Notes under the pieces: generated by a model
What the model was told of the DNA's origin: nothing
Databases searched by the model: none
What the model saw: only the letters and a program-made list of their open reading frames with translations
Part shown: one piece after another, positions 1-64,000 of the stretch
How the letters are laid out: every line of letters begins with the position of its first letter
How positions within the stretch are numbered: position 1 is the stretch's first letter
Position numbers and translations under genes: made by a program
Assembly (NCBI GenBank): GCA_030432295.1
Contig: JAUIHI010000015.1
Span: forward strand, 62,001-126,000
Source of the DNA: Anaerolineae bacterium
Lineage (GTDB): Bacteria > Chloroflexota > Anaerolineae > Caldilineales > Caldilineaceae
Length of the DNA stretch: 64,000 nucleotides
Direction: 5' to 3'

Positions 1-1440
1 CAGTTCCCGCTGCACGTCTGGTTGCCCGACGCGATGGAAGGCCCCACACCGGTCAGCGCGATGATTCACGCGGCCACGATGGTTTCGGCTGGCGTCTTCC
101 TGCTGGTGCGGATGTTCCCCATCTACGAGTATGCCGGGGAGGTTTCGGCCAGTGCGTTGCAATTTGTGGCCTTTATCGGTGGCTTCACGGCTATCTTTGC
201 GGCGACCATCGCCATGGCCCAGTGGGATGTGAAACGGGTGCTGGCCTATTCCACCATCAGCCAGTTGGGCTATATGGTGGCGGCGATTGGGATGGGCGCG
301 TATGTGGCGGCCCTCTTCCACCTGCTCACCCACGCCTTCTTCAAAGCCCTGCTCTTCCTTGGCTCCGGTAGCGTCATCCACGGAATGGAGCACGGCTTTC
401 ATCACGCCCACGAACACGGCAGCCACGATGCCGAAGGACACGACGACCACGGCCATCACGCCCACGTTGTCCGCCGCTCCGACGGCGACTTAAACCCGGA
501 AGATCCCCAGGACATGCGCAATATGGGTGGTCTGCTGCAACGGATGCCCCGCACCGGCTGGACGTTTATTATCGGTGGCTTGGCTCTCTCCGGTTTCCCG
601 CTGATTACCGCCGGTTTCTGGTCGAAGGATGAAATTCTGGCCAGCGCCTGGGGCGGCAATCATCTGTGGGTCTTTGGCACGTTGGCCGTGGCGGCTTTCC
701 TGACTGCCTTCTACACAATGCGCCAGATCGGGCTGACCTTCCTGGGCAAGCCCCGCTCCGAGGGCGCTATCCACGCGCCGGAGAGTGTGCCGTCCATGAC
801 GACGCCGCTGATACTCATCAGCTTCTTTGCGATTGTGGGCGGTTGGATAGGGATTCCCGAGTACTTCCCGGTAATTGGTGGCATTGTCCCCAATTGGATC
901 GAACACTTCCTCGAACCCTATATGGAGTATATGCATCTCCACGCCCATCATCTGGGATTTGACATTGTACCTCTGGCAACTTCGCTGGTGGTTGCCCTGG
1001 GTGGTCTGGGGTTGGGCTATGTGATATACGGCCAGGGCTTGAAGGAAGGGCAGATCGATCCCCTTTCCAAGCTGCTTGGACCTATATGGTGGGCCTGGCA
1101 CCGCAAATACTGGGTGGATGAATTCTATCACGACACAATAATCGCCTTCACAATGGCTCTCGCCAAATTCCTGGCGCTTTTCGACCGGGAATGGGTCATC
1201 GACGCGATTGTCAATGCGATTGGTCGTGTGGCTCTGTGGCTGAGTGCGGTCCTGGCTGCCTTTGATCGGATTGTGATTGATGGCGCTGTAATGGGCCTGG
1301 GCTGGCTCTCGGATCAGGCTGGTGGCATCGCCCGTTTACTTCAGGATGGCCGGGTTCAGGCCTATTTGCTCTTTGGGTTACTGATGGCAGCCGTTTGGCT
1401 CTTCTTGAACGTTCTGCCGTTGATTATGACACTTGTGTAG
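1..1440 (+). CDS. nuoL: NADH-quinone oxidoreductase subunit L (5' part cut by window edge)
   Basis: C-terminal part of the antiporter-like, proton-pumping NuoL subunit of respiratory complex I in the cytoplasmic membrane. The open frame begins before base 1; the first visible residues ([20 protein letters not shown]) are the conserved Lys/His-helix region of the family. Many membrane segments follow, then the long C-terminal amphipathic part ending at base 1440. Unusually, a His-rich loop at 379-465 (12 His in 29 codons) is inserted just before the conserved QDMRNMGGL segment. It is followed by nuoM and nuoN on the same strand, the usual order at the end of a nuo operon. Identity is secure; only the length is unknown. 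Confidence 0.96.
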
Positions 1441-1573
1441 GAAAGCGGACGCAGATTTTGATGATGTATCTGTCAAGGTAATCAGTAAAACCTGCGTCCT
1501 CCCAGAAGTTGATCAAGACTCTTTGAGTCACGAAATATTAGTACACCTCGTCCGTTCCTGAGGAGAAGATTTC

Positions 1574-3172
1574 ATGGAATCGCTTGATTCGATTGTTTTA
1601 ACCGTCATTTTGTTTTGGCCGGTGGTGTCGGCGCTGCTGGTGCTGCTCTTTGGCAGCAACGACAAACTCATCAAAAATGGGTCGATTGTCGCCAGTCTGC
1701 TTCCGCTGGGGCTGAGCATCTATCTGTTGACCGCCTACGACTTCACAGTCGGTGGGATGCAGTTCAGTGTGAATGCCGAGTGGATCCCCCAGCTCAACGC
1801 CAGCTTCCACCTGGGCGTGGATGGGTTGAGCGTTCCGTTGATCTTCCTGACCGCGCTGCTCTCGACACTGAGCCTTTTCTACAGCGCGGGGGTCATCGGC
1901 AAGCGGGTCAAGGAATACTACTTCCTGATGCACCTGTTGCAGATGAGTATGCTGGGCGTCTTTATGGCCCTGGACTACGTGCTCTTCTACGTCTTCTGGG
2001 AGATCAGCCTGGTTCCGATGTACTTCCTCATCGGCGTCTGGGGTGGGGCTAACCGGGGGTATGCGTCGGTCAAGTTCTTCATCTATACCCTCGTGGGTTC
2101 GGTGGCGATGCTCCTGGCGATTTTGGGTGTCTATTTTGCCACAGGTACATTCGACATCCTGGAAGCGGCCGCGGCCCAGCCCTTTGCCGACAACTTGACC
2201 CTGGCCAGTTTGGCCTTCTGGGGCTTGTTCCTGGGTTTTGCTTTCAAGGTGCCCAGCTTCCCCTTCCACACTTGGCTGCCCGACGCCCATACCGAAGCGC
2301 CCACGGCTGGCAGTGTGATTCTGGCTGGTGTGCTGCTGAAGTTGGGGGCCTACGGTCTGCTGCGCATTATGCTGCCCACCTTCCCCAATGCGTCTGTCTA
2401 TTGGGCGCCCTGGCTGGTGGCGTTGGGTGCAATTGCCATTGTCTACGGCGCGTTTGTATGTGTGGCCCAAACCGACCTGAAACGGCTGATTGCCTACAGT
2501 TCAGTCAGCCATATGGGCTATGTCGTGCTGGGTATCGGTGCTGCCGCGACGGTGATGACGCCGGAAGGGTTGGCGAATATGGCCAATGTCTTCCATCTGT
2601 CAGAAGAGGCGGTTCGCAACAGTGCGGTGATGGCTATCAACGGTGCTACCCTGCAAATGTTCAACCACGGCCTGATTACCGGTGCATTGTTCTTCCTCGT
2701 CGGCATTATCTACGAGCGGGCACATACCCGTGAACTGGCGAAATTTGGCGGTCTGTCGTCCAAGACTCCTTACTATTACGCCATGATGATGGTGGCGGCC
2801 TTTGCCAGTTTGGGGCTGCCGGGTCTTGCTGGTTTCTGGGCTGAATTCTTCACCTTCCGGGGTGCCTTTGCTCTGGTTCCTGTGTGGGCTGCTTTCGGCA
2901 CAATCGGTATCGTCATCACCGCTGTCTACATTCTCTACCGCATCATCCAGAGTGTCTTCCTGGGCGAATACGACGCCACAAAGGTAGACCACTGGACGAC
3001 GGTGGATGGCCACCACGCAGATGGCCCGACCGATATGGTCACCTTTGAAAAGTGGACGCTGTGGCCGCTGGTGGCGGGTATGTTCCTGTTGGGCATCTAC
3101 CCGACGCCCCTCCTGGACTTTTTCAATACATCCGCCATCGAGCTGATGAACTTTGTCAGCAGTCTTTCCTAA
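1574..3172 (+). CDS. nuoM: NADH-quinone oxidoreductase subunit M
   Basis: Complete 532-residue antiporter-like proton-pumping subunit of complex I, of normal family length. The sequence shows about 14 hydrophobic helices, the FWEISLVPMYFLIG helix with its conserved Glu, and the diagnostic FPFHTWLPDAHTEAPTAG motif near residue 240. A GAGGAGAAG ribosome-binding site lies just before the ATG. It sits 133 bases after nuoL and is followed almost directly by nuoN, so it is clearly part of the same operon. A small extra segment (residues about 320-345, TPEGLANMANVFHLSEEA) sits between helices. Confidence 0.97.
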   Translation: MESLDSIVLTVILFWPVVSALLVLLFGSNDKLIKNGSIVASLLPLGLSIYLLTAYDFTVGGMQFSVNAEWIPQLNASFHLGVDGLSVPLIFLTALLSTLSLFYSAGVIGKRVKEYYFLMHLLQMSMLGVFMALDYVLFYVFWEISLVPMYFLIGVWGGANRGYASVKFFIYTLVGSVAMLLAILGVYFATGTFDILEAAAAQPFADNLTLASLAFWGLFLGFAFKVPSFPFHTWLPDAHTEAPTAGSVILAGVLLKLGAYGLLRIMLPTFPNASVYWAPWLVALGAIAIVYGAFVCVAQTDLKRLIAYSSVSHMGYVVLGIGAAATVMTPEGLANMANVFHLSEEAVRNSAVMAINGATLQMFNHGLITGALFFLVGIIYERAHTRELAKFGGLSSKTPYYYAMMMVAAFASLGLPGLAGFWAEFFTFRGAFALVPVWAAFGTIGIVITAVYILYRIIQSVFLGEYDATKVDHWTTVDGHHADGPTDMVTFEKWTLWPLVAGMFLLGIYPTPLLDFFNTSAIELMNFVSSLS

Positions 3173-3185
3173 CGGGGGTGCAGTC

Positions 3186-4679
3186 TTGAACGACCTCGGA
3201 TTGATTTTACCTGAGATCATACTGCTCATCGGCGGGCTGTTTATCTTTTGCCTGGACGTAGCCAGCGATCCCAAGGCCCAGGGCAAGCGCACAGGCGCAA
3301 GCTATATGGCGCTTTCGATCCTTTTCATTGCGGCCGCTCTGCTTGCCAGTATGCTGCAATTGAAGGTGACAGAACCCCAGGTGGCCTATGGGATGATGAC
3401 CATTGATGGCTTTGCTATGTTCATCAAAGTCACGATTCTGACGGGTATGTTGCTGGTGGCGATTGCTGGCGGCGGCTATATGAACAAGCGCACGGAGAAC
3501 CGAAGCGAGTTCTGGACCTTCTTCATTATGGTCAGTCTGGCTATGTGTGTAGCGGCCAGCGCCAATAATCTGGTACTGATTTACATCGCCATTGAGTTTC
3601 TCTCTATCACCAGCTATATGTTGGCTGGTTTCCTGCGGGCGGATCGCCGCAGCAACGAGGCGGGTCTGAAGTACTTCCTCTACGGTTCGGTAGCTTCGGC
3701 GGTGATGCTCTACGGCATCAGCCTGCTCTACGGTGCGACGGGTTCGCTCTATCTGTCCGATATCGCCACCTTCTTTGCCGCGGCAATGGAAGGCCACGAG
3801 AGTATCCAGGGCATCGCCTTTGCGGCCATTCCCGCCACTGTGTTAACCCTGGCGGGTCTGGGTTTCAAAGCCAGTCTGGCCCCCTTCTACCAGTGGGCCC
3901 CAGATACCTACGACGGTTCGCCCACGCCCGTGGCAACCTATCTCTCGACTGCGTCGAAAACAGCCGCCTTTGCGGTGATCGTCCGTGTCTTTGTCGTCGG
4001 CCTTGCCCCGTTTCAGGTCAACTGGGTTCCTATCCTGGCCGGGCTGAGTATCATCACAATGACGATGGGCAATCTGGCCGCGCTGCGTCAGACGAATGTA
4101 AAACGGATGCTGGCCTATAGTTCTGTGGCCCAGGCTGGCTACATTCTGATGGGTCTGGTGGCTGTGACCACCTTCTCAACCAGCGGCATGGATGGACTGA
4201 ACGGCGTGTTGCTCTATCTCTTCGCCTACCTCTTCACAAATGTGGGCGCATTCCTGGTGATTATGGCCGTGGAAGAGACCACCGGCAGCACGGAGTTGAG
4301 TGCCTTTCACGGGCTGATCCACCGGGCGCCGGGACTGGCCGTGATGTTCGTCATCTTCCTGCTCAGCCTCACCGGCATTCCGTTGACTGGCGGTTTCCTG
4401 GGCAAGTTCTATGTCTTCGGTGCAGCCATCCAGCACCAGTATTTCTGGCTGGCTGCGGCGGGTCTGGTGAATGCGGGTATCGCCGCCTTCTACTACCTGA
4501 ACGTTGTGCGCACGATGTTCTTCACTGATGACAAGGGGACGGTTCTGAACGCTCCGATGGGTATTCAGATCAGTCTAGTCATCTGTACGGTGGCAACCCT
4601 GTGGATGGGTGTCTATCCCGCTACGGTCATCGAGTGGGTGAATACAGCTTCGGCGCAGATTCTGGCGGTTGCGCAGTAA
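3186..4679 (+). CDS. nuoN: NADH-quinone oxidoreductase subunit N
   Basis: Third antiporter-like subunit of complex I, 497 residues and all-helical. It has the family motif FKASLAPFYQWAPDTYDGSP around residue 235 and the KRMLAYSS helix. I chose the TTG at 3186 because a GGGGG ribosome-binding site precedes it at good spacing and the protein then starts MNDLGLILPEIILL, as NuoN proteins do. An upstream TTG at 3153 would overlap nuoM and add eleven unlikely residues. It is the last gene of the nuo operon and a strong terminator follows it. Confidence 0.95.
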   Translation: MNDLGLILPEIILLIGGLFIFCLDVASDPKAQGKRTGASYMALSILFIAAALLASMLQLKVTEPQVAYGMMTIDGFAMFIKVTILTGMLLVAIAGGGYMNKRTENRSEFWTFFIMVSLAMCVAASANNLVLIYIAIEFLSITSYMLAGFLRADRRSNEAGLKYFLYGSVASAVMLYGISLLYGATGSLYLSDIATFFAAAMEGHESIQGIAFAAIPATVLTLAGLGFKASLAPFYQWAPDTYDGSPTPVATYLSTASKTAAFAVIVRVFVVGLAPFQVNWVPILAGLSIITMTMGNLAALRQTNVKRMLAYSSVAQAGYILMGLVAVTTFSTSGMDGLNGVLLYLFAYLFTNVGAFLVIMAVEETTGSTELSAFHGLIHRAPGLAVMFVIFLLSLTGIPLTGGFLGKFYVFGAAIQHQYFWLAAAGLVNAGIAAFYYLNVVRTMFFTDDKGTVLNAPMGIQISLVICTVATLWMGVYPATVIEWVNTASAQILAVAQ

Positions 4680-4713
4680 GCTTCAGATGGTAGACGAATT
4701 TGATAAGCACTGT

Positions 4714-4758
4714 AAATGTAGGGACACCAGATGGGTATGTGGTGTCCCTACATTTTTT
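4714..4758 (+). terminator. Rho-independent terminator after nuoN
   Basis: Perfect 16-bp stem (4714-4729 pairing with 4740-4755, core GTAGGGACACCA) with a 10-base loop and a run of six T at 4753-4758. It lies 34 bases after the nuoN stop and should end the complex I transcript. Confidence 0.93.
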
Positions 4759-4858
4759 ATTGGGCACCAATCTGTTGGGCAAAAAACCATTGGCGGCGAC
4801 CGTTGTTGCCATTCAACGCGGCTTGGCTCAATGGCCGAGATACCGAAAGCTGTAACCC

Positions 4859-6604
4859 ATGAAAGCAACCCAAAAACTGGCCAGTTTCCTCAGCCCATAC
4901 TGGCTGTGGGCGATCTTGGCACCATTGTTGATGATGCTCGAAGTCGCAATGGATCTGATGCAACCCCGTTTGATCCAACAGATTATTGATCAAGGTGTTG
5001 CCCAGCAAGACTGGAACCTGGTTCTTGAAACTTCTGGTCTGATGGTGGGGCTGACGCTGATCGGCGTGTCGGGCGGTATGGGCGCGTCGGTCTTTGCGGT
5101 GTTGGCCGCACAGGGCTTCGGCACTGATCTGCGCAGTTCATTGTTCCGCCATGTGCAGTCATTCTCGTTCGGCAACCTGGACGAGCTGGAAACCGGCAAG
5201 ATTATCACCCGGCTAACCAATGACGTCATCCAGGTGCAAGAGCTTGTCATGTTGATGTTGCGCATTATGGTCAGATCACCGCTGATGCTTGTCGGTAGCC
5301 TGATCATGGCTATTCTGACCAGCCCCCTATTGGCTCTACTCTTCGTGGTGCTCATCCCCATTGTTCTGCTCTTTCTAAACTGGATCATCAACAAGACTTT
5401 TCCACTGTTCGGGACGGTGCAGGAGAAACTCGACGCCATCAATACAGTGGTGCAAGAGAATCTGGCGGGTATGCGCCTCGTCAAGGCTTTTGTACGTGCC
5501 GACTATGAAATCGACCGATTTGGCACGGCCAATGACGATTGGATGGATCACAATCTACTGGCGGTCAGGACGGTTGCTGTCACAATGCCTTTTATGATGT
5601 TGGTGCTCAATATGGGGATCGTTGCGACCCTCTGGTTTGGCGGCAACTATGTGAAACTGGGCAATATGCAAGTCGGGCAGATCGTTGCCTTCATCAACTA
5701 CCTCATGATAACGCTGACATCCATGATGATGGTCAGTATGTTGGTCATGCGTGTTTCACGAGCAGAGGCTTCAGCGGTGCGCATTGTGGAGGTCTTTGAA
5801 AGCAAGCCGAAGATCGAATCAGACCCCGACTCGCTCAATGCCTTTAAGCCGAAAGGCCGAGTAGCCTTTGAGCATGTGTCCTTCAGCTATGACGGCGAGG
5901 ATAGCACACCAGCCCTGCAGGAGATAAGCTTTGTAGTCGAACCGGGCGAGACTGTCGCCTTGCTAGGGGCAACCGGATCGGGTAAATCGAGTTTGATCAA
6001 TCTGATCCCGCGCTTCTATGATGTCTTTCAAGGCCGGGTGACGATCGACGGCGTTGATGTACGCCAGATCGATGAGACAGCGTTGCGGCAACAGGTCGGA
6101 GTCGCGCTTCAGGAGTCAGTGCTCTTTAGCGGCACTATCCGAGACAATATCCGCTACGGTCAGCCCGATGCGGACGAAGAGGATGTGATCTCCGCGGCCA
6201 AAATGGCCCAGGCCCATGACTTCATCGTTGGCCTCCCCGACGGCTATGATTCTATCGTCGGTCAGCGTGGGGTGAATTTGTCCGGCGGGCAGAGGCAGCG
6301 ATTGGCCATTGCCCGCGCGCTGCTAATCCAACCGGCGATCCTGATTTTGGATGACAGCACCAGTGCAGTTGACGTCGAGACCGAGGCCAGAATTCAAGAG
6401 GCGTTGGCCCAGGCGCGGCAGGGCAGAACGAGCTTTGTCGTCGCACAGCGGGTCAGCACGGTTCTCAGCGCCGATAAGATTCTGGTATTGGAGAATGGCC
6501 GGATTGTGGCTGCTGGCGATCACGATACGCTGCTGGCCACCAGCCCAATCTACCGCGAGATCTACGAATCACAGATGGACAGCGGGGTCGTGAATCATGG
6601 CTGA
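4859..6604 (+). CDS. ABC exporter half-transporter, degenerate-site subunit
   Basis: A 581-residue fused permease-ATPase of the multidrug/lipid exporter type. The N-terminal part (residues about 15-300) carries six membrane helices and the C-terminal part is the nucleotide-binding domain. It has a normal Walker A (GATGSGKSS) and a perfect LSGGQ signature. The Walker B catalytic Glu is Asp (ILILDDSTS) and the switch His is Gln (FVVAQRVST), so its own ATP site should be catalytically weak. The stop overlaps the start of the next gene by 8 bases, so the two are cotranslated and almost certainly form a heterodimer. Substrate unknown. Confidence 0.93.
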   Translation: MKATQKLASFLSPYWLWAILAPLLMMLEVAMDLMQPRLIQQIIDQGVAQQDWNLVLETSGLMVGLTLIGVSGGMGASVFAVLAAQGFGTDLRSSLFRHVQSFSFGNLDELETGKIITRLTNDVIQVQELVMLMLRIMVRSPLMLVGSLIMAILTSPLLALLFVVLIPIVLLFLNWIINKTFPLFGTVQEKLDAINTVVQENLAGMRLVKAFVRADYEIDRFGTANDDWMDHNLLAVRTVAVTMPFMMLVLNMGIVATLWFGGNYVKLGNMQVGQIVAFINYLMITLTSMMMVSMLVMRVSRAEASAVRIVEVFESKPKIESDPDSLNAFKPKGRVAFEHVSFSYDGEDSTPALQEISFVVEPGETVALLGATGSGKSSLINLIPRFYDVFQGRVTIDGVDVRQIDETALRQQVGVALQESVLFSGTIRDNIRYGQPDADEEDVISAAKMAQAHDFIVGLPDGYDSIVGQRGVNLSGGQRQRLAIARALLIQPAILILDDSTSAVDVETEARIQEALAQARQGRTSFVVAQRVSTVLSADKILVLENGRIVAAGDHDTLLATSPIYREIYESQMDSGVVNHG

Positions 6605-8528
6605 AACTACTTCGGCACGCACAGAAAGAACCCAGGCACCGCCGCCGTTGTTGGGTGGAGGCGGACCTGGGCCACCGCGTGTGATGGGTAAAGTGGAGCG
6701 GGCCAAAGATACCAGAGGCACTATTCTGCGCTTGTGGAGATACCTCAGTCGCCGTAGGGGCGCGCTCTTTCTGGCAACTCTTATGGTGATTGCTTCCACC
6801 CTGCTGGACTTGCTGGGGCCCTATTTGATGGGCGTAGCCATCGATCAATACATCATCACCGGTGATGTGGCTGGCCTTGTTCACATCCTACTCTGGATGG
6901 CAGCAGCCTACGTGACGGCATCGGTTTCGACCTACTTCCAGGCTTATGTGATGGCTGGTGCCGCCCAGCAGGCAGTGCGGGATTTACGCAATGATCTCTT
7001 CGTCCATTTGCAATCCCTGTCACTGCGATTCTTCGACCAAAAGGCCCAGGGCGACCTGATGAGCCGTGTTTCCAACGACATCGAAAATGTCAACAATGTA
7101 CTGAACGAAAGTGTCACCCAATTGATTGCCAGCCTGCTCAGCATGGCCGGCATTGCTGTGGTGATGATCTGGCTCAATCCAATCCTGGCGGCGGTCACGC
7201 TAGTCGTCGTCCCATTGATGACCCTTGGGGTCACCCGCGTCATCGGCGAACGTACGCGGACCGGTTTCCGACAGCAGCAGTCTCAACTGGGCAAGCTAAA
7301 CGGCCTGATTGAGGAGACGATCTCCGGCCAACGGGTGGTCAAGGCCTACGCACAGGAGCAGACTGTCATCAGCGAGTTTGACGTCACAAATCAGGCGTTG
7401 CGCCAGGCAGCCACACGCGCCCAAACCTTTGCCGGGTTTATGGGGCCGATTATGGGTGCCATTAACAATATCAGTCTGGCGATTATAGTTGGGGCTGGCA
7501 GCCTGTTGGCCCTGCGCGGTCTGGCGACCGTTGGCACAATTGCCACATTCATCAACTATTCGCGCCAGTTTGGCCGCCCTCTGGGTGCGCTCGCCAACCT
7601 ATACAACACCATTCAGTCGGCCATTGCGGGCGCTGAACGGGTCTTCCAGATCATCGACGAAGTGCCTGAACTGGTTGATGCGCCGGATGCCGTGCCCCTG
7701 AGCGAGATCAACGGCGAAGTCCTGTTCCACAATGTCAGCTTCGGATACGACAAAGCCCTCCCTGTTCTGAAGAATGTGAGCCTGCATGCCAAGCCCGGAC
7801 AGGTCATCGCTCTGGTGGGGCCTACCGGGGCGGGCAAGACGACGATTGTCAATCTGTTGACGCGTTTCTATGATGTGGATGAAGGCCAGATAGTGATTGA
7901 CGGCCACGATATTCGTCACGTGAAAATAGATGATCTGCGCCGCCAGTTGGGGATCGTCCTGCAGGAGACTTTCCTGTTTGCCGAAACGATGATGGAGAAC
8001 ATACGCTATGGCCGGCTTGACGCCACCGATGAGGAGGTCTTTGCCGCGGCCAGGCTGGCCAATGCGGATCAATTTATCCGTCGTCTGCCTCAAGGCTACC
8101 AGACCCACCTGTCGGAACGTGGCAGCAATCTGAGCCAGGGCCAGCGTCAACTGTTGGCCATCGCCCGGGCCGTCCTGGCCAACCCAAGCATCTTGATTCT
8201 GGACGAGGCAACCAGCAGCGTGGACACGCGGACAGAAAAACAGATCCAGGAAGCGATGTTGAACCTGATGGCGGGCCGCACCAGCTTTGTGATTGCGCAT
8301 CGGCTGAGCACTATCCGGGAAGCTGATCAGATTTTGGTCATCAACCGCGGTGAGGTCATCGAGCGCGGTACACACGAAGAACTGTCGGCACAGCAGGGTT
8401 TTTACCATCAACTCTACGCTAGTCAGTTCCGGGCTACGCGTCGCAAGCTAGCGGATACGGCAGGTCTTAGCAAACCCGTCAGTGGGCAAAATCTGGGACA
8501 ATCGGCCGTCTCTGAAAGCGCCGCATAG
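6597..8528 (+). CDS. ABC exporter half-transporter, catalytic subunit
   Basis: A 643-residue partner of the preceding half-transporter. After a Pro/Gly-rich start come six membrane helices (about residues 55-340) and an ATPase domain with Walker A GPTGAGKTT, Walker B ILILDEATSSVD with the catalytic Glu, and switch His in FVIAHRLST. Its signature is LSQGQ rather than LSGGQ. Together with the neighbour this gives one consensus and one degenerate ATP site, as known for heterodimeric exporters such as TM287/288 and BmrCD. The ATG lies inside the end of the upstream gene (ATGGCTGA overlap). Confidence 0.94.
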   Translation: MAETTSARTERTQAPPPLLGGGGPGPPRVMGKVERAKDTRGTILRLWRYLSRRRGALFLATLMVIASTLLDLLGPYLMGVAIDQYIITGDVAGLVHILLWMAAAYVTASVSTYFQAYVMAGAAQQAVRDLRNDLFVHLQSLSLRFFDQKAQGDLMSRVSNDIENVNNVLNESVTQLIASLLSMAGIAVVMIWLNPILAAVTLVVVPLMTLGVTRVIGERTRTGFRQQQSQLGKLNGLIEETISGQRVVKAYAQEQTVISEFDVTNQALRQAATRAQTFAGFMGPIMGAINNISLAIIVGAGSLLALRGLATVGTIATFINYSRQFGRPLGALANLYNTIQSAIAGAERVFQIIDEVPELVDAPDAVPLSEINGEVLFHNVSFGYDKALPVLKNVSLHAKPGQVIALVGPTGAGKTTIVNLLTRFYDVDEGQIVIDGHDIRHVKIDDLRRQLGIVLQETFLFAETMMENIRYGRLDATDEEVFAAARLANADQFIRRLPQGYQTHLSERGSNLSQGQRQLLAIARAVLANPSILILDEATSSVDTRTEKQIQEAMLNLMAGRTSFVIAHRLSTIREADQILVINRGEVIERGTHEELSAQQGFYHQLYASQFRATRRKLADTAGLSKPVSGQNLGQSAVSESAA

Positions 8529-8559
8529 GTCATTTGACCGGCACGATTTTGCCGAAATT

Positions 8560-8589
8560 TCGACAGGTCTTAAGAATCTATGGTATGAT
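8560..8589 (+). promoter_or_regulatory. Candidate katG promoter with palindrome over the -35
   Basis: TCGACA (8560-8565), 18-base spacer, TATGAT (8584-8589): five of six matches to each consensus box, about 100 bases upstream of the katG start. The perfect palindrome CGAAATTTCG (8553-8562) overlaps the -35 and could be an operator; it does not look like a classical Fur or PerR box. Confidence 0.5.
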
Positions 8590-8644
8590 AGAGCTTGGTA
8601 AATCGATGATTTGTCGAGCCAAAAAGTCACCACTCCACGTATGA

Positions 8645-10885
<2,241 letters not shown>

Positions 10886-10947
10886 TTGGGGCCGATTCCC
10901 GTAAAACGGATGGCTGTGTAAAGCCGGTTTCAGAAGGTCGAACGTAT

Positions 10948-10995
10948 AACAGGGGCGACGATTCAGATTGTTTTGAATCGCCGCCCCTGTTTTTT
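10948..10995 (+). terminator. Terminator after katG
   Basis: An 18-position stem with one mismatch (10948-10965 against 10974-10991, core AACAGGGGCG/CGCCCCTGTT) and a T run at 10990-10995. It is placed about 60 bases after the katG stop. Confidence 0.9.
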
Positions 10996-11038
10996 ACGGC
11001 GATGTTCTGCTATGCAGGACTGAACAGCTTTCGCTCCC

Positions 11039-11067
11039 TTGACATCGCAATCATAGGGCTGTATAGT
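11039..11067 (+). promoter_or_regulatory. Sigma-70-type promoter of degV
   Basis: TTGACA (11039-11044), exactly 17 bases, TATAGT (11062-11067). This is the best consensus promoter in the window. It is followed by a leader of about 50 bases with AAAGGAGGG before the degV ATG. Confidence 0.8.
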
Positions 11068-11123
11068 GAAGCTAGGAGTTGTTCAGCCGGTAACGGAGAT
11101 TTACGCTACGACAAAGGAGGGCC

Positions 11124-11960
11124 ATGAACATTCGCATTGTCACAGACAGCACGTGTGATCTACCCCCAGAGATTGTGCGCCAACTGGCGATCACCGTCAT
11201 CCCGCTTTGGATTAATGTAGGCGATAAATCTTTTTTAGATAGTGTTGATCTGACGCGTACAGAGTTCTACACCCAACTACCCCATTTCGTTCCCCATCCC
11301 CAAACAGCCGCGCCCGGTCCCGGCGTCTTCACAGAAGTCTACGAGCGCCTGGCCGACGAAGGCGCACAGGCCATCCTCTCCATTCACATTTCCGAAACAT
11401 TGAGCGGCACAATCAACTCGGCCCGTGTCGCGGCGGAGCAGTTCGAGCGTATTCCCGTCACAGTGCTGGATTCGAGTCAACTGAGTCTGGGGCTGGGATT
11501 TATCGTCGAGCGCGCCGGGCAGTTGGCCGCAGCAGGCCAGGAAATGCAGGAAATTCTCTCTGCCTTGGAAAATCTGATGGGGCGGGCCTACGTCTTCGCA
11601 TCCTTGCAAACCTTGGAATATCTGCGCCGCAGCGGACGGATGAACTCTGCACTGGCCATCTTCGGCGGCCTGCTCCAGCTCAAACCCCTGCTGCACATGC
11701 ACCGGGGCAACGCAGTCGCACACCGCACCCGCACGCAACGACGCGCCACCGACCGCCTGCTGGCCTGGCTGGCCGAGTATGCGCCCTATGAGCGGCTCGC
11801 CATCGTTCATGCGGGGATTCCCCAAGAAGCCGAAGCCCTATACCAGCAGACCCGTGACTACTTTCCCGCAGGCGAAGTGCTGATCACCCAAATCACACCC
11901 GTTCTCGGCGCGCATCTCGGCATCGGCGCGCTGGGCTTTGCCTGCATCGCAAAGGAATAG
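11124..11960 (+). CDS. DegV family fatty-acid-binding protein
   Basis: 278 residues, full length for the DegV family. It begins with the typical IVTDSTCDLPPEI motif and has the ISETLSGTINSARVAAEQF and RSGRMN segments that line the fatty-acid pocket. Characterised members (FakB) present fatty acids to the FakA kinase; no FakA homologue is visible here, so the partner and exact role are open. It has a near-consensus promoter and a very strong ribosome-binding site. It heads a tightly packed run with the next three genes, which encode small membrane proteins. Confidence 0.9.
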   Translation: MNIRIVTDSTCDLPPEIVRQLAITVIPLWINVGDKSFLDSVDLTRTEFYTQLPHFVPHPQTAAPGPGVFTEVYERLADEGAQAILSIHISETLSGTINSARVAAEQFERIPVTVLDSSQLSLGLGFIVERAGQLAAAGQEMQEILSALENLMGRAYVFASLQTLEYLRRSGRMNSALAIFGGLLQLKPLLHMHRGNAVAHRTRTQRRATDRLLAWLAEYAPYERLAIVHAGIPQEAEALYQQTRDYFPAGEVLITQITPVLGAHLGIGALGFACIAKE

Positions 11961-11964
11961 ATCG

Positions 11965-12291
11965 ATGAGACTCGCAAAAGTCGTCTCCCTGCTTGGCGTC
12001 CTGGCTATGACCGTTGTCCTCGTCTTTGGCTTCACCCAGGGCGACTTCTTCGGCGAAGGCAGCCAACTCTTGGCCATGCCCTGGGGCATCGTCTCCCTGG
12101 TGGACCTGTACACGGGTTTCGTGCTCTTCTCCGGCTGGATCATCTACCGGGAGGAATCCCGGCCCGTCGCCATCTTGTGGACGATTGCTATGCTGACGCT
12201 GGGATTCTTCGCAGCTAGTCTCTATGCGTTTCTTGCCTTGCAGTCCAGCGCAGGCGACTGGCGCAAATTCTGGCTGGGCAGACATGCCTGA
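11965..12291 (+). CDS. Small membrane protein, DUF1475-like
   Basis: About 108 residues with three hydrophobic segments. The pattern GDFFGEGSQLLAMPWGIVSL, FSGWIIYREES and LGFFAASLY matches what I recall of the DUF1475 family, of unknown function. The start is the ATG at 11965, four bases after the degV stop; the frame open further upstream is inside degV. The end overlaps the next gene by eight bases, so translation is probably coupled. Function unknown; cotranscription with degV is the only clue. Confidence 0.75.
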   Translation: MRLAKVVSLLGVLAMTVVLVFGFTQGDFFGEGSQLLAMPWGIVSLVDLYTGFVLFSGWIIYREESRPVAILWTIAMLTLGFFAASLYAFLALQSSAGDWRKFWLGRHA

Positions 12292-12958
12292 GCGAGCCAG
12301 AGAGCTGCTGGATGAATTGCGCACAGTCCTGGGGGGTGTGGGCCTGCTGGACACAATTCTGCCGCCCCTGCTTTTTGTGCTGTTGAACGGGACAGCAGGG
12401 TTCAATGCAGCAATGCTCGGCGCGCTGGGCACGGCCCTGCTGATCGCACTCCTGCGGTTGCGCCGCCAGCAATCTCTGCTCTATGCCCTGGCTGGTATGG
12501 CCAGTGTGGGGCTGGCTATTGGATTGGCCTATTTTCTTGGCCGTGCCGAGGGCTACTTTCTGCCTGCGATTGCCAACAGCGGGCTGACGATTGCCGTAGC
12601 TCTGGTTAGTCTGGTCATCCGCAGGCCGATGGTAGCCTGGACGAGCTATCTGGCCCGGCGTTGGCCTCTGGAATGGTACTGGCATCCCCGCGTCCGCCCC
12701 GCCTACAGCGAAGTGACTGTGGCCTGGATTGGCTTCTTCGCCCTGCGTCTCTTCTGGCAGGTGACGCTGTTTCAGGGCGGTGATGTCAGCCAATTGGCGC
12801 TGGTCAACGCGCTGATCGGCTGGCCCGCGACGATCCTTCTGCTTATTGCCAGCTACCTGTATGGAATCTGGCGGCTGGGAACCCTGCACGGCCCCAGCGT
12901 GGAAGAGTTCCGCAACCGCACGCCCGCGCCGTGGCAAAGCCAACGCCGCGGATTTTGA
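12284..12958 (+). CDS. Membrane protein, DUF3159-like
   Basis: About 224 residues with six or so hydrophobic helices after a soluble start (MPERARELLDELRTVLGGVG). The arrangement (LGGVGLLDTILPPLLFVLL, then the RRPMVAWTSYLARRWPLEWYWHPRVRPAYSEVT loop in the middle) resembles the DUF3159 family best known from Actinobacteria, of unknown function. The start ATG lies within the stop region of the preceding gene. The next gene follows after 31 bases, which supports a degV-DUF1475-DUF3159-DUF1295 operon. Confidence 0.7.
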   Translation: MPERARELLDELRTVLGGVGLLDTILPPLLFVLLNGTAGFNAAMLGALGTALLIALLRLRRQQSLLYALAGMASVGLAIGLAYFLGRAEGYFLPAIANSGLTIAVALVSLVIRRPMVAWTSYLARRWPLEWYWHPRVRPAYSEVTVAWIGFFALRLFWQVTLFQGGDVSQLALVNALIGWPATILLLIASYLYGIWRLGTLHGPSVEEFRNRTPAPWQSQRRGF

Positions 12959-12989
12959 TCGCCAGTCAATTTCCCAAGGAGAAAATCAG

Positions 12990-13856
12990 ATGAAAACCGA
13001 CGATCGCAATGCACTGATCGTATTCCCGATTTTGGTCCTGATCGGTCTTTTGGTGGCCTGGGCGGGCAGCCAGGGCGGGGTGCTGTTCGCTGGTGTTCCC
13101 CTTTTTGCCTTGGCCGTCGGGCTGGTTTTTCTCATCCAATGGGTTGCCTTTGTCCCCGCCTATTTGGGGCAAACCGAGAAGTTCTTTGATCTGACCGGCA
13201 GCCTGACCTATATTTCGGTCACGATCCTTGTACTTCTGTTCAGCACTGGCGCAGATGCCCGGTCGTTTCTGCTGGCTGGGCTGGTCATCATCTGGGCCGT
13301 CCGTCTGGGCAGCTTTCTGTACGGTCGCATCCACAAAGCCGGCAAGGACGACCGTTTTGACGACCTAAAACCCTCCTTTTTCCGTTTCCTCAATGTCTGG
13401 ACTATCCAGGCCCTGTGGGTCACTTTTACAGCCGCGGCCGCGCTGGTGGCAATTACAAGCAGTGTCCGCAAAGAGTTGGATGTGTTTGCGATTGTCGGCT
13501 TGCTGGTGTGGGCCATCGGCTTCGGCTTTGAAGTGGTGGCTGACGCACAAAAGAGTCGCTTCAACGCTGACCCGACCAACAAAGGCAAATTTATCAATAC
13601 CGGTCTCTGGTCTCGCTCCCGCCATCCCAACTATTTTGGCGAGATTGTTCTGTGGTTGGGCGTGGCCATCATTGCCCTTCCCGTCCTACAGGGCTGGCAG
13701 TGGGTGGCGCTGATCTCTCCGGTCTTTGTCACAATTCTGCTGACCCGTGTCAGCGGCGTTCCGCTGTTGGAGCAAAAAGCGGACAAGAAATGGGGTGGGC
13801 AGAAGGCGTATGAGGCCTACAAAAAGAATACACCTGTCCTGATTCCCCGGCTGTGA
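12990..13856 (+). CDS. DUF1295 family membrane protein (steroid 5-alpha-reductase fold)
   Basis: About 288 residues with seven or so membrane helices. The C-terminal part carries the diagnostic NKGKFINTGLWSRSRHPNYFGEI motif and the late PLLEQKADKKWG segment of the DUF1295 family, distant relatives of steroid 5-alpha-reductases and isoprenylcysteine methyltransferases. The substrate in bacteria is not established; reduction or methylation of a lipid is a family-level guess. ATG at 12990 follows an AAGGAG site. Probably the last gene of the degV run. Confidence 0.85.
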   Translation: MKTDDRNALIVFPILVLIGLLVAWAGSQGGVLFAGVPLFALAVGLVFLIQWVAFVPAYLGQTEKFFDLTGSLTYISVTILVLLFSTGADARSFLLAGLVIIWAVRLGSFLYGRIHKAGKDDRFDDLKPSFFRFLNVWTIQALWVTFTAAAALVAITSSVRKELDVFAIVGLLVWAIGFGFEVVADAQKSRFNADPTNKGKFINTGLWSRSRHPNYFGEIVLWLGVAIIALPVLQGWQWVALISPVFVTILLTRVSGVPLLEQKADKKWGGQKAYEAYKKNTPVLIPRL

Positions 13857-13911
13857 ACTGTGTCTTGCCACTCTCTTCCCCGCACCTCCTTCCGATGGGA
13901 AAGGAGACGCT

Positions 13912-14382
13912 ATGACGATTCATCTGCGCCCGGCCACCCTGGCAGACGCTCCCTTTCTGGCGGATGTGGTAATTCAGGCCACGATTGCCCAGGGACGTTT
14001 TCCCCCTGATGTGGACGAAGAGGAATACCGGGCTGGCTATGAGGCGTGGACCCGGGAAACCGTTCTGGGGCAAATCCCAGGCTGCACGCTGAGTGTAATC
14101 GAAGAGGATGGCCGTCCCATCGGACGCCTGCGGGTGGTGCGGGATGGCACGAATATAACGCTGGCGGGGATTCAACTCCTGCCCGCTTTTCAGAACCAGG
14201 GCATCGGCAGCGGACTGGTGGAGGATCTGAAGCGCGAGGCGGACCAGCACAACGTTCCCTTGCTGATTGGGGTTGAGAAAGACAATCCCCACGCTCAGCG
14301 TTTCTATGCGCGGCTGGGCTGTCGCGTCGTTGGGGAGGATGGGGACGAATATCAGCTTGAATGGCGCAATCGCTCGTTGTGA
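13912..14382 (+). CDS. GNAT family N-acetyltransferase
   Basis: 156 residues with the acetyl-CoA binding pattern of the fold: IQLLPAFQNQGIGSGLVEDLKREA corresponds to the Q/R-x-x-G-x-G/A loop, followed by NPHAQRFYARLGCRVVGED. The start has a good AAAGGAG site. The acceptor cannot be predicted. It lies 55 bases after the DUF1295 gene and 35 before a lipoprotein on the same strand, so transcription together is possible. Confidence 0.88.
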   Translation: MTIHLRPATLADAPFLADVVIQATIAQGRFPPDVDEEEYRAGYEAWTRETVLGQIPGCTLSVIEEDGRPIGRLRVVRDGTNITLAGIQLLPAFQNQGIGSGLVEDLKREADQHNVPLLIGVEKDNPHAQRFYARLGCRVVGEDGDEYQLEWRNRSL

Positions 14383-14417
14383 CCTATAGAATTGGCTTTC
14401 CGCGGAGAAGGACAGAT

Positions 14418-14945
14418 ATGCGAATCGGTACCTGCAAATGGCTTCTATTGATACTGGCAACTCTTTTTCTGTCTGGCTGTGCCGGGCAAAACGGGGGGCA
14501 AACGGCTACCCCCTTGCCCGAAAATCCAGAGGTGGTGGTTCAAGACCTGGACATTACCACGGGTCAGACTATTTTTGTGCCAGCCTACTCAGAGGTCCAC
14601 TATGCCAGTGGAGACAGAACGATGGAATTGGCTGTCACACTGGTTGTCCACAACACAGATTTCACCTATCCCATCATTCTGACCTCCGTCCGTTACTACA
14701 ACACCGAGGGCCAAATGGTGAGAGAGTATCTCTCTCTGCCCCAGCAGTTGGGGCCGATGGCTTCGGCTGACTTTTTTGTGGATGCTGGCGAACAGATCGG
14801 CGGGGTGGGCACGAATTTTATTGTGGAATGGGTGGCTGAACAGCCTGTCTATGAGCCGGTTGTGGAGGCGCTGATGCTGAACACTTCGGGAACCCAGGGG
14901 CTTTCCTTCACCAGTCCAGGTCGGGTCATCAGCCAGATTGAGTGA
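14418..14945 (+). CDS. DUF3124 lipoprotein
   Basis: 175 residues. A signal peptide ends in the lipobox LFLSGC (Cys about residue 21), so the protein should be lipid-anchored outside the membrane. The rest matches DUF3124 as I know it: IFVPAYSEVHYASGDR, then ITLTSV-like YPIILTSVRYYNTEGQ, LGPMASADFFV, GGVGTNFIVEW and VEALMLNTSGTQGLSF. Function of the family is unknown. ATG at 14418 is preceded by GAGAAGGA. Confidence 0.82.
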   Translation: MRIGTCKWLLLILATLFLSGCAGQNGGQTATPLPENPEVVVQDLDITTGQTIFVPAYSEVHYASGDRTMELAVTLVVHNTDFTYPIILTSVRYYNTEGQMVREYLSLPQQLGPMASADFFVDAGEQIGGVGTNFIVEWVAEQPVYEPVVEALMLNTSGTQGLSFTSPGRVISQIE

Positions 14946-15030
14946 GGGGGCAGTTGTGTGGAACTGAACTTGGGGATGTTACGTTTGTACGGTAATCAGT
15001 CTGTAGACTGATGCGTACATAGGGCTGTAT

Positions 15031-15101
15031 ACACGGATAAAGAGGGACACGGATTCAATCTGTGGCAATCTGTCTCTTCTGTGGATAATTTTCATCCTTC
15101 G
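15031..15101. repeat. ACGGAT-type repeat, copy left of orphan lipoprotein
   Basis: It shares ACACGGAT, GATTCAATCTGTG, a CAATCTG/CATCTG word, GGAT and ATTTTCATCCTTCG, in the same order, with 15721-15793. The two copies flank the lipoprotein gene 15270-15683 in direct orientation. Confidence 0.75.
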
Positions 15102-15157
15102 TTGTGCCCATTTGGGCATCAACACTGAGTACACTGTCAACAAAGTTTTTGTGAGTA

Positions 15158-15214
15158 CCCGTTCGCTTGATTTCGATACGCCTCGAAGACTCGGCTACTC
15201 AATCAGCGCTCACT
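15158..15214 (+). repeat. TTTCGATACGCC-type repeat, uninterrupted copy
   Basis: A unit running from CCCGTTCGCTTGATTTCG through CGGCTACTCAATCAGCG to CACT. An inverted copy at 42057-42133 is identical except for a 21-base palindromic insert replacing one base. Confidence 0.85.
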
Positions 15215-15269
15215 CCCCAAAAACATATTTTACGGTGTACTGAGATGCAGACATTCAACGAGGAATCTG

Positions 15270-15683
15270 ATGGCTTGTGGTGTTATCAAAAGAATATCGC
15301 ACAAAATAGTTGGGTTTACGGTTGTTCTGGCTGTAACCCTTAATCTGTCATCTTGTACGAATACATCTCCAATGCCTGAAGATGCAAGGGATGCACTTCA
15401 GGCTTACTGGCAATCGCTCCCAAATCCTGCGGTTGAGAATCGTATAAAACGGGCGTGGGCAGGAACAATCTCCGGGGATGCATTCCCCTCTCTACCTCCT
15501 GCCATGGAAATTTGGTGCGTGGAAGCAGAGTTACTCTCCCAGAGTGACCCTTCCATCAACGGCGAGTTGCTGGTTTGGATTGTCATGCGCGAAAACAAAG
15601 ATTCGCCGTGGAGCGCCGCTATGCTGGTTGCCATGTCGTCAGATTGGCCCTACGAAGCCTGTAGGATGCCGCTTGAAGGCTAA
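15270..15683 (+). CDS. Hypothetical lipoprotein
   Basis: 137 residues. A basic start (KRISHK) and hydrophobic segment end in the lipobox LNLSSC, so it should be a membrane-anchored extracytoplasmic lipoprotein. The mature part is small, with two further Cys (IWCVEAE and YEACRMP) that could form a disulfide. I recognise no family. Its base composition looks AT-richer than the neighbours, and it is flanked by directly repeated ACGGAT-type units, so it may be an acquired cassette. Start by first ATG with a weak GAGGAA site. Confidence 0.6.
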   Translation: MACGVIKRISHKIVGFTVVLAVTLNLSSCTNTSPMPEDARDALQAYWQSLPNPAVENRIKRAWAGTISGDAFPSLPPAMEIWCVEAELLSQSDPSINGELLVWIVMRENKDSPWSAAMLVAMSSDWPYEACRMPLEG

Positions 15684-15720
15684 ACGCCGGGTCATCAAAA
15701 CCGAGAAACTTAAGATAGGA

Positions 15721-15793
15721 ACACGGATGATACGGAAAGGACGGATTTGCACAGATTCAATCTGTGCCATCTGAGGATGATTTTCATCCTTCG
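15721..15793. repeat. ACGGAT-type repeat, copy right of orphan lipoprotein
   Basis: Direct-orientation partner of 15031-15101. It contains the palindrome CACAGATTCAATCTGTG and lies in the gap between the lipoprotein and the convergent oligoendopeptidase gene, where it may also act as a terminator. Confidence 0.75.
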
Positions 15794-15812
15794 CTCCTTG
15801 CTCCGTTTCCGA

Positions 15813-17639
15813 TTACCCCGCCAACTTCTCCAGACGCTCCACCATCCCTGCCAGCACCCCGAATGTCTTTTCCACCGGCTCCGGGCTGGTCAAATCCACA
15901 CCGGCCAGGGCGAACAATTCTTTGGGATAGAGCGAACTGCCCGCGGCCAGGAATTGCAGATAGCGCTCCGCCGCGTTAGCTGCGCCCGCGGCCCCCTCTT
16001 CTTCGGACAAAATCGCTTCGGCGATGGCGTGGGCCGCGCTGATCCCCACCGAATATTGGAAGGTGTAGTAGGGCATATAGAGATGGAGAAATTGGGACCA
16101 GGTGCTGGCCGTGCGGGTGCGGTCGTCGGTCAGGGCGTCGCCGTAGCCCTCGGCGAAGAGGTCGGCGCAGGTCTCGTTGAAGAAGTGGGCGGTCAGGGGC
16201 TGGCTCTTCTCTGCCTGGGTATAGGCTGCCAACTCAAAGCGGGCCAGGGTGGGCATAATAAAGAAGTAGCGGTGAAAGGTGATCATTGCCTCGTCGATCA
16301 GGGCCAGTTGGAAGTTGGCGTCATCCGGCTTCTCTGCCAGCAGATAGGCCCGCAGCATCGCCTGGTTGAAGTTGGAGGCCGTCTCCGCGGCAGTCATCGA
16401 ATAGTCGGCGTAGAGCTCCGGCTGGGCGCTGTCGGCAAAGTGGCTGTGCATAGAATGGCCCAACTCGTGGGCCAGAAAGCTGGCCGAGGGCAGATCGCTC
16501 TGGTAGCTGAGCCAGAGGAAAGGGTGTACATTCTTGGCTCGCAGAGATTGCGCGCCCTGGCGTTTGCCCGCGTTGGGCGCCCAATCCACCCAGCGCTCTT
16601 CCCCCGCGGCCAGGGCCAGCACATCCGTATATTCCTTGCCCAGAGGGCGCAGACTCTCCACCAGCCACTCCACCGCCTGCCGATAGTCCACCCGCACCGG
16701 CTCCGTCGCCATCGGCGCCCAGATGTCGTATGGATGGATCGTTTCGACGCCCAGAATGCGCCGCTTGGCCTCCCAATAGCGATGCCAGACCGGCAGATGC
16801 TTCTGAAAGGTTTCCAGCAGTGTGTGGAAGACGGAGAGAGGGGTGTTGAAGGGTTCCAGCATAGACGCCAGCACAGTGTCATAGCCCCGCACCCGTGCCG
16901 TAAAGACCGACTGTTTGATGTGGGCAATGTAATTGCTGGCCAGGGTATTCTGCATTCCGATGTGGCCGTCGCTGAAGCTCTCCCAGGCCGTGCGCCGTCG
17001 GGTGCGGTCCCTGTCCTGAATGCCGGTGGGTGGCAGGGTCGTCTGGCGCACCGGATGGGCCGCGCCTTGGCTGTCCACGGCGTCGGCGAATTTGAGATCG
17101 CTGTTGGTCAGCTCACTGAAAGTCTGAAAGGCGGTGCGAAAGGGGTCGCTGAGCATCCCCAGAATCTCCTCCACTTCGCCGGATCGCCGGTGTGCCTTCT
17201 GGCGCAACAGATCGTCGAAGTAGTGGGCGTAGAGTTGCAGACCCGGCTCTGTTTCGCCCCATTCCCGCAGCGTCTCCCCCAGCGCCATCAATTCCGGCTC
17301 GGCAAAGGCCGTGGCCGCGCTGAACTGGCCCATCAGACCCGACGCCTGGCCCAGTTTGCCTTTGGCCGCGCCATCATTTGTGTCCACAACGGTGTGCATA
17401 TACGGGTAGAGTTGCAGGCGCAGCGCCCGCCGCCGGAATGCACTGTAGGCTTCCAGCCAGGTCGCCACTTTGGCCGGACCTTCACCCAGCCGCCCGGCAA
17501 AGGCGGTCAGACTGGGCAGTGCCGCTTGCAGGGCCTCAAATTCGGTCTGCCAGGCCTCCCAAGAGGGGAAGACCGAAGCCACGTCCCAGGTGCTTTCCAG
17601 CGGGGCATCTTTGCGGAGCAGTGTCGTAGCGTTCGTCAT
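15813..17639 (-). CDS. M3 family oligoendopeptidase (PepF-like)
   Basis: 608-residue cytoplasmic zinc peptidase that cleaves short peptides. The zinc motif is FLAHELGHSMHSHF (His391, Glu392, His395), with the third ligand Glu expected in the following helix (AAETASNFNQAML). Length and the C-terminal PYYTFQYSVGISAAHAIAE region fit the PepF/M3B group. AAAGGA precedes the ATG at good spacing. It stands alone on the minus strand. A long opposite-strand frame (15747-17885) is only a shadow. Confidence 0.94.
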   Translation of the reverse strand: MTNATTLLRKDAPLESTWDVASVFPSWEAWQTEFEALQAALPSLTAFAGRLGEGPAKVATWLEAYSAFRRRALRLQLYPYMHTVVDTNDGAAKGKLGQASGLMGQFSAATAFAEPELMALGETLREWGETEPGLQLYAHYFDDLLRQKAHRRSGEVEEILGMLSDPFRTAFQTFSELTNSDLKFADAVDSQGAAHPVRQTTLPPTGIQDRDRTRRRTAWESFSDGHIGMQNTLASNYIAHIKQSVFTARVRGYDTVLASMLEPFNTPLSVFHTLLETFQKHLPVWHRYWEAKRRILGVETIHPYDIWAPMATEPVRVDYRQAVEWLVESLRPLGKEYTDVLALAAGEERWVDWAPNAGKRQGAQSLRAKNVHPFLWLSYQSDLPSASFLAHELGHSMHSHFADSAQPELYADYSMTAAETASNFNQAMLRAYLLAEKPDDANFQLALIDEAMITFHRYFFIMPTLARFELAAYTQAEKSQPLTAHFFNETCADLFAEGYGDALTDDRTRTASTWSQFLHLYMPYYTFQYSVGISAAHAIAEAILSEEEGAAGAANAAERYLQFLAAGSSLYPKELFALAGVDLTSPEPVEKTFGVLAGMVERLEKLAG

Positions 17640-17770
17640 TGCACAATTTCCTTTAGGATGTGCCCTCAGATCAGATCGGCCAGGGTTCGGCGTTTGAAGA
17701 GGGCAACGGGTACGCCAATTGATTTACAGTCTACTGATTCTAGCACAGGCGACAGGGGCAAACAATCTGG

Positions 17771-18262
17771 TCAGCCCCATTTTTCGGCATTGCCTCGCTC
17801 TGCCTGCTGGTTGGCCAGACCGGCTTCCCGGACCATTGCCCTGGGGTTGCGGGGGTGGCGCACCCGCACTGTGGGCGGGTTGTAGTGGGCGGGCAACGGC
17901 GTGGGATTGGGATTGTGGGTCTCGTTGAGGCAGGGGCAATACTCGCCGATGAGCAACTGCTCGGCCAGGTTCAGGTCGTGCCCCAGCGGGGAGAAGCGCT
18001 CAGCCTGGGAGTGGTGCAGTTCCACGGCAAAATGCAGGGCCGCGGGCCAGTTCATCAGCACAAAGCGGCCCACCAGCGAACGCCCCTTCCAGCCGTCGTA
18101 GATGTGGCTCCACACCCGGTTGAAAGCGGTGTGGGATTGGCCCACATAAAAGACCGTCGCCTCGTCTCGGAAGAGGTAGAGATCGAAGTGCTGCCACTCG
18201 GCAGGGCAACTCTCTACTACCAGAAAGCGGCGCAGGGGGAGGGTGAAGGAAGATAGGCGCAT
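17771..18262 (-). CDS. GIY-YIG-like nuclease domain protein
   Basis: 163 residues. The N-terminal half fits a divergent GIY-YIG fold: LYLFRDEATVFYVGQS stands for the GIY/YIG strands, the Arg in AFNRVWSH for the catalytic Arg, and LAEQLLIGEYCPCLN for the Glu-containing helix and terminal Asn. The tail is Pro- and Asn-rich and probably disordered. Stand-alone proteins of this sort have no settled role (repair or mobile-element endonuclease remain guesses). The start has no clear ribosome-binding site. Confidence 0.72.
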   Translation of the reverse strand: MRLSSFTLPLRRFLVVESCPAEWQHFDLYLFRDEATVFYVGQSHTAFNRVWSHIYDGWKGRSLVGRFVLMNWPAALHFAVELHHSQAERFSPLGHDLNLAEQLLIGEYCPCLNETHNPNPTPLPAHYNPPTVRVRHPRNPRAMVREAGLANQQAERGNAEKWG

Positions 18263-18333
18263 TGTTTTTCTGCGATTGTAGCGAGGATGATTTTTCGCAG
18301 GGAAAAGTCAGGGGCGTGGGGCAAATGCAGAAA

Positions 18334-18384
18334 GGGATTGGGGATCGGAGACTGGGCACACCCCAGTCTCCGATCCCCAATCCC
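18334..18384 (-). terminator. Long hairpin after the DUF362 gene
   Basis: Perfect 23-bp stem (18334-18356 against 18362-18384) with a 5-base loop, composed of short related words (GGGATTGG, GGATCGG, GAGACTGGG). It begins 12 bases past the DUF362 stop on the minus strand. There is no long T run, so it may stabilise the 3' end as well as terminate. Confidence 0.7.
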
Positions 18385-18395
18385 CAGTCCCTATT

Positions 18396-19676
18396 TTATG
18401 CCGGAACCGGCTCGTAGTCCTTCAACCGTTGGAGCGTCTGCTCATAGATTTCGAAATGCTCGCCTTCGTTCTCCTCCGGGTCCACATACTTCAGCCACAT
18501 GGCCTCTTCCGGATTGTCACCGGCCAGCAGGCGGCGACTCTCGCGCACAGACCCATCCGGGCTGTGCCATTTGACTTCACCCTTTTGCAGGAGGATGAAC
18601 TCGCCCGGGTAGGCGTCGTGGAAGAGCTTCTGGTTGTCCCGATAGTAGAGGGCCTGCTCGCACATCGTCTTCAGCCAGGAGTAGCACATCTCTGCGCTGT
18701 CGGTCTGGATGGAGTAGAAGCTGCCCGGCTCCTGGCGTTCGATCTCGGTCTGGAAGTCGATCTCGTCCAGATTGACCGTTCCGTAGCCGCCATCCGCGGC
18801 CATCTTCACCGAATTGCGGTCCCGGTGGAAGGGAGGCGTGGGCCAGTCGGCGGCCGGGTCGTGGCCCATTGTGTGCATCAGACAGGCGTCGGTAGCAATC
18901 ACGTGGTCGCCTGCCATAATGCCGTTGACCTCCCGGCCCTGATGGACACCGGTTTTGGCGTCCACACCGCTGTGCCACTCCTGCCCGGCCTGGCCCACCA
19001 GCGCATCCACAATGCAGAGCGCGGGATCAAAGAGCTTGCCCAGGTCCGCCAGGTGGTAGGGCATGCGCACCAGGTGGTGATAGTAGGTGCGGGGGCGTCC
19101 GCCGTAAAATTCGCCGGGCATCAGGCCAAAGAGATTCTTCAGACAGCCGGTGACACCCATAAAGGCGTGGTTTTTGATGAGGGCCACGGAGATCAGTTCG
19201 TCGGCCTCGGCGCAGGCTTCCATCACCTGATATTTGTCGAACATCAGACCGCCGCCGGGGGTCTCTACCCAGCGGAAGGGAGGCTTTGTGCCGTCGAAGT
19301 ATTTCACATCGAACTCTTTGAGCAGGGGAGCGATTTGGGTAGTATCCTCAATCGTCTCGCCGTTGTACATTGTGTAGAAACTGACATCCACGCAGTGTAA
19401 TTCCGCGGTCGTCATCTCCCGCAGCAGGCGCAGGGTGGCCCGCACAACCGTATCGCTGACCAGTTGCTGCCGGTGGCGTTCGTTGTACATCACCACATTT
19501 TTGGTGGCTTTGTCCTGGTTGAATTTGATGGCGATGGTCTTGGCCGCACGCAGCCGCTCCCAGGAGCGGTCCAGGGGCGCGGTGGCTGCTTTCAGCGCCT
19601 GATAGACGGTCTCGTCGTCGGCCATAAAATCGCAATGGACGCCGCGTACAGTGTAATCTTTGGGGGATGTGGGCAT
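18396..19676 (-). CDS. DUF362 domain protein
   Basis: 426 residues. The DUF362 core is recognisable from IAIKFNQDKATKN, ISVALIKNHAFMGVTGCLKNLFGLMPG and the later CIVDALVG and GDHVIATDACLMHTMGHDP segments. Family members are often fused to or encoded near iron-sulfur proteins, but no Cys cluster motif is visible here. Biochemical role unknown. The ATG at 19676 (protein MPTSPKDY) is preceded by AAGGAGCCACCCA, so I prefer it to the in-frame ATG 36 bases upstream. Confidence 0.85.
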   Translation of the reverse strand: MPTSPKDYTVRGVHCDFMADDETVYQALKAATAPLDRSWERLRAAKTIAIKFNQDKATKNVVMYNERHRQQLVSDTVVRATLRLLREMTTAELHCVDVSFYTMYNGETIEDTTQIAPLLKEFDVKYFDGTKPPFRWVETPGGGLMFDKYQVMEACAEADELISVALIKNHAFMGVTGCLKNLFGLMPGEFYGGRPRTYYHHLVRMPYHLADLGKLFDPALCIVDALVGQAGQEWHSGVDAKTGVHQGREVNGIMAGDHVIATDACLMHTMGHDPAADWPTPPFHRDRNSVKMAADGGYGTVNLDEIDFQTEIERQEPGSFYSIQTDSAEMCYSWLKTMCEQALYYRDNQKLFHDAYPGEFILLQKGEVKWHSPDGSVRESRRLLAGDNPEEAMWLKYVDPEENEGEHFEIYEQTLQRLKDYEPVPA

Positions 19677-19716
19677 TGGGTGGCTCCTTGCCTTGTGAAA
19701 GAGATGGAACAAGAAC

Positions 19717-20055
19717 TCATCCGACTCGATTTACCCGGATAAGTTGACCAGTCAAAATTTGGAATAAGCTGACTGTGCTATCAATGCGCCGAGCTTGACC
19801 GGTAAAGTCACTGTCGGCAGTACAAAGAACGATGCCGCTGTGTTGGTCGGATTGAAGATGCAAGCGAAGAAAATCTTTGCGATTGATCGTCAAAACGGCC
19901 CGGCCCTGGCTGTGAGCGAACGCCAGCACTTCTTCGTCTGGAATCGCCTGATTATCTTGTGCCGCTTCCTGCACAGTCAAAACGTTGTGTCCAAGCCGTC
20001 GCAATTCTCTCACTACGGGCAGCGGAAAGTTTTCGTTGGAGTAGAAAAGTGCCAC
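19717..20055 (-). CDS. DUF5615 PIN-like toxin
   Basis: 112 residues with the small PIN-like pattern of DUF5615: an acidic start (SNENFPLPVVRELRRLGHNVLTVQEAA), then IPDEEVLAFAHSQGRAVLTINRKDFLRLH and a late HSGIVLCTADSDF. By family such proteins are the putative RNase toxins of DUF433-linked toxin-antitoxin modules. It starts three bases after the stop of the DUF433 gene, the usual antitoxin-first order. The canonical first Asp of the PIN site is replaced in SNENF by Asn/Glu, so activity should be tested rather than assumed. Confidence 0.85.
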   Translation of the reverse strand: MALFYSNENFPLPVVRELRRLGHNVLTVQEAAQDNQAIPDEEVLAFAHSQGRAVLTINRKDFLRLHLQSDQHSGIVLCTADSDFTGQARRIDSTVSLFQILTGQLIRVNRVG

Positions 20056-20058
20056 CGC

Positions 20059-20388
20059 TTATGCCGCCTCGTTTTCGAGTATCTCGTTGGCGATTTCGTC
20101 GGGATGAGTGCGGTAATAGGCCAGTGCATTGGCGATTTCATCCGCTCCGATGGTCGGATATGCCTGCAACAGTCCGGCCTGGCTGACACCCAACTGTGTG
20201 TACTGAACAATTGCCCAAACCGGAATGCGCGTGCCAGCAATACGTGCCGAACCGCCGCAGATGCCCGGTGTGCGCTCGATGCCCAGAAATGGCCCGCCTA
20301 AATTCTGGGCAAGCAAGTCGAGCAGATCCATTTTTTCCTGAACGGTCATTGCCGGAATCAGTTCCTTCACTTGCTCGAAGGTTGTCAT
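20059..20388 (-). CDS. DUF433 antitoxin
   Basis: 109 residues. The first 35 form a short helical extension (KELIPAMTVQEKMDLLDLLAQ) and the rest is the DUF433 helix-turn-helix domain (PGICGGSARIAGTRIPVWAIVQYTQLG...LLQAYPTIGADEIANALAYY). It is paired with the DUF5615 toxin 3 bases downstream, so cotranscribed and probably autoregulated. No Shine-Dalgarno is evident; a TATAAT box on this strand (20432-20437) lies about 45 bases upstream. Confidence 0.88.
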   Translation of the reverse strand: MTTFEQVKELIPAMTVQEKMDLLDLLAQNLGGPFLGIERTPGICGGSARIAGTRIPVWAIVQYTQLGVSQAGLLQAYPTIGADEIANALAYYRTHPDEIANEILENEAA

Positions 20389-20504
20389 CCCATTGACTCA
20401 ACTTTCACAGGTGCATTCCGATCCTGAATCTATTATAGCAGAAAACGGGGAATGCTCCACCTGCCCTATCTCCGTTTTCTGGTCCGGCCTGTCATCTCAC
20501 AAAA

Positions 20505-22193
20505 TCAGTGTCCCATCTTCCGCCGCTTCTGCCATTCCAGCACGGGCGCGGCGTATTTCACTTTCTCCTCCACGAAAATCCGCGTCACGTCCCACATGGA
20601 ACTATCACCGAAGAAGTGCTTCCGGTACTCCCCGGTTTTCAGAAAACTCTCGTTGCCCGCCAGCAGACTCAGGCGCAATTTGTTGGCCGGCAGATGATTC
20701 TTTCCCGCCAGCACGTGGCGGAAGGCCAGGGGCAGCCAATCCACTTCGGCAAAGATGGCCTGGATTTCGGCCTCAGTTCTGTCTACGGATGCCTGGTCGC
20801 CCAGGTCGCAGCCTTCCATCAGCCCGTCGATTTTGTCGGCGATCTGCTGGAAGCCGGGGAAGCCGCCACCGGCCAGGTGCAGGGGGCGTGTCCGGCGAAA
20901 ATAGTCGTCCCGATCTTTGGCCTGGGCACGGGCGCTGTTGAGCATCACCAGTTCGGTGTATGCACCCAGCAGCCAGAGAACCGAATAGACCTGCCACAGT
21001 TTCGGGTGGGAGAAGGAGCGGAAAGAGTTGGCGATGAGCCGGTCGTTGGTGCGGATGTAGGCCAGGGTCTGCTCTTCCAGGGGTTGAAAAGCCGCGGCAG
21101 AATAGTCGCCGGTCTCTTTGGCCTTCAGCAGCAGATGGGCGCAGAGTGCGGTACTCATCGAAGTTACATACAGCCCTTTGGAAAAGAGGGGGTCGATGAA
21201 TCCAGCGGCGTGGCCGAGCAGACAGAAGCGGTCGCCCACCACCTGTTTAGAGGAGTATTGGATGCGCCCGGTCCGGGTCCAGGCCCGGACGCTGCGAGCG
21301 TTGGCAAACTGGGCGGCCATACCCGGATACTGGCCGATGAAGGCGTTGAACTCCTCCTCCGGGCTGAGGTCGGGCCGCTCCGGGTGGATGCGAGGGTCCA
21401 GCAGCAGGCCGACACTGCACAAGGGATTGGTGGCCTGGGGGTGATTGTTGAAGGGGATCACCCACAACCAGCCCCCTCGAAAAATGTGGTGCAGAGTCCC
21501 TTCGCTCAACCGGTAGGGGATGCCGTATTCGGTGGTGGAGCCGCCCACGTCGTTGTAGCAGGGCACATTGACCATATGGGTGAAGATTGTGCGGGAGTGG
21601 GTTTGCAGGTCCATATCCCGCAGGTCAAAGCGCTCGGCCAGCAGGGAGCGGAAGCCCCCCGCGTCCACCACAAAATTGGCCCGGTAGCGCTCCCCTTTGG
21701 CGGTGACAATCTCTACCCCATCGGCCTGCACATCCACTTCCTTGACCGGCGTTTCCTGCAAGACTTCTGCACCGTAGGCCACGGCCGTCGCGGTGAGAAA
21801 GGCGTCTGTGTCCTGGCGGAAGAGGTGCATCTCGTGGCCGTGGGGCTGGCGGGGGATGACCGCTTGCAGGCTGTGTTCTTTGTTCTGGGGCTGGCCCGGT
21901 GTGTGGTGCAGATAGCTGAAGTGGCGTTTGACCCCGTGGGATGTCCCGGCCAGTTTGAAGAAATTCTCCGAGCTGAAATAGGCCAGTTCGGGCACGTCGA
22001 AAAACTCAGCCGTCGCCCGCAGCACCTCGGACGTTTCCAAAATCATCGACTCGCCGATGGCGAATTTGGGGTGGCTTTTGGCTTCGAAGACAACTACCCG
22101 CTGTCCCTGGCGGGCAAGGATGGCAGCCAATGAGGAACCGGAGAAGCCGGAGCCGATGATGGCGACATCGTAGGTTTTTGGGTCAAGATTCAT
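20505..22193 (-). CDS. Flavin-dependent halogenase-like FAD oxidoreductase
   Basis: 562 residues. Residues 8-40 form the FAD-binding Rossmann fold ([15 protein letters not shown]...VVVFEA), followed by AIGESMI. The halogenase hallmark WxWxIP is exact at Trp242-Pro247 ([11 protein letters not shown]). A Lys at residue 80 (FFKLAGT) stands close to where the catalytic Lys of tryptophan halogenases lies. Further on, [13 protein letters not shown] takes the place of the tryptophan-type PLESTG motif, as in phenol/pyrrole halogenases. Substrate unknown and no biosynthetic cluster surrounds it; a non-halogenating oxidoreductase of the same superfamily remains possible. No clear Shine-Dalgarno. Confidence 0.68.
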
Positions 22194-22217
22194 AGAAGAT
22201 GGCTGCTTTTTGGATAG

Positions 22218-22252
22218 TCAGCAGATCGCACCGGAGCACTGCGATCTGCTGA
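22218..22252. repeat. 13-bp inverted repeat upstream of halogenase-like gene
   Basis: TCAGCAGATCGCA and its exact complement separated by 9 bases, 25 bases before the oxidoreductase start. It could be an operator or an mRNA leader hairpin. Confidence 0.6.
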
Positions 22253-22520
22253 TAGTAGAAGAGAAGGCACGGGTACGTATGATGGCTATTGTATCAGTCC
22301 GGTCACAGCAGGTCAATGGAGGCCCACCCCGAATCGTCTATCGATTTTTGGACATCGCCATCCCACATAAAATACGCTTTTTTGGTATGTTTTCCTACAA
22401 AAAAGTGATATTATTGAAGGGTGTAGCCATGGAGTACTATTGAGCTAGGCAGATAGTAGGATACTATGTATTATAGATTCTGAAATTCTGTGGTGTTCAA
22501 CGGGATGGTGGAATAACGGC

Positions 22521-22582
22521 TATAATACGATGGTGCAGAGATGCATAAGGAAGAATATCTCCTTGATGCCTCTGCATTTTTC
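22521..22582 (+). ncRNA. Candidate promoter-plus-terminator small RNA
   Basis: TATAAT at 22521-22526 is followed, near the expected start site, by a bulged hairpin: TGCAGAG and AAGGA words pair with TCCTT and CTCTGCA, ending in five T (22577-22581). This could give a transcript of about 50 bases, or be an attenuator ahead of the gene at 22697. The -35 is poor. Confidence 0.35.
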
Positions 22583-22628
22583 ATTGCCGACCTATTTGGT
22601 TGGCCGCTGGATTCCCAAATGAATATGA

Positions 22629-22656
22629 ACGGCTAAATTTGTACGGCTAAATTTGT
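22629..22656. repeat. Tandem pair of a 14-mer
   Basis: ACGGCTAAATTTGT occurs twice head to tail, 40 bases before the following gene. Possible regulator site; nothing more can be said. Confidence 0.8.
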
Positions 22657-22696
22657 AAGTAAAAATATCCAAATGTTAGCAGAAAGGCAACCCCCC

Positions 22697-23173
22697 ATGA
22701 ACACTTTTATCCGTTTCCGCCCGGCGATTTTCGGCGTAGCCTTCGTTATAGCGCTGATGTTGTCTCTCTTTTCACAAAGCCAGCTTGCCCATGCCCGCCT
22801 GGCTATGTGCCGCAGCGATCCGCTTGTCCTTCTCTCCGACGGCACAGTGCTGGACATTTCGGCGGACATCGGCGCGCTTTTGTGGGACGTGGAAGATGTC
22901 CACTACGATCTGCACATTCCCAAAGGGTTGAGCGTTGTAGTCTCTGTCTCGACGCCAAACTGGCCGACGACAGTTGAACATTTTACGGTCTATGCGGACA
23001 ACCCGCCCGGAACCTTTACCAGCACGACGACGGTCTTCACCCGGGAAGAGAATACCCCCGTCACCGCCAACTTTCTGGTCAACACCATCTATCGCACGTT
23101 GGACGGGGTAAGTGGTCAGCCGTTGACGGTGGAAATCAAAACACGTGGACTACTTTCCGGCCTGTTCCGTTAG
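22697..23173 (+). CDS. Hypothetical secreted protein
   Basis: 158 residues. A signal peptide (IFGVAFVIALMLSLFSQSQLAHA) is followed by a mature domain beginning RLAMCRSDPLVLLSDGTVLDISADI, then a beta-rich stretch and no further membrane segment. Similar CRSDP-initiated secreted proteins are, as far as I recall, frequent in Chloroflexota, but no function is assigned. ATG at 22697 follows AGAAAGG; the frame extends 8 codons further upstream without support. It converges on the large regulator gene behind a strong hairpin. Confidence 0.72.
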   Translation: MNTFIRFRPAIFGVAFVIALMLSLFSQSQLAHARLAMCRSDPLVLLSDGTVLDISADIGALLWDVEDVHYDLHIPKGLSVVVSVSTPNWPTTVEHFTVYADNPPGTFTSTTTVFTREENTPVTANFLVNTIYRTLDGVSGQPLTVEIKTRGLLSGLFR

Positions 23174-23206
23174 GCCCAGGTCAGCCATCTGTTCATAGAA
23201 ATGCAT

Positions 23207-23259
23207 AGGGGCGCTGGCTGCTGCACCCGGCTTTATGCCGAGCGCAGCAGCCAGCGCCC
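23207..23259. terminator. Bidirectional hairpin between convergent genes
   Basis: Perfect 17-bp GC-rich stem (23207-23223 against 23243-23259, GGGGCGCTGGCTGCTGC arm) with a small second hairpin CGGC-TTTAT-GCCG in its loop. Placed between two converging stop codons, it can serve both strands. It lacks T tracts. Confidence 0.8.
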
Positions 23260-23285
23260 CAACGGATTTAATAACTTTGTGTACT

Positions 23286-26200
23286 CTACACAACCGATGT
23301 CTGGGGTAAGATTACATCCTCAATTTCCCCAAGGGACATTCTACTACCCTCGTCCAAGGCCGAGTTCCAGACTGCCCGGCTCAACTGATCGCCCACAGCC
23401 TGGCAATGGCGCTGATACTCCTCTCTGAGAGCCGGATTGGATTCCAGATTGTCCAGCCGCTTTTCCACTGCGCCGAGCACCTTGGCTGCTGCGTGCACCT
23501 TGCCCACCGGGTAGAGCGCCCCCGCCAAACCGATCAGACTCTCGGCCACCAACTCTGGCTCCTCCTCCTCTTCCACCTCGCGCAGAATCCCCAGGCTCTG
23601 GGTGTAGCAGTCCAGCGCCGCCTGGGAATCCCCTAGCTGCTTCTTGAGATGGCCCAGATTGCCCAGGCAGAGGAGAACGCCATAGGGTTGGCCCAATTGC
23701 CGGTAGAGTTCCAACCCTTCCAGCAGGAGTCTCTCGGCCCGCTCGTATTCGCCCTGCAAACCCAGCGCCTCGCTTAGATTCACAATTGCCACCGCCGCGC
23801 CTTCTGGGCTGCCCGACTGGCGGCGCAGATAGAGCGCCTCTTCGAACAAAAGGGCGGCTTGTGCAATATCTCCCTGTCGAAAGGCGAGCTGGCCCAAATC
23901 GTCCAGGGTGTGGCTGATGCCGCGCTGGCTGCCCTTGGCCCGATGCAAGGCAAGGCTCTCCTCAAACAACTGTCGGGCCTGCCCATACTGCTTGCGTTGC
24001 AGTGCAACCGCCCCAATGGCGTCGAGTATCCAGCCACTTCCCTCGTCATCACCGATCTGTCGATAGAGAGCCAGACTTTGCTGAAGCATCGACTCTGCCG
24101 CGTGATAATCGGCCTGAAAAAGGGCCAGCCGACCCGCACCCCACAGCGCCAGGGCGCGCATAGCCGGGGGCGCGGCAGATTGACGAGCCAGGGCACGCTC
24201 CAGCCAGGAACGCCCCTCACGCAAATAGCTGTGGGCCGCCCACCAGCGCCAGAGGATGCCGCACATCTCGATGGCTGTCTCATCCCCCTCCACTTCCAGC
24301 GACCAGTCCAACGCCGCACGGATGTTGTCTTCCTCGCCTTTCAATGCCTTATAGATTTCGGCCTGCTCATCTCCCATTAGGCTGGATTCAAAGCCCAGTA
24401 CGAAATTCCGATACCAGGCCGCGTGAAGTTGGCGCGTCGCCGCCAGTTCATCTCTGGACGCCAGATGTTCCCAGGCATATTCCCGGATCGATTCCAACAT
24501 ACGAAAGCGGGGCGTCTCGTCCTGCTGGTATTGGAGCAGACTCTTGGCAGCCAGGGAATGGAGTGTGGCTGTGACCTGTGCCGGTGAAAGTGACATCCCC
24601 GCGGCCAACTCTTGCGCTGCCTCCTCTGTCCAGCCGCCCACAAAGACAGCAAGACGGGCAAACAGCCCCTGCTCGTCCCCGCTGAGCAGATCGTAGCTCC
24701 AGTCCAGGGCACCGCGCAGGGTGCGTTGGCGGTCAGGCAAATCCCGGGGACCGCTGTTGAGAAATCCCAGGCGCCGGGTCAATTGGGACGCTATCTCTGA
24801 CAGAGAAAATTGATTGGCCCGGGCCGCGGCCAGCTCGATGACGAGCGGCAAGCCATCCAGGCTGGCACAAATCTCGGCCACAATCGGCGCATCCTCCTGG
24901 CCCAGGGTCAAGTCGGGTGCGGTGGCCCCCACCCGTTGGACGAAAAGAGCCGTGGCCGAAAATTTTTCCAGCAGGTCGAGGGTGACAGGTCGGCTCTGAT
25001 CGGGCAAATTCAGGGGCATCACCGGGTAGATGTGTTCGCCGTAGATTAGCAGCGCTTCCCGGCTGGTCACTAATATTTTGAGAGAAGGCGCGCCACGCAA
25101 AAGCTCGTTTATCATAGGCGCAACGTCTACCAATTGCTCGAAATTATCGAGTATCAGCAATAGCTGGCGGCTGTGCAGATGGGCGATCAGTGGCTCGATC
25201 GGGGCGTTGTCTTGGCTCACCGGTGCGCCCACGGCTTGGGCAATGGCAGAGGGAATGAGTGCCGGGTTTTGGATGGAGGCCAGCGGCACGAAAAAGACGC
25301 CATCCTCATATTCATCCTGGAGGCTGGCGGCCACCTGCAAACTCAGTCGACTTTTGCCGATGCCGCCGGGTCCGGTCAATGTGATCAGGCGGGTCTGGGC
25401 ACGGCGCAACAATCCACTCACCGCTTTGACTTCGCCTTCCCGCCCCACAAAAGGAGTGAGTTCGGCGGGCAGGTTTGTGGGCCGCGGGTCCAGTGTGCGC
25501 AGCGGGGGGAAGTGGACGGGCAGATCATCCGCCACCGCCTGGAATACCCGCTGCGGCTCGCGCAAACCTTTGAGACGACGCAGACCCATATCCCGCATTT
25601 CTACGCGGGGTGGCAATTGTTCGGTGATTTCCGCGCTGGTTGTCTGGTCCAATAGAATTTGCCCGCCGTGTCCGGCGGAGAGCAGGCGCGCGGCCAGGTT
25701 AAGCGGAGGCCCAAAATAATCGTCATCGCGTGATTCGACGAGACCGGTGGCAAGGGCCATACGCACACGCACTTGGGTCGATTCAGGCCAATCTTCCGCT
25801 TGCAAAGCCCTTTGCGCGGCAAGGGCAGCGGTGATGGCATCCACAGCCTGGGAGAAGGCTATGAAAAATCCGTCACCCATCGTTTTGAAAACATAACCGT
25901 TACAGGCGGTCGCGGTCTGGCGCAGCAGGCTGTCGTGTCTTCGCAGCGCGCGCTTCATCGACTGGGTGTTTTGCTCCCAGAGCTGGGTGCTGCCTTCAAT
26001 ATCACTAAAGAGAAAGGTGAGCAGACCACTGGGTTGGGTTGTCTCTTCGGCTGAGGAAAGCCGGTAGCCGACCGCCTGCACAGGCTCAATCAATGCCTCG
26101 TCTCCGGCCACTTCCTTGAGCTTGCGGCGCAGAGTATAGATGTGGTAGCGCAACATTTCGTTGGCATCCTGGCCAGATTCATTTGTCTCTTCGCCTATCT

Positions 26201-26405
26201 GTTGGGCCAGCTCGCCAAAAGTGATGGTCTGTGGCGCTGCCTGGGCCAAGCTGGCGAGCAGGACAAACTCAGTTGGGCTGAGGGTGAGGGGGTGGTTGTC
26301 AAAGGTGGTTTGACGTTTGGCTATATCGATCCACAGTTTGCCGTGTCTTATGGCAGGGGGTGATGCCTTTGTAGGCGCAGTGAGCAGGGACATAAGATAC
26401 TTCAC
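23286..26405 (-). CDS. wHTH - class III cyclase - STAND ATPase - TPR regulator
   Basis: 1039 residues with four modules. Residues about 20-117 are an OmpR/SARP-type winged helix (LSPTEFVLL...YHIYTLRRKL...VGYRLS). Residues about 127-290 are a class III adenylate/guanylate cyclase domain with both metal Asp (LFSDIEGST, MGDGFF) and the NLAAR motif, so it may be active. Residues about 315-600 are an NB-ARC/STAND ATPase (VGRE, Walker A TGPGGIGKSRL). From about 700 onward TPR repeats (DYHAAESMLQQSLALYRQIGDDEG and similar) probably sense a ligand. Start GTG at 26405, or ATG at 26393. Target genes unknown. Confidence 0.9.
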   Translation of the reverse strand: MKYLMSLLTAPTKASPPAIRHGKLWIDIAKRQTTFDNHPLTLSPTEFVLLASLAQAAPQTITFGELAQQIGEETNESGQDANEMLRYHIYTLRRKLKEVAGDEALIEPVQAVGYRLSSAEETTQPSGLLTFLFSDIEGSTQLWEQNTQSMKRALRRHDSLLRQTATACNGYVFKTMGDGFFIAFSQAVDAITAALAAQRALQAEDWPESTQVRVRMALATGLVESRDDDYFGPPLNLAARLLSAGHGGQILLDQTTSAEITEQLPPRVEMRDMGLRRLKGLREPQRVFQAVADDLPVHFPPLRTLDPRPTNLPAELTPFVGREGEVKAVSGLLRRAQTRLITLTGPGGIGKSRLSLQVAASLQDEYEDGVFFVPLASIQNPALIPSAIAQAVGAPVSQDNAPIEPLIAHLHSRQLLLILDNFEQLVDVAPMINELLRGAPSLKILVTSREALLIYGEHIYPVMPLNLPDQSRPVTLDLLEKFSATALFVQRVGATAPDLTLGQEDAPIVAEICASLDGLPLVIELAAARANQFSLSEIASQLTRRLGFLNSGPRDLPDRQRTLRGALDWSYDLLSGDEQGLFARLAVFVGGWTEEAAQELAAGMSLSPAQVTATLHSLAAKSLLQYQQDETPRFRMLESIREYAWEHLASRDELAATRQLHAAWYRNFVLGFESSLMGDEQAEIYKALKGEEDNIRAALDWSLEVEGDETAIEMCGILWRWWAAHSYLREGRSWLERALARQSAAPPAMRALALWGAGRLALFQADYHAAESMLQQSLALYRQIGDDEGSGWILDAIGAVALQRKQYGQARQLFEESLALHRAKGSQRGISHTLDDLGQLAFRQGDIAQAALLFEEALYLRRQSGSPEGAAVAIVNLSEALGLQGEYERAERLLLEGLELYRQLGQPYGVLLCLGNLGHLKKQLGDSQAALDCYTQSLGILREVEEEEEPELVAESLIGLAGALYPVGKVHAAAKVLGAVEKRLDNLESNPALREEYQRHCQAVGDQLSRAVWNSALDEGSRMSLGEIEDVILPQTSVV

Positions 26406-26585
26406 AAACCTTTCCGGTCAATATTTTGAATACTTTTGTCGCCAGCCATTGTAGCCCAAAGATAGCGACTTCTCAATCCGTGGTTTCACGGGCAGGTAGA
26501 TCGTTTTGGCAGTAGTGGTTTACGGCTTCCCCGCGTTCTCCTGACTCTTGCATTTCTGCGTCTCTCTATGTACGCTGTTCCCTAC

Positions 26586-26619
26586 AGAAGTTCAACTTTT
26601 CGGAAAAAGTTGAACTTCT
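26586..26619. repeat. AAGTTC-type hairpin repeat, copy 1
   Basis: 15-bp perfect stem AGAAGTTCAACTTTT with CGGA loop. The same unit occurs at 60366-60401 with one base pair swapped on both arms, and a relative lies at 52907-52943. Located in the divergent gap upstream of the sugar isomerase gene. Confidence 0.9.
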
Positions 26620-26671
26620 TTTACGCACAATTTCGGAGAAACCCTCCCCCAAACCCGAAAGGCAGAACCCT

Positions 26672-27634
26672 ATGCGCATCACCCACATCGGCATCAACGG
26701 CGACGGCGGGCGACTGGACGGCAGTACAGACAAACTCGCGGACGACCTGGCCTTCTTCCAGCAGTGCGGCTACAGTTGCGTCGAACTCTCCTCCATCGGG
26801 CTGGATGTGATTCTCGCTGGGCGGGTCTTCCAGCCCCAATTGGAGCGGGTGCGGGCTGTGACCGAGCGCTTCCCGCTGACATATACGCTCCATCCCCCCA
26901 ACCGGCTCAATCTGGCCCTCGGCTCAGATTTGGCCCTGGACAAAGCCAACTTCGCGGCCAATCTGGAGGTCTGCGCCGCGCTGGGCGCAAAGGTAATGGT
27001 CTACCACTCCGGGCTGATCGCGCTGGAGCGCCCCCGGCTGGGGCTGGTGGATCTGCCCACGCCCGACGAACTGGCCGCGGCGGCCCAGCAGGAGGTGGAC
27101 GCGCTGAAGGAACTGATGCCCTACGCCGCCCAGTTGGGGGTGACGGTGGCGATGGAAAACCGGGACCCCCACAGTTGGGAGGTTGGCCTGCTGCGCCAAC
27201 TGGGGCGAGACCCGGCTGAACTGGCGACCTTCCACGGCGGGATGCTCATCCCCCGCATTGTGGAGCAGGTGGAGGCGGTGGGCCACCCCAATCTGGGCAT
27301 CTGCCTGGACCTGGCCCATCTCTTTCTGGCGACGAATCAGTTGGGGATCGACTATCTGGAAGCCGTGGGCCAGGCCGCGCCCCACCTGCGCCACATCCAC
27401 GCAAACGACAATTTCGGTCGCCTGGACGACGCCTACGACGATCTGGGCCAGCGCAATCCCTATGGCGAGGGCGACCTGCACCTGCCGCCGGGCTGGGGCG
27501 CGATTCCACTGGCAGAGGCATTGCGCCAACTGCCCGACTATTCGGGAATTCTGATTCTGGAGTTGCGTCCCCGTTACCGGGAAAGGCTGGCTGAGGCATT
27601 GGAGACTATGCGGGGGATTGTGGCGTCGGTGTAG
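26672..27634 (+). CDS. Sugar phosphate isomerase/epimerase-like TIM-barrel protein
   Basis: 320 residues of the AP-endonuclease-2 superfamily of TIM barrels. The pattern MRITHIGINGDGG, the YHSG strand, VTVAMENRDPHSWEVG with its metal-binding Glu, LGICLDLAHLFLA and HIHANDNFGRLDD (His/Asp ligands) and the C-terminal LILELRPRY all fit. Members isomerise or epimerise sugars or act on related polyols; the substrate cannot be named. Its 3' end overlaps the 3' end of the convergent gene by 29 bases. Confidence 0.85.
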   Translation: MRITHIGINGDGGRLDGSTDKLADDLAFFQQCGYSCVELSSIGLDVILAGRVFQPQLERVRAVTERFPLTYTLHPPNRLNLALGSDLALDKANFAANLEVCAALGAKVMVYHSGLIALERPRLGLVDLPTPDELAAAAQQEVDALKELMPYAAQLGVTVAMENRDPHSWEVGLLRQLGRDPAELATFHGGMLIPRIVEQVEAVGHPNLGICLDLAHLFLATNQLGIDYLEAVGQAAPHLRHIHANDNFGRLDDAYDDLGQRNPYGEGDLHLPPGWGAIPLAEALRQLPDYSGILILELRPRYRERLAEALETMRGIVASV

Positions 27635-28208
27635 ATTGTCTGGGCGTAGATTGTCGGCGTCGCTTCCACCAGCCGATGGCAAAATAGCCGATTAGCAGCA
27701 GGTCCAGCGTAAGTTCAATGGGGGTGAAGATATTCCCATAATAGTCCGGGTCCCAATAGCTGACCGGGCTGGCAAAGCGGGTGTGGAAATCGAAGGGAAA
27801 GAGAAACAGAGGGCCGTCGTGGTGGTGGGTGAGAATATCAATCCCCGCGTGGAAGGCCGCGGCCAGGGCAAACCAGACCAGCCAGTTGCCCCACTTCACT
27901 CCTCGGCGGTGGAGCAGCAGGCCGACAGCAAAAATTGCGGCCAGAATGAAGGGCGCATGGAAAAAGTTGTGGGGGATAATCCAGACCGGGTCGTTGAAAA
28001 AGAGACGGTCATATTCAGCCAGTGCCGCGCTGGTCATCCCGCCCTCGGCCATCGCGGAGAAGAGGCCAAAGATGACGCTCAGTACAAAAAGCGGCACATC
28101 GGGCATAAACGACCCCAGCAGAAACGCGCCGGTGTGGACCGCGTATCCCCGCTTTTTCAAAGGGCCGTTCAGTGCGGCTGTCATTAAAAAGTGGGATTGG
28201 GTCTGCAT
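27606..28208 (-). CDS. Membrane-bound metal-dependent hydrolase-like protein (DUF457/YdjM type)
   Basis: 200 residues with four hydrophobic helices. Polar residues at positions where the family has metal ligands are QSHFLMTAAL near the start, GSFMPDVPLF, HNFFHAPF and AFHAGIDILTHHHDGP. These suggest a His/Asp metal site in the membrane, as in the YdjM/DUF457 proteins, whose substrate is unknown. AAAGGAG precedes the ATG. The reading frame overlaps the convergent sugar isomerase gene at the 3' end. Confidence 0.68.
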   Translation of the reverse strand: MQTQSHFLMTAALNGPLKKRGYAVHTGAFLLGSFMPDVPLFVLSVIFGLFSAMAEGGMTSAALAEYDRLFFNDPVWIIPHNFFHAPFILAAIFAVGLLLHRRGVKWGNWLVWFALAAAFHAGIDILTHHHDGPLFLFPFDFHTRFASPVSYWDPDYYGNIFTPIELTLDLLLIGYFAIGWWKRRRQSTPRQSTPTPQSPA

Positions 28209-28231
28209 TGCTCCTTTTGCCCGTAGAAATC

Positions 28232-28280
28232 TAAAATGTAAAACGTGAGATCAAACGACGATCTCACGTTTTACATTTTA
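28232..28280 (-). terminator. Long hairpin after the DUF302 gene
   Basis: Perfect 21-bp stem (28232-28252 against 28260-28280) around a 7-base loop. The stem contains AAACGTGAGATC, also found in the hairpin at 31626-31680. It lies about 40 bases past the DUF302 stop. Confidence 0.7.
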
Positions 28281-28320
28281 CGTCAGCGGATAGTGTAGCC
28301 TGTGGCCGGTCTTTCTTTGC

Positions 28321-28731
28321 CTATCCCTTTGACAGCGCGTCCCGCACCCGTTCCAGCCGGGTACGTGCCTCTCCTGCCACTTCGTCCAGCCCGGCAGCAT
28401 CGGCCATTCCCAACATCGACAGAGGATCGACCAGCGAAACGACGCTGCCCGCGCCCTCTTCATAGACAATTACATTGCAGGGCAGCAGCAGGCCAATGTC
28501 CAGGCTCGCAGTCAGTGCCCGGTGGGCCAGGGATGGGTTGCACGCGCCCAGAATCACATAGCGGCGGAAGTCTGCGTCCAACTTCTTCTTCAATGTCGCC
28601 TGCACGTCGATTTCGGTCAGCACGCCAAAGCCTTCCGCTTTGAGCGCCTCTGTTACCTGTCCAACCGCCTTCTCATAGGGGGTGCTCAGCGCAATGGTCA
28701 GGCCAATAGCTTCTTTCACAGGGATATTCAT
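28321..28731 (-). CDS. DUF302 family protein
   Basis: 136 residues, a single DUF302 domain: ALSTPYEKAVGQVTEALKAEGFGVLTEIDVQATLKKKL, the central YVILGACNPSLAHRAL and LLLPCNVIVYEE. The paired Cys (GACNP and LPCNV) are conserved in the family and may bind a metal or thiol ligand. Cytoplasmic, function unknown, often found near sulfur or metal genes, though not here. AAAGGAC precedes the ATG. Confidence 0.9.
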   Translation of the reverse strand: MNIPVKEAIGLTIALSTPYEKAVGQVTEALKAEGFGVLTEIDVQATLKKKLDADFRRYVILGACNPSLAHRALTASLDIGLLLPCNVIVYEEGAGSVVSLVDPLSMLGMADAAGLDEVAGEARTRLERVRDALSKG

Positions 28732-28824
28732 TGTACGTCCTTTCGGGTGGTAGCCCCGTCCACGCTGACGGCGGCTTCTTCCCTATCCTAGCACTCTCCC
28801 CTGCTCTCTGCCAAAGCCAGCCGC

Positions 28825-29697
28825 CTATGCAAATTCATCCGCGGCTTTCTCGGCAAAGGACTTGCGGCCTGGCGGCTCGGCGGCTTCGGATGTGACCCGC
28901 TTGGGCTTGCGCCCTCTGCGTCGCTTGACTTTGGGGGGGGCGTCCGGGTCCGCCACCTCGGCCTGTGTGACAACCGGATAGGCGGCCATCAGCGCCACAT
29001 CCTCTGGGCTATCTTCAAAATAGATGCAATCCCGGCGCAGGGTGCGGGCCAGATCGTCCAGGCCGAGCGCTGCCACCACTTCGTCCGGGCGACCTGTGGC
29101 GCCGGGCCGTTGCTGCACCCGCAGAAAGATGCGGTGCTCCTCGCTGGCTGGATCGTAGCCTTCGTAGCGCAGTTCAAAGATCAGTGGGCGCAGATTGTAG
29201 CGATACTTTTCGCCGCCCCGCTCCCGCTGACGCCACTCCTCACTTTTCGCCCAAAATTCGTCGATGCGGGTCTGAATCAGCCCGTCGGCGATCTCCCCCG
29301 GCTCGGCAAAGAGTACTATCGTGTAGTCAGCGCCGATGGTCAATCCTTGCAGCGCTTTCGTCTTAAGCGCCACCTCTTCCAACCCGTGCAGCAACGCACC
29401 CGGCGGCAGCTTCTCCCGGATGCGCCGGGCCAGCTCGTCCAGTTCCACCGGTGGGCTGAAGGTGACATCGATCAGTTCTGCCTGTCCGGTCATGCCCAGG
29501 CCCAGCGGCGCGGCGAACTGAATGTGGGGCTGGGGGTTGAAGCCCTGTTTGTAGAGCAGGGGCAGATCGGCCCGGCGCAGGGTGCGCTCCCACAGGCGGA
29601 ACTCGTCCTGGTGGCTGATGAATTTGATGGCTTCGCCCTTTTCGTAGGTCAGGCGGACCCGCTGGCGGGGGGGAATGTCGTTTTGATTGTCGGTCAT
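28825..29697 (-). CDS. TIGR03936/DUF2344 radical-SAM-associated protein
   Basis: 290 residues. The DUF2344 domain is clear: RVRLTYEKGEAIKFISHQDEFRLWERTLRRADLPLLYKQGFNPQPHIQFAAPL near the N terminus, then an alpha/beta body. It ends in a basic Arg/Lys/Pro-rich tail (VKRRRGRKPKR). In most genomes this domain is fused to or beside a TIGR03960 radical SAM protein; no such gene is in the window. Function unknown, possibly RNA-linked from the basic tail. I take the ATG at 29697 (MTDNQND) rather than the ATG 60 bases upstream, which lies in a repeat. Confidence 0.88.
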   Translation of the reverse strand: MTDNQNDIPPRQRVRLTYEKGEAIKFISHQDEFRLWERTLRRADLPLLYKQGFNPQPHIQFAAPLGLGMTGQAELIDVTFSPPVELDELARRIREKLPPGALLHGLEEVALKTKALQGLTIGADYTIVLFAEPGEIADGLIQTRIDEFWAKSEEWRQRERGGEKYRYNLRPLIFELRYEGYDPASEEHRIFLRVQQRPGATGRPDEVVAALGLDDLARTLRRDCIYFEDSPEDVALMAAYPVVTQAEVADPDAPPKVKRRRGRKPKRVTSEAAEPPGRKSFAEKAADEFA

Positions 29698-29715
29698 TGA
29701 AAGTCCTGAGATTGG

Positions 29716-29782
29716 GAGATTTGGAGATTGGAGATTGCGTAGTGCGCCAAACGCCACTACTCAATCTCCAATCTCTAATCTC
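29716..29782 (-). terminator. Imperfect long hairpin after the SDR gene
   Basis: Arms 29716-29744 and 29755-29782, built from repeated GAGATTGG words, with one bulge and one or two mismatches. It starts 7 bases past the SDR stop on the minus strand. Confidence 0.65.
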
Positions 29783-29788
29783 ATTTTC

Positions 29789-30547
29789 CTACCCGCGTCC
29801 CACATAGGGCATCTTCGACGCCATTACTGTCAGAAAGAGGACGTTGGCGTCCAGGGGCAGGCTGTCCATATAGACGACGGCTTTGGCCACTGCGTCCGAG
29901 TCCATGCGCGGCTCCACCATCGTCGTTCCGTTGGCCTGGGGCACGCCGCCGGTCATCCGTTCGGTCATCTCTGTGGCTGCGTTGCCGATGTCGATCTGCC
30001 CGGCCACAATGTCGTAGGGCCGCCCGTCCAGGGCCAGGGATTTGGTCAGACCGGTGATGGCGTGTTTGGTGGCGGTGTAGGGCGACGAGTTGGGCCGGGG
30101 CGCGTGGGCCGAGATGGAGCCGTTGTTGATGATACGCCCGCCCATCGGCATCTGCTTTTTCATCATCCGAAAGGCCTCCTGCGCGCAGAGGAAGCTGCCG
30201 GTGAGATTCACGTCCACCACCGCTTGCCAGTCGGCCAGGGGGATTTCGTCGAATTCGTGGCGGGGAGAACCCCGGCCCGCGTTGTTGAAGAGCAGGTCCA
30301 CCCGGCCAAAGCGTTCGGCGGTCTTGGCGAAGAGATTGCGTACCGATTCCTGGGACGCTACATCTGTGGGCACGGCCAGCGCCCGGCTGCCGTTGGCTCC
30401 GGCGTCGGCAATCGTCTGTTCCAGGGCATCGGCCCGCCGGCCCGCCAGCACAACGGAGTAGCCCTCGGCCAGCAGGGCCAGCGCAGTCCGTTTACCAATG
30501 CCCGACCCCGCGCCGGTAATGACGGCGACTTTTTCTGTTGCGTTCAT
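29789..30547 (-). CDS. Short-chain dehydrogenase/reductase
   Basis: 252 residues, classical SDR. Cofactor motif [12 protein letters not shown] followed by VVLAGRR (Arg after the second strand suggests NADP), NNAGRGSP, catalytic Ser in [11 protein letters not shown] and YxxxK in YTATKHA. The substrate is unknown. AGGAG before the ATG at 30547 decides the start; the open frame runs 24 codons further into a repeat. Divergent from the SIMPL gene. Confidence 0.92.
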
Positions 30548-30577
30548 CTTTCGTTTCTCCTGTGGGTATAGTTGATC

Positions 30578-30642
30578 GGTTGAATAGCTGAATGGTTGGC
30601 GGATCGCGTTGCACGACAAATCAACTATTCAGCTATTCAACC
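30578..30642. repeat. 21-bp inverted repeat between divergent genes
   Basis: GGTTGAATAGCTGAATGGTTG and a complement with a single mismatch, 23 bases apart, in the leader of the SDR gene. Here the unit is at a 5' end, unlike most hairpins of the window. Confidence 0.7.
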
Positions 30643-30832
30643 AATGGCTACCTGCAATCGTCGCTGATTTTGGCCGATTGTGCAAACCCGTGTTTTGTTA
30701 GGGTGGAAAACCACGAAGTTACAAAATCACGAAGAAAAGTGGGAACAAAGCGCCAGGGCCAATCGTCTCTATCAGCGATGGGCCGCGTGGGTTCATCTGA
30801 AACAATTCTCAAAAAAGAGCAAGGAGATTCCT

Positions 30833-31591
30833 ATGAGAAAGAGTTCGTTTGGTATTGCAGGTTTGGTATTGGTCATTGCACTGGTGGCCGGGATTGTGCT
30901 GGGTCAGGGCAACTTTGCGCCCCAGATCGCCCAGGCGCAGATGGACCACAGCCGTACAGTCACAGTTGTGGGTGAAGGGGTTGTGAAGATCAAGCCCGAC
31001 ATCGCCCAGGTGAATATCGGCGTGGAAGTAGTGAAGCCGACAGTCAAGGAAGCCAGCAGCGAAGCCAATGAGATTATGGACGCTGTGTTGGCGGCCCTGG
31101 CCGAGGCCGGTGTGGAGGAGAAGGACATCCAGACCAGTGGCTTCAGCATTTGGGTGGAGCGGGTCTACGGGCCGGATGGCTCCTTTGACGACGAGCAGAA
31201 CCGCTATCACGTGAACAACAACGTCTTTGCTGTTCTGCGTGACCTGGACAGCGTGGGTGCGACACTGGATGCGGCCATCGAAGCGGGTGCCAACAACATC
31301 TACGGCGTCACCTTCAGCCTGGACGATCCCAAGAGTGTGGAGTCTGACGCCCGGGCCAAAGCTGTGGAAAGCGCCAAAGCCAAAGCCGCAGAATTGGCCG
31401 AGTTGAACGGCGTGGAAGTGGGCGCAGTGGTGAGCATCAGTGAAGTAGTCGGCCAGGGCGGCGGTTACTTCGGCGGCAACTTCGCCGCAGCCCAGATGGC
31501 TATGGGCGGTGGTGGTGGCGGCGGCACGTCCGTCAGCCCCGGCGAGCTGAGCCTGTCCATGCAGTTGCAGATCACCTACGAATTGCAGTAA
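30833..31591 (+). CDS. SIMPL domain (DUF541) secreted protein
   Basis: 252 residues. Signal peptide or anchor (FGIAGLVLVIALVAGIVLG), then a SIMPL/DUF541 domain: RTVTVVGEGVVKIKPDIAQVNIGVEV, NEIMDAVLAALAEAGVEEKDIQTSGFSIWV, and AKAVESAKAKAAELAELNGVEVG. It ends with a Gly-rich loop (AMGGGGGGGTSVSPG) and a final strand. Family members (for example Brucella BP26) are periplasmic and linked to envelope or oxidative stress, but the role is unclear. AAGGAG sets the start at 30833. Confidence 0.92.
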   Translation: MRKSSFGIAGLVLVIALVAGIVLGQGNFAPQIAQAQMDHSRTVTVVGEGVVKIKPDIAQVNIGVEVVKPTVKEASSEANEIMDAVLAALAEAGVEEKDIQTSGFSIWVERVYGPDGSFDDEQNRYHVNNNVFAVLRDLDSVGATLDAAIEAGANNIYGVTFSLDDPKSVESDARAKAVESAKAKAAELAELNGVEVGAVVSISEVVGQGGGYFGGNFAAAQMAMGGGGGGGTSVSPGELSLSMQLQITYELQ

Positions 31592-31625
31592 TGTAACCCC
31601 GGCTGTCAGCCGGTGGTGCAGTAAA

Positions 31626-31680
31626 GCGTGAAACGAGAAACGTGAGATCGGAGTCCGATCTCACGTTTCTCGTTTCACGC
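31626..31680 (+). terminator. Long hairpin after the SIMPL gene
   Basis: About 26 perfect base pairs (31626-31651 against 31655-31680) with a 3-base loop, 34 bases past the SIMPL stop. It is composed of AAACGAGAAACGTGAGATCGG-like words that also occur in the hairpin at 28232. Confidence 0.75.
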
Positions 31681-31696
31681 AGCCAATTATTCGCCA

Positions 31697-31725
31697 TTGA
31701 CATGTTACGTTTGGCGTAATAAAAT
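31697..31725 (+). promoter_or_regulatory. higBA promoter with operator-like palindrome
   Basis: TTGACA (31697-31702), 17 bases, TAAAAT (31720-31725). TTACG-N5-CGTAA (31705-31719) fills the spacer, an ideal place for antitoxin repression. The ATG follows the -10 by six bases, so the mRNA is probably leaderless. Confidence 0.72.
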
Positions 31726-31731
31726 GGCGGT

Positions 31732-32010
31732 ATGATTCAGTCCTTCCGCTCCAAACTGACGCAAGAGTTGTTTGAAGGAGGCAGTCCGAGGCGTTTTCGG
31801 GCCTTTGAAAACGTCGCTGTGCGTAAACTGACCCAATTGGACGCAGCCCAAACGTTAGACTTTCTGCGTTCACCTCCAGGAAACAGGCTGGAAGCGTTGA
31901 AGGGAGATCGACAGGGCCAGTACAGTATTCGCATCAACGACCAGTACCGGGTCTGTTTTATCTGGACTGAAAATGGCCCGACTGACGTTGAAATTGTTGA
32001 TTATCATTGA
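31732..32010 (+). CDS. higB: HigB-type toxin
   Basis: 92 residues, RelE/ParE-fold mRNA interferase of the HigB branch. Typical are MIQSFRSKLTQELFEG, the RRFRAFENVAVRKLTQLDAAQTL helix, the LEALKGDRQGQYSIRINDQYRVCFIW strands and the VEIVDYH end. The toxin-first order with the HigA gene 9 bases downstream is characteristic. Full length, so likely active. No ribosome-binding site; see the promoter entry. Confidence 0.93.
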   Translation: MIQSFRSKLTQELFEGGSPRRFRAFENVAVRKLTQLDAAQTLDFLRSPPGNRLEALKGDRQGQYSIRINDQYRVCFIWTENGPTDVEIVDYH

Positions 32011-32019
32011 GGCAAAGCT

Positions 32020-32331
32020 ATGACCCGCCCCATCAATCGTATGCGTCCCGTTCATCCGGGAGAGATTTTGCAGGAAGATTTCATTGCCCCGCTGGGCTTG
32101 AATGTGAATGCGCTTGCCCTGGCGCTTGGTGTACCGGCTACGCGCATCCACGAAATTGTCAAGCAGCGGCGTTCCATCACAGCCGACACGGCCCAGCGTC
32201 TCGCCTGCTACTTTGGCGGCGACGCTGCTTCCTGGCTCAATCTTCAGGCGATGTACGATCTGAAGACGCTGTCTACCCGCGACGAAATCTTGAAAACCGT
32301 TGCACCCCGCACGCCGCAGCCAATGGCCTGA
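32020..32331 (+). CDS. higA: HigA-type antitoxin
   Basis: 103 residues with an XRE helix-turn-helix: RPVHPGEILQEDFIAPLGLNVNALALALGVPATRIHEIVKQRRSITADTAQRLACYFG, followed by the ASWLNLQAMYDLKT helix. This is the HigA/VapI pattern. It should bind HigB and, with it, the palindrome in the upstream promoter. GAGG lies before the ATG. Confidence 0.95.
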   Translation: MTRPINRMRPVHPGEILQEDFIAPLGLNVNALALALGVPATRIHEIVKQRRSITADTAQRLACYFGGDAASWLNLQAMYDLKTLSTRDEILKTVAPRTPQPMA

Positions 32332-32343
32332 CAGTCGCGTCCA

Positions 32344-33840
32344 TCACGCGTTGTCCAACAATTCCTGCAAGCGCTCCTTGGCCGCGCCGGGATCTGCCTT
32401 GCCTTTGGTGGCCCGCATCACCTGGCCCATAAAGAAGCCGAAAAGCCGGACTTCCCCGCCCCGGTAGCGGCCCAATTCGTCCGGGTTGGCGGCAAAGATG
32501 GCCGCGACTGCCTCGTCAATGACGCCTGTGTCGCTGACCATCGCCAGCCCTTCCCGCTCCACAATTTTCTGGGCATCTTCGCCGCTGATGTACATCTTCT
32601 CCAACACTTTTTTGGCTGTGTTGGCGTTGATCACCTTCTCGTCCACCAGGGCCACCAGCCCAGCCAACTGTTCCGGCCCGATCTTCAGTTCGGAAATCTG
32701 GCGCAGGTCCTGGCCTTCCCCATCCGCGTAGATCAGCCGGAAGAGTTCGCCGCTGATCCAATTTGCCATCCGTTGAGGCTTGCCGTCATCCGTGCCATAG
32801 GTGACCACCGCAGCCTCGAAATAGTCGGCCACCAGTTGCTCACCGCTGAGCGTCTCGGCGTCGATGGGACGCAGCCCCCAGCTATTTTCGTAGCGCTGGC
32901 GTTTGCTGTCGGGCAGTTCGGGCAGGGTGGCTGCCAACTTTTCCACCCACTCTGGGCTGACGACGACCGGTGGCAGGTCCGGCTCCGGGAAGTAGCGGTA
33001 GTCCTCGCTGCTCTCTTTGCTGCGTTGCAGGACAGTGCGCTGGTTGACCTCGTCCCAGCCCATATTCACCTGCTGGATGACGCCGCCATCGCCCAGCACC
33101 TCGGCCTGGCGTTCTGCTTCGTAGGCAATCGCCCCCCGCACCGCACGCAGACTGTTGAGATTCTTGACTTCGACTTTTGTGCCGTACTCGCTGCGCGCCT
33201 TCTGTTCGGCTGTCCAGACGCTGATGTTCGGCTCGCAGCGCAGAGCGCCCTTTTCCATATCCCCGCTGTTGACGCCCAGATAGCGCAGAATTGCCCGCAG
33301 TTTGGTGAGAAAGGCGTAGGCCTCCTCCGGGCTTTCGATGTCCGCTTCGGTGACAATCTCCAGCAGCGGCATCCCGGCCCGGTTCAGGTCCACGAGGGTA
33401 TAGTTGCCTGAATGGGTATTCTTGCCCGTATCCTCCTCCAGATGCGCCCGGTGGATGCGGATGCGTTTGGTGCTGCCGTCGGTCAGTTCGATGTCCAGCC
33501 AGCCGTTGCGACACTGGGGCAGCTCGTACTGGGAAATCTGGTAGCCTTTGGGCAGGTCCGGGTAGTTGTAGTTTTTGCGGGCAAAGACCGCTGTTTCGGA
33601 AATCTCGCAGTTGAGCGCGATGCCCGTGCGGATGGTCGCCTCGATGGCAGCCCGGTTCATCACCGGCAGCGCGCCGGGCAGCCCCAGGCAGACCGGGCAG
33701 GTGTGGGTGTTGGGCGGGTCGCCCTGATAGTCTGTGCTGCACCGACAGAACATTTTTGTGTTTGTCAGCAGTTGGGCGTGGACTTCCATACCCACAAGGA
33801 CAGAGTAGGTGGTTTGGGGCTGTTCGGCTATAGCTGTCAT
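32344..33840 (-). CDS. gatB: Asp/Glu-tRNA amidotransferase subunit B
   Basis: 498 residues, the tRNA-binding kinase-like subunit of GatCAB that makes Gln-tRNA(Gln) (and Asn-tRNA) from misacylated forms. Hallmarks: [20 protein letters not shown], zinc-binding Cys near [50 protein letters not shown], and the C-terminal YqeY-like tail ending [13 protein letters not shown]. gatA and gatC are not in the window. It converges with higA, 12 bases away. Confidence 0.98.
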
Positions 33841-34032
33841 CAGAGAGAAATCGTCCTGTGAATCGTTGGAGAATTGTCACCTTTTGCCCGGCAATGATAG
33901 CATAAGGCTACAGCCGGAACAAACAGACCCGGCCTTTCGTTCCGTTGAGGAATAGGCCGCGGACGACGCGGATTGAGCGGATAGAAGCGGATAACCTCTT
34001 TGACACACACGCACGGGATACAAGCAGATTTG

Positions 34033-34107
34033 GGACGCAGATTTACACGGATGGATGCGGATTCTTCGCTATCTATCCGCGTGTATCCGCGTCTATCTGC
34101 GTCCTTT
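34033..34107. repeat. ACGCGGAT-type hairpin spanning a start codon
   Basis: Imperfect inverted repeat with GGACGCAGAT-type ends and GGATGCGGAT/ATCCGCG words. It contains the ATG of the following lipoprotein and encodes its first 19 residues. Related units lie just upstream (33958-34000) and at the 3' end of the same gene (36642-36725). Confidence 0.75.
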
Positions 34108-36642
34108 CTGCTGCTGCTACTGTTCGCTCTGTTGCTGGCAGCCTGTGGTAACGACGCGGAACCCACGCCTGCGCCTACGCCCACAAGTGCGACAGTTCCT
34201 ACTTTTACGCCGACGCCGCTTTCCGCCCTGCCCGTTGTGACCGAATCCCAGCCTCGCGCCCTTTCACCGGAGAGCAAACCCACCCTGCCTCCTGCGACCG
34301 ACACGCCGACACCCGCGGCCACACCGGACGCTGACGAACGGCTGGCCCAGGCTGCCCACCTGCACCGCTACGGCTACTACACCGACGAGCAGTGGCTTCT
34401 GCTGGGGCTACTGGCGGACGCCGGCACGAGCGACGACCAGCACCTCACCGCCCGCCTCAGCGCCCGCTACCGGCTGGCCGAATCCTATCTTGCCGAAGAC
34501 AATTTCGGCCTGGCTCTGGACAACCTGGACAAATTCCAGGGGGAGGCCATTGCCCTGCCCGCGAACGATCCCCGCCGGGTCAGAGCTATTTTCTTGCGCG
34601 GGGAAGCACTGAACGGGCTGAACCGGATGGGGGAAGCCGCGGCCGCCTACCAGACTTTTCTGGAAAGCCACCCGGACCTGACCGGCGTTGTCCAGGAGAT
34701 TGTCGGCGACGGTTGGCTGCGGGCCGGAGATAGCAGCCAGGCCGCCACTGCCTATCGCCGGGCCGCAGACGCCACCGCTGACCGGGTGGAGACTGTGCGC
34801 ATTTTGGAAAAGCTGGCGGAACAGTTGGAAGGAGCAGGCCGCTGGGCCGAAGCAGGGGCTGTGCTGGAAGAGATGCTCTCCCAGAGTGTCAACCCCGGCT
34901 ATCGGGTGGGGCTGTTGCGCCGAGCCGGGGATGCCCAGGCCCGGGCTGGCAACGAAGCCGCGGCCATCGCCCACTGGCAGGCCGCGCTGACCGAAATGCC
35001 CGACAGCATTGCCGCCTATTTGGCCCTCGTCGAACTGGTCAACCGCAACCAGCCAGTAGACGCCTTTCTGCGTGGGGAGATCGATCTCTACGCCGAAGCC
35101 TGGCAGCCCGCGCTGGAAGCCTATCAGAGCTTTCTTGCCGAATCCGCCGCTGATGACCTTTCGACAAGCTCAGGACAGAGCAGCCGACTGGGCGACGCGT
35201 GGCTGGGGATAGCCCGGTCGTATATGGGGTTGGGTCGCTGGACCGACGCGCTCACCGCGCTGGACGGAATTACCGCGGGCGATCCCGCCTGTAGCTGTTT
35301 CGGGCTGGCTTGGCTGGAAAAGGGGCGTCTGGAGATTCTGCGCGGGGATGCGGCCACAGGACGGCGCGTCTACCGCACTTTTGCCAGAGAACACCCCACC
35401 GATCCCAACGCACCGGAAGCTCTCTGGCGCAGCGCGCTCTCTGCCATCGCTGAGGACAACGAACTGGAAGCGGCTGTGGATATCTTTTCCTTGGCCGACG
35501 GCTTCCCCGGCAGCGCGCGGGCAGCCGATGGACTTTCGGTGCTGGGCATCAATTCATTCGTCAGCGGCCTCTACAGCCAATCTACCAATGCTTTCCAACG
35601 CCTGTATGACAACTATCCGGAGGTGCGGCCCGCGGCCAGTGCCTATTGGCTGGGCCGCTCCCTCTACGCCCAGGGACAGGGCACAGAAGCCCAGCAGCTT
35701 TGGGCAGAACTGGCGGAAAGCGATCCGGAAAGTTACTACGGCGTGCTGGCAGCGCTGGGCGTCAAACGGGTGGGTTATGCGCCGGAGGAATTTATCTTTG
35801 GCGGGATGGAGCAGGCTGTGGGTCCGGCTTCAACACTGGCCGGGGACGACGGCAGCCGGGCCTTTGCCGAACAGTGGCTGGCGGGCTGGGTGACAGACTC
35901 TGTGGAGAATTGGGGAGCGTTGCCTGCTGCTGTGGCCGCGGACGCGGATCTGAGCAACGGCCAACTCCTGCTGGATTTGGGGCGGCGGGGTGAGGCCCTG
36001 GCCCAACTGGAACTGGTCTACCGGCGCTATCGGGAAGACCCCGCGGCGATCTACGCCCTGGCCCTGCATTTTGAAAATTTGGAAACCTTCCGCCTGAGTC
36101 TGATCAGCGCGGTCTGGCTGATCGAACACAGCCCGGCCCAGCGCATGGAAGACGCGCCGATCTTCCTGCAACAGATGGCCTATCCTCGCCACTTTGCCGA
36201 ACTCATCGACACCGAAGCGGCGCGCAACGGCATCGACCCGCTGACCTTCTACAGCCTCATCCGCCAGGAAAGCCTCTTTGAAGAGGGCGCGCGCTCCTTT
36301 GCCGCCGCGCAGGGACTGGCCCAGATTATCCCTGCCACCGGCGCGGAGATTGCCGGGCGGATGGGCTTCCCCAACTATTCCAACGCGCTCATCTACCGCC
36401 CGTACATCAACATTCGCTTCGGTGCTTTCTATCTGGCTTGGGTACGGGATTTTGTGGATGGCCGCATCGCTTCGGCCCTGGCTGGTTACAACGGCGGGCC
36501 GGGCAATTCCCAGCGCTGGCGGGAGCTTTCCGGCGCGGACGACACCCTCTTTGTGGAGTTGATGGACTACTCCGAAACCCGCCTCTACCTCCAGCGGATT
36601 CTCTCCCACTACTACCACTACACCCGACTCTACAAAGAATAG
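34051..36642 (+). CDS. TPR-containing lytic transglycosylase lipoprotein (Slt70-like)
   Basis: 863 residues. A signal peptide ends in lipobox LLLAAC, then comes a Pro/Thr-rich linker (about residues 36-80). A long alpha-superhelix of TPR-like repeats (to about 690) precedes a C-terminal transglycosylase domain with the catalytic Glu in SLIRQESLFEEGARSFAAAQGLAQIIPATG and the AGYNGGPGN motif. It cleaves peptidoglycan glycan strands outside the membrane. The start codon and the first 19 residues lie in a hairpin repeat, and a second repeat (35157-35178) is read in frame as LSTSSGQ between TPRs. An upstream ATG at 34000 is possible. Confidence 0.9.
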   Translation: MDADSSLSIRVYPRLSASFLLLLLFALLLAACGNDAEPTPAPTPTSATVPTFTPTPLSALPVVTESQPRALSPESKPTLPPATDTPTPAATPDADERLAQAAHLHRYGYYTDEQWLLLGLLADAGTSDDQHLTARLSARYRLAESYLAEDNFGLALDNLDKFQGEAIALPANDPRRVRAIFLRGEALNGLNRMGEAAAAYQTFLESHPDLTGVVQEIVGDGWLRAGDSSQAATAYRRAADATADRVETVRILEKLAEQLEGAGRWAEAGAVLEEMLSQSVNPGYRVGLLRRAGDAQARAGNEAAAIAHWQAALTEMPDSIAAYLALVELVNRNQPVDAFLRGEIDLYAEAWQPALEAYQSFLAESAADDLSTSSGQSSRLGDAWLGIARSYMGLGRWTDALTALDGITAGDPACSCFGLAWLEKGRLEILRGDAATGRRVYRTFAREHPTDPNAPEALWRSALSAIAEDNELEAAVDIFSLADGFPGSARAADGLSVLGINSFVSGLYSQSTNAFQRLYDNYPEVRPAASAYWLGRSLYAQGQGTEAQQLWAELAESDPESYYGVLAALGVKRVGYAPEEFIFGGMEQAVGPASTLAGDDGSRAFAEQWLAGWVTDSVENWGALPAAVAADADLSNGQLLLDLGRRGEALAQLELVYRRYREDPAAIYALALHFENLETFRLSLISAVWLIEHSPAQRMEDAPIFLQQMAYPRHFAELIDTEAARNGIDPLTFYSLIRQESLFEEGARSFAAAQGLAQIIPATGAEIAGRMGFPNYSNALIYRPYINIRFGAFYLAWVRDFVDGRIASALAGYNGGPGNSQRWRELSGADDTLFVELMDYSETRLYLQRILSHYYHYTRLYKE
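35157..35178 (+). repeat. TCGACAAGCTCAGGACAG unit inside a coding region
   Basis: A 22-base unit of a repeat I associate with Chloroflexota genomes. It is read in frame as DLSTSSGQ between two TPR helices of the lytic transglycosylase. Confidence 0.7.
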
Positions 36643-36725
36643 AACGCGGATGACGCGGATTGAACGGATGAACGCGGATAAGAAAAATCCGTGCTTTTTC
36701 CGCCTGATCCGCGTCATCCGCGTTC
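36642..36725 (+). terminator. ACGCGGAT-type hairpin starting at the stop codon
   Basis: Outer arms of 19 perfect base pairs (36642-36660 and 36707-36725, GAACGCGGATGACGCGGAT) enclosing further CGGAT/ATCCG words. It begins at the last base of the transglycosylase stop and ends 13 bases before the convergent cytochrome stop, so it can serve both genes. Confidence 0.75.
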
Positions 36726-36738
36726 GACTCCTGTCGTC

Positions 36739-37233
36739 CTATTCTTCTGCCTCAAACGTACGCAGGAAGTTGACGACCTCCCAGCGCTGCCCTTCGCTCA
36801 GAATCTCCTCCCAGGCCACCATCGCTGTGCCTTCCCGTCCGTGGGTGATGATGTAAAAGAGTGCGCCGTCGGACAATCCCTGGACGTGGGCCGTGTGGAA
36901 GTCCGCCGGTTTGGGATTCAGACCCGCCGCAGCCGCACCATCTCCCTTCCCCTCTGCCCCGTGACAGGCCGCGCAGTTTTGGCTATACGTTGCCTGGCCC
37001 GCGGCGATGGACCCATCGAAAACAGCCACAGGATTGGTCACCGCCGCCGCTTCCTCTGGGATGGCGTGGGCTGCTGCCATAGCGGCGTGGTCGGACGTAT
37101 CCATCCCGGAATGGCCGGTCATTCCCGTCATCCCCATCATTCCCGCGTGTTCATCTCCGGTGGCAGAGGCTGCGCAGCCCGCCATCACAAAGACGAGCAT
37201 CAGAAGCAAACCAACAATTTGATAGCGAACCAT
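36739..37233 (-). CDS. Lipid-anchored monohaem cytochrome c with Met/His-rich N terminus
   Basis: 164 residues. Lipobox VFVMAGC, then an unusual Met/His segment (HAGMMGMTGMTGHSGMDTSDHAAM), then a class I cytochrome c domain with CAACH haem site (NCAACHGAEGKGDG) and a likely Met ligand in GTAMVAWEEILSEGQRWEVVNFLRTF. Electron carrier outside the membrane; the Met/His stretch could bind copper. ATG at 37233 has a GGGA site; a GTG at 37260 overlapping the upstream cytochrome is possible. Same operon as the next cytochrome. Confidence 0.9.
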   Translation of the reverse strand: MVRYQIVGLLLMLVFVMAGCAASATGDEHAGMMGMTGMTGHSGMDTSDHAAMAAAHAIPEEAAAVTNPVAVFDGSIAAGQATYSQNCAACHGAEGKGDGAAAAGLNPKPADFHTAHVQGLSDGALFYIITHGREGTAMVAWEEILSEGQRWEVVNFLRTFEAEE

Positions 37234-37252
37234 TTCATCTCCCTGTGACCTG

Positions 37253-37699
37253 TCAGTCACTTCGTTGTTGTGTGACCTGTGTCTGAAATTCGATTTCCTG
37301 CTTGCCCCAAAAAGTCTTAATGTACTCCAAAACTGCGACCCGCTCCGCCTCTGTCAGAATCTCCCCGTAGGCGGGCATAGCGCTGTTGGGCATTCCGCCG
37401 CCATTGGCGATCACTTCCAGCAATACCTGATCCGGGTGATGCCAGGTGTGGCCGCTGCCGTCGTGGGGCGGCGCGGGATAGACGCCGTTGACCGGTACTT
37501 TCCAGTTGGGCTGGCCTTCCCCCTTCACCCCGTGACAGGCAGCGCAGTTGGCGTCGTAGACCCGCTTGCCCGTCGCCAGTTGCTCCGGGTCAGTTGGACT
37601 CTCCTGGGCCGCCGGACTTCCGCCGCACCCACCCAATAGTACGAGAAGCAAGAATGTCAGCGCGAATTTGTGTGTCGAACGACGAGTAGAATCTGTCAT
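37253..37699 (-). CDS. Lipid-anchored monohaem cytochrome c
   Basis: 148 residues. Signal peptide with lipobox LLGGC, then one cytochrome c domain: GKRVYDANCAACHGVKGEGQPNWKVPVNG and a probable Met ligand in NGGGMPNSAMPAYGEILTEAERVAVLEYIKTFW. It donates or accepts electrons at the outer face of the membrane. First gene of a two-cytochrome operon, 19 bases before its partner, divergent from the Met-rich secreted protein. Confidence 0.92.
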   Translation of the reverse strand: MTDSTRRSTHKFALTFLLLVLLGGCGGSPAAQESPTDPEQLATGKRVYDANCAACHGVKGEGQPNWKVPVNGVYPAPPHDGSGHTWHHPDQVLLEVIANGGGMPNSAMPAYGEILTEAERVAVLEYIKTFWGKQEIEFQTQVTQQRSD

Positions 37700-37805
37700 A
37701 GCTGAAACTGCCTTCCTCTGCGGTTTTCCGTCTCTGTGAGCGAGTTCAATTTATACCGCAACTTGTGCCCGGTCTTCAAATCGCCTATCTATCGCCTGCA
37801 TTTCC

Positions 37806-37837
37806 TTCACATTTCGTTCACAATTGGGCCGTATACT
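37806..37837 (+). promoter_or_regulatory. Direct-repeat site and -10 box before the Met-rich gene
   Basis: TTCACA at 37806 and again at 37817 (11-base period), then nine bases and TATACT (37832-37837). Two 11-base half-sites ending about 10 bases before a -10 box is the layout used by OmpR/PhoB-family activators, and such a regulator is encoded 600 bases downstream. Confidence 0.5.
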
Positions 37838-37912
37838 GGGATCACAACCACAGAATGCTGAACAGAACTTCTGCCAGCATTCACAAATTCAACGCTCAAA
37901 AGGAGATGTACA

Positions 37913-38338
37913 ATGTCAGGTCGAACAAAGAAGTTTGCTGCTGCTTTGCTAGTAATGTCTTTGCTGCTCATCGGGGTTGTGGGCGCAGCCCAGGCCCAAA
38001 CCTCCGACCCGGTCGATCCGGCTGCGGATCCGCCCAATCGCCTGCAACAGATGCAGGAACGCCTGGGACCCGAAGCCTATGGGGAGATGATCCAGCGCAT
38101 GACTGAACGCCACGGAGCCGAGGCTGCCGGTCAGATGCTGCAACGCATGGCCGCCAATGAGGATTGTGACGGCACAGGCCAGGGCGAAATGATGGGCACT
38201 GGCGAGATGATGAGAAACGGTGGAATGAAAGGGAACGGCGGGATGATGGGCCGTTCGGACAGCACTACAGGCCGCGCTGGTGGAATGATGAACAGCCTCC
38301 AGCGGGGAGCAGGCCGAATGATGGGCAGTTGGCACTAA
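37913..38338 (+). CDS. Met-rich secreted protein
   Basis: 141 residues. Signal peptide with AQA cleavage site (GAAQAQTSDPV), a helical part (PNRLQQMQERLGPEAYGEMIQRMTERHGAEAAGQMLQRMAANEDCDG), then a Gly/Met-rich tail with repeated GEMMG, GEMMRNGGMKGNGGMMG and GGMMN. Such Met clusters bind Cu(I) or Ag(I) in known periplasmic proteins; here that is inference. AAAGGAG precedes the ATG. It lies between two cytochromes (divergent) and a two-component system (downstream) that share Met-rich segments. No family recognised. Confidence 0.8.
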   Translation: MSGRTKKFAAALLVMSLLLIGVVGAAQAQTSDPVDPAADPPNRLQQMQERLGPEAYGEMIQRMTERHGAEAAGQMLQRMAANEDCDGTGQGEMMGTGEMMRNGGMKGNGGMMGRSDSTTGRAGGMMNSLQRGAGRMMGSWH

Positions 38339-38372
38339 GCAACCACCTGCACTGACAGGGCCAATTCCAATC

Positions 38373-38414
38373 AACCAATGAACCAGTCAACACTCGTTGG
38401 CTGGTTCATTGGTT
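38373..38414 (+). terminator. 19-bp hairpin between Met-rich gene and regulator
   Basis: Fourteen perfect pairs (AACCAATGAACCAG arm) continued by CAAC/GTTG around an ACTC loop: 19 pairs with one T-G. Its right arm ends inside the -35 of the response regulator promoter, so it may both end the upstream transcript and influence the downstream one. Confidence 0.8.
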
Positions 38415-38441
38415 TACTATCACATCCATCCACCGTATAAT
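38413..38441 (+). promoter_or_regulatory. Leaderless promoter of the two-component operon
   Basis: TTTACT (38413-38418), 17 bases, TATAAT (38436-38441), six bases, ATG. There is no Shine-Dalgarno, so transcription should start at or next to the start codon. Confidence 0.72.
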
Positions 38442-38447
38442 ACTTCT

Positions 38448-39182
38448 ATGACGCAAACAATTGTTGTGATCGAAGATGACGCCCAGATTCGCCGGGTGGT
38501 AGAAGGCTATTTGCAGCAGGCGGGCTATCGGGTCTTCAGCGCGGCGGATGGGACAACCGGACTGGCACTGGTGCGCCGGGAACGGCCCAGTCTGCTGGTG
38601 CTGGACCTGATGCTGCCGGGGCTGGACGGCTGGGAGATCACCCGCCGCCTGCGCTCTGGGGACGACCCCACCCTGGCCGAACTGTATATTGTGATGCTGA
38701 CCGCCAGAGTGGAAGAGACCGATCGGGTGGTGGGTTTGGAGATGGGCGCGGACGACTACGTGACCAAACCCTTCAGCCCCCGGGAACTGGTGGCTCGCGT
38801 GCGCGCCGCCCTGCGCCGTCTGGAGAGCGCGCCCGCGGGTGACGGCAGCCAGCTTTTGCGCGCCGGTCCTCTGCGTCTGGACCCGGTATACTATACCCTC
38901 ACTCTGGACGGCGCGGCGGTGGACCTGACCACCACCGAATTCGATCTGATGCTCCACTTTATGCGCCACCCCGGACGGCCCTTCACCCGCAACGAACTGC
39001 TGGACATTTCTCTGGACGACGCGCTGGGCGATGTCTCAGCCTACGAGCGCACGATTGATGTCCACATCAAAAACATCCGGCGCAAACTGGGCGACGGCGG
39101 GCGCAAAAGCCGCTTTATCGAAACCGTCCACGGCATCGGCTATCGTTTTGTGCCCCAGCCTGGGGAAAGGCCCGCCCAATGA
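38448..39182 (+). CDS. OmpR/PhoB-family response regulator
   Basis: 244 residues. Receiver domain with acidic pair (IEDDAQ), phospho-accepting Asp in [14 protein letters not shown], conserved Thr/Lys ([15 protein letters not shown]), then a winged helix ([26 protein letters not shown]...[17 protein letters not shown]...IGYRF). It overlaps the sensor kinase gene by four bases. Start at 38448; the frame open upstream runs into the hairpin. It is a transcription factor probably controlling the neighbouring Met-rich and cytochrome genes. Confidence 0.96.
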
Positions 39183-40642
39183 GCCAGCGGCTGTGGGTCA
39201 AACTGCTGGGCACCTTTACGCTGATTATTGTGCTGGGCGTGGGGACAACCGTTCTCCTCACCCGCCAGGGCGCGGCCACCCGCTTCTCCCACTTTATGAC
39301 TGGCGATCAGATGTTCCAACCTGAACATCTACAGGGAGATTTGGCTGTCTACTATCAGGAGCAGGGGAGTTGGCAGGGGATCGCTACTGCCTTTCCACAG
39401 GTGATTCGTCACGCCTCCAGCGGTGGAATGATGGGCGGGATGATGGGCCACGCAATGGGGATGTACGATAGCGCAATTGTGCTGTTGGATGAGAGTGGCC
39501 AGGTGGTGGCTCAGATGGGCAACCGGGGGCAGGGCAACCGGGGGCAGAATCGCGCCAGTCCGACAGGCCAGCCCTGGCCTATCCGGGTGGACGGACGTCA
39601 GGTAGGGATGTTGCTCATCGACGGTGAGCCGATGACCGATGTGGACGGCAGCGGCAATACGCTTCTATCGGGCGTCACCCGGGCTGCACTGATTGCCGGT
39701 CTGCTGGCCGGGCTGGTTGCCTTTGCCCTGGCGCTTGTGCTGGTGCGCCAGATCACCCACCCGCTCACAGAATTGAACGACGCAACCCAGCGCATTGCCC
39801 AGGGCGATTTGAGCGCGCGGGTCCCGGCCCAGGGCAAGGATGAGTTGAGCCAGTTGGGGGGCGCGTTCAACCGGATGGCCTCGACGCTGGAAACCCAGGA
39901 GACTCTGCGGCGCAATCTGATGGCCGATGTGGCCCACGAACTGCGCACGCCCCTGACCGCCATCCAGGGCACAGTAGAAGCCCTGCAGGACGGCATCTTC
40001 CCCTTGACCCCGGAAGGTCTCGACCCCATCCACGAGGAGACGCTGCTGCTGGGCCGCCTGGTGGAGGATTTGCGCACCCTGGCCCAGGCCGAGGCCGGCC
40101 ATCTTTCCCTGAATCTGGACTCAGTGAATGTGGCAGAATTGACGGAGCGCATTGTGACGGGGCTGCTGCCCAGCGCCCAGCAGGCGGACATCCAATTGAC
40201 TTGGCACATCGCCGCTGCGCTACCCACCCTTCAGGGCGATCCCCAGCGTATGGGACAGGTGCTGACCAATCTGCTCTCGAACGCGCTGCGCCACACACCG
40301 GCGGGGGGGGAGATTGCAGTATCTGTCGAAATGACAGAAAAAGAGCTGCCAGGTTTTCCGAAACCTGGCAGCTCTGACTCTTTGCCGGAAAGTGGTATTC
40401 TCTTTTCCGTCCAGGACAGCGGCCCCGGCATCGACCCCGCGGACCTGCCCCACATCTTCGACCGCTTCTACCGGGGCGATCCCTCTCGCAGCCGCTCGAC
40501 TGGCGGCAGCGGGCTGGGGCTGACGATTGCCCGCCAACTGGTGGAGGCCCACGCCGGGCGCATCTGGGCCGAGAGTCCCCCGCCGGGGCAGGCGGAGGGG
40601 AGCATCTTTTTCGTGTGGCTACCGGAGGGACGTAGTGGGTAG
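39179..40642 (+). CDS. Sensor histidine kinase with Met-rich extracytoplasmic loop
   Basis: 487 residues. First membrane helix ([16 protein letters not shown]), an extracytoplasmic region of about 130 residues containing [18 protein letters not shown], second helix near residue 165, HAMP, H-box [10 protein letters not shown]-box [14 protein letters not shown]1 DSGPGI and G2 [11 protein letters not shown]. Residues about 388-399 between N-box and G1 are encoded by a palindromic repeat (40342-40375). The Met-rich loop suggests sensing of a soft metal such as Cu(I) or Ag(I), by analogy with CusS/CopS-type kinases. ATGA overlap with the regulator. Confidence 0.95.
40342..40375. repeat. Palindromic unit read in frame in the kinase domain
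   Basis: 15-bp perfect stem AGAGCTGCCAGGTTT with TCCG loop. The tip GGTTTTCCGAAACC resembles the CTTTTCGGAAAAAG tip of the AAGTTC-type hairpins. It encodes [11 protein letters not shown], absent from the usual kinase pattern. Confidence 0.85.
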
Positions 40643-40736
40643 CGGAAAAGAACGGGGCAACGCGAGAAATATACGCCCGCAGAGTTGCAGAGAAAATGCC
40701 CACTGAAGCGCTACGACACCGGTTTTGTCATCCCCT

Positions 40737-42005
40737 TCATCTCCTTAGCCCCCACCAGACCGTCAACGTCTCGCCTGTGAAGCCCGCCAACAGCGCAGCC
40801 ACCCCCAGCGTCACTCCGTGCAGCCCGGCCAACGGCAGCAGCAGCAGGGCCAGCAAAATCGCCACCAGCCGTACCGGTCCGCTGGGAGCCATCACCCGCG
40901 TGCGCCGCTTCCAATAGGCCAGCCCGTGCAGCCAGGCCCGGAAAGCCACCACCGGTGAAAAAGCCACGAACAGACGCAGGGGCGCATAGGCGTGGGCGGC
41001 AAAAGCCGGGTCCACACCGATGGCGGTCAGGAGCAGGAAATCCCGCACGGGCGTCCAGAAAAGTACCAGACTGATGCTGACCGAAAGCAGTCCGCAGAGT
41101 GCGATAAAACGGCGGGTATAGAACAGCCCCGGATCGTCGTCGTGGAAGGTGGCGGGCAGGGTGCGCATTTCGTTCTGCCAGCGAAAGGGCCACTGGCCCA
41201 GGCTGTAGACTACGGCCAGCACGGCCAGGGCCAACGCGCCGTCGCTCTGGCGGGCGATGAAAAGATTGATCAGCGGGCGGCTGAACTCCTGCACCAGTGT
41301 CATCAGCGCCAGGGGCCAGACAAAGCCGACGATCTCCCGGTAGCGCAGCCCACCGTCGCCTTTTCCTTCCCTTTCCTCCAACTGCACATAGCGGCGAAAA
41401 CCCAGGGTCAGCACCCCCAATTCGGTGACAGCCATCCCCACCGCCGCGACGACAGGCAACAGAATTGGTCGCGCTTGAATCCACCCGACCGGCAGCAGAG
41501 CAAAGACCAGCCCGATTCCCACGGCCACGCTGGCTGTGGTGGCATAGCTGATCACCGCCGTGCGTTTGACCCGAATCAACTGACCGGTCAGGAGCAGGGC
41601 CAGACCCCGTATGGGGATTATCGGCAGCGTCCACAGCAGAACTGTGCGCACCAGATCGCCCAACGCCGGGCCAATGCTGTGCAGATCGTCGATGATCCAG
41701 CGCCCGGTGGGTGTCACGGCCAGGGCTATCTGAAGCAGAATCAGCAGGGCTGCCGCGGCCAGCACATAGCGCAGGGCTTTGCCGAAATCCCGCCGGTTGG
41801 CCGCCAGCACCAGACTCATCGGCGCGGACTGGGCGATGGGGGCCATAATCAGCAGCACCAGCCCCCAGGCCAGGCCATAGGCGGCCAGGGTATCGGTGGC
41901 GTTGGGCAGGCGGGCCATCCCCGCGTTGAGAAACTGACCGCCGAATTCCTGGATGACAATTGTGAGGACGAGGGGCAGGAGAAAGCGGCTGAGGCGAAAG
42001 TACAT
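40737..42005 (-). CDS. Bacterial homologue of the progressive ankylosis protein (ANKH-like transporter)
   Basis: 422 residues with about twelve membrane helices. Along its length it matches human ANKH as I remember that sequence: FLLPLVLTIVIQEFGGQFLN and LAAYGLAW near the start, WPLALMTLVQEFSRPLINLF, YSLGQWPFRWQNEMR, FWTPVRDF...IGVDPAFA, and at the end GLHGVTLGVAALLAGFTGE. ANKH exports ATP, pyrophosphate and citrate in animals and is a distant relative of MATE-type flippases. What the bacterial protein exports is unknown. It converges on the sensor kinase gene; upstream are inverted repeat units. No Shine-Dalgarno seen. Confidence 0.8.
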   Translation of the reverse strand: MYFRLSRFLLPLVLTIVIQEFGGQFLNAGMARLPNATDTLAAYGLAWGLVLLIMAPIAQSAPMSLVLAANRRDFGKALRYVLAAAALLILLQIALAVTPTGRWIIDDLHSIGPALGDLVRTVLLWTLPIIPIRGLALLLTGQLIRVKRTAVISYATTASVAVGIGLVFALLPVGWIQARPILLPVVAAVGMAVTELGVLTLGFRRYVQLEEREGKGDGGLRYREIVGFVWPLALMTLVQEFSRPLINLFIARQSDGALALAVLAVVYSLGQWPFRWQNEMRTLPATFHDDDPGLFYTRRFIALCGLLSVSISLVLFWTPVRDFLLLTAIGVDPAFAAHAYAPLRLFVAFSPVVAFRAWLHGLAYWKRRTRVMAPSGPVRLVAILLALLLLPLAGLHGVTLGVAALLAGFTGETLTVWWGLRR

Positions 42006-42056
42006 TTGAACTCGGAATGGGGAGTGGGGAGTGTTATGATAGCGATGCAGCAGATC

Positions 42057-42203
42057 AGTGAGCGCTGATTGAGTAGCCGTCAGAATCCATCGGATTCTGC
42101 GTCTTCGAGGCGTATCGAAATCAAGCGAACGGGTCTACGAACAATTTCGAGTTACCCGCTTGGTTTCGATACGGCGAGAAACAGCCCCCGCCTACTCAAC
42201 CGA
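42057..42203. repeat. Inverted pair of TTTCGATACG-type repeats, one with nested palindrome
   Basis: The unit at 42057-42133 (minus orientation) equals 15158-15214 except for an inserted 21-base piece with the palindrome CAGAATCC-ATC-GGATTCTG (42081-42099). A diverged unit in plus orientation (42154-42203, GGTTTCGATACGGCG...CCTACTCAACCGAC) follows. Located between the amidohydrolase stop and the ANKH-like gene start. Confidence 0.85.
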
Positions 42204-42221
42204 CACTAGCCCAGCGATTTC

Positions 42222-43613
42222 TCACATTCTCCCCGCGCGCACGAGCAGCGCCCGCGCGGCGCGGTTGTGGTTGTCGGTCAGTGTAGGCAGATCGACGGAG
42301 TGGGGCACGCCGTCTTCCACCAGCACCCGCCCGTTGACAATCGCCAGGTCCACCGGCTGGGGATGACAGAAGACCAGCGCCGCCACCGGGTCGTGGACTG
42401 CGCCGCCCGCGTAGGTGAGGGCGTTGAGGTCGAAGGCGATGATGTCCGCGGCCATCCCCGGCGCTAGGGAGCCGATGTCGTCTCGGCCCAGGACAGCCGC
42501 GCCGCCGAGGGTGGCAATCTCCAAGGCTTCCCGCGCTGTCATCGCCTTGGGATTGCCCATCACCCGTTGCAGCAGGAGCGTCTGGCGCACTTCGGCCAGC
42601 AGATGGCTGCTGTCGTTGGAGGCGCTGCCGTCCACGCCCAGGCCCACAGGCACGCCCGCATCCCGCATGGCCCGCACCGGCGCGATGCCGCTGCCCAGAC
42701 GCATATTGCTGTTGGGGCAGTGGGCCACGCCGGTATGGGTCTGGGCAAAATTGTCGATCTCCGCCTGATTCAGGTGAACGCAGTGCGCGTGCCAGACGTC
42801 GTTGCCGGTCCAGCCCAGTTCTTGCGCGTAGTCGCCGGGGCGGTGGCCGAATTTCTCCAGGCAGAAGGCTTCCTCGTCCTGGGTTTCGGCCAGATGGGTG
42901 TGCAGGTGGACGTTCATACGCGGGCCAAAGGAGCGGGCCAGGGCCGCGCTCTCCCGCATCAGGTCCGGGGTGACGCTGAAGGGGCTGCACGGCGCGAGCA
43001 CCACCCGGCGCATGGAAAAGCGGCGGGGGTTGTGGAAGCTCTCCACCACCCGACGGCTATCAGCCAGAATCACCTCTTCCGGCTCTGTCACCCGATCCGG
43101 GGGCAGACCGCCCGCGCTCTCGCCCAGACTCATCGACCCACGCGCGCCGTGAAAACGCACGCCCACCCGCTCCGCGGCCTCGAACTGATCGTCCAGTCGG
43201 GAACCGTTGGGCCAGAGGTAGTGGTGGTCGCTGCTGGTGGTACAGCCGCTCAGCAACAGTTCGGTCAGGGCCAGTTGGGTGCTGATCTGCACATCCGCCG
43301 GTGTCAGTTCGGCCCAAATCGGATAGAGGGTCTTGAGCCAGTCAAAGAGCACCGCGTCCTGTGCGCCGGGGATGACCCGCGTCAGCGTCTGATAGAAGTG
43401 GTGGTGGGTGTTGACAAAGCCGGGTAAGACCAGTTTGCCCCGGGCGTCGATGCGCTGCTTGACTTCGGCAGAGAGATGGACGGGCAGGTCTGCGCTGCGC
43501 CCCACCCAAAGAATCTCCCGCCCTTCGATGATCAGCGCTCCATCCGCGATCTCCCTGCGTTGGGCGTCCATTGTGACGAGGGTTGTGGCGTTGTGCAGAA
43601 GGGTGAGTGGCAT
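42222..43613 (-). CDS. 8-oxoguanine deaminase-like amidohydrolase
   Basis: 463 residues, cytoplasmic metal-dependent deaminase of the AtzB/TrzN/guanine deaminase group. Metal ligands in FVNTHHHFYQTL, HLHTHLAE, HCVHLNQAEI and GLGVDGSASNDSSH; also AHCPNSNMRLGSGIAPVRAM. The THHHFYQTLTR motif and length resemble characterised 8-oxoguanine deaminases (release of ammonia to give urate), but other purine or triazine substrates cannot be excluded. AAAGGA precedes the ATG. Confidence 0.85.
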   Translation of the reverse strand: MPLTLLHNATTLVTMDAQRREIADGALIIEGREILWVGRSADLPVHLSAEVKQRIDARGKLVLPGFVNTHHHFYQTLTRVIPGAQDAVLFDWLKTLYPIWAELTPADVQISTQLALTELLLSGCTTSSDHHYLWPNGSRLDDQFEAAERVGVRFHGARGSMSLGESAGGLPPDRVTEPEEVILADSRRVVESFHNPRRFSMRRVVLAPCSPFSVTPDLMRESAALARSFGPRMNVHLHTHLAETQDEEAFCLEKFGHRPGDYAQELGWTGNDVWHAHCVHLNQAEIDNFAQTHTGVAHCPNSNMRLGSGIAPVRAMRDAGVPVGLGVDGSASNDSSHLLAEVRQTLLLQRVMGNPKAMTAREALEIATLGGAAVLGRDDIGSLAPGMAADIIAFDLNALTYAGGAVHDPVAALVFCHPQPVDLAIVNGRVLVEDGVPHSVDLPTLTDNHNRAARALLVRAGRM

Positions 43614-43642
43614 GGGTCGGGGTTCCTTTTTGGGGAAGTGAA

Positions 43643-43699
43643 CAGTTATCAGTGACCAGTAGCCAGTCGAGTTGTGCCGATGCCAGTCACTGATAACTG
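43643..43699 (-). terminator. Inverted repeat after the DUF983 gene
   Basis: CAGTTATCAGTGAC and its exact complement (14 bp) around a 29-base loop that holds further CAGT/ACTG words. It lies 11 bases past the DUF983 stop. Confidence 0.6.
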
Positions 43700-43709
43700 G
43701 TCACTGTCT

Positions 43710-44078
43710 TTAGCGCGGGTCCAACATTTCGTCCATATGCATCCAGACCACCCGCGCGTAGCGGAAGGTGATAGGGGCGATGAACGCGTAGGCGACAGCG
43801 ATGCCCAGCGTGAATTGGACCGGGGATGGGCGAAAAAGGGCCAGCAGAACAATCACTGGAATCACCAGCACAAAGCTGATGACATAGCCAAAAAAGATGG
43901 AATTCATAAAGTAGCCCGTCTCCCGCTCGTAGCGGGCATGGCAGACCGGGCAAGCCTCGTGCATTCTAATCGGCCCGGCAAAGACGGAGCCACGCAAGCA
44001 GTGGGGGCAGCGGCAAAGTAGAACAGGCAAAATACGTGAGAATCCGCTTATGCGGGTTGACGAACCATTCGCAGACAT
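43710..44078 (-). CDS. DUF983 zinc-ribbon membrane protein
   Basis: 122 residues. Two CxxC pairs (CRCPHCLRGSVF and ACPVCHARY) form a zinc ribbon at the N terminus, and two membrane helices follow (residues about 60-105). This is the DUF983 pattern; function unknown. The ATG at 44078 overlaps the end of the acetyltransferase gene by 31 bases, but the first CxxC requires a start in this area. Confidence 0.85.
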   Translation of the reverse strand: MSANGSSTRISGFSRILPVLLCRCPHCLRGSVFAGPIRMHEACPVCHARYERETGYFMNSIFFGYVISFVLVIPVIVLLALFRPSPVQFTLGIAVAYAFIAPITFRYARVVWMHMDEMLDPR

Positions 44079-44494
44079 GTGCAGGGGTATCCTTCATTTT
44101 CGCTTTCAAATCGAGCAACTTCGTTAAACCCTTCGCTTTGATAGAGCGCGATTGCGGGTCTGTTTTCCGACAGGACAATCGTCCAGGCTTCGCCCGGAAC
44201 CAGCAGCAGGGAATTTTGCAGCAGCTTGCGGCCGATCCCTTTGTGGTAGTGGTCGGGATGAACGTAGAGCCAGCCGAGATAGTCCCCATCGACGGCGGAG
44301 AACCCCACCACTTCACCGCCCTCTTCTGCCACCAGGACCGTGGATTTCCGAAGCTCCGCAGCTTCTGGCTCCTCGTTCAGCGGAACAAAGGCCCGGGGAT
44401 CGCACGATCCTTTCAACTCATCGGGCCTGGCCCCGTCGTGGATGCGGCACAGGGCATCCCAGTCTTCGGCTTTGAACTCACGGATCGAAATCAT
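44048..44494 (-). CDS. GNAT family N-acetyltransferase
   Basis: 148 residues with the GNAT core: ISIREFKAEDWDALCRIHDGARP, VVGFSAVDGDYLGWLYVHPDHYHKGIGRKLLQ (acetyl-CoA loop HKGIGRKL) and a late ALYQSEGFNEVARFE. Acceptor unknown. It overlaps the DUF983 gene and is 30 bases from the next gene upstream on the same strand. Weak ribosome-binding site. Confidence 0.9.
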   Translation of the reverse strand: MISIREFKAEDWDALCRIHDGARPDELKGSCDPRAFVPLNEEPEAAELRKSTVLVAEEGGEVVGFSAVDGDYLGWLYVHPDHYHKGIGRKLLQNSLLLVPGEAWTIVLSENRPAIALYQSEGFNEVARFESENEGYPCTCLRMVRQPA

Positions 44495-44524
44495 TTCACA
44501 CTCTTGGGATAATACACTTCGGAA

Positions 44525-45418
44525 TCATTGCAGCGGAAGAACCGTCGGCAGCATATCTGCTTCGCCCAGCATCTCGGCGATTTCGTAGTTGGAGAGGGGT
44601 CGCTTCTTGCCCGACAGGGCCACCAGCGCGGCTTCCATCATATTTGTGCCAAAGCTGCGTCCGTCCAGCCGGGGGGTGCTGGTGACCAGATGGCTGACAC
44701 CCCGCGCCCGTAACATTTCCACGTCCTCGGCTGTGGTGGTGTTGGTGACAATAATTTTGCCTGTCATATCTTCCGGCAGGTTCTTTTTTACATAGAGAAA
44801 ATCGTCGGCGACAATGCTGGCCCAGGCGAATTGGTCGTGATATTTGGGTACAATTTCGTTCTGCTTGTCGCCGGTGGGGTAGAGCCATTCAAAGGGAATC
44901 CGGCCCATAATCGGCAGCAATACACGGGCCACCCGATGCAGAGCGGAAAGGCTGTGGAGGAAGATCGGCACATCCAGCCCAAAGGCCAGATCGCCAAAGC
45001 GGACTTCGTAGCCTTCGTCGAGAAAGCCCCGGGCCATGTGATAGCGGCCCACCCCCACACAGAAAAGTGCCCGTTTGGGTGCAATGCCCGGCAGCAGTTT
45101 GTCCAGGTGACGGGCGGTCTGACGCTCCACCACCCCACGCACACCACCCCCATCCACCACAGGCGTCTGCACCCCATCCACCAGTTTCGCCACCGAATAG
45201 AGTGGATGATAGCGTCCATCCACCTCCAGTCCCAGGTCTGCGCCGCCAAAGCCAAAGGCGTCCACCTGGCCGTCCATCTCTTGAAAGAGCTGGCGCATCT
45301 TCTTCTGGTCACCGTCGGTCCCAATTCGTTCCAGGACAATCGGTTGGCCGAGGAGGGTAGTCTCGACCCGTTTGTCCCGTTTGCTGCTGCCCAGGCTGAT
45401 GGATACGGCACGTTTCAT
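44525..45418 (-). CDS. Conserved protein of the family often labelled quinate 5-dehydrogenase
   Basis: 297 residues. It starts MKRAVSISLGSSKRDKRVETTLLGQ and has GFGGADLGLEV, TPVVDGGGVRGVVERQTA and RGVSHLVTSTPRLDGRSFGTNMMEA. I recall similar proteins annotated as quinate 5-dehydrogenase, but I see no convincing catalytic signature, so the label should be treated with care. AAGGAGG before the ATG at 45418 fixes the start; the frame open upstream runs through a hairpin. Confidence 0.62.
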   Translation of the reverse strand: MKRAVSISLGSSKRDKRVETTLLGQPIVLERIGTDGDQKKMRQLFQEMDGQVDAFGFGGADLGLEVDGRYHPLYSVAKLVDGVQTPVVDGGGVRGVVERQTARHLDKLLPGIAPKRALFCVGVGRYHMARGFLDEGYEVRFGDLAFGLDVPIFLHSLSALHRVARVLLPIMGRIPFEWLYPTGDKQNEIVPKYHDQFAWASIVADDFLYVKKNLPEDMTGKIIVTNTTTAEDVEMLRARGVSHLVTSTPRLDGRSFGTNMMEAALVALSGKKRPLSNYEIAEMLGEADMLPTVLPLQ

Positions 45419-45450
45419 GGGAGCCTCCTTCTGTGTGGAAAGGTGGCAAA

Positions 45451-45495
45451 GTGAAGGGGTGGCAAAGTCACTGACGATTCCTGGCACCCCTTCAC
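45451..45495 (-). terminator. Inverted repeat after the alpha-oxoamine synthase gene
   Basis: GTGAAGGGGTG and its complement (11 bp) around a 23-base loop with GGCAAAGTC-like words; it begins 5 bases past the stop of the upstream gene. Confidence 0.55.
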
Positions 45496-45499
45496 CCTG

Positions 45500-46786
45500 T
45501 CATGCAATCACTCCTGCTTCTCGCCCGGCGGCGATGAAAACGTCCAGGGCGAAGTCGATGTCTTCCGGGGAATGGGCGGCTGTCACATTGGCGCGCAGCC
45601 GGGCCGCGCCTTCCTGGACAGCGGGCGGCAGCACAGGCAGGACAAAGACGCCGTGATCCTGGCAGTACTTTGTCATCTGCATGGCGATCTCTTCTGTGCC
45701 CACCATAATCGGCACAATCGGCGTGACTGTGACGCCCGTATCAAAACCGGCCGCTTGCAGACCGCCGATAAAGTGGCGCACGTTGCGGGTGAGCACTTCG
45801 TTGCGCTCGATGCCCTCATCTTCCAGCACGTGGAAGGCTTCGATAATCGCGCCGGCCACTGCGGGCGGCAGGGCCGCGCTGAAGACGAACCCCCGGGCCG
45901 TGTGGCGCAGGAATGTGATCATCTTCTTGTCTCCGGCGATGTAGCCGCCGATGCCGGGTATCGTCTTGCTCAGGGTTCCCATCTTCACATCAATCGATCC
46001 GGGCATGTCGTAGTACTCCTCGATCCCCCGCCCGTTGGCCCCCAACACGCCCAAGCTGTGGGCTTCGTCCACCATCAGCCGGGCGTTGTAGCGGTGGCAA
46101 AGCTCCACTGCCGCGGGCAGGTTGAAGATGTCCCCATCCATCGAGAAGACCGCGTCGGCCACCACCAGCTTGCCCGCGCCTTCGGGAGCGCGGCGCAGTT
46201 GTCGTTCCAGATCGTCCATATCGTTGTGGCGATAGCGCTTGAATTCGCCCCGGGCCAACACACAGCCATCCACAATACTGGCGTGGTTCCACTTGTCCGA
46301 AAGCACCCAATCCCCCCGGCCTACAAGCGTGCTGATGGTAGCCAGGTTTGTCACATAGCCCGAACTGTAGACGATTGCATCTTCCCGTCCCACAAAGTTG
46401 GCAATCGTCTGCTCCATCTGGGCGTGCAGGTCCAGCGTGCCACCCAGAATGCGCACGCCGTGGGTTCCCGCGCCATATTTGTCTGCGGCGGCTTTGGCTG
46501 CGGCCACAATGCGCGGGTGGTTGATTAGGCCCAAATAGGTGTAGGTGGCAAACATCAGCTTGCGCTTGCCCTCTGTGACCACCCAAGGGCCGTCCAGCTC
46601 CTCTACAGGCTGAAAATAGTAATAGTTCTCGTCTTCCTGAATTTTGGTGACCCGATCCCACCAGGCGTCGATCTTCCAGGAGAAGGGGTCGTGGCCTGCG
46701 CCGGCCCCATTGAGCGCTGTTTCTGCCAAGGCTTCGGGCGGTGCTGGCGCGTTCTGGGCCTGAAGCCCTGCTACGTTTTTGACCAT
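45500..46786 (-). CDS. PLP-dependent alpha-oxoamine synthase (BioF/KBL/SPT family)
   Basis: 428 residues. The PLP Lys lies in MGTLSKTIPGIGGYIAG and the Schiff-base Asp region in LMVDEAHSLGVLGANGRG; TYTYLGLINHPRI and GTHGVRILGGTLDLHAQME are typical of the family. Such enzymes condense an amino acid with an acyl thioester: 8-amino-7-oxononanoate synthase, glycine C-acetyltransferase or serine palmitoyltransferase. No bio gene lies nearby; the N-terminal extension (about 50 residues, YYYFQPVEELDG) leans towards the KBL/SPT side. AAAGGA before the ATG at 46786. Confidence 0.85.
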   Translation of the reverse strand: MVKNVAGLQAQNAPAPPEALAETALNGAGAGHDPFSWKIDAWWDRVTKIQEDENYYYFQPVEELDGPWVVTEGKRKLMFATYTYLGLINHPRIVAAAKAAADKYGAGTHGVRILGGTLDLHAQMEQTIANFVGREDAIVYSSGYVTNLATISTLVGRGDWVLSDKWNHASIVDGCVLARGEFKRYRHNDMDDLERQLRRAPEGAGKLVVADAVFSMDGDIFNLPAAVELCHRYNARLMVDEAHSLGVLGANGRGIEEYYDMPGSIDVKMGTLSKTIPGIGGYIAGDKKMITFLRHTARGFVFSAALPPAVAGAIIEAFHVLEDEGIERNEVLTRNVRHFIGGLQAAGFDTGVTVTPIVPIMVGTEEIAMQMTKYCQDHGVFVLPVLPPAVQEGAARLRANVTAAHSPEDIDFALDVFIAAGREAGVIA

Positions 46787-47030
46787 GAGATAATTCCTTT
46801 TCGCAATTATTGCGAACAGTGAGTTTACCGGATGGCAAAAGGTCACCGGCAAACCAATAAAAGTGGCAAGCCGTGTCATAGGAAACGAAATAGAAGAAGA
46901 TGTTTCTATGATTCGGCAGGAAGAATGCAAATAGAATAACGCAAGTAGAATAACGGGAAGCCGTTCCCGCGGTGTTGAAATTTATCGAATTGTAGCCTAA
47001 AGCTATTGGGTTCGCAAAGCCCTGCAAGGG

Positions 47031-47060
47031 TTGCGTTAAAAGAAACTTTGATAATAATGT
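47031..47060 (+). promoter_or_regulatory. Candidate leaderless promoter of the hydrolase gene
   Basis: TTGCGT (47031-47036), 18 bases, TAATGT (47055-47060), six bases, ATG. No Shine-Dalgarno is present. A direct repeat TAGAATAACG lies further upstream (about 46931-46955) in the same divergent gap. Confidence 0.45.
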
Positions 47061-47066
47061 AAGAGT

Positions 47067-48098
47067 ATGAACACTTTTCCTGTAACAAATGGCATGAGCG
47101 CTAAGCTTGTGCACCCCTATTTACCCAAGCGCAGCCTGCGCAATGGGACGATTCAGACCCTGCTTTCCCGGCTACCATCCGCCGACGATCAGCTTGTCAA
47201 CCAGGGCGAGCAGCCGCTGATCATCGACGCGGGGCCAGACGAAACCGGTATGGACGCGGCCGGGTCCGTGCGTCTGCTGGGCTACTACACCCCCCACAAA
47301 GCCAGCGGTCCCCGCCGGGGACTGGTGATGACGATCCACGGCTGGGAAGGGTGCAGCCATTCCAGCTACAATCTGGTGGTGGGCAGCAGTCTGGTGGCCG
47401 CGGGCTACGATGTGCTGCGGCTGAACCTGCGGGATCACGGCCCCAGCCACAGCCTGAACCGGGGCATCTTTTATGTGACTCTGCTGGGGGAAGTGCTGGC
47501 CGCTACCCGGCAGGTGGCAGCCCTGGCCGGGGACGATCCCTTCTACATCTTTGGCGCGTCTCTGGGTGGCAACTTTGCCCTGCGTTTGGCCCTGGCCCAG
47601 GCAACCGCACCGATTCCCGGATTGTCCGGTGTCGTTGCCATCAATCCAGTATTGAATGCCAGCCGAGCCAGCGATCTGTTGGACAGCCACGCCTGGACAC
47701 GCCTCTATTTTCGCCGTCGCTGGCTGGCGTCGCTGGCGGCCAAGCAGCGCCTCTTCCCCGGCAGCTACGACTTTGCCCCGGTGCAGAAGCTCACATCCAT
47801 CCGTGCCATGACCGAGTGGATGCTGCAACACTACAGTGCCTACACCGATGTGGAAAAGTACTTCGCAGACTATGCGGTTCCCCCAGCCCGACTGAGCGAA
47901 TTGACTCTCCCGGTGACAATCGTTACCGCTGCCGATGACCCGATTATCCCCGTCGATGATTTCTATGACCTGCCCGATCACCCGCTTCTCTCGGTCCATA
48001 TCCTGCCCAGCGGCGGGCACGTGGGCTATACGGACCTCTTCCCCCTGCGTCACTTCCTGGCCCCGATGACGCTGGAGATTCTGGGTGGCTTTTCCTGA
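47067..48098 (+). CDS. Alpha/beta hydrolase (YheT-like)
   Basis: 343 residues. Fold features: RGLVMTIHGWEGCSHSSYN with the oxyanion loop, nucleophile elbow IFGASLGGNFALRLAL, acid in VTAADDPIIPVDDFY and His in LPSGGHVGYTDLF. The catalytic triad is therefore complete. It resembles the YheT/EMB8 group of esterases; the substrate is unknown. A second ATG (MSAKL) nine codons in is an alternative start. Divergent from the oxoamine synthase gene. Confidence 0.88.
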   Translation: MNTFPVTNGMSAKLVHPYLPKRSLRNGTIQTLLSRLPSADDQLVNQGEQPLIIDAGPDETGMDAAGSVRLLGYYTPHKASGPRRGLVMTIHGWEGCSHSSYNLVVGSSLVAAGYDVLRLNLRDHGPSHSLNRGIFYVTLLGEVLAATRQVAALAGDDPFYIFGASLGGNFALRLALAQATAPIPGLSGVVAINPVLNASRASDLLDSHAWTRLYFRRRWLASLAAKQRLFPGSYDFAPVQKLTSIRAMTEWMLQHYSAYTDVEKYFADYAVPPARLSELTLPVTIVTAADDPIIPVDDFYDLPDHPLLSVHILPSGGHVGYTDLFPLRHFLAPMTLEILGGFS

Positions 48099-48127
48099 AT
48101 CCTTTTCGCTTGTGATAGACTGGACCT

Positions 48128-48964
48128 ATGCACCTGCTAATCACCGGCAGCCGCGGCCAACTGGGCCAGGCGCTGCACACACATCTTAACGCTGCCCACC
48201 AGGTGACCCTGTGGAGCCGCCCGGAATATGACATCGCCGACCCGGCCACTGCCGATGCTGTGGCGAAGCTGGCGCCGAATGTGGTGATCAACGCCGCTGC
48301 CTGGACAAATGTGGACGCCGCGGAAAGTTCGCCCGACGCCGCCTTTGCCGCCAATGCATTGGGGCCGAAATATTTGGCCGAAGGCTGTGCCCGCTGTGGC
48401 GCGGCGCTGGTGCAGATCAGCTCCAACGAAGTTTTTGCCGGGGAAGCGGGCCGCTTCTACCGGGAATACGAAGAACTCGGCCCGGTCACAGTCTACGCCC
48501 GCAGCAAAGCCGCGGGGGAGCGGGCCGCGCGTCAGGTGCTGGACCGATTGTATATTGTGCGGGTGGCCTGGCTCTACGGACCCGGCGGCAACAACTTTCC
48601 GTCCAAAATTGTGGCCGCGGCGGACAAGCACGGCAGTTTGCGGGTGGTGGCGGACGAATTCGGCAACCCCACCAATGCCCCGGATGTAGCTGCGGCCCTG
48701 GAACAGTTGATCGCCAGCGGACGTTACGGCGTGTATCATCTGGTCAACGAAGGCTGCGCCAGCCGCTACGAATGGGCCGTGGAACTCATGCGCCTGAGTG
48801 GGCGGGGCCACATTCCGCTAACACCGATTCCTGCCAGCGAATGGCCCCGACCGGCTATGCCCCCGGCCCACGCCGTGCTGGTCAACCAGGCCGCCGCAGC
48901 CCTGGGCATTCGTCTGCGGCCCTGGCAAGAGGCGTTGGCCGAGTATATTCGGAATACAAAGTGA
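48128..48964 (+). CDS. rmlD: dTDP-4-dehydrorhamnose reductase-like protein
   Basis: 278 residues, RmlD family of the extended SDRs. Cofactor motif LITGSRGQLGQAL, VVINAAAWTNVDAAESSPDAAFAANALG, and the YARSKAAGE catalytic Tyr/Lys. It reduces dTDP-4-keto-rhamnose to dTDP-rhamnose for surface glycans. rmlA, rmlB and rmlC are absent from the window, but a glycosyltransferase follows, in line with a glycan role. TAGACT six bases before the ATG and no Shine-Dalgarno suggest a leaderless start. Confidence 0.9.
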   Translation: MHLLITGSRGQLGQALHTHLNAAHQVTLWSRPEYDIADPATADAVAKLAPNVVINAAAWTNVDAAESSPDAAFAANALGPKYLAEGCARCGAALVQISSNEVFAGEAGRFYREYEELGPVTVYARSKAAGERAARQVLDRLYIVRVAWLYGPGGNNFPSKIVAAADKHGSLRVVADEFGNPTNAPDVAAALEQLIASGRYGVYHLVNEGCASRYEWAVELMRLSGRGHIPLTPIPASEWPRPAMPPAHAVLVNQAAAALGIRLRPWQEALAEYIRNTK

Positions 48965-48974
48965 TTGAATTTTA

Positions 48975-49038
48975 GGTATTAGGTATTGGGTATTTCGTCG
49001 GGAGAACAATCCCGACGAAATACCCAATACCTAATACC
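48975..49038 (+). terminator. 29-bp perfect palindrome after rmlD
   Basis: Arms 48975-49003 and 49010-49038, loop GAACAA. The outer part is GGTATTAGGTATTGGGTATT, three variants of one short word, and the inner part is TCGTCGGGA. It begins 11 bases past the rmlD stop and ends 19 bases before the next gene. Confidence 0.75.
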
Positions 49039-49057
49039 CTATACCCGAAAGATTGAT

Positions 49058-50239
49058 ATGGCAGACCACAAATCGAACGGCAAACCGCCCCGCAAGCCGG
49101 GCAAACCTATGGAAATTCCTTTGAACGCCAGCCGCTCCAACGCGGTGACACAGGACGAGACCTACGGCGCGCTGCGGGATGACAACCGGGTGGTCATGCG
49201 CCACAGCATCGCGCTCAATCTCGAATCGTTTATCCCCGCGTCCGAGGCCTTCAATCCCCGGCCCGTGCGGGACTATCCGGCCCTGCGGCCAGCCACGCCC
49301 CCCTTCTTCTCGGTGGTCATCCCCAACTACAACGGACAGCGTCATCTGGCTGGACTGTTTGCCGCATTGCAGAAACAGACTTTTACAGACTTTGAGGTGA
49401 TTCTGGCTGACGACGCCAGCAGCGACGGGTCCGTCGCCTTTGTGGAAGAGGCCTTTCCCACAACACGGGTCCTGACCAATCGCAACAATCTGGGCTTTGC
49501 AGTCAACGCCAACGCCGCGGTGGACGCAGCCCTGGGCCGGGTGATCGTCCTGCTCAACAACGACACAGAACCGGACCCGGACTGGCTGGCCGAGCTTGCC
49601 AAAACCATCTGCCAGCACCCGGATGCCGCGATTGTCGCCAGCAAATTGCTGCTTTTTGACAAGCGGGATCACCTGCATACCACCGGCGATACGATGGGGC
49701 TGGACGGCATTCCCCGCAATCGGGGCGTCTGGGAAGAGGACCGGGGCCAGTACGACGGCCAGACCGAAATCTTCGGCGGCTGTGGTGGCGCAATGGCGAT
49801 CCGCAAGGATGTCTGGCAGGCCCTGGGCGGCTTTGATGAGGATTTCTGGATGTATCTGGAGGATGTGGACTTTGCCTTCCGCGTTCAACTGGCCGGCTGG
49901 AAAGCGGTCTACGCGCCGGCGGCTCGCGTCTATCACAAACTGAGCAGCAGCGGCGGCGACGACCTGAGCAGCTTTTACGTGGGGCGCAACACTCTCTGGA
50001 TGCTGGCCAAGAATATGCCCACCAGCCTGCTCCTGCGCCACCTGCCGGAGATCGTCGCTGCCCAGGGGCAGATTGCCATCGACGCCCTGCGCAACTGGCG
50101 GGGAACCGCCGCCCGCGCCCGTCTGCGGGGACAGTTGGCGGGTTTGCTGGGATTGCCCGCTCAACTGCGCAAACGTAAGACGATCCAGCGTCAACGGATG
50201 CTGGACGACGCCGAGTTGGAACGACGTTTGACCTCTTGA
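49058..50239 (+). CDS. Family 2 glycosyltransferase
   Basis: About 393 residues. A GT-A domain begins near residue 85: FSVVIPNYNGQRHLAGLFAALQKQTFTDFEVILADDASSDGS, with the DxD-type metal site in LLNNDTEPDPDW and the acceptor loop EIFGGCGGAMAIRKDVWQALGGFDEDFWMYLEDVDFAFR. The pattern resembles rhamnosyltransferase-type GT2 enzymes, fitting the upstream rmlD. The N-terminal 85 residues are unusual and unrecognised. No membrane helix. Start at 49058; the frame upstream of it runs through the palindrome. Confidence 0.9.
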   Translation: MADHKSNGKPPRKPGKPMEIPLNASRSNAVTQDETYGALRDDNRVVMRHSIALNLESFIPASEAFNPRPVRDYPALRPATPPFFSVVIPNYNGQRHLAGLFAALQKQTFTDFEVILADDASSDGSVAFVEEAFPTTRVLTNRNNLGFAVNANAAVDAALGRVIVLLNNDTEPDPDWLAELAKTICQHPDAAIVASKLLLFDKRDHLHTTGDTMGLDGIPRNRGVWEEDRGQYDGQTEIFGGCGGAMAIRKDVWQALGGFDEDFWMYLEDVDFAFRVQLAGWKAVYAPAARVYHKLSSSGGDDLSSFYVGRNTLWMLAKNMPTSLLLRHLPEIVAAQGQIAIDALRNWRGTAARARLRGQLAGLLGLPAQLRKRKTIQRQRMLDDAELERRLTS

Positions 50240-50264
50240 CGCACCACGCACCACGGAGCCAGCC

Positions 50265-52889
50265 ATGCAAGCCCCACCCGAACGCCTCGGCGCATTTTAT
50301 CTCGGCGCAGAAATCGATCCCGCCACCGGTGAGCAGACAGAGACGCCCATCAACTACGACGCCCGGGACCTGACCACCCACGCGGTCTGTGTGGGGATGA
50401 CGGGCAGCGGCAAGACGGGTCTCTGCATCGGTCTGTTGGAAGAGGCAGCCATCGACAAAGTCCCCGCGCTGATCATCGACCCCAAAGGCGATCTGACCAA
50501 TCTGCTCCTCCAATTCCCCGACCTGTTGCCCAGCGACTTCCGCCCGTGGATCAACGCGGACGACGCCCGGCGCAAGGGGCAGACTGTCGATGAATACGCC
50601 GAGGCCACCGCGGGGATGTGGCGCAAGGGGCTGGCCGACTGGGGCCAGGGCAGCGAACGCATTCAGATGCTCAAGGATGCGGTGGACTATACCGTCTACA
50701 CCCCCGGCTCGGACGCGGGGATTCCGGTCAGCATTCTGGGCAGCCTGGCCGCCCCCAAACTGAGCTTTGACACCCACGCCGAAACCATCCGTGACCGCAT
50801 CTCTGGCACGACCTCCGCGCTGCTGGGACTGGTGGGCGTCAACGCCGATCCGATTCTGAGCCGGGAAGCGATTCTGCTCTCCAATATTTTTGAATTCTAC
50901 TGGAAGCAGGGCGAAGACCTGGACCTGGCCAAGCTGATTCTGGCGATTCAGTCGCCGCCTGTGCGCCAGGTGGGCGTCTTTGATGTGGACACTTTCTTCC
51001 CCCAGAAGGATAGATTCAGTCTGGCAATGGCCTTCAACAATCTGATGGCCGCGCCCAGTTTTCAGTCCTGGCTGGAAGGTGACCCCCTGGACATCGACCG
51101 CCTCTTTTTCACCGCGGAGGGCAAGCCCCGCCACAGTATCTTTTACATCGCCCATCTCAGCGACAGCGAGCGGATGTTCTTTGTCACTCTGCTGTTGGAA
51201 GCGCTGGTCACGTGGATGCGGGGGCAGACGGGCACGACCAGTCTGCGCGCACTGCTCTACTTCGACGAAATTTTTGGCTTCTTCCCGCCGGTGCAGGAAC
51301 CGCCCTCCAAAAAGCCCCTGCTCACTCTTTTGAAGCAGGCCAGAGCTTTCGGGCTGGGGTCTGTGCTAGTGACCCAAAACCCGGTAGACATCGACTACAA
51401 AGGGCTGACCAACGCGGGGACCTGGTTTATCGGCAAACTCCAGGCCGAGCGGGACAAAGACCGGGTCTTGCAGGGGCTGAAGGGTGCGATTGCCGAGGCG
51501 GGCCGCTCCGCCGACGCGGTGGACTACGACGCGCTCATCACCGCCCTGAGCAGCCGGGTCTTTCTGATGAACAATGTCCACGAGGACGCACCGGTCGTCT
51601 TCAACACCCGCTGGGTAATGAGCTATCTGCGCGGGCCGCTGACCCGTCCACAAGTACGGGATTTGATGGCTCCGAAGAAGGCTGCGTTGGCTGCCCAGGC
51701 CGCCAGCCACGTGGAAGCAGCCCCTACGCCTCAAGTGCGTCAGACTGTCCAGGAGTCCGAACCTGCGGTGGCTGCCTCTGCCCCCGCCCCAGCCAAGCCC
51801 GCCGAACCCGACGCGCCCAAAGGCTTTTCGGCCATCCAGGCCACCCTGGACCCGTCTGTGGCCCAGGCCTATCTGCCAGTGGATATGAGCCGCTCCCGCG
51901 CGGTCAAAGTCGTGGCCGACGACGCGGGACGGGCCATCGACGTGAAAGCCGTGCAGATGATCTACGAGCCGGCTGTGCTGGGCGCGGCCACTGTGCGCTT
52001 TCTGGATCGGGCCAAGCGCATCGACGAAAAGCGGGATTTGGTCCTGCTCTCGCCTGTCACCAGCAATGCGTTGACTAATATCGAATGGGAACGGGCCGAT
52101 TCTCTGCCCCTGGCCCTCTCAGCCCTGGAACGGGGACCGGCCCACGCCGAAGCAAGCGAAGGTCCTTTCTTCGCCCCTGTGCCGGAAGAGGTCAACACCG
52201 AACGGGAGTTACGTTCGATTGCCAATGAGCTTTCCGATTGGCTCTACTACAACAAGCGGCTGAAAATTACCACCCACGCCACCCTGGACATCCACCAGGA
52301 ACCGGGGGAGAGCGACCGCTCCTTTCGCATCCGCCTGCAGGACGCGGCCCGGGAGAAACGGGACGAGGAAGTGGACAAACTGCGCAGCAAATACCGCACC
52401 CAACTGGACCGGCTGGGGGATCGGCTGGACAAATACAAAAAGGACCTGGCCCAGGACGAGGCTGCCTACGGCGCGCGCAAACAGCAGGAATGGGTGAGCC
52501 TGGGCGAGACTGCCCTGAACTTCTTCTTGGGCCGACGCAGCAGCCGGGTTCTCAGCACTGCGGCCAGCAAACGGAGTATGACCTCCAAAGCCAAAAGCGA
52601 AATCGAGCGCACTCAGGAGGAGATCGAGGACCTGCAAAAGGAGATGGAGTCGGTGGAGAAGGAGTTGGAGACCGCCGCCGACGAGATCACCCGCAAGTGG
52701 GCCGAACTGCTGGACGATCTGACCACCGAAGAGGTGAAACCCCGGCGTGCGGATGTGGATGTGGAATTCGTGGCCGTGGGCTGGATGCCCTCCTGGCTGG
52801 TGACCTATCACGATGGCATTGCCACCCGCCGCGCGGCTGTGCCCGCCTATCCGTTGCCTGTGCAAGAGACAAAACGTGCCGAAACTTAA
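50265..52889 (+). CDS. HerA/FtsK-like ATPase with long coiled coil
   Basis: 874 residues. The N-terminal RecA-like ATPase has Walker A GMTGSGKT (residues 44-51), IIDPKGDL, and a later ALLYFDEIFGFFPPV Walker B plus LLTLLKQARAFGLGSVLVTQNP, as in HerA/DUF853 proteins. After an Ala/Pro-rich linker (about 475-525) come an alpha/beta segment and a coiled coil (about 690-840, DEEVDKLRSKYRTQLDRLGDRLDKYKKDL and EIERTQEEIEDLQKEMESVEKELE). Such ATPases move DNA or process its ends, but nurA is not adjacent, so the role is open. Preceded by CGGAGCC. Confidence 0.85.
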   Translation: MQAPPERLGAFYLGAEIDPATGEQTETPINYDARDLTTHAVCVGMTGSGKTGLCIGLLEEAAIDKVPALIIDPKGDLTNLLLQFPDLLPSDFRPWINADDARRKGQTVDEYAEATAGMWRKGLADWGQGSERIQMLKDAVDYTVYTPGSDAGIPVSILGSLAAPKLSFDTHAETIRDRISGTTSALLGLVGVNADPILSREAILLSNIFEFYWKQGEDLDLAKLILAIQSPPVRQVGVFDVDTFFPQKDRFSLAMAFNNLMAAPSFQSWLEGDPLDIDRLFFTAEGKPRHSIFYIAHLSDSERMFFVTLLLEALVTWMRGQTGTTSLRALLYFDEIFGFFPPVQEPPSKKPLLTLLKQARAFGLGSVLVTQNPVDIDYKGLTNAGTWFIGKLQAERDKDRVLQGLKGAIAEAGRSADAVDYDALITALSSRVFLMNNVHEDAPVVFNTRWVMSYLRGPLTRPQVRDLMAPKKAALAAQAASHVEAAPTPQVRQTVQESEPAVAASAPAPAKPAEPDAPKGFSAIQATLDPSVAQAYLPVDMSRSRAVKVVADDAGRAIDVKAVQMIYEPAVLGAATVRFLDRAKRIDEKRDLVLLSPVTSNALTNIEWERADSLPLALSALERGPAHAEASEGPFFAPVPEEVNTERELRSIANELSDWLYYNKRLKITTHATLDIHQEPGESDRSFRIRLQDAAREKRDEEVDKLRSKYRTQLDRLGDRLDKYKKDLAQDEAAYGARKQQEWVSLGETALNFFLGRRSSRVLSTAASKRSMTSKAKSEIERTQEEIEDLQKEMESVEKELETAADEITRKWAELLDDLTTEEVKPRRADVDVEFVAVGWMPSWLVTYHDGIATRRAAVPAYPLPVQETKRAET

Positions 52890-54102
52890 ATTGATTGGTT
52901 GGACAAGCAGGAGTTCGACTTTTGCCAAAAGGCGAACTCCTGCCGTGTGGGTTCTGGCTCTATTGTCGGTGCTATTGCTGGCCGCCTGTCTTCCGCCGCC
53001 ACTTTCGTCGGGTCCGGTTCTCCCGGCGGTGGAGGCTGTGCCCACATTTGTGCCTGCACTCGGGTCCTCGGCCCCGTCCACTGTCTATCCCACCGTAACG
53101 CCTTTTTTCACTGACACGCCACACCCCACTCCGGTTCCACCCACTGCAACCCAGCCCCCCACTGCCGTCGCCAACCTCGGCCCACAGCCCATTCTGGAAA
53201 TTCCACTGGACGGACCCGCCCAAAGCAGTTGGGCCGAGTTTTCCGGGATGGCCTGGTATGGGGACTTTCTGGTGTTGCTGCCCCAATACCCCGACCGTTT
53301 CGGTTCCGGGGATGGAGCTTTTTTGGTGCTGGATCGGGCGGAGATTGAGGCGTTTGTGGATGGCACGCTGGCCGGCCCGCTAACGCCCCGGCTGTTGCCT
53401 GTGGACGCACCGGGGCTGCGTGCCCAATTCCCCGGCTATCAGGGGTTGGAGTCGATTGTCTTTGATGGGGAAAATGTCTATTTGACGGTGGAGACCAAAC
53501 CAACTTTCGCAATGATGGGATGGATTTTGGCCGGGCGGGTGGAGCCGGATTTGAGCGCGCTGCACATCGACCTGGCATCGGCCCGGGAGATTCCGCCCCA
53601 GGCCGACATCAACAATCTGACCGATGAGACGATTGTCCTCTGGGGCAGCGGGGAGGACGCGACTCTCCTGACGATTTATGAGGCCAACGGACGGCTGATC
53701 AACAGCAGACCTGTGGCCCACCGTTTTGCCGCCGACCTGACACCTCTGGCTCCGCTGCCGCTTGCGCCGGTAGAATATCGCATCACCGACGCCAACCCCG
53801 CGGATGCGGATGGCCGTTTCTGGGCCATCAACTATTTCTATCCCGGCGATGTCAAGCTGAAGGCCGACAGCGATCCCCTGCTGCGCCTGATTGTGAATAA
53901 TTTGCCCCAGATAGAGCGACTGGTGGAGTTTCAGATTACAGACGACGGCGTGCGTTTTGCCAACACCCCGCCCATCTATCTGCAACTGCTGGAAGCCGAC
54001 GCCCGCAACTGGGAAGGAATCGTCCGCCTGGGCGACCGGGGCTTTCTGCTGGTGACGGACACCCATCCCCGCACAATTCTGGCCTTTGTGGCAAAACCCT
54101 AA
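52876..54102 (+). CDS. Lipoprotein with phytase-like/beta-propeller domain
   Basis: About 408 residues. Signal peptide with lipobox LLLAAC, a Pro/Thr-rich linker, then a repeated beta domain: EFSGMAWYGDFLVLLPQYPDR, GLESIVFDGENVYLTVETKP, WEGIVRLGDRGFLLVTDTHPRTILAFV. This resembles the esterase-like/phytase-like propeller families; no active site identified. The start is uncertain: GTG at 52876 overlaps the ATPase gene by 14 bases, with later TTG and GTG choices. A hairpin repeat (52907-52943) encodes SRSSTFAKRRTPA, the basic part of the signal peptide. Confidence 0.72.
   Translation: MPKLKLIGWTSRSSTFAKRRTPAVWVLALLSVLLLAACLPPPLSSGPVLPAVEAVPTFVPALGSSAPSTVYPTVTPFFTDTPHPTPVPPTATQPPTAVANLGPQPILEIPLDGPAQSSWAEFSGMAWYGDFLVLLPQYPDRFGSGDGAFLVLDRAEIEAFVDGTLAGPLTPRLLPVDAPGLRAQFPGYQGLESIVFDGENVYLTVETKPTFAMMGWILAGRVEPDLSALHIDLASAREIPPQADINNLTDETIVLWGSGEDATLLTIYEANGRLINSRPVAHRFAADLTPLAPLPLAPVEYRITDANPADADGRFWAINYFYPGDVKLKADSDPLLRLIVNNLPQIERLVEFQITDDGVRFANTPPIYLQLLEADARNWEGIVRLGDRGFLLVTDTHPRTILAFVAKP
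52907..52943. repeat. AAGTTC-type hairpin repeat, variant in a signal peptide
   Basis: 17-position stem with one mismatch (GCAGGAGTTCGACTTTT arm) and GCC loop. Related to 26586-26619 and 60366-60401. It lies between the ATPase stop and the hydrophobic part of the lipoprotein signal. Confidence 0.8.
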
Positions 54103-54129
54103 CCTGGCGTGGCCAGAACCAATGAAGAG

Positions 54130-54204
54130 TTTGTATACACGGATGAAAAAGAACACGGATAGAATACAAAGCTATCCGTGTTCTTTTTCATCCGTGTATA
54201 CAAA
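54130..54204 (+). terminator. 33-bp perfect ACGGAT-type palindrome
   Basis: Arms 54130-54162 and 54172-54204 with a 9-base loop; words ACACGGATGAAAAAG and AACACGGATAG. It starts 28 bases past the lipoprotein stop and ends 63 bases before the convergent regulator stop. Longest perfect stem in the window. Confidence 0.8.
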
Positions 54205-54266
54205 AATCCCGCTCTCTTGCACACAACCAAAATTTCACCGGTACAGTCAACCCAGTCCGGCCAGCC

Positions 54267-57200
54267 TCAATCCAGCCTGTCCAGGTAGAGCTTTCGCTCT
54301 TCCGCGCTCAGGGATCGGTTAGCAATCTGGCGGGAACGTTCGACCCAAGAGCCGTGGGGCACTTTCCAGCGGTGGGCCTTGCCATCAAACGAAGCCAGAT
54401 AGAGCCATTCCCCGTCCGGGCTGAGCGCCATCGATTCGGTTTCGATGTGGGTGCGCAAGGGGGGAGCCAGAGGCGTCCGACTTTCCAGGTCCCACCAGAT
54501 CACACTGCCGTTTCCCCCCAGCGTGACCAATACCCTTTCTCCCTCCACCGGGCTGAACTCGGCCTGCCAGACCTGCCCTTCGTGGCCCGTTAGCGGCGAG
54601 GCGCTTTCCTCTCCTGTCTGTGGATCCCAGAAACGCACTGTCCCATCGCTGCTGGTCGAAATCAGCGTGCGTCCATCCGCGCTGTAGAGCAGATCGGTCA
54701 CCCAATTGGTGTGGGCTTCGATGGCAGGGGCAACCGGTGCAAAGCCGTCCAACGACCAAAAGCCAATCGAGCGATCTTTGCTGCCGCTCGTCAACACCTG
54801 GCCATCGGGTGAAAAGGTGAGCGTGAGAACCCAGGAGGAGAGTCCTGAGTGCAAGCGTTTGGGAGGGTGAATCAGTTCGCCAGTCGTCGCGTCCCACAGG
54901 CTGACATAGCCGTCCAGATCGCCCTGGGCCAGCAGGCGGCTGTCCGGCGTGAAGGCCAGGGCAATGGACGGCTCGTTGTGGGGGTTGCCTTCCACTGCCC
55001 GACGCTGCCAGGTGGCCGTCTCCCAAAGCAGCAATTCCCCCCGGTTGTCCACCGCGGCAAACATGCGCCCATCTGGGCTGAAGAGTCCCGCCATCACTTG
55101 CCGCCCGGCCACAGTGGCGAGCGTCCCCGTCTGCTCCTGGGTAGCTGTGTCCCATAGCCCGACTGTGCCGTCGAAGGAAGCGGTTGCCAGTATCTTCCCA
55201 TTTGGGCTGACGGCCACCGTCCGCACCCGGTGCGTATGCCCTTCCATGCGCTGAACAATCGTCAAATCCCACAGATAGATTTTGCCGTCGCTGTCCCCAC
55301 TGAACAGCGTTTTGCCATCTGCCGAGAAGACCGCACAGCGCACCCAATTGCTGTGGTGAAATGCGGGAATGGGCAGCCGTTCCCCGCTCTGGATATCCCA
55401 GAGCAGAAGCAGATTGTCGGTGCCGCCGGTAGCCAGCCAGCGCCCGTCCGGGCTGAAGGTGGCGAAGAGTGCCCGGCCCGTGTGCGCGGTCAAGACGGGG
55501 ACAATCTCTTCGCCCGTGGCTGTCTCCCACACCCGCACGCTTCCGTCGAAACTGGCCGTAGCCAGCATAGAACCGTCACGGCTGAGGGCCAGCCCGTGTA
55601 TCTGCTCCCGATGGCCCAGCAGGGGGGGCGCAAGCAGTGCGCCGGTCTCCCGCTGGATCAGACGCACGCCAGGCAATTTCCCTTCTCCCTGGGCCACGGC
55701 CAGCAGGTCCGCATTGGGGCCAACCTGCAAACTGGTCTGGCTGGGGACAGGCGGTGCTGGCAAGCTTTTGCGGCCCGTGCGGGCTTCCCACAGGCAGAGT
55801 CCGCCCTCTGTGTCAATGGCGAGCAGATAGCGGCCATCCACAGAAAAGCGGAGCCGGAAAATATCCACGTTCTGGCCTGAATCGAAAAGCCTGGCGCGAA
55901 GCGAAGCAGTCTCCCACAGCGCAATCTGTCTGTTATGTACAGTGGCAATCCACGCGCCGGTCGGGTCCAAGGCCACATCGTCCACATAGTCCACACCGTC
56001 GCTCTCTGGCGGCAGCAGGCGTTTGTGTGTAAATGAGTCCAACTGCCAGATCAGAATATTGTTGCGTTCATCGGAGGAGATGAGGGATTTCCCGTCCTGT
56101 CCCAGGCTCAGGTAGAAGACGGATGAGATGTGGCCGTGCAGAATTTTCTGCAAAAAGGGGTTGATCTCCAGAGAAGTCAACAGGTCGGTGCGGTCCTGTG
56201 CACGCTCGCTGCGTGCCAGGGCTTCGATTCCCAGAAGCAGGCCCAGCTCATAGCTGCGTTTCATCTGCTGGTCCGCCTGGGCACCCAACTGGCGGGCCAG
56301 AGCGCGTTGCTCCATACGGCGGGACTCGGCCAGGGCCGCTTCCAGTTGCTGGCGGCGCTGGCGCTCTTGGGACTCCTGGGCTTCCCGTGCCTGAATGCTG
56401 GTGCGGATAAAGTCGAGGAGTGCGCTTTCCAGATCGTCTCCCCGCTCCCAAAACCAGCGCTCTGCCTCGGCCAGCACCGGCCCGCGCAAAAGCAAATCCC
56501 CGTCCCTTGCGCCCCGCAGCCAGGTTTCCAGCCCTGTGCGTGTCCTGTTTTGCCACAGGTGAAAGATGCGGTCCTCGTCCAGCCACGTGCGCAACTGGCT
56601 CCATTCCTGGATCAGCGCTTCGTGGATCACTTCCACAGTCTCTTGTCCACCCGCGTCCTGGTTTGTGACGACCAGCCGGGCATCGGCCAGGTGGTGGACA
56701 AGCGGCCATTGCTCCTCGCCGATTTCTGATCGGGAGGCCAGCCGCCGGGTATCCTCTATATTTTCGCCTGGGTGGACCAGTTGCAGGAAGATGCGGCGTA
56801 CCCGCAGTTGATCTGCCGGTTCCAGCCGGGCATAGATGCTGTCGGCATAGTGGGTGATCGCGCCGCGCACCTGCTCAATTTCGTTGTAGGCGGCATTGGT
56901 AATCCACTGTTCCCTGCGCGTCTCCCAGAGCAGGGCCAGGGCAAATTGGAGCAGGGGCAACTGGCCGGGTGAATCGTCCAGGTCGGCCAGAATGCGCTCG
57001 ATCAAGCCCGGTTCATAGACAATGCCGTGTTGGCGGGCTGGTTCTTCGATGGCCCGTTGCAGTTGGGCGTCGTTCATCCGGCCCAGAAAATGTACGTTCG
57101 GCGGGGGAAGGGTAGAGAACGAATGGTAGGTCAGGACCTGTCCCATGAAATCGGCGCGCAGAACGAGCAACACAGAAATATCTCCCGCCGCTTCTGCCAG

Positions 57201-58490
57201 GGTATCGAAGAAGCCTGTGAGAAAAAAGCGGCGCACGCGCTCGTCGGTGCAGAGGGTGAAAATTTCTTCAAACTGATCCACCACCAGCAATATGCGCGCT
57301 TGGCCCGCTTTTGGCTCATCGCTCTCTGCTGTCAGTACGTCCGCAACAATGCGGCCCAGAGAACTCTCCCCCAGGGCAAGCGCTCTGTTCAGCTTCTCTG
57401 CCACTGCTTCGGCATCGCTTCCCGTGCAGATCGCCTGGGCCAGATTTTGCAGCGGGTCTCGCCTTGGCCGAAAGGTGAGAAACGACCAGTGGATGACTGG
57501 CTCGATTGGCTGCTGGTGCAGGCTCGGCAGCAGCCCAGCGTAGACCAGCGAAGACTTGCCACTCCCCGACGGCCCCGTGAGCAGGACCAGCGGTTGGTGG
57601 GAGACGGCTTCTGTCAACTGGCGGATTGTGGACTCGTGTCCATAAAAATAGCGGGCATTGGCCGGGCCAAACGCGGCCAGGCCGGGATAGGGGGAGGTGA
57701 GGGGCGGGGTTGTGCCGGCCTCCATCTGATGGCTGCGAATCTGCTCGTACAGTTGGGCAAGTCCCGGAGATGGATTTTGGCCTAGCTCCTGAACCAGGTA
57801 GTAGCGTAGCCCTTCGTAGGCGGTAAGCGCGGCCTGTCGCTTGCCGGAAAGTGTGTAGGCTACCATCAATTGACGGGTAGGGAATTCCAGCCCAGGGCGC
57901 AACACCAACTGGCGTCGGGCATAGCGAATCACCTGGGCGTGTCTGCCCAACTGGGAGAGGTAAGTCTGTAGTGTTTCGAGGGCTGCCCAAATCCGGTTTT
58001 CATAGGTGTTCTGCCAGATTTGCAGATCGTGCGCCAACTCCTCTGAATCGGGTAGGAGCATATCTTGCAGCAGGCCAGCCCGATAGAGATCGACGGCCTG
58101 GGCCAGCTTTTCAGCACAGAGATCGCACCCAACCGTGGCCGGATGGCGATGGGCCGCGCATTGGGCCAATAGCTGGTCGATCTGACAAATATCGATATCC
58201 GCCTGGGCTGGATCCAGGATAATGCTCTGGCGTGCGATATCCAGGAGAGGCTCTTCCCGATCCATATCTCCAATCCCGCGGCGCAGGCGCACCAGTTCGG
58301 CGCGCAGATTGCCCAGCGCGTTTTCGCTCTCTGGCCAAAGATAGGCAGCCAAGCGCTCCCGGGCAACGGGTTTGGCTGCATGCAGCGCCAGATAGGCCAG
58401 GATCAGTTCTCCTTTGCGGGTGGGCAATGCAACTTCCTGTCCATCGAGTGTGACAGTGATAGGGCCAAGCAGGCGGATGGAGAGCGTCAT
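54267..58490 (-). CDS. BTAD - STAND ATPase - WD40 giant regulator
   Basis: 1407 residues. Residues 1-95 are a winged helix of SARP type (LLGPITVTLDGQEVALPTRKGELILAYLALH). Residues about 100-255 are the bacterial transcriptional activator domain (QAVDLYRAGLLQDM...YRYYLVQELGQNPSPGLAQLY-like). From about 267 follows a STAND ATPase (PYPGLAAFGPANARYFYGHE, Walker A TGPSGSGKSS at 306-313, Walker B ILLVVDQFEEIF). A coiled-coil stretch near 725-770 leads to about a dozen WD40 repeats (LATASFDGSVRVWETATGEE, LAQGDLDGYVSLWDATTGE). It is probably a ligand-gated transcription factor. The divergent DJ-1-like/SpoVS gene is a likely target. Confidence 0.93.
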   Translation of the reverse strand: MTLSIRLLGPITVTLDGQEVALPTRKGELILAYLALHAAKPVARERLAAYLWPESENALGNLRAELVRLRRGIGDMDREEPLLDIARQSIILDPAQADIDICQIDQLLAQCAAHRHPATVGCDLCAEKLAQAVDLYRAGLLQDMLLPDSEELAHDLQIWQNTYENRIWAALETLQTYLSQLGRHAQVIRYARRQLVLRPGLEFPTRQLMVAYTLSGKRQAALTAYEGLRYYLVQELGQNPSPGLAQLYEQIRSHQMEAGTTPPLTSPYPGLAAFGPANARYFYGHESTIRQLTEAVSHQPLVLLTGPSGSGKSSLVYAGLLPSLHQQPIEPVIHWSFLTFRPRRDPLQNLAQAICTGSDAEAVAEKLNRALALGESSLGRIVADVLTAESDEPKAGQARILLVVDQFEEIFTLCTDERVRRFFLTGFFDTLAEAAGDISVLLVLRADFMGQVLTYHSFSTLPPPNVHFLGRMNDAQLQRAIEEPARQHGIVYEPGLIERILADLDDSPGQLPLLQFALALLWETRREQWITNAAYNEIEQVRGAITHYADSIYARLEPADQLRVRRIFLQLVHPGENIEDTRRLASRSEIGEEQWPLVHHLADARLVVTNQDAGGQETVEVIHEALIQEWSQLRTWLDEDRIFHLWQNRTRTGLETWLRGARDGDLLLRGPVLAEAERWFWERGDDLESALLDFIRTSIQAREAQESQERQRRQQLEAALAESRRMEQRALARQLGAQADQQMKRSYELGLLLGIEALARSERAQDRTDLLTSLEINPFLQKILHGHISSVFYLSLGQDGKSLISSDERNNILIWQLDSFTHKRLLPPESDGVDYVDDVALDPTGAWIATVHNRQIALWETASLRARLFDSGQNVDIFRLRFSVDGRYLLAIDTEGGLCLWEARTGRKSLPAPPVPSQTSLQVGPNADLLAVAQGEGKLPGVRLIQRETGALLAPPLLGHREQIHGLALSRDGSMLATASFDGSVRVWETATGEEIVPVLTAHTGRALFATFSPDGRWLATGGTDNLLLLWDIQSGERLPIPAFHHSNWVRCAVFSADGKTLFSGDSDGKIYLWDLTIVQRMEGHTHRVRTVAVSPNGKILATASFDGTVGLWDTATQEQTGTLATVAGRQVMAGLFSPDGRMFAAVDNRGELLLWETATWQRRAVEGNPHNEPSIALAFTPDSRLLAQGDLDGYVSLWDATTGELIHPPKRLHSGLSSWVLTLTFSPDGQVLTSGSKDRSIGFWSLDGFAPVAPAIEAHTNWVTDLLYSADGRTLISTSSDGTVRFWDPQTGEESASPLTGHEGQVWQAEFSPVEGERVLVTLGGNGSVIWWDLESRTPLAPPLRTHIETESMALSPDGEWLYLASFDGKAHRWKVPHGSWVERSRQIANRSLSAEERKLYLDRLD

Positions 58491-58547
58491 GGATGGTCGA
58501 TTCGCGTGGATGAAAGAGGAATAGTTCGACTGTTTGAGATGGCTTGC

Positions 58548-58577
58548 AGCGTTTGTGCAACGCTCGTTGCATATAAT
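58548..58577 (+). promoter_or_regulatory. Operator-like repeats and TATAAT in the divergent gap
   Basis: AGCGTT-N5-AACGCT (58548-58564), flanked by TTGCA words on both sides, then TATAAT (58572-58577), 51 bases before the fusion gene. The inverted repeat is placed where a regulator encoded across the gap could act. No good -35 is seen, as expected for an activated promoter. Confidence 0.5.
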
Positions 58578-58628
58578 AGCGGGAACGGTAGGAACTGTCC
58601 AGAAAATCTAAGACATCGGGAAAAAACA

Positions 58629-59441
58629 ATGCAAACATCAACCAACGAAGTGATCATTTTATGGGCCAGCTATTTTGATGAATTGGCCGCCGTCACTTTT
58701 GCCTATGAGTTTCGCCAAATGGGAATGCCCGCGACACTGGTAGCGATTCATAACAGCGAGGAACAGCGGTGCAGCGATATTCTCACCCATTCCAAGCAGG
58801 GGCTACACCAGACGCTGGCTGCCGCGGAGCGGATCACTTGCCTTGTGATCCCTACTTCTTCCACGGCTTTGGCCCAGTTTGAGCAGGACCCCCAACTCTG
58901 GCAGCTCATCCAGATGGTGCACGAGAACGGCGGGCGTATTGTCATGGCTCGACCGAACGGGGCGACTGATCCGGAGATTGCCCGCAAACTGCCCCCATCC
59001 CGGGAGATAATGCGCTATCCGACGGTCGAAAAGCTGCTGCTCTTTGCCCGCTGGCTGGCACACTCGCTGGTTGTGGGCGACGGATTGAATGCTGACCGGC
59101 CCACAGGCGTCGTGCCGCCACTGGTGCGGGTGGCGGCCCATTCCGACCCAACCGGCGTGGCTGGGGCCATCGCTGGTATTGTCCGTGACTATGGCTTTGC
59201 CGAAGCGCAGGCTGTGGGACCCTCTGCCATGGGCCAGATGATGAAAGCGGCTGCCATTGCCAAGAGCTATCTGGCGGCAGACAAACTCTCGCTCTTTGCC
59301 AAGCCCGATTTTGTCAATGTGCGGATCGGTGGTCAGCCCCGCTCGGCCATCCGCCTTTTTATCAGCGCCTGGCCTGTGGGGATGGACAATTGGATCGATT
59401 GGGAGCAGGCCAAAACGTTTGTGGATGCCGACGAGGATTGA
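58629..59441 (+). CDS. DJ-1/PfpI-like domain fused to SpoVS domain
   Basis: 270 residues. Residues about 6-150 follow the DJ-1/PfpI layout (EVIILWASYFDELAAVTFAYEFRQMGMPATLVAI, CLVIPTSSTALAQFEQDPQLWQLIQMVHENGGRIVMARPNG), but the nucleophile Cys of the AICHG-type elbow is replaced (MARPNG). Residues about 164-245 are a SpoVS domain (RVAAHSDPTGVAGAIAGIVRDYGFAEAQAVGPSAMGQMMKAAAIAKSYL). SpoVS is a small Alba-like sporulation regulator in Bacillus but also occurs in non-sporeformers. Divergent from the BTAD-STAND-WD40 gene. Weak ribosome-binding site (CGGGA). Confidence 0.75.
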   Translation: MQTSTNEVIILWASYFDELAAVTFAYEFRQMGMPATLVAIHNSEEQRCSDILTHSKQGLHQTLAAAERITCLVIPTSSTALAQFEQDPQLWQLIQMVHENGGRIVMARPNGATDPEIARKLPPSREIMRYPTVEKLLLFARWLAHSLVVGDGLNADRPTGVVPPLVRVAAHSDPTGVAGAIAGIVRDYGFAEAQAVGPSAMGQMMKAAAIAKSYLAADKLSLFAKPDFVNVRIGGQPRSAIRLFISAWPVGMDNWIDWEQAKTFVDADED

Positions 59442-59674
59442 TCTGCTACAAATGAATGCCCCCAAAGGCATTGGGCGAGAAAAAATTCGACGGTCAAAGG
59501 GTCGCAGGTCAGTTATTCTGGCCCGCGGCCCTTTTGAATGATAGACTTTGCGGAAAGTGGTCGAAGAAGGATATACTACCGACAGTGCCACCCCAATATG
59601 TCCAAATGGTTCCCCTTCTTCATTTTGTGCAACGGTAGTCTGTCGTGCTGAAGACAGTGAAAGGATCACCTTCT

Positions 59675-60142
59675 GTGGGCCGTTTTCTTCCTTTTTCCCT
59701 AATAGCCCTCGTACTCATTGCTCTTTTTTCGCTATTTGCGTCCGGGCCGACTTTGGTTCAGGCCGCCCCGGACCTGCCGCCGCGCCCTACGCTCACACCC
59801 ACTCCCATACCCACCCCTACCGCCACTGCCACCCCAATGCCAGAGAGTCTGGCCCGTGTTTTGCTCGTGGCCGGGTCGGCCTACGAAGGCGCGTGGACGG
59901 TTGTCCAATGGCAGGACAAGTCGGGAATGTGGCACGATGTGGAAGGCTGGCAGGGCCACGTGCGCAACGGCTGGATCCGCTGGCGGGTGGCACAGAAGGA
60001 CTGGGGAACCGGTCCCTTCCGCTGGCTGGTCTATGACAAACCAGGCGGAACCCTTCTGGCAAGCACGGCCAATTTTACTCTGCCTACCGGCCTCTACGGT
60101 ATTGTCTGGGTTGCGCCCACTGCCGTTGCCCCGGAACAGTAA
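59675..60142 (+). CDS. Hypothetical secreted protein with Pro/Thr linker
   Basis: About 155 residues. Signal peptide ending VQA-AP, low-complexity linker (PRPTLTPTPIPTPTATATPMP), then an 85-residue beta domain rich in Trp (TVVQWQDKSGMWHDVEGWQGHVRNGWIRWRVAQKDWG). I recognise no family; the Trp-rich fold could bind carbohydrate. All candidate starts are GTG; I prefer 59675, with AAAGGA nine bases upstream, over 59645. It converges on the ABC-F gene with only two bases between stops. Confidence 0.65.
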   Translation: MGRFLPFSLIALVLIALFSLFASGPTLVQAAPDLPPRPTLTPTPIPTPTATATPMPESLARVLLVAGSAYEGAWTVVQWQDKSGMWHDVEGWQGHVRNGWIRWRVAQKDWGTGPFRWLVYDKPGGTLLASTANFTLPTGLYGIVWVAPTAVAPEQ

Positions 60143-60144
60143 AT

Positions 60145-62034
60145 CTACGCTTCTGCCCGTTCGGCCAGTTCTGCCCAGCGCTCAAAGGCATCTTCCAGAG
60201 ATTTTTCCACTTTCTGTAGCTGATCGGCCAGGGTCTGAATGCGGGTGTAGTCATCTCCGCCCCGGTTGAGGGCTGCCTGCAACTTTGCCTGCTCAGCCTC
60301 CCCAGCGGCAATCGACGCCTCCAACTGCTCCAACTCCCGCTGCTCGTTCCAGGTGAGTTTTTTGCCAGAAGTTCGACTTTTCGGAAAAAGTCGAACTTCT
60401 GAAAGTCGAACTTCTTCTTTTTCCTTCCCCGCCAACTCCTCATCCCGCAGTCGCCGGTAGCTCTCGTAGGGCGCGGGATAGCGCTTGCCCAGCTTGCCGT
60501 TTTCGTAGGGCAGAATGAAGTCCACTGTGCGGTCGAGAAAGTAGCGGTCGTGGCTGATCACAATCAGACAGCCGTTGAAGTGGTCCAGAAATTCTTCCAG
60601 CACGGCCAAAGTTTGCACATCCAAATCGTTGGTCGGTTCGTCCAACAGCAGTACATTCGGCTGGTGGATCAGCGTGCGCAGCAGATAAAGCCGTCGCCGC
60701 TCGCCGCCGCTGAGGCTGCTGATACGTCCCCACTGCATTGTGCGGGGGAAGAGAAACCACTCCAGCATCTGGGCCGCCTCGATGCGTTCGCCCTCTTTCG
60801 TGCGGATGAGCGCGGCTTCTTCTTCGATAAATTCCAGCAGCCGTTTGCGCTCCTCAAAATCGTCGGCGTTCTGGTCGTAGTAGCCCACCGCGACGGTTTC
60901 GCCCCATTCCAGCGTGCCTGCCTCCGGTGTCAGCCTGCCCGCCAGAATCTCCATAAATGTACTTTTGCCCGCGCCGTTTGGCCCCAGAATGCCCAGCCGG
61001 TCCCCCGGCTCCAGGCGGAAGTCCAGCCCGTCCACCACCCGTTTGCCGTCGTAGGTTTTGACCAGCCCTTTGGCCGTCAGCACTTTTGTGCCCAGGCGAC
61101 GGGAGGCCAGAGCCATCGCCACCCGCTCTTCGCCGGAGTCGTATTCGATGGTCGCGATTTCGGCGAAGCGCTCTTTGCGCGCCTTCTGCTTTGTGCCTCG
61201 GGCCATCGGCATTCGACGCACCCACTCCAACTCCCGTTTGAGAAACTGGCGGCGCTTCTGCTCTGCCGCAGCCAGCTTTTCGTGGCGCTCCTCCCGCAGT
61301 TCCAGATAGCGGCTGTAGTTGCCGGGGTAGAGGACCAGCTCCCGGCGGTCCAACTCCACAATGCGATTGACCACCCGGTCCAGAAAGTAGCGGTCGTGTG
61401 TAACCATCAGCAACGCGCCCGGTGTTGTGACCAGATACTCCTCCAGCCAGTCCACCGTCTCGGCATCGATGTGGTTGGTCGGTTCGTCCAGAATCAGCAG
61501 ATCGGCCCGGTCGATGAGGGCGCGGGCCAGGGCCACCCGTTTGCGCTGGCCGCCGCTGAGGGTTCCCACTTTTGCGTCAAAATCGTCGATGCCCAGTTTG
61601 GTGAGGATGGCTTTGGCGTTGGCCTCGGCGGCCCAGCCGCCGCCCTGCCCCATCTGGCCGGAAAGTTCGAGAAAGTGGCGTTGCAGTTCCCCGTCCTGGG
61701 GGTTGCGCTCCAACCGCTGGCTGGTCGATTCATAGGCCGCCAGCAGGCGCATCTGGGGCGAGTCGCTACGGAAAAGCTGGTCGAGGACAGTGGCGTTGTC
61801 GTCCAGCAGTGGCTCCTGGCGCAGGAACTCTACCCGCACATTGCCCCAAAGGGTGACGCTGCCGCTGTCCGGCGCTTCTTCCCCCGCGATCAGGCGCAGG
61901 AGGGTCGTTTTGCCGCTGCCGTTGACGCCGATCAGACCGATGCGCTCGCCGCTGTTGATGGAAAGATTCACTTTGTCCAGCAGCAGCCGTTCGGAGTACT
62001 GCTTGGAGACTGCTTCGAGGGTGAGGAGATTCAT
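60145..62034 (-). CDS. ABC-F family ATPase, Uup-like
   Basis: 629 residues with two ABC domains and no membrane segments. Walker A GVNGSGKTTLLR and GPNGAGKSTFME, signatures LSGGQRKRV and LSGGERRRL, Walker B LILDEPTNHID and LLLDEPTNDLD. The C-terminal coiled coil (NEQRELEQLEASIAAGEAEQAKLQAALN) marks the Uup type. ABC-F proteins act on ribosomes; Uup also affects DNA recombination. The linker before the coiled coil contains VRLFPKSRTSGK, encoded by a hairpin repeat (60366-60415). No Shine-Dalgarno before the ATG. Confidence 0.93.
   Translation of the reverse strand: MNLLTLEAVSKQYSERLLLDKVNLSINSGERIGLIGVNGSGKTTLLRLIAGEEAPDSGSVTLWGNVRVEFLRQEPLLDDNATVLDQLFRSDSPQMRLLAAYESTSQRLERNPQDGELQRHFLELSGQMGQGGGWAAEANAKAILTKLGIDDFDAKVGTLSGGQRKRVALARALIDRADLLILDEPTNHIDAETVDWLEEYLVTTPGALLMVTHDRYFLDRVVNRIVELDRRELVLYPGNYSRYLELREERHEKLAAAEQKRRQFLKRELEWVRRMPMARGTKQKARKERFAEIATIEYDSGEERVAMALASRRLGTKVLTAKGLVKTYDGKRVVDGLDFRLEPGDRLGILGPNGAGKSTFMEILAGRLTPEAGTLEWGETVAVGYYDQNADDFEERKRLLEFIEEEAALIRTKEGERIEAAQMLEWFLFPRTMQWGRISSLSGGERRRLYLLRTLIHQPNVLLLDEPTNDLDVQTLAVLEEFLDHFNGCLIVISHDRYFLDRTVDFILPYENGKLGKRYPAPYESYRRLRDEELAGKEKEEVRLSEVRLFPKSRTSGKKLTWNEQRELEQLEASIAAGEAEQAKLQAALNRGGDDYTRIQTLADQLQKVEKSLEDAFERWAELAERAEA
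60366..60415. repeat. AAGTTC-type hairpin repeat inside the ABC-F gene
   Basis: 16-bp perfect stem (CAGAAGTTCGACTTTT, loop CGGA, 60366-60401), followed by an extra copy of the right arm AAAGTCGAACTTCT to 60415. Read in frame in the inter-domain linker, where length changes are tolerated. Confidence 0.88.
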
Positions 62035-62145
62035 TGGGTATTGCGTATTCCGTATTGCGTAAGTAGTGCCATTGGCCGCTACTTTCCGAATTATGTGTAT
62101 AGATCAACAGAAAAATCTGCTGTTTCTGCGTCATCTGCGTACCTA

Positions 62146-63150
62146 TCAGCTTCGATTGCGCCAGCCCACCAGCATCTGATCCATCACCCAAGTGGTGCGG
62201 GCCGCGCTTGCGCCTGTGCTGGGGCAGTGGCCCTGGCCGTTGAGTTCGTCCACAATTGTCTGGATCAGCGGCTGGTGGACGTGATCCGGCTGGGTGATGG
62301 GAATCTCCTGCACGCCGGCCGCGGTGGTCAGCTGAATGGGGCTGGTGTCGAAGCAGACGTAGCCGATGCGCCCCAGAGGGCCTTCCAGTTCGGTCCAGTC
62401 CAGCCTGTCCGCCGCGGTGAAGAACCAGGAACCCGTGCCCAGCGCGCCGTTCTCGAAAGCGAAACTGCCCGTGACGATATCCTCTGCCGGGTAGTGGCCG
62501 CCCTGGTTGGTGGCGAAGCCGGAGACCTCCTGGATAGGACTCACCAGCATATCCACAATGTCCAGCATATGCGCGGCCAGGTCCAGAAAAAGACCGCCAC
62601 CGGCAATGGCCGGGTTGACCCGCCAGGGCAAGTCCGCCAAATCCATCGGGCTGCCGGGCCGGTGCAGTTGGGCTGAGACCGGCTGGCGCAGACGGATATT
62701 CACCGAGCGCACATCGCCGATGACACCGCTGGCCAATAGTTCCTGAATCTTCACGAATTTGGGCAGCCGTCGCCGGTAGTAGCCCGCCCAGAGAGGCACG
62801 CCCGCTGCCTGGCAGGCCTCTACCATTGCCACACAGTCGGCGTAGGTGGGGGCCATCGGCTTCTCCACATAGACCGGTTTGCCCGCGGCCGCGGCCAGCA
62901 GCGTATACTCTTTGTGGGAGCTGGGCGGTGTCGCCACGTAGACCGCGTCCACCTCCGGGTCGTCGATGAGGGCCTGGGCGTCGTCGTACCAGCGGGGGAC
63001 GCCGTGGCGGCGGGCAAAGTCAGCGGCCAGTTCGCCGTTGCGCCGCATCACCGCCACCAGGGCCGAGTTGGTCGCCTTCTGAAAACCTGGCCCACTCTTC
63101 ACTTCGCACACATCCCCACAGCCGATAATACCCCAGCGGATTGTCGCCAT
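62146..63150 (-). CDS. Gfo/Idh/MocA family oxidoreductase
   Basis: 334 residues. Rossmann start IRWGIIGCGDVCEVKSGPGF, VDAVYVATPPSSHKEYTLLAAAAGKPVYVEKPMAPT with the catalytic-site Lys in EKP, and a C-terminal alpha/beta domain containing the NPAIAGGGLFLDLAAHMLD motif. NAD(P)-dependent oxidation or reduction of a sugar or related compound; substrate not predictable. AAAGG lies 14 bases before the ATG. Confidence 0.93.
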   Translation of the reverse strand: MATIRWGIIGCGDVCEVKSGPGFQKATNSALVAVMRRNGELAADFARRHGVPRWYDDAQALIDDPEVDAVYVATPPSSHKEYTLLAAAAGKPVYVEKPMAPTYADCVAMVEACQAAGVPLWAGYYRRRLPKFVKIQELLASGVIGDVRSVNIRLRQPVSAQLHRPGSPMDLADLPWRVNPAIAGGGLFLDLAAHMLDIVDMLVSPIQEVSGFATNQGGHYPAEDIVTGSFAFENGALGTGSWFFTAADRLDWTELEGPLGRIGYVCFDTSPIQLTTAAGVQEIPITQPDHVHQPLIQTIVDELNGQGHCPSTGASAARTTWVMDQMLVGWRNRS

Positions 63151-63281
63151 TTCGATTCTCTGACCTTTCTTACTGTAGTTGTCTGGTACGGATGCGATGG
63201 TGGGATAATGAGCGTTTGCATTCCTTACACCCCAATGGTATCCTGCCCCTTACACCGTCCAAGCCAATCACAAATTCCTCT

Positions 63282-64000
63282 ATGCGCTTATATACTCTTA
63301 TTCTCACTATTCTGTTCATTCTGGCAAACGCCTTGCCTGCTGGCGCGCAGGAGAAAAGCTGCCCCAACTGCGCGCCCGTCCCGGCTGGCTCGCTGCACTT
63401 GCCCTATCGCTGGGAAAGTGCCGGGGGGATCACACTCCTGCAAAACCGACGGGGTAGTGGCTGGTCGGCCCGCTTGGAGAGCGGCGTGGATGTGCGGCTC
63501 TCCCCGTTGAGTGCTGTGGGCGATCTGAACGGGGACGGCGTCGATGACCTGGTGTTGCTGCTGGAAAGCCGGGCCAGTCGCCGGGGACCCTACGCCGCGG
63601 GCACACGCTGGGAGATGCTCGTCCTGCTGGGCGAAGCAAATGAGGCTGACTCTGCTGCGGCTGGCGTCACCTTCAGCCTTTCGCTGGGCGTGACTGGACT
63701 CCGCATCGCCGATGGAAAAATCCGGGTCGGGCTGACCGAGGGGGAGAAAGCCTTTGAGACGGCCTTTATCCTGGAAAGCGACGGCCTGCACCGGGCCGAT
63801 GGCGAATTGACTGTCCTGACCCATCTGGTGCGCCGGGAGGAGACCCTCTCCAAAATCGCGGCCCGCTATCGGGTCTCTGTGGCGGAACTGATGGCCCGCA
63901 ATGGCATCGCCGACGCCAACCAACTGCACATCGGCCAGGCCCTGACGATCCCTGCCACCCAGCCTCTTCAGACAGATGTGCACGGCGTGCCCTTTGTCTT
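63282..64000 (+). CDS. Secreted LysM-domain protein (3' part cut by window edge)
   Basis: An open frame from ATG 63282 runs off the window without a stop (239 codons visible). Signal peptide (LYTLILTILFILANALPAGA), a CPNC pair, a strand region with VGDLNGDGVDDLVLLLE that resembles a VCBS/FG-GAP calcium-binding blade, and near the end a LysM domain (LVRREETLSKIAARYRVSVAELMARNGIADANQLHIGQALTIP). LysM binds peptidoglycan or chitin, so a wall-associated protein is likely. No ribosome-binding site is visible. Length and C-terminal domains unknown. Confidence 0.85.
   Translation, partial: MRLYTLILTILFILANALPAGAQEKSCPNCAPVPAGSLHLPYRWESAGGITLLQNRRGSGWSARLESGVDVRLSPLSAVGDLNGDGVDDLVLLLESRASRRGPYAAGTRWEMLVLLGEANEADSAAAGVTFSLSLGVTGLRIADGKIRVGLTEGEKAFETAFILESDGLHRADGELTVLTHLVRREETLSKIAARYRVSVAELMARNGIADANQLHIGQALTIPATQPLQTDVHGVPFV

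Follow-up and report, generated by a model that had tools for sequence, protein, structure and literature searches.

The open reading frame at positions 40737–42005 (minus strand) of the window, the whole 64,000-nucleotide stretch of Chloroflexota DNA analysed here, was originally predicted to encode a bacterial homologue of human ANKH, which both a review and an evolutionary paper on ANKH treat as a vertebrate protein. This raises two questions: does the gene belong to the ANKH family or to the ordinary MATE or MurJ transporters, and what might its product do in a bacterium? The reading frame is intact, with an ATG start and 422 codons followed by a stop, and on the basis of Pfam, BLASTP alignment to human ANKH and phylogenetic trees we annotate the product as a putative ANKH-family membrane exporter of 422 amino acids.

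Assignment to the ANKH family

The window protein matched the Pfam ANKH model (PF07260) with an E-value of 1.7e-39 and 136.5 bits (cut-off 22), covering profile positions 10–344 of 344; the highest Pfam ANKH score in a relative was 212.6 bits. The MatE model (PF01554) gave 21.6 bits (E = 2e-4), under its cut-off of 24.9 and 115 bits below the ANKH score. None of the MurJ and polysaccharide-flippase models in Pfam matched, even with E-values as high as 1 allowed, and nothing in NCBIfam scored above a cut-off. In profile searches, the protein goes with ANKH and not with MatE or MurJ, so the outcome named beforehand as a refutation of the prediction did not arise.

Human ANKH, the sole animal sequence used, was entered by hand and checked against Pfam and against disease positions. 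It scored 743 bits against the complete Pfam ANKH model, which ends at human residue 345, and carried the expected residue at P5, M48, L244, W292, C331, S375, F377 and G389, all the single-residue disease positions checked, from a list drawn mostly from PMC13356900. Given this score, and disease-position residues at the right numbers, the hand-entered sequence should match the true one exactly or nearly so. BLASTP aligned it with the window protein at 32% identity over 435 residues (E = 1e-69), reaching human residue 444 and thus extending past the C-terminal limit of the Pfam model. The ANKH motifs that had suggested the homology are all present and align in order with the human protein; they include WPLAL (residues 230–234), SRPLINLF (242–249), FWTP (316–319), IGVDPAFA (329–336) and HGVTLGVAALLAGFTGE (396–412). 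A chance motif match is ruled out, because the BLASTP alignment, with its ordered motifs, and the Pfam profile both returned such low E-values.

As paralogues we defined Chloroflexota MATE-like proteins with weak matches to the ANKH or MatE Pfam models or to a profile of the bacterial ANKH copies. Ranked against this human sequence, 33 bacterial copies gave E-values from 9e-83 to 1e-46, compared with 6e-9 for the best paralogue. Identity to the human sequence was 29–37% for the bacterial copies, with 37% for the best, and 18–25% for the paralogues, mostly over partial length. With the bacterial profile, the weakest true copy listed scored 548 bits and the best paralogue 156 bits, the gap between them being empty, and E. 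coli DinF, MdtK, MurJ and WzxE did not match. A maximum-likelihood tree including E. coli MOP proteins and 26 paralogues recovered human ANKH and all bacterial ANKH copies as one group (98/96), and a second maximum-likelihood tree with 10 paralogues gave the same group at 100/100, in agreement with the profile search. An ordinary MATE or MurJ protein is thus ruled out by Pfam, the E. coli MOP comparison, the identity ranking and the trees. The proposed homology is borne out: the window protein aligns full length with vertebrate ANKH (SLC62A1, TCDB 2.A.66.9, PF07260), has motifs in common with it and falls in the same clade. We consider it almost certain that the gene encodes a genuine bacterial ANKH-family protein (SLC62, TCDB 2.A.66.9) within the MOP/MATE superfamily.

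Plasmid sequences held no match to the window protein or human ANKH, and with a relative as query yielded distant cyanobacterial proteins only. Two of these, Anabaena WP_015364246.1 and Leptolyngbya BAY59392.1, are distant relatives with 84 and 100 bits against the bacterial ANKH profile; the Anabaena protein, at 36.3 bits, lies above the Pfam ANKH cut-off. Both sit with the paralogues in the tree, outside the ANKH clade. On these cyanobacterial plasmids (L104:1790-4260 and L105:1810-4257), a cysteine-synthase/SbnA-like gene lies directly 5′ of the distant ANKH-like membrane protein. Leptolyngbya and Anabaena belong to different orders, and the two neighbours possibly form a small biosynthesis-and-export pair.

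Architecture and conserved residues

The N- and C-terminal halves of the window protein aligned with each other in hhalign with a probability of 98.2% (E = 4e-14, 201 columns), and the internal repeat is visible by eye when QEFGGQFLNAGMAR is set against QEFSRPLINLFIAR. Such an internal duplication is expected for the MATE/MOP fold. The hydropathy profile has 11 peaks. An AlphaFold model made from only seven sequences had a mean pLDDT of 42, too low to support structural claims, and single-sequence and profile searches of solved structures found no related chain. The paralogues can be aligned with the ANKH copies over their full length in a profile comparison (E = 9e-52), so they presumably have the same two-lobed architecture. 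Human ANKH begins with a longer N-terminus than the window protein, contains an insertion past about residue 310 and ends in a C-terminal tail, ~45 residues long, that the window protein does not have.

We compared individual residues across human ANKH, 32 bacterial copies and 28 paralogues, using window numbering throughout. The columns in which the human residue agrees with at least 90% of the bacterial copies and with few or no paralogues include T15, Q24, H109, P184, W230, Q239, W276, E279, F287, F316, W317, P342 and P391. T15, E20, Q24, H109, W276, E279, F287, F316 and W317 are absent from the paralogues. Conservation counts mark a first-lobe motif at residues 20–32 (EFGGQFLNAGMAR; 41910–41948, minus strand), in which E20 and Q24, equivalent to human D28 and Q32, distinguish the ANKH group. 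Its repeat partner is a second-lobe motif at residues 230–252 (WPLALMTLVQEFSRPLINLFIAR; 41250–41318, minus strand), delimited by the human alignment and conservation counts, where W230, Q239, R243, N247 and R252 are common to the window protein and human ANKH. The same two lines of evidence pick out the FWTP motif (41049–41060, minus strand). The basic residues R243, R356 and R379 are shared by human ANKH and every one of the 32 bacterial rows, and roughly one quarter to one third of the paralogues have them too; this pattern would be compatible with an anionic substrate and is no proof of one.

Several positions of medical interest in human ANKH have equivalents in the window protein. In the segment WQNEMR (residues 276–281; 41163–41180, minus strand), W276 aligns with human W292 and E279 with human E295, and the tryptophan is present in every bacterial row (32/32) and in no paralogue (0/28). 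The human W292R substitution is a craniometaphyseal dysplasia allele. Human C331 and F377, both disease positions listed in PMC13356900, correspond to window C304 and F349 (cysteine in 27/32 and phenylalanine in 28/32 bacterial rows), and human L244 corresponds to L232 (leucine in 23/32). Near the C-terminus, E412, the last residue of HGVTLGVAALLAGFTGE (residues 396–412; 40770–40820, minus strand), lines up with human E440, where the mouse ank allele is truncated. The equivalents of W292, C331, F377, L244 and E440 are retained, in contrast to N-terminal P5 and M48, which are sites of chondrocalcinosis mutations and are not conserved.

Distribution and gene neighbourhood

The genome containing the window has one ANKH copy. 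Within its order, 35 of 46 genomes match Pfam ANKH, 34 of them strongly (80 to 213 bits), and copies occur in 7 of 17 genera; named relatives with the gene are metagenome-assembled genomes of Caldilineaceae and Litorilinea. Across a phylum sample of 400 genomes, the window's own genome alone gave a strong match. The sampled class contained one genome of another family with a strong copy (180 bits with Pfam ANKH and 548 bits with the bacterial profile), and the other sampled genomes of the class and phylum had weak paralogues only, at no more than 156 bits with the bacterial profile. No ANKH copy was present in 14 control genomes, and no relative of the window protein was found in viral contigs.

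Identity among the relatives carrying the gene is 73–90% within the window's genus and 43–55% between genera. Comparison of the window gene with its closest relative gave dN of 0.066 and dS of 0.416. Purifying selection thus acts on the gene, and hence the protein does something useful for these bacteria. Since Pfam would label such proteins automatically as ANKH, bacterial members are presumably already visible in databases; a search of the open-access literature found no paper on them. The window protein adds a member to an already described family.

Upstream of the gene on the same strand, after a gap of 216 bases, lies an 8-oxoguanine deaminase gene (42222–43613, minus strand; NCBIfam NF006055, 689.4 bits, cut-off 532). 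On the 3′ side is a convergently oriented pair encoding a sensor kinase and a response regulator. Both flanks recur in several congeneric genomes and are absent in other genera, some of which have MFS transporters next to the ANKH gene. Beyond the genus level, no neighbouring gene keeps its place next to ANKH, and genomic context therefore does not name the substrate.

Other gene arrangements were seen in the window and around related copies. In two related genera, an McrBC-like pair (an AAA/Mrr_N protein and an McrBC-family protein) lies upstream of the ANKH gene in the same direction (L075:5370-9103, L077:11909-15360 and L078:11129-14424), with another gene intervening in L077 and L078; PADLOC models did not match the McrC-like proteins of these loci. 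Within the window, a BioF/serine-palmitoyltransferase-like enzyme (45500–46930), whose best NCBIfam model is SerpalmtaseCFB at 410 bits (under the cut-off of 640), adjoins a conserved protein of ~300 amino acids (44525–45487) with no NCBIfam match. Two small tandem ORFs at 36739–37699 carry CxxCH haem-binding motifs and are cytochrome c-like, with lipoprotein-like N-termini.

Function and origin

Human ANKH releases citrate, ATP, succinate and malate, and ATP and citrate are favoured over pyrophosphate as its substrates (PMC7371198). By analogy, the reading we prefer, with about even confidence, is that the window protein, as a true family member, would be an exporter of small anionic metabolites: a two-lobed protein of 12 helices in the cytoplasmic membrane, probably working by alternating access. 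To judge from human ANKH, the cargo released from the cell may consist of nucleotides or of organic acids, citrate among them, and R243, R356 and R379 would help to hold the anion. The level of human–bacterial identity counts against anion export, because transporters that are 29–37% identical often differ in substrate. The missing C-terminal tail and the lack of a cross-genus neighbour that hints at a substrate also weigh against it.

In a rival reading, the protein belongs to the family and carries a different metabolite, which in this genus might be connected with purine degradation. The upstream deaminase, whose product is urate, scores well above its cut-off and is adjacent and on the same strand in the four same-genus relatives where it was found. 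The gap between the two genes argues against such a link, as does the restriction of the pairing to this one among the ANKH-carrying genera, which may reflect mere inherited gene order. We regard a different substrate of this kind as unlikely.

It is equally improbable, in our estimate, that the protein functions as a MATE-type multidrug exporter or lipid flippase despite its ANKH-family sequence. Membership of the same superfamily, the weak MatE match, the full-length profile alignment with MATE-like paralogues and the MFS transporter neighbours in some genera are all consistent with this. Set against them are a MatE score under its cut-off and far below that of ANKH, the failure of the bacterial profile to match the four E. 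coli transporters, and the tree, in which the paralogues are set apart at 100/100.

As to where the family arose, each direction of transfer between bacteria and eukaryotes seems unlikely to us. Acquisition of the Caldilineales gene from a eukaryote would fit the restriction of strong copies, within the sampled class and phylum, to one order and one genome of another family, and the long stem between the ANKH family and the local MATE paralogues in both trees. However, the bacterial copies differ by up to about 60%, so such an event was not recent, and in the free tree human ANKH is placed among the bacterial copies and not the reverse, although this placement is not significant (AU p = 0.265). 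Just as tentatively, bacteria may have been the source of eukaryotic ANKH, in which case the Caldilineales copies would span the base of the family and might have kept an original function in anion export.

Mutations in human ANKH cause diseases of bone and joint mineralisation, craniometaphyseal dysplasia and chondrocalcinosis, which makes the transporter medically important, and the view of its substrate has shifted from pyrophosphate to ATP and citrate. A bacterial relative of 422 residues in which several disease positions are kept offers a small target for structure determination and reconstituted transport. With no related chain found among solved structures, bacterial ANKH could become a simpler stand-in for the human transporter, and it provides a way to ask what role the family plays in cells without bone.

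Follow-up and report, generated by a model that had tools for sequence, protein, structure and literature searches.

A SARP-type STAND regulator facing a DJ-1-like/SpoVS fusion gene in Chloroflexota: a candidate AfsR-like signalling pair among modular STAND gene pairs

When a gene for a large STAND-type regulator stands head to head with a gene of unusual domain composition, the question arises whether the regulator controls its neighbor and what the neighbor's product might do. This question is posed by a stretch of 64,000 nucleotides, here called the window, from the genome (6.7 Mb in 61 contigs) of an Anaerolineae bacterium. An earlier inspection of the letters (the sequence-only reading) had described a 1407-residue SARP/BTAD-STAND-WD40 protein divergent from a fusion of a DJ-1/PfpI-like domain lacking the catalytic cysteine with a SpoVS (Alba-like) domain, had noted a palindromic operator-like site and a TATAAT element between the two genes, and had proposed a signalling pair for which no described system was known, with the fusion as a possible nucleic-acid-binding or dormancy factor. 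The features as they stand after our analysis are collected in Table 1.

Table 1. The two divergent genes, their domains and the predicted regulatory elements between them (positions in the window)
Feature	Positions	Strand	Basis
Gene of the 1407-residue SARP-type STAND regulator (winged helix - BTAD - nSTAND1 NTPase - WD40)	54267-58490	-	ORF, Pfam, two orthologues (60% and 58% identical)
WD40 repeats, about residues 780-1377, presumed sensor	54360-56153	-	PF00400 and propeller models
nSTAND1 NTPase, residues 267-663	56502-57692	-	PF20703, 368 bits
BTAD domain, residues 125-252	57735-58118	-	PF03704
N-terminal winged helix of the SARP domain, DNA-binding, about residues 1-100	58191-58490	-	Trans_reg_C below cut-off; EmbR/AfsR sequence matches
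Predicted operator of SARP type, a pair of 11-bp direct repeats, TTGCAGCGTTT / GTGCAACGCTC	58544-58565	+	conserved in L034, L035, L036
TATAAT, -10 element for the fusion gene, 6 nt past the operator	58572-58577	+	equal spacing in six related promoters
DJ-1-like/SpoVS fusion gene, 270 aa	58629-59441	+	codon-based start, Pfam, structure model
DJ-1/PfpI-like domain, residues 4-150, Arg108 in place of the nucleophile Cys, Glu18 kept	58638-59078	+	alignment, profile, structure match
SpoVS (Alba-like) domain, residues 163-251	59115-59381	+	Pfam; 2eh1 structure match

The architecture claimed for the regulator was borne out, with BTAD (66 to 71.7 bits), nSTAND1 and WD40 (226 bits) all above the Pfam cut-offs. 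Trans_reg_C covers residues 18-82 with 24.3 bits, just below its cut-off of 26.2, and by sequence match residues 3-254 align with EmbR (2fez) and residues 5-251 with AfsR (8hvr). A Walker A motif (GPSGSGKSS) and a VVDQFEE motif can be read in the protein. It thus has the N-terminal winged helix plus BTAD of a SARP with a STAND NTPase behind them; the TPR sensor of AfsR-type large SARPs is replaced by WD40 repeats, and we therefore class the protein as SARP-type and not as an AfsR orthologue (the NCBIfam AfsR model, whose cut-off is 1430, gives 33.6 bits).

The long reading frame of the fusion gene opens at 58380, within the STAND gene, and its codon-based start is the ATG at 58629. Both halves of the protein proved to be as the sequence-only reading had named them. 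The C-terminal half is recognized as SpoVS by PF04232 (residues 166-245, 76.2 bits against a cut-off of 24). The N-terminal half is not itself recognized by any Pfam model, and its stand-alone relatives exceed the DJ-1_PfpI cut-off with 27.7 to 39 bits (27.7 against 26.6 for the relative at L043, 32 to 39 for the others). The structure prediction that had been suggested as a check, an AlphaFold model built with 23 related sequences (mean pLDDT 83, pTM 0.72), returned a DJ-1 and a SpoVS fold: residues 163-251 match SpoVS from Thermus thermophilus (2eh1) with Z 17.3 and rmsd 0.9 over 89 residues at 43% identity, and the N-terminal half matches DJ-1 proteins, human DJ-1 included, with Z about 13 over about 147 residues (rmsd 3.2-4.4), in alignments whose ranges sometimes extend into the second half of the fusion. 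The profile of the DJ-1-like family also reaches human DJ-1 in the PDB at 2.6e-07. In the family alignment the nucleophile cysteine is absent from 47 of the 48 members and present in one, and the pocket glutamate is kept in 43 of 48. A glyoxalase or deglycase activity of the DJ-1 type was accordingly rejected for this family; the DJ-1 half of the fusion has the fold without the nucleophile, and we do not claim it as a DJ-1 enzyme. SpoVS is described as a member of the Alba superfamily in one study (PMC11621453), and in another it figures in Bacillus sporulation (PMC8510167). The window domain shares the fold of T. thermophilus SpoVS (2eh1/2ek0) and Bacillus SpoVS; these are stand-alone proteins of about 90 residues, whereas the window SpoVS is fused.

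A first scan of genome contigs with the fusion alone returned no relative. A search of 46 family genomes located the fusion in the window's own genome, in G026 (58% identity), G027 (50%) and G028 (46%) and distantly in G043 (30%). Examination of co-occurrence showed the divergent pair to recur in G026 (60% identity for the STAND protein, 58% for the fusion) and G027 (58 and 50%), so that the exact pair is carried by only three species. G026 has flanks in common with the window (91, 69 and 89%), and in G027 nothing but the pair is shared within the 16 kb compared, which means that either the pair has moved or its flanks have changed as a whole. G030 keeps the flanks and has lost the STAND gene, with no STAND orthologue and a 33-aa C-terminal remnant of the fusion. 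G028, a genome 86% complete in which the fusion gene is cut by a contig end, has fusion and operator without an adjoining STAND gene and without an orthologue among the matches, and the fusion may therefore not need a window-type STAND protein. Neither partner was found in G025 (74% complete) or G029. All five STAND genes of the nearest clade (window, L034, L035, L133 and L135) face a SpoVS or fusion gene, those at L133 and L135, from two g15 genomes, being related window-type genes that face a stand-alone SpoVS. None of 19 more distant nSTAND1 loci in the class faces SpoVS or DJ-1; these face other genes, and the SpoVS/DJ-1 partner is therefore specific to the nearest clade. With 0 of 19 also for other BTAD or nSTAND1 loci in near genomes, a SpoVS or DJ-1 partner was discarded as a general rule for BTAD-nSTAND1-WD40 genes.

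Is there a sign of regulation between the two genes? The TATAAT element was found where the sequence-only reading had seen it. The AGCGTT-N5-AACGCT palindrome (58548-58564) occurs once in the window (0 expected) and once in the whole of its own genome, is absent from the sister genomes G026 and G027, and was rejected as the operator. The block conserved between the genes is a direct repeat with an inverted third half-site, of which the palindrome forms a part; what survives of the earlier claim is a predicted operator aimed at the fusion gene, with an 11-bp direct repeat in place of the unconserved palindrome. In the window, L034, L035 and L036, two TTGCAACG-like 8-mers lie 11 bp apart and are followed by a TATAAT-like hexamer. 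L133 and L135 keep this layout with a different repeat sequence (TTGTGCCG/TTGTGACG and TTGTGACG/GTGTGACG). The core pattern TGCARCG-N4-TGCAACG has six exact matches in seven genomes of the genus, where the reversed pattern used as a control has none in any of the seven; four of the six lie before a fusion gene and two before another BTAD-STAND gene, and the window's own genome contains a single occurrence. The window copy of the operator is the weakest of the same-genus set, with two mismatches between its 8-mers.

The arrangement repeat, 11 bp, repeat, 6 nt, -10 hexamer is found in all six related fusion or SpoVS promoters, and the observed score was matched by 0, 1, 0, 0, 7 and 0 of 2000 dinucleotide shuffles per promoter. 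Because the window, its sisters and the AfsR paper served to define this geometry, L133 and L135 are independent tests of it. According to the AfsR paper, SARP repeats lie 11 bp apart with the 3' repeat 8 bp from the -10 element, and the 22-bp afs box extends from -40 to -19 (PMC10936776); with a -10 element at the usual -12 to -7, which is our inference, the afs box also leaves 6 nt. The intergenic element has, at the level of sequence, the layout of an AfsR box and is directed at the fusion gene.

AfsR is one of the closest known parallels. It activates afsS, one small target gene, in Streptomyces (PMC10936776), and both systems combine a SARP domain, a STAND NTPase and a repeat sensor with a 22-bp box of two 11-bp repeats before the -10 element, the window site being predicted. 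They differ in that the window protein has WD40 instead of TPR repeats, nSTAND1 instead of the AfsR NOD and a Chloroflexota host, and its target would be a divergent DJ-1/SpoVS fusion and not AfsS. PimR-pimM and other SARP-LAL pairs likewise have heptamers with 4-bp spacers between regulator and target genes (PMC5930380), but belong to antibiotic gene clusters of Streptomyces, and PimR acts on a PAS-LuxR regulator. For the product of the fusion gene the nearest likeness is AdpA, in which, according to one study, a ThiJ/PfpI/DJ-1-like dimerization domain is joined to a DNA-binding domain (PMC8994273), a combination resembling that of the window fusion if the latter binds nucleic acids. The second domain differs, an AraC-type HTH in AdpA and a SpoVS/Alba-like domain in the fusion. 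We know of no STAND partner of AdpA.

On the strength of operator layout and direction we take a SARP-type activator to act on the fusion gene, and the STAND protein to be that activator, because it is the only one of this type adjoining the gene. That the STAND protein activates the divergent fusion gene is, judged from sequence, very probable. The suggestion that the WD40 sensor may control the fusion is thus upheld as far as the predicted operator points at the fusion gene, though by way of a site other than the palindrome. The sequences themselves show the domain composition, a divergent pairing that is conserved, the layout and direction of the operator and the loss of the cysteine. Beyond these we infer activation as opposed to repression, an ATP switch, dimerization, nucleic-acid binding and a physiological role, as follows. 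The STAND protein would be kept inactive until a signal reaches its WD40 part; by analogy with AfsR, ATP-driven opening and oligomerization would free the SARP domain, which would bind the two 11-bp repeats before the divergent gene cooperatively and recruit RNA polymerase. A dimeric, nucleic-acid-binding regulator is the expected product, because a DJ-1-type domain serves dimerization in AdpA and SpoVS belongs to the Alba superfamily: the dimer would be held together by the DJ-1-type domain, which is non-catalytic and may have a ligand pocket, and the SpoVS domains would be presented to DNA or RNA, altering gene expression or the state of the nucleoid or RNA. We lean somewhat toward this explanation as a whole, an AfsR-like signalling pair with a nucleic-acid-acting fusion product.

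The pair is not isolated. The profile of the DJ-1-like domain finds 43 places in 28 of 298 genomes of the class, to which the search of the 46 family genomes adds 10, and 40 of these 53 genes have an immediate divergent STAND neighbor (37 NB-ARC, 3 window-type), as compared with 8 of 440 other genes in those loci. Of the remaining 13, two lie at contig ends and one has an adjacent STAND gene on the same strand; among the other 10, an NB-ARC gene is one or two genes away in six (the second copy at L153, L155, L170, L124, L126 and L127), L042 faces a TPR gene alone, and L036, L130 and L132 have no STAND gene nearby. The NB-ARC proteins facing DJ-1-like ones carry an N-terminal sigma-r4-like HTH (above cut-off in L037, weak in the others), and a TPR gene mostly comes next. 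Over 30 divergent pairs, distances among DJ-1-like and NB-ARC proteins are correlated (Mantel r 0.83, reached in 0 of 2000 permutations), a correlation that can equally stem from shared descent of the genomes. A brief inspection of four DJ-1/NB-ARC intergenic regions revealed no shared operator in this branch.

The same slot opposite a STAND gene is filled in other ways. A stand-alone SpoVS faces NB-ARC plus TPR in L147, L148 (the window's own genome) and L150, and a fusion does so in L037, while in the window, L034 and L035 it faces a window-type STAND protein; the SpoVS-facing NB-ARC proteins have, read from the alignment and with weak Pfam scores, an XRE-like N-terminus instead of the sigma-r4-like one. 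Searched with the NB-ARC alignment, 16 genomes, most of them picked for already having matches, yielded 46 matches spread over 14. By hand tally 20 face a DJ-1-like gene (21 counting one with a gene between), 3 SpoVS, 1 a fusion, 2 MNT-HEPN and 2 STAS-domain genes (in one case with a small HTH gene in between); 16 face something else and 1 lies at a contig start. The MNT-HEPN genes (PF01909, PF05168), a toxin-antitoxin pair, occupy the partner slot at L234 in the window's own genome and at L236 in G030, where the matching pair was recognized by resemblance of sequence. A single clade was not rejected for the five fusions on the DJ-1 half (p-AU 0.294) or for four fusions on the SpoVS half (p-AU 0.0855), and reached p-AU 0.036 for the nine SpoVS partners; from these trees recruitment of SpoVS partners on more than one occasion is likely but not firm. 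The candidate signalling pair is sustained as a conserved divergent pair, though as one combination within a wider STAND set. Tentatively, and as a possibility falling a little short of probable, we suggest that Anaerolineae-type Chloroflexota possess a modular signalling system whose DNA-binding STAND sensors, unrelated to one another (winged-helix/BTAD-nSTAND1-WD40, sigma-r4-like HTH-NB-ARC with TPR, XRE-like HTH-NB-ARC with TPR), each stand head to head with one of a few exchangeable outputs, namely catalytically dead DJ-1-like proteins, SpoVS, their fusion or MNT-HEPN. On this view a single pathway would have two recruitable effectors, DJ-1-like proteins and SpoVS, which the window protein would unite in one chain.

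The same facts can be read in other ways. The small divergent protein might be a partner that controls the STAND protein by binding its closed sensor, the operator then serving to adjust the amount of the partner by feedback; small regulators restrain MalT in this manner. The Mantel correlation is of the kind seen for physically interacting proteins, though shared descent would produce it likewise, and the proteins in the slot are small and probably dimeric (DJ-1, SpoVS and STAS folds). We nevertheless consider it rather unlikely, as effector-like MNT-HEPN pairs occupy the same slot and a conserved docking surface is harder to envisage for the unrelated DJ-1 and SpoVS folds. Plain synteny, with a SARP-type regulator lying by chance of neighborhood beside an unrelated stress or housekeeping gene, would agree with an exact pair in only three species and with the shared flanks of G026; the relocated pair of G027 largely refutes it, and with related STAND genes facing SpoVS at L133 and L135 and an operator directed at the partner gene, it is hardly credible.

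A defense or abortive-infection module, in which an invader sensed by the STAND protein would call on the exchangeable partner (DJ-1-like, SpoVS or MNT-HEPN) as effector, would fit the patchy distribution of the DJ-1-like family across the class, the MNT-HEPN genes in the slot and the loss and movement inside one genus. Against it, the STAND proteins begin with DNA-binding domains and not with a fused effector, no relative of the DJ-1-like family was found in viral contigs, and the STAND, DJ-1-like and SpoVS proteins scanned with PADLOC showed at most weak partial matches: both of the scanned STAND proteins gave such matches (best 1.5e-04), and the fusion and the single stand-alone DJ-1-like protein included gave none. 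We judge this module unlikely, and continue to prefer the AfsR-like signalling pair. SpoVS itself is present in viral contigs, at 22 loci.

How much of this is new? To our knowledge, SpoVS is widespread outside the spore-forming bacteria and its molecular function is not settled, little is understood about DJ-1-like proteins that lack the catalytic cysteine, and the outputs of the dozens of STAND-type proteins in these Chloroflexota have not been described. The locus links all three through one concrete predicted operator. A literature search whose scope excluded subscription papers and preprints yielded no paper with both SpoVS and DJ-1, none with both 'STAND NTPase' and DJ-1 and, among the listed matches, no pairing of DJ-1-like proteins with NB-ARC/TPR STAND genes; the main text of a 2020 survey of NTP-dependent conflict systems does not mention DJ-1, SpoVS, BTAD or SARP (PMC7159879). 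The statement that no such system had been described therefore needs dividing: no paper on a DJ-1/SpoVS fusion was found, while SARP-STAND activators with a nearby target are already known from AfsR-afsS and PimR-pimM. What is apparently new is the output placed under SARP-type control, within a modular set of STAND pairs, and the signalling pair as such appears undescribed.

The results also suggest that the box rule of Streptomyces SARPs can be used to read the targets of BTAD-STAND regulators across Chloroflexota. At 23 BTAD-STAND loci, counted with at most one mismatch between the 8-mers and including the near-copies L313 and L320, the arrangement with 6-nt spacing points away from the STAND gene in 12 and toward it in none, and neighboring spacings score fewer loci; the window is absent from the 12 because its 8-mers differ at two positions. 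The two core sites that do not precede a fusion gene (C431 of G027 and C810 of G028) lie between another BTAD-STAND gene, classed by Pfam as BTAD-NB-ARC-TPR in L179, and a divergent gene of 159 aa.

The position divergent to the STAND gene, held elsewhere by DJ-1-like or SpoVS genes, is occupied by a toxin-antitoxin pair of an MNT nucleotidyltransferase and a HEPN protein at L234 and L236, and the genome from which the window derives contains, at L148, a second STAND-SpoVS pair besides that of the window. Both NB-ARC and TPR pairs with a STAS-domain gene (L237, L238) stem from one genome, and the NB-ARC protein of L238 starts with an HTH_31 (XRE-like) domain.

Divergent partners of STAND-type genes and a window flank gene
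Feature	Locus	Positions	Genome or remark
HTH-NB-ARC + TPR genes opposite MNT-HEPN pair	L234	4805-8519	own genome, G000:C16
Same	L236	4874-8141	G030
XRE-like HTH-NB-ARC + TPR opposite stand-alone SpoVS	L148	2668-5722	own genome, G000:C14
STAS-domain protein, divergent side of NB-ARC + TPR pair	L237	8369-8743	G306
Same	L238	8220-8600	G306
Second BTAD-STAND gene + divergent 159-aa gene	L179	1760-5774	TGCAACG repeats
Same	L180	2257-4430	TGCAACG repeats
Small-protein family member	L187	6953-7156	divergent side of BTAD-STAND gene
Same	L188	8529-8729	same
Same	L315	3734-3994	same
Same	L316	7641-7919	same
Same	L323	296-595	same
Same	L324	4487-4687	same
155-aa protein gene, apparently secreted	window	59675-60142	

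The second BTAD-STAND gene faces a lipoprotein-like gene and is accompanied by the same repeats as found in front of the fusion gene; this regulator and the window-type STAND regulator may have target sites in common. On the divergent side of other BTAD-STAND genes, adjoining or nearby, lie genes for members of a small-protein family (66-99 aa) with the pattern 'YxSYLLRLW...GFxxLxxLFxFL', for two of which (L187, L188) a Pfam scan matched no family. These proteins are possibly another output of BTAD-STAND genes resembling AfsS, the small target protein of Streptomyces AfsR.

The 155-aa protein, which has no Pfam family, is conserved along with the other flanking genes in G026 and G030, and since G030 has lost the STAND/fusion pair and still retains this gene, we place it outside the pair. 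In IMG/VR, SpoVS genes occur on 22 viral contigs (L256-L277).
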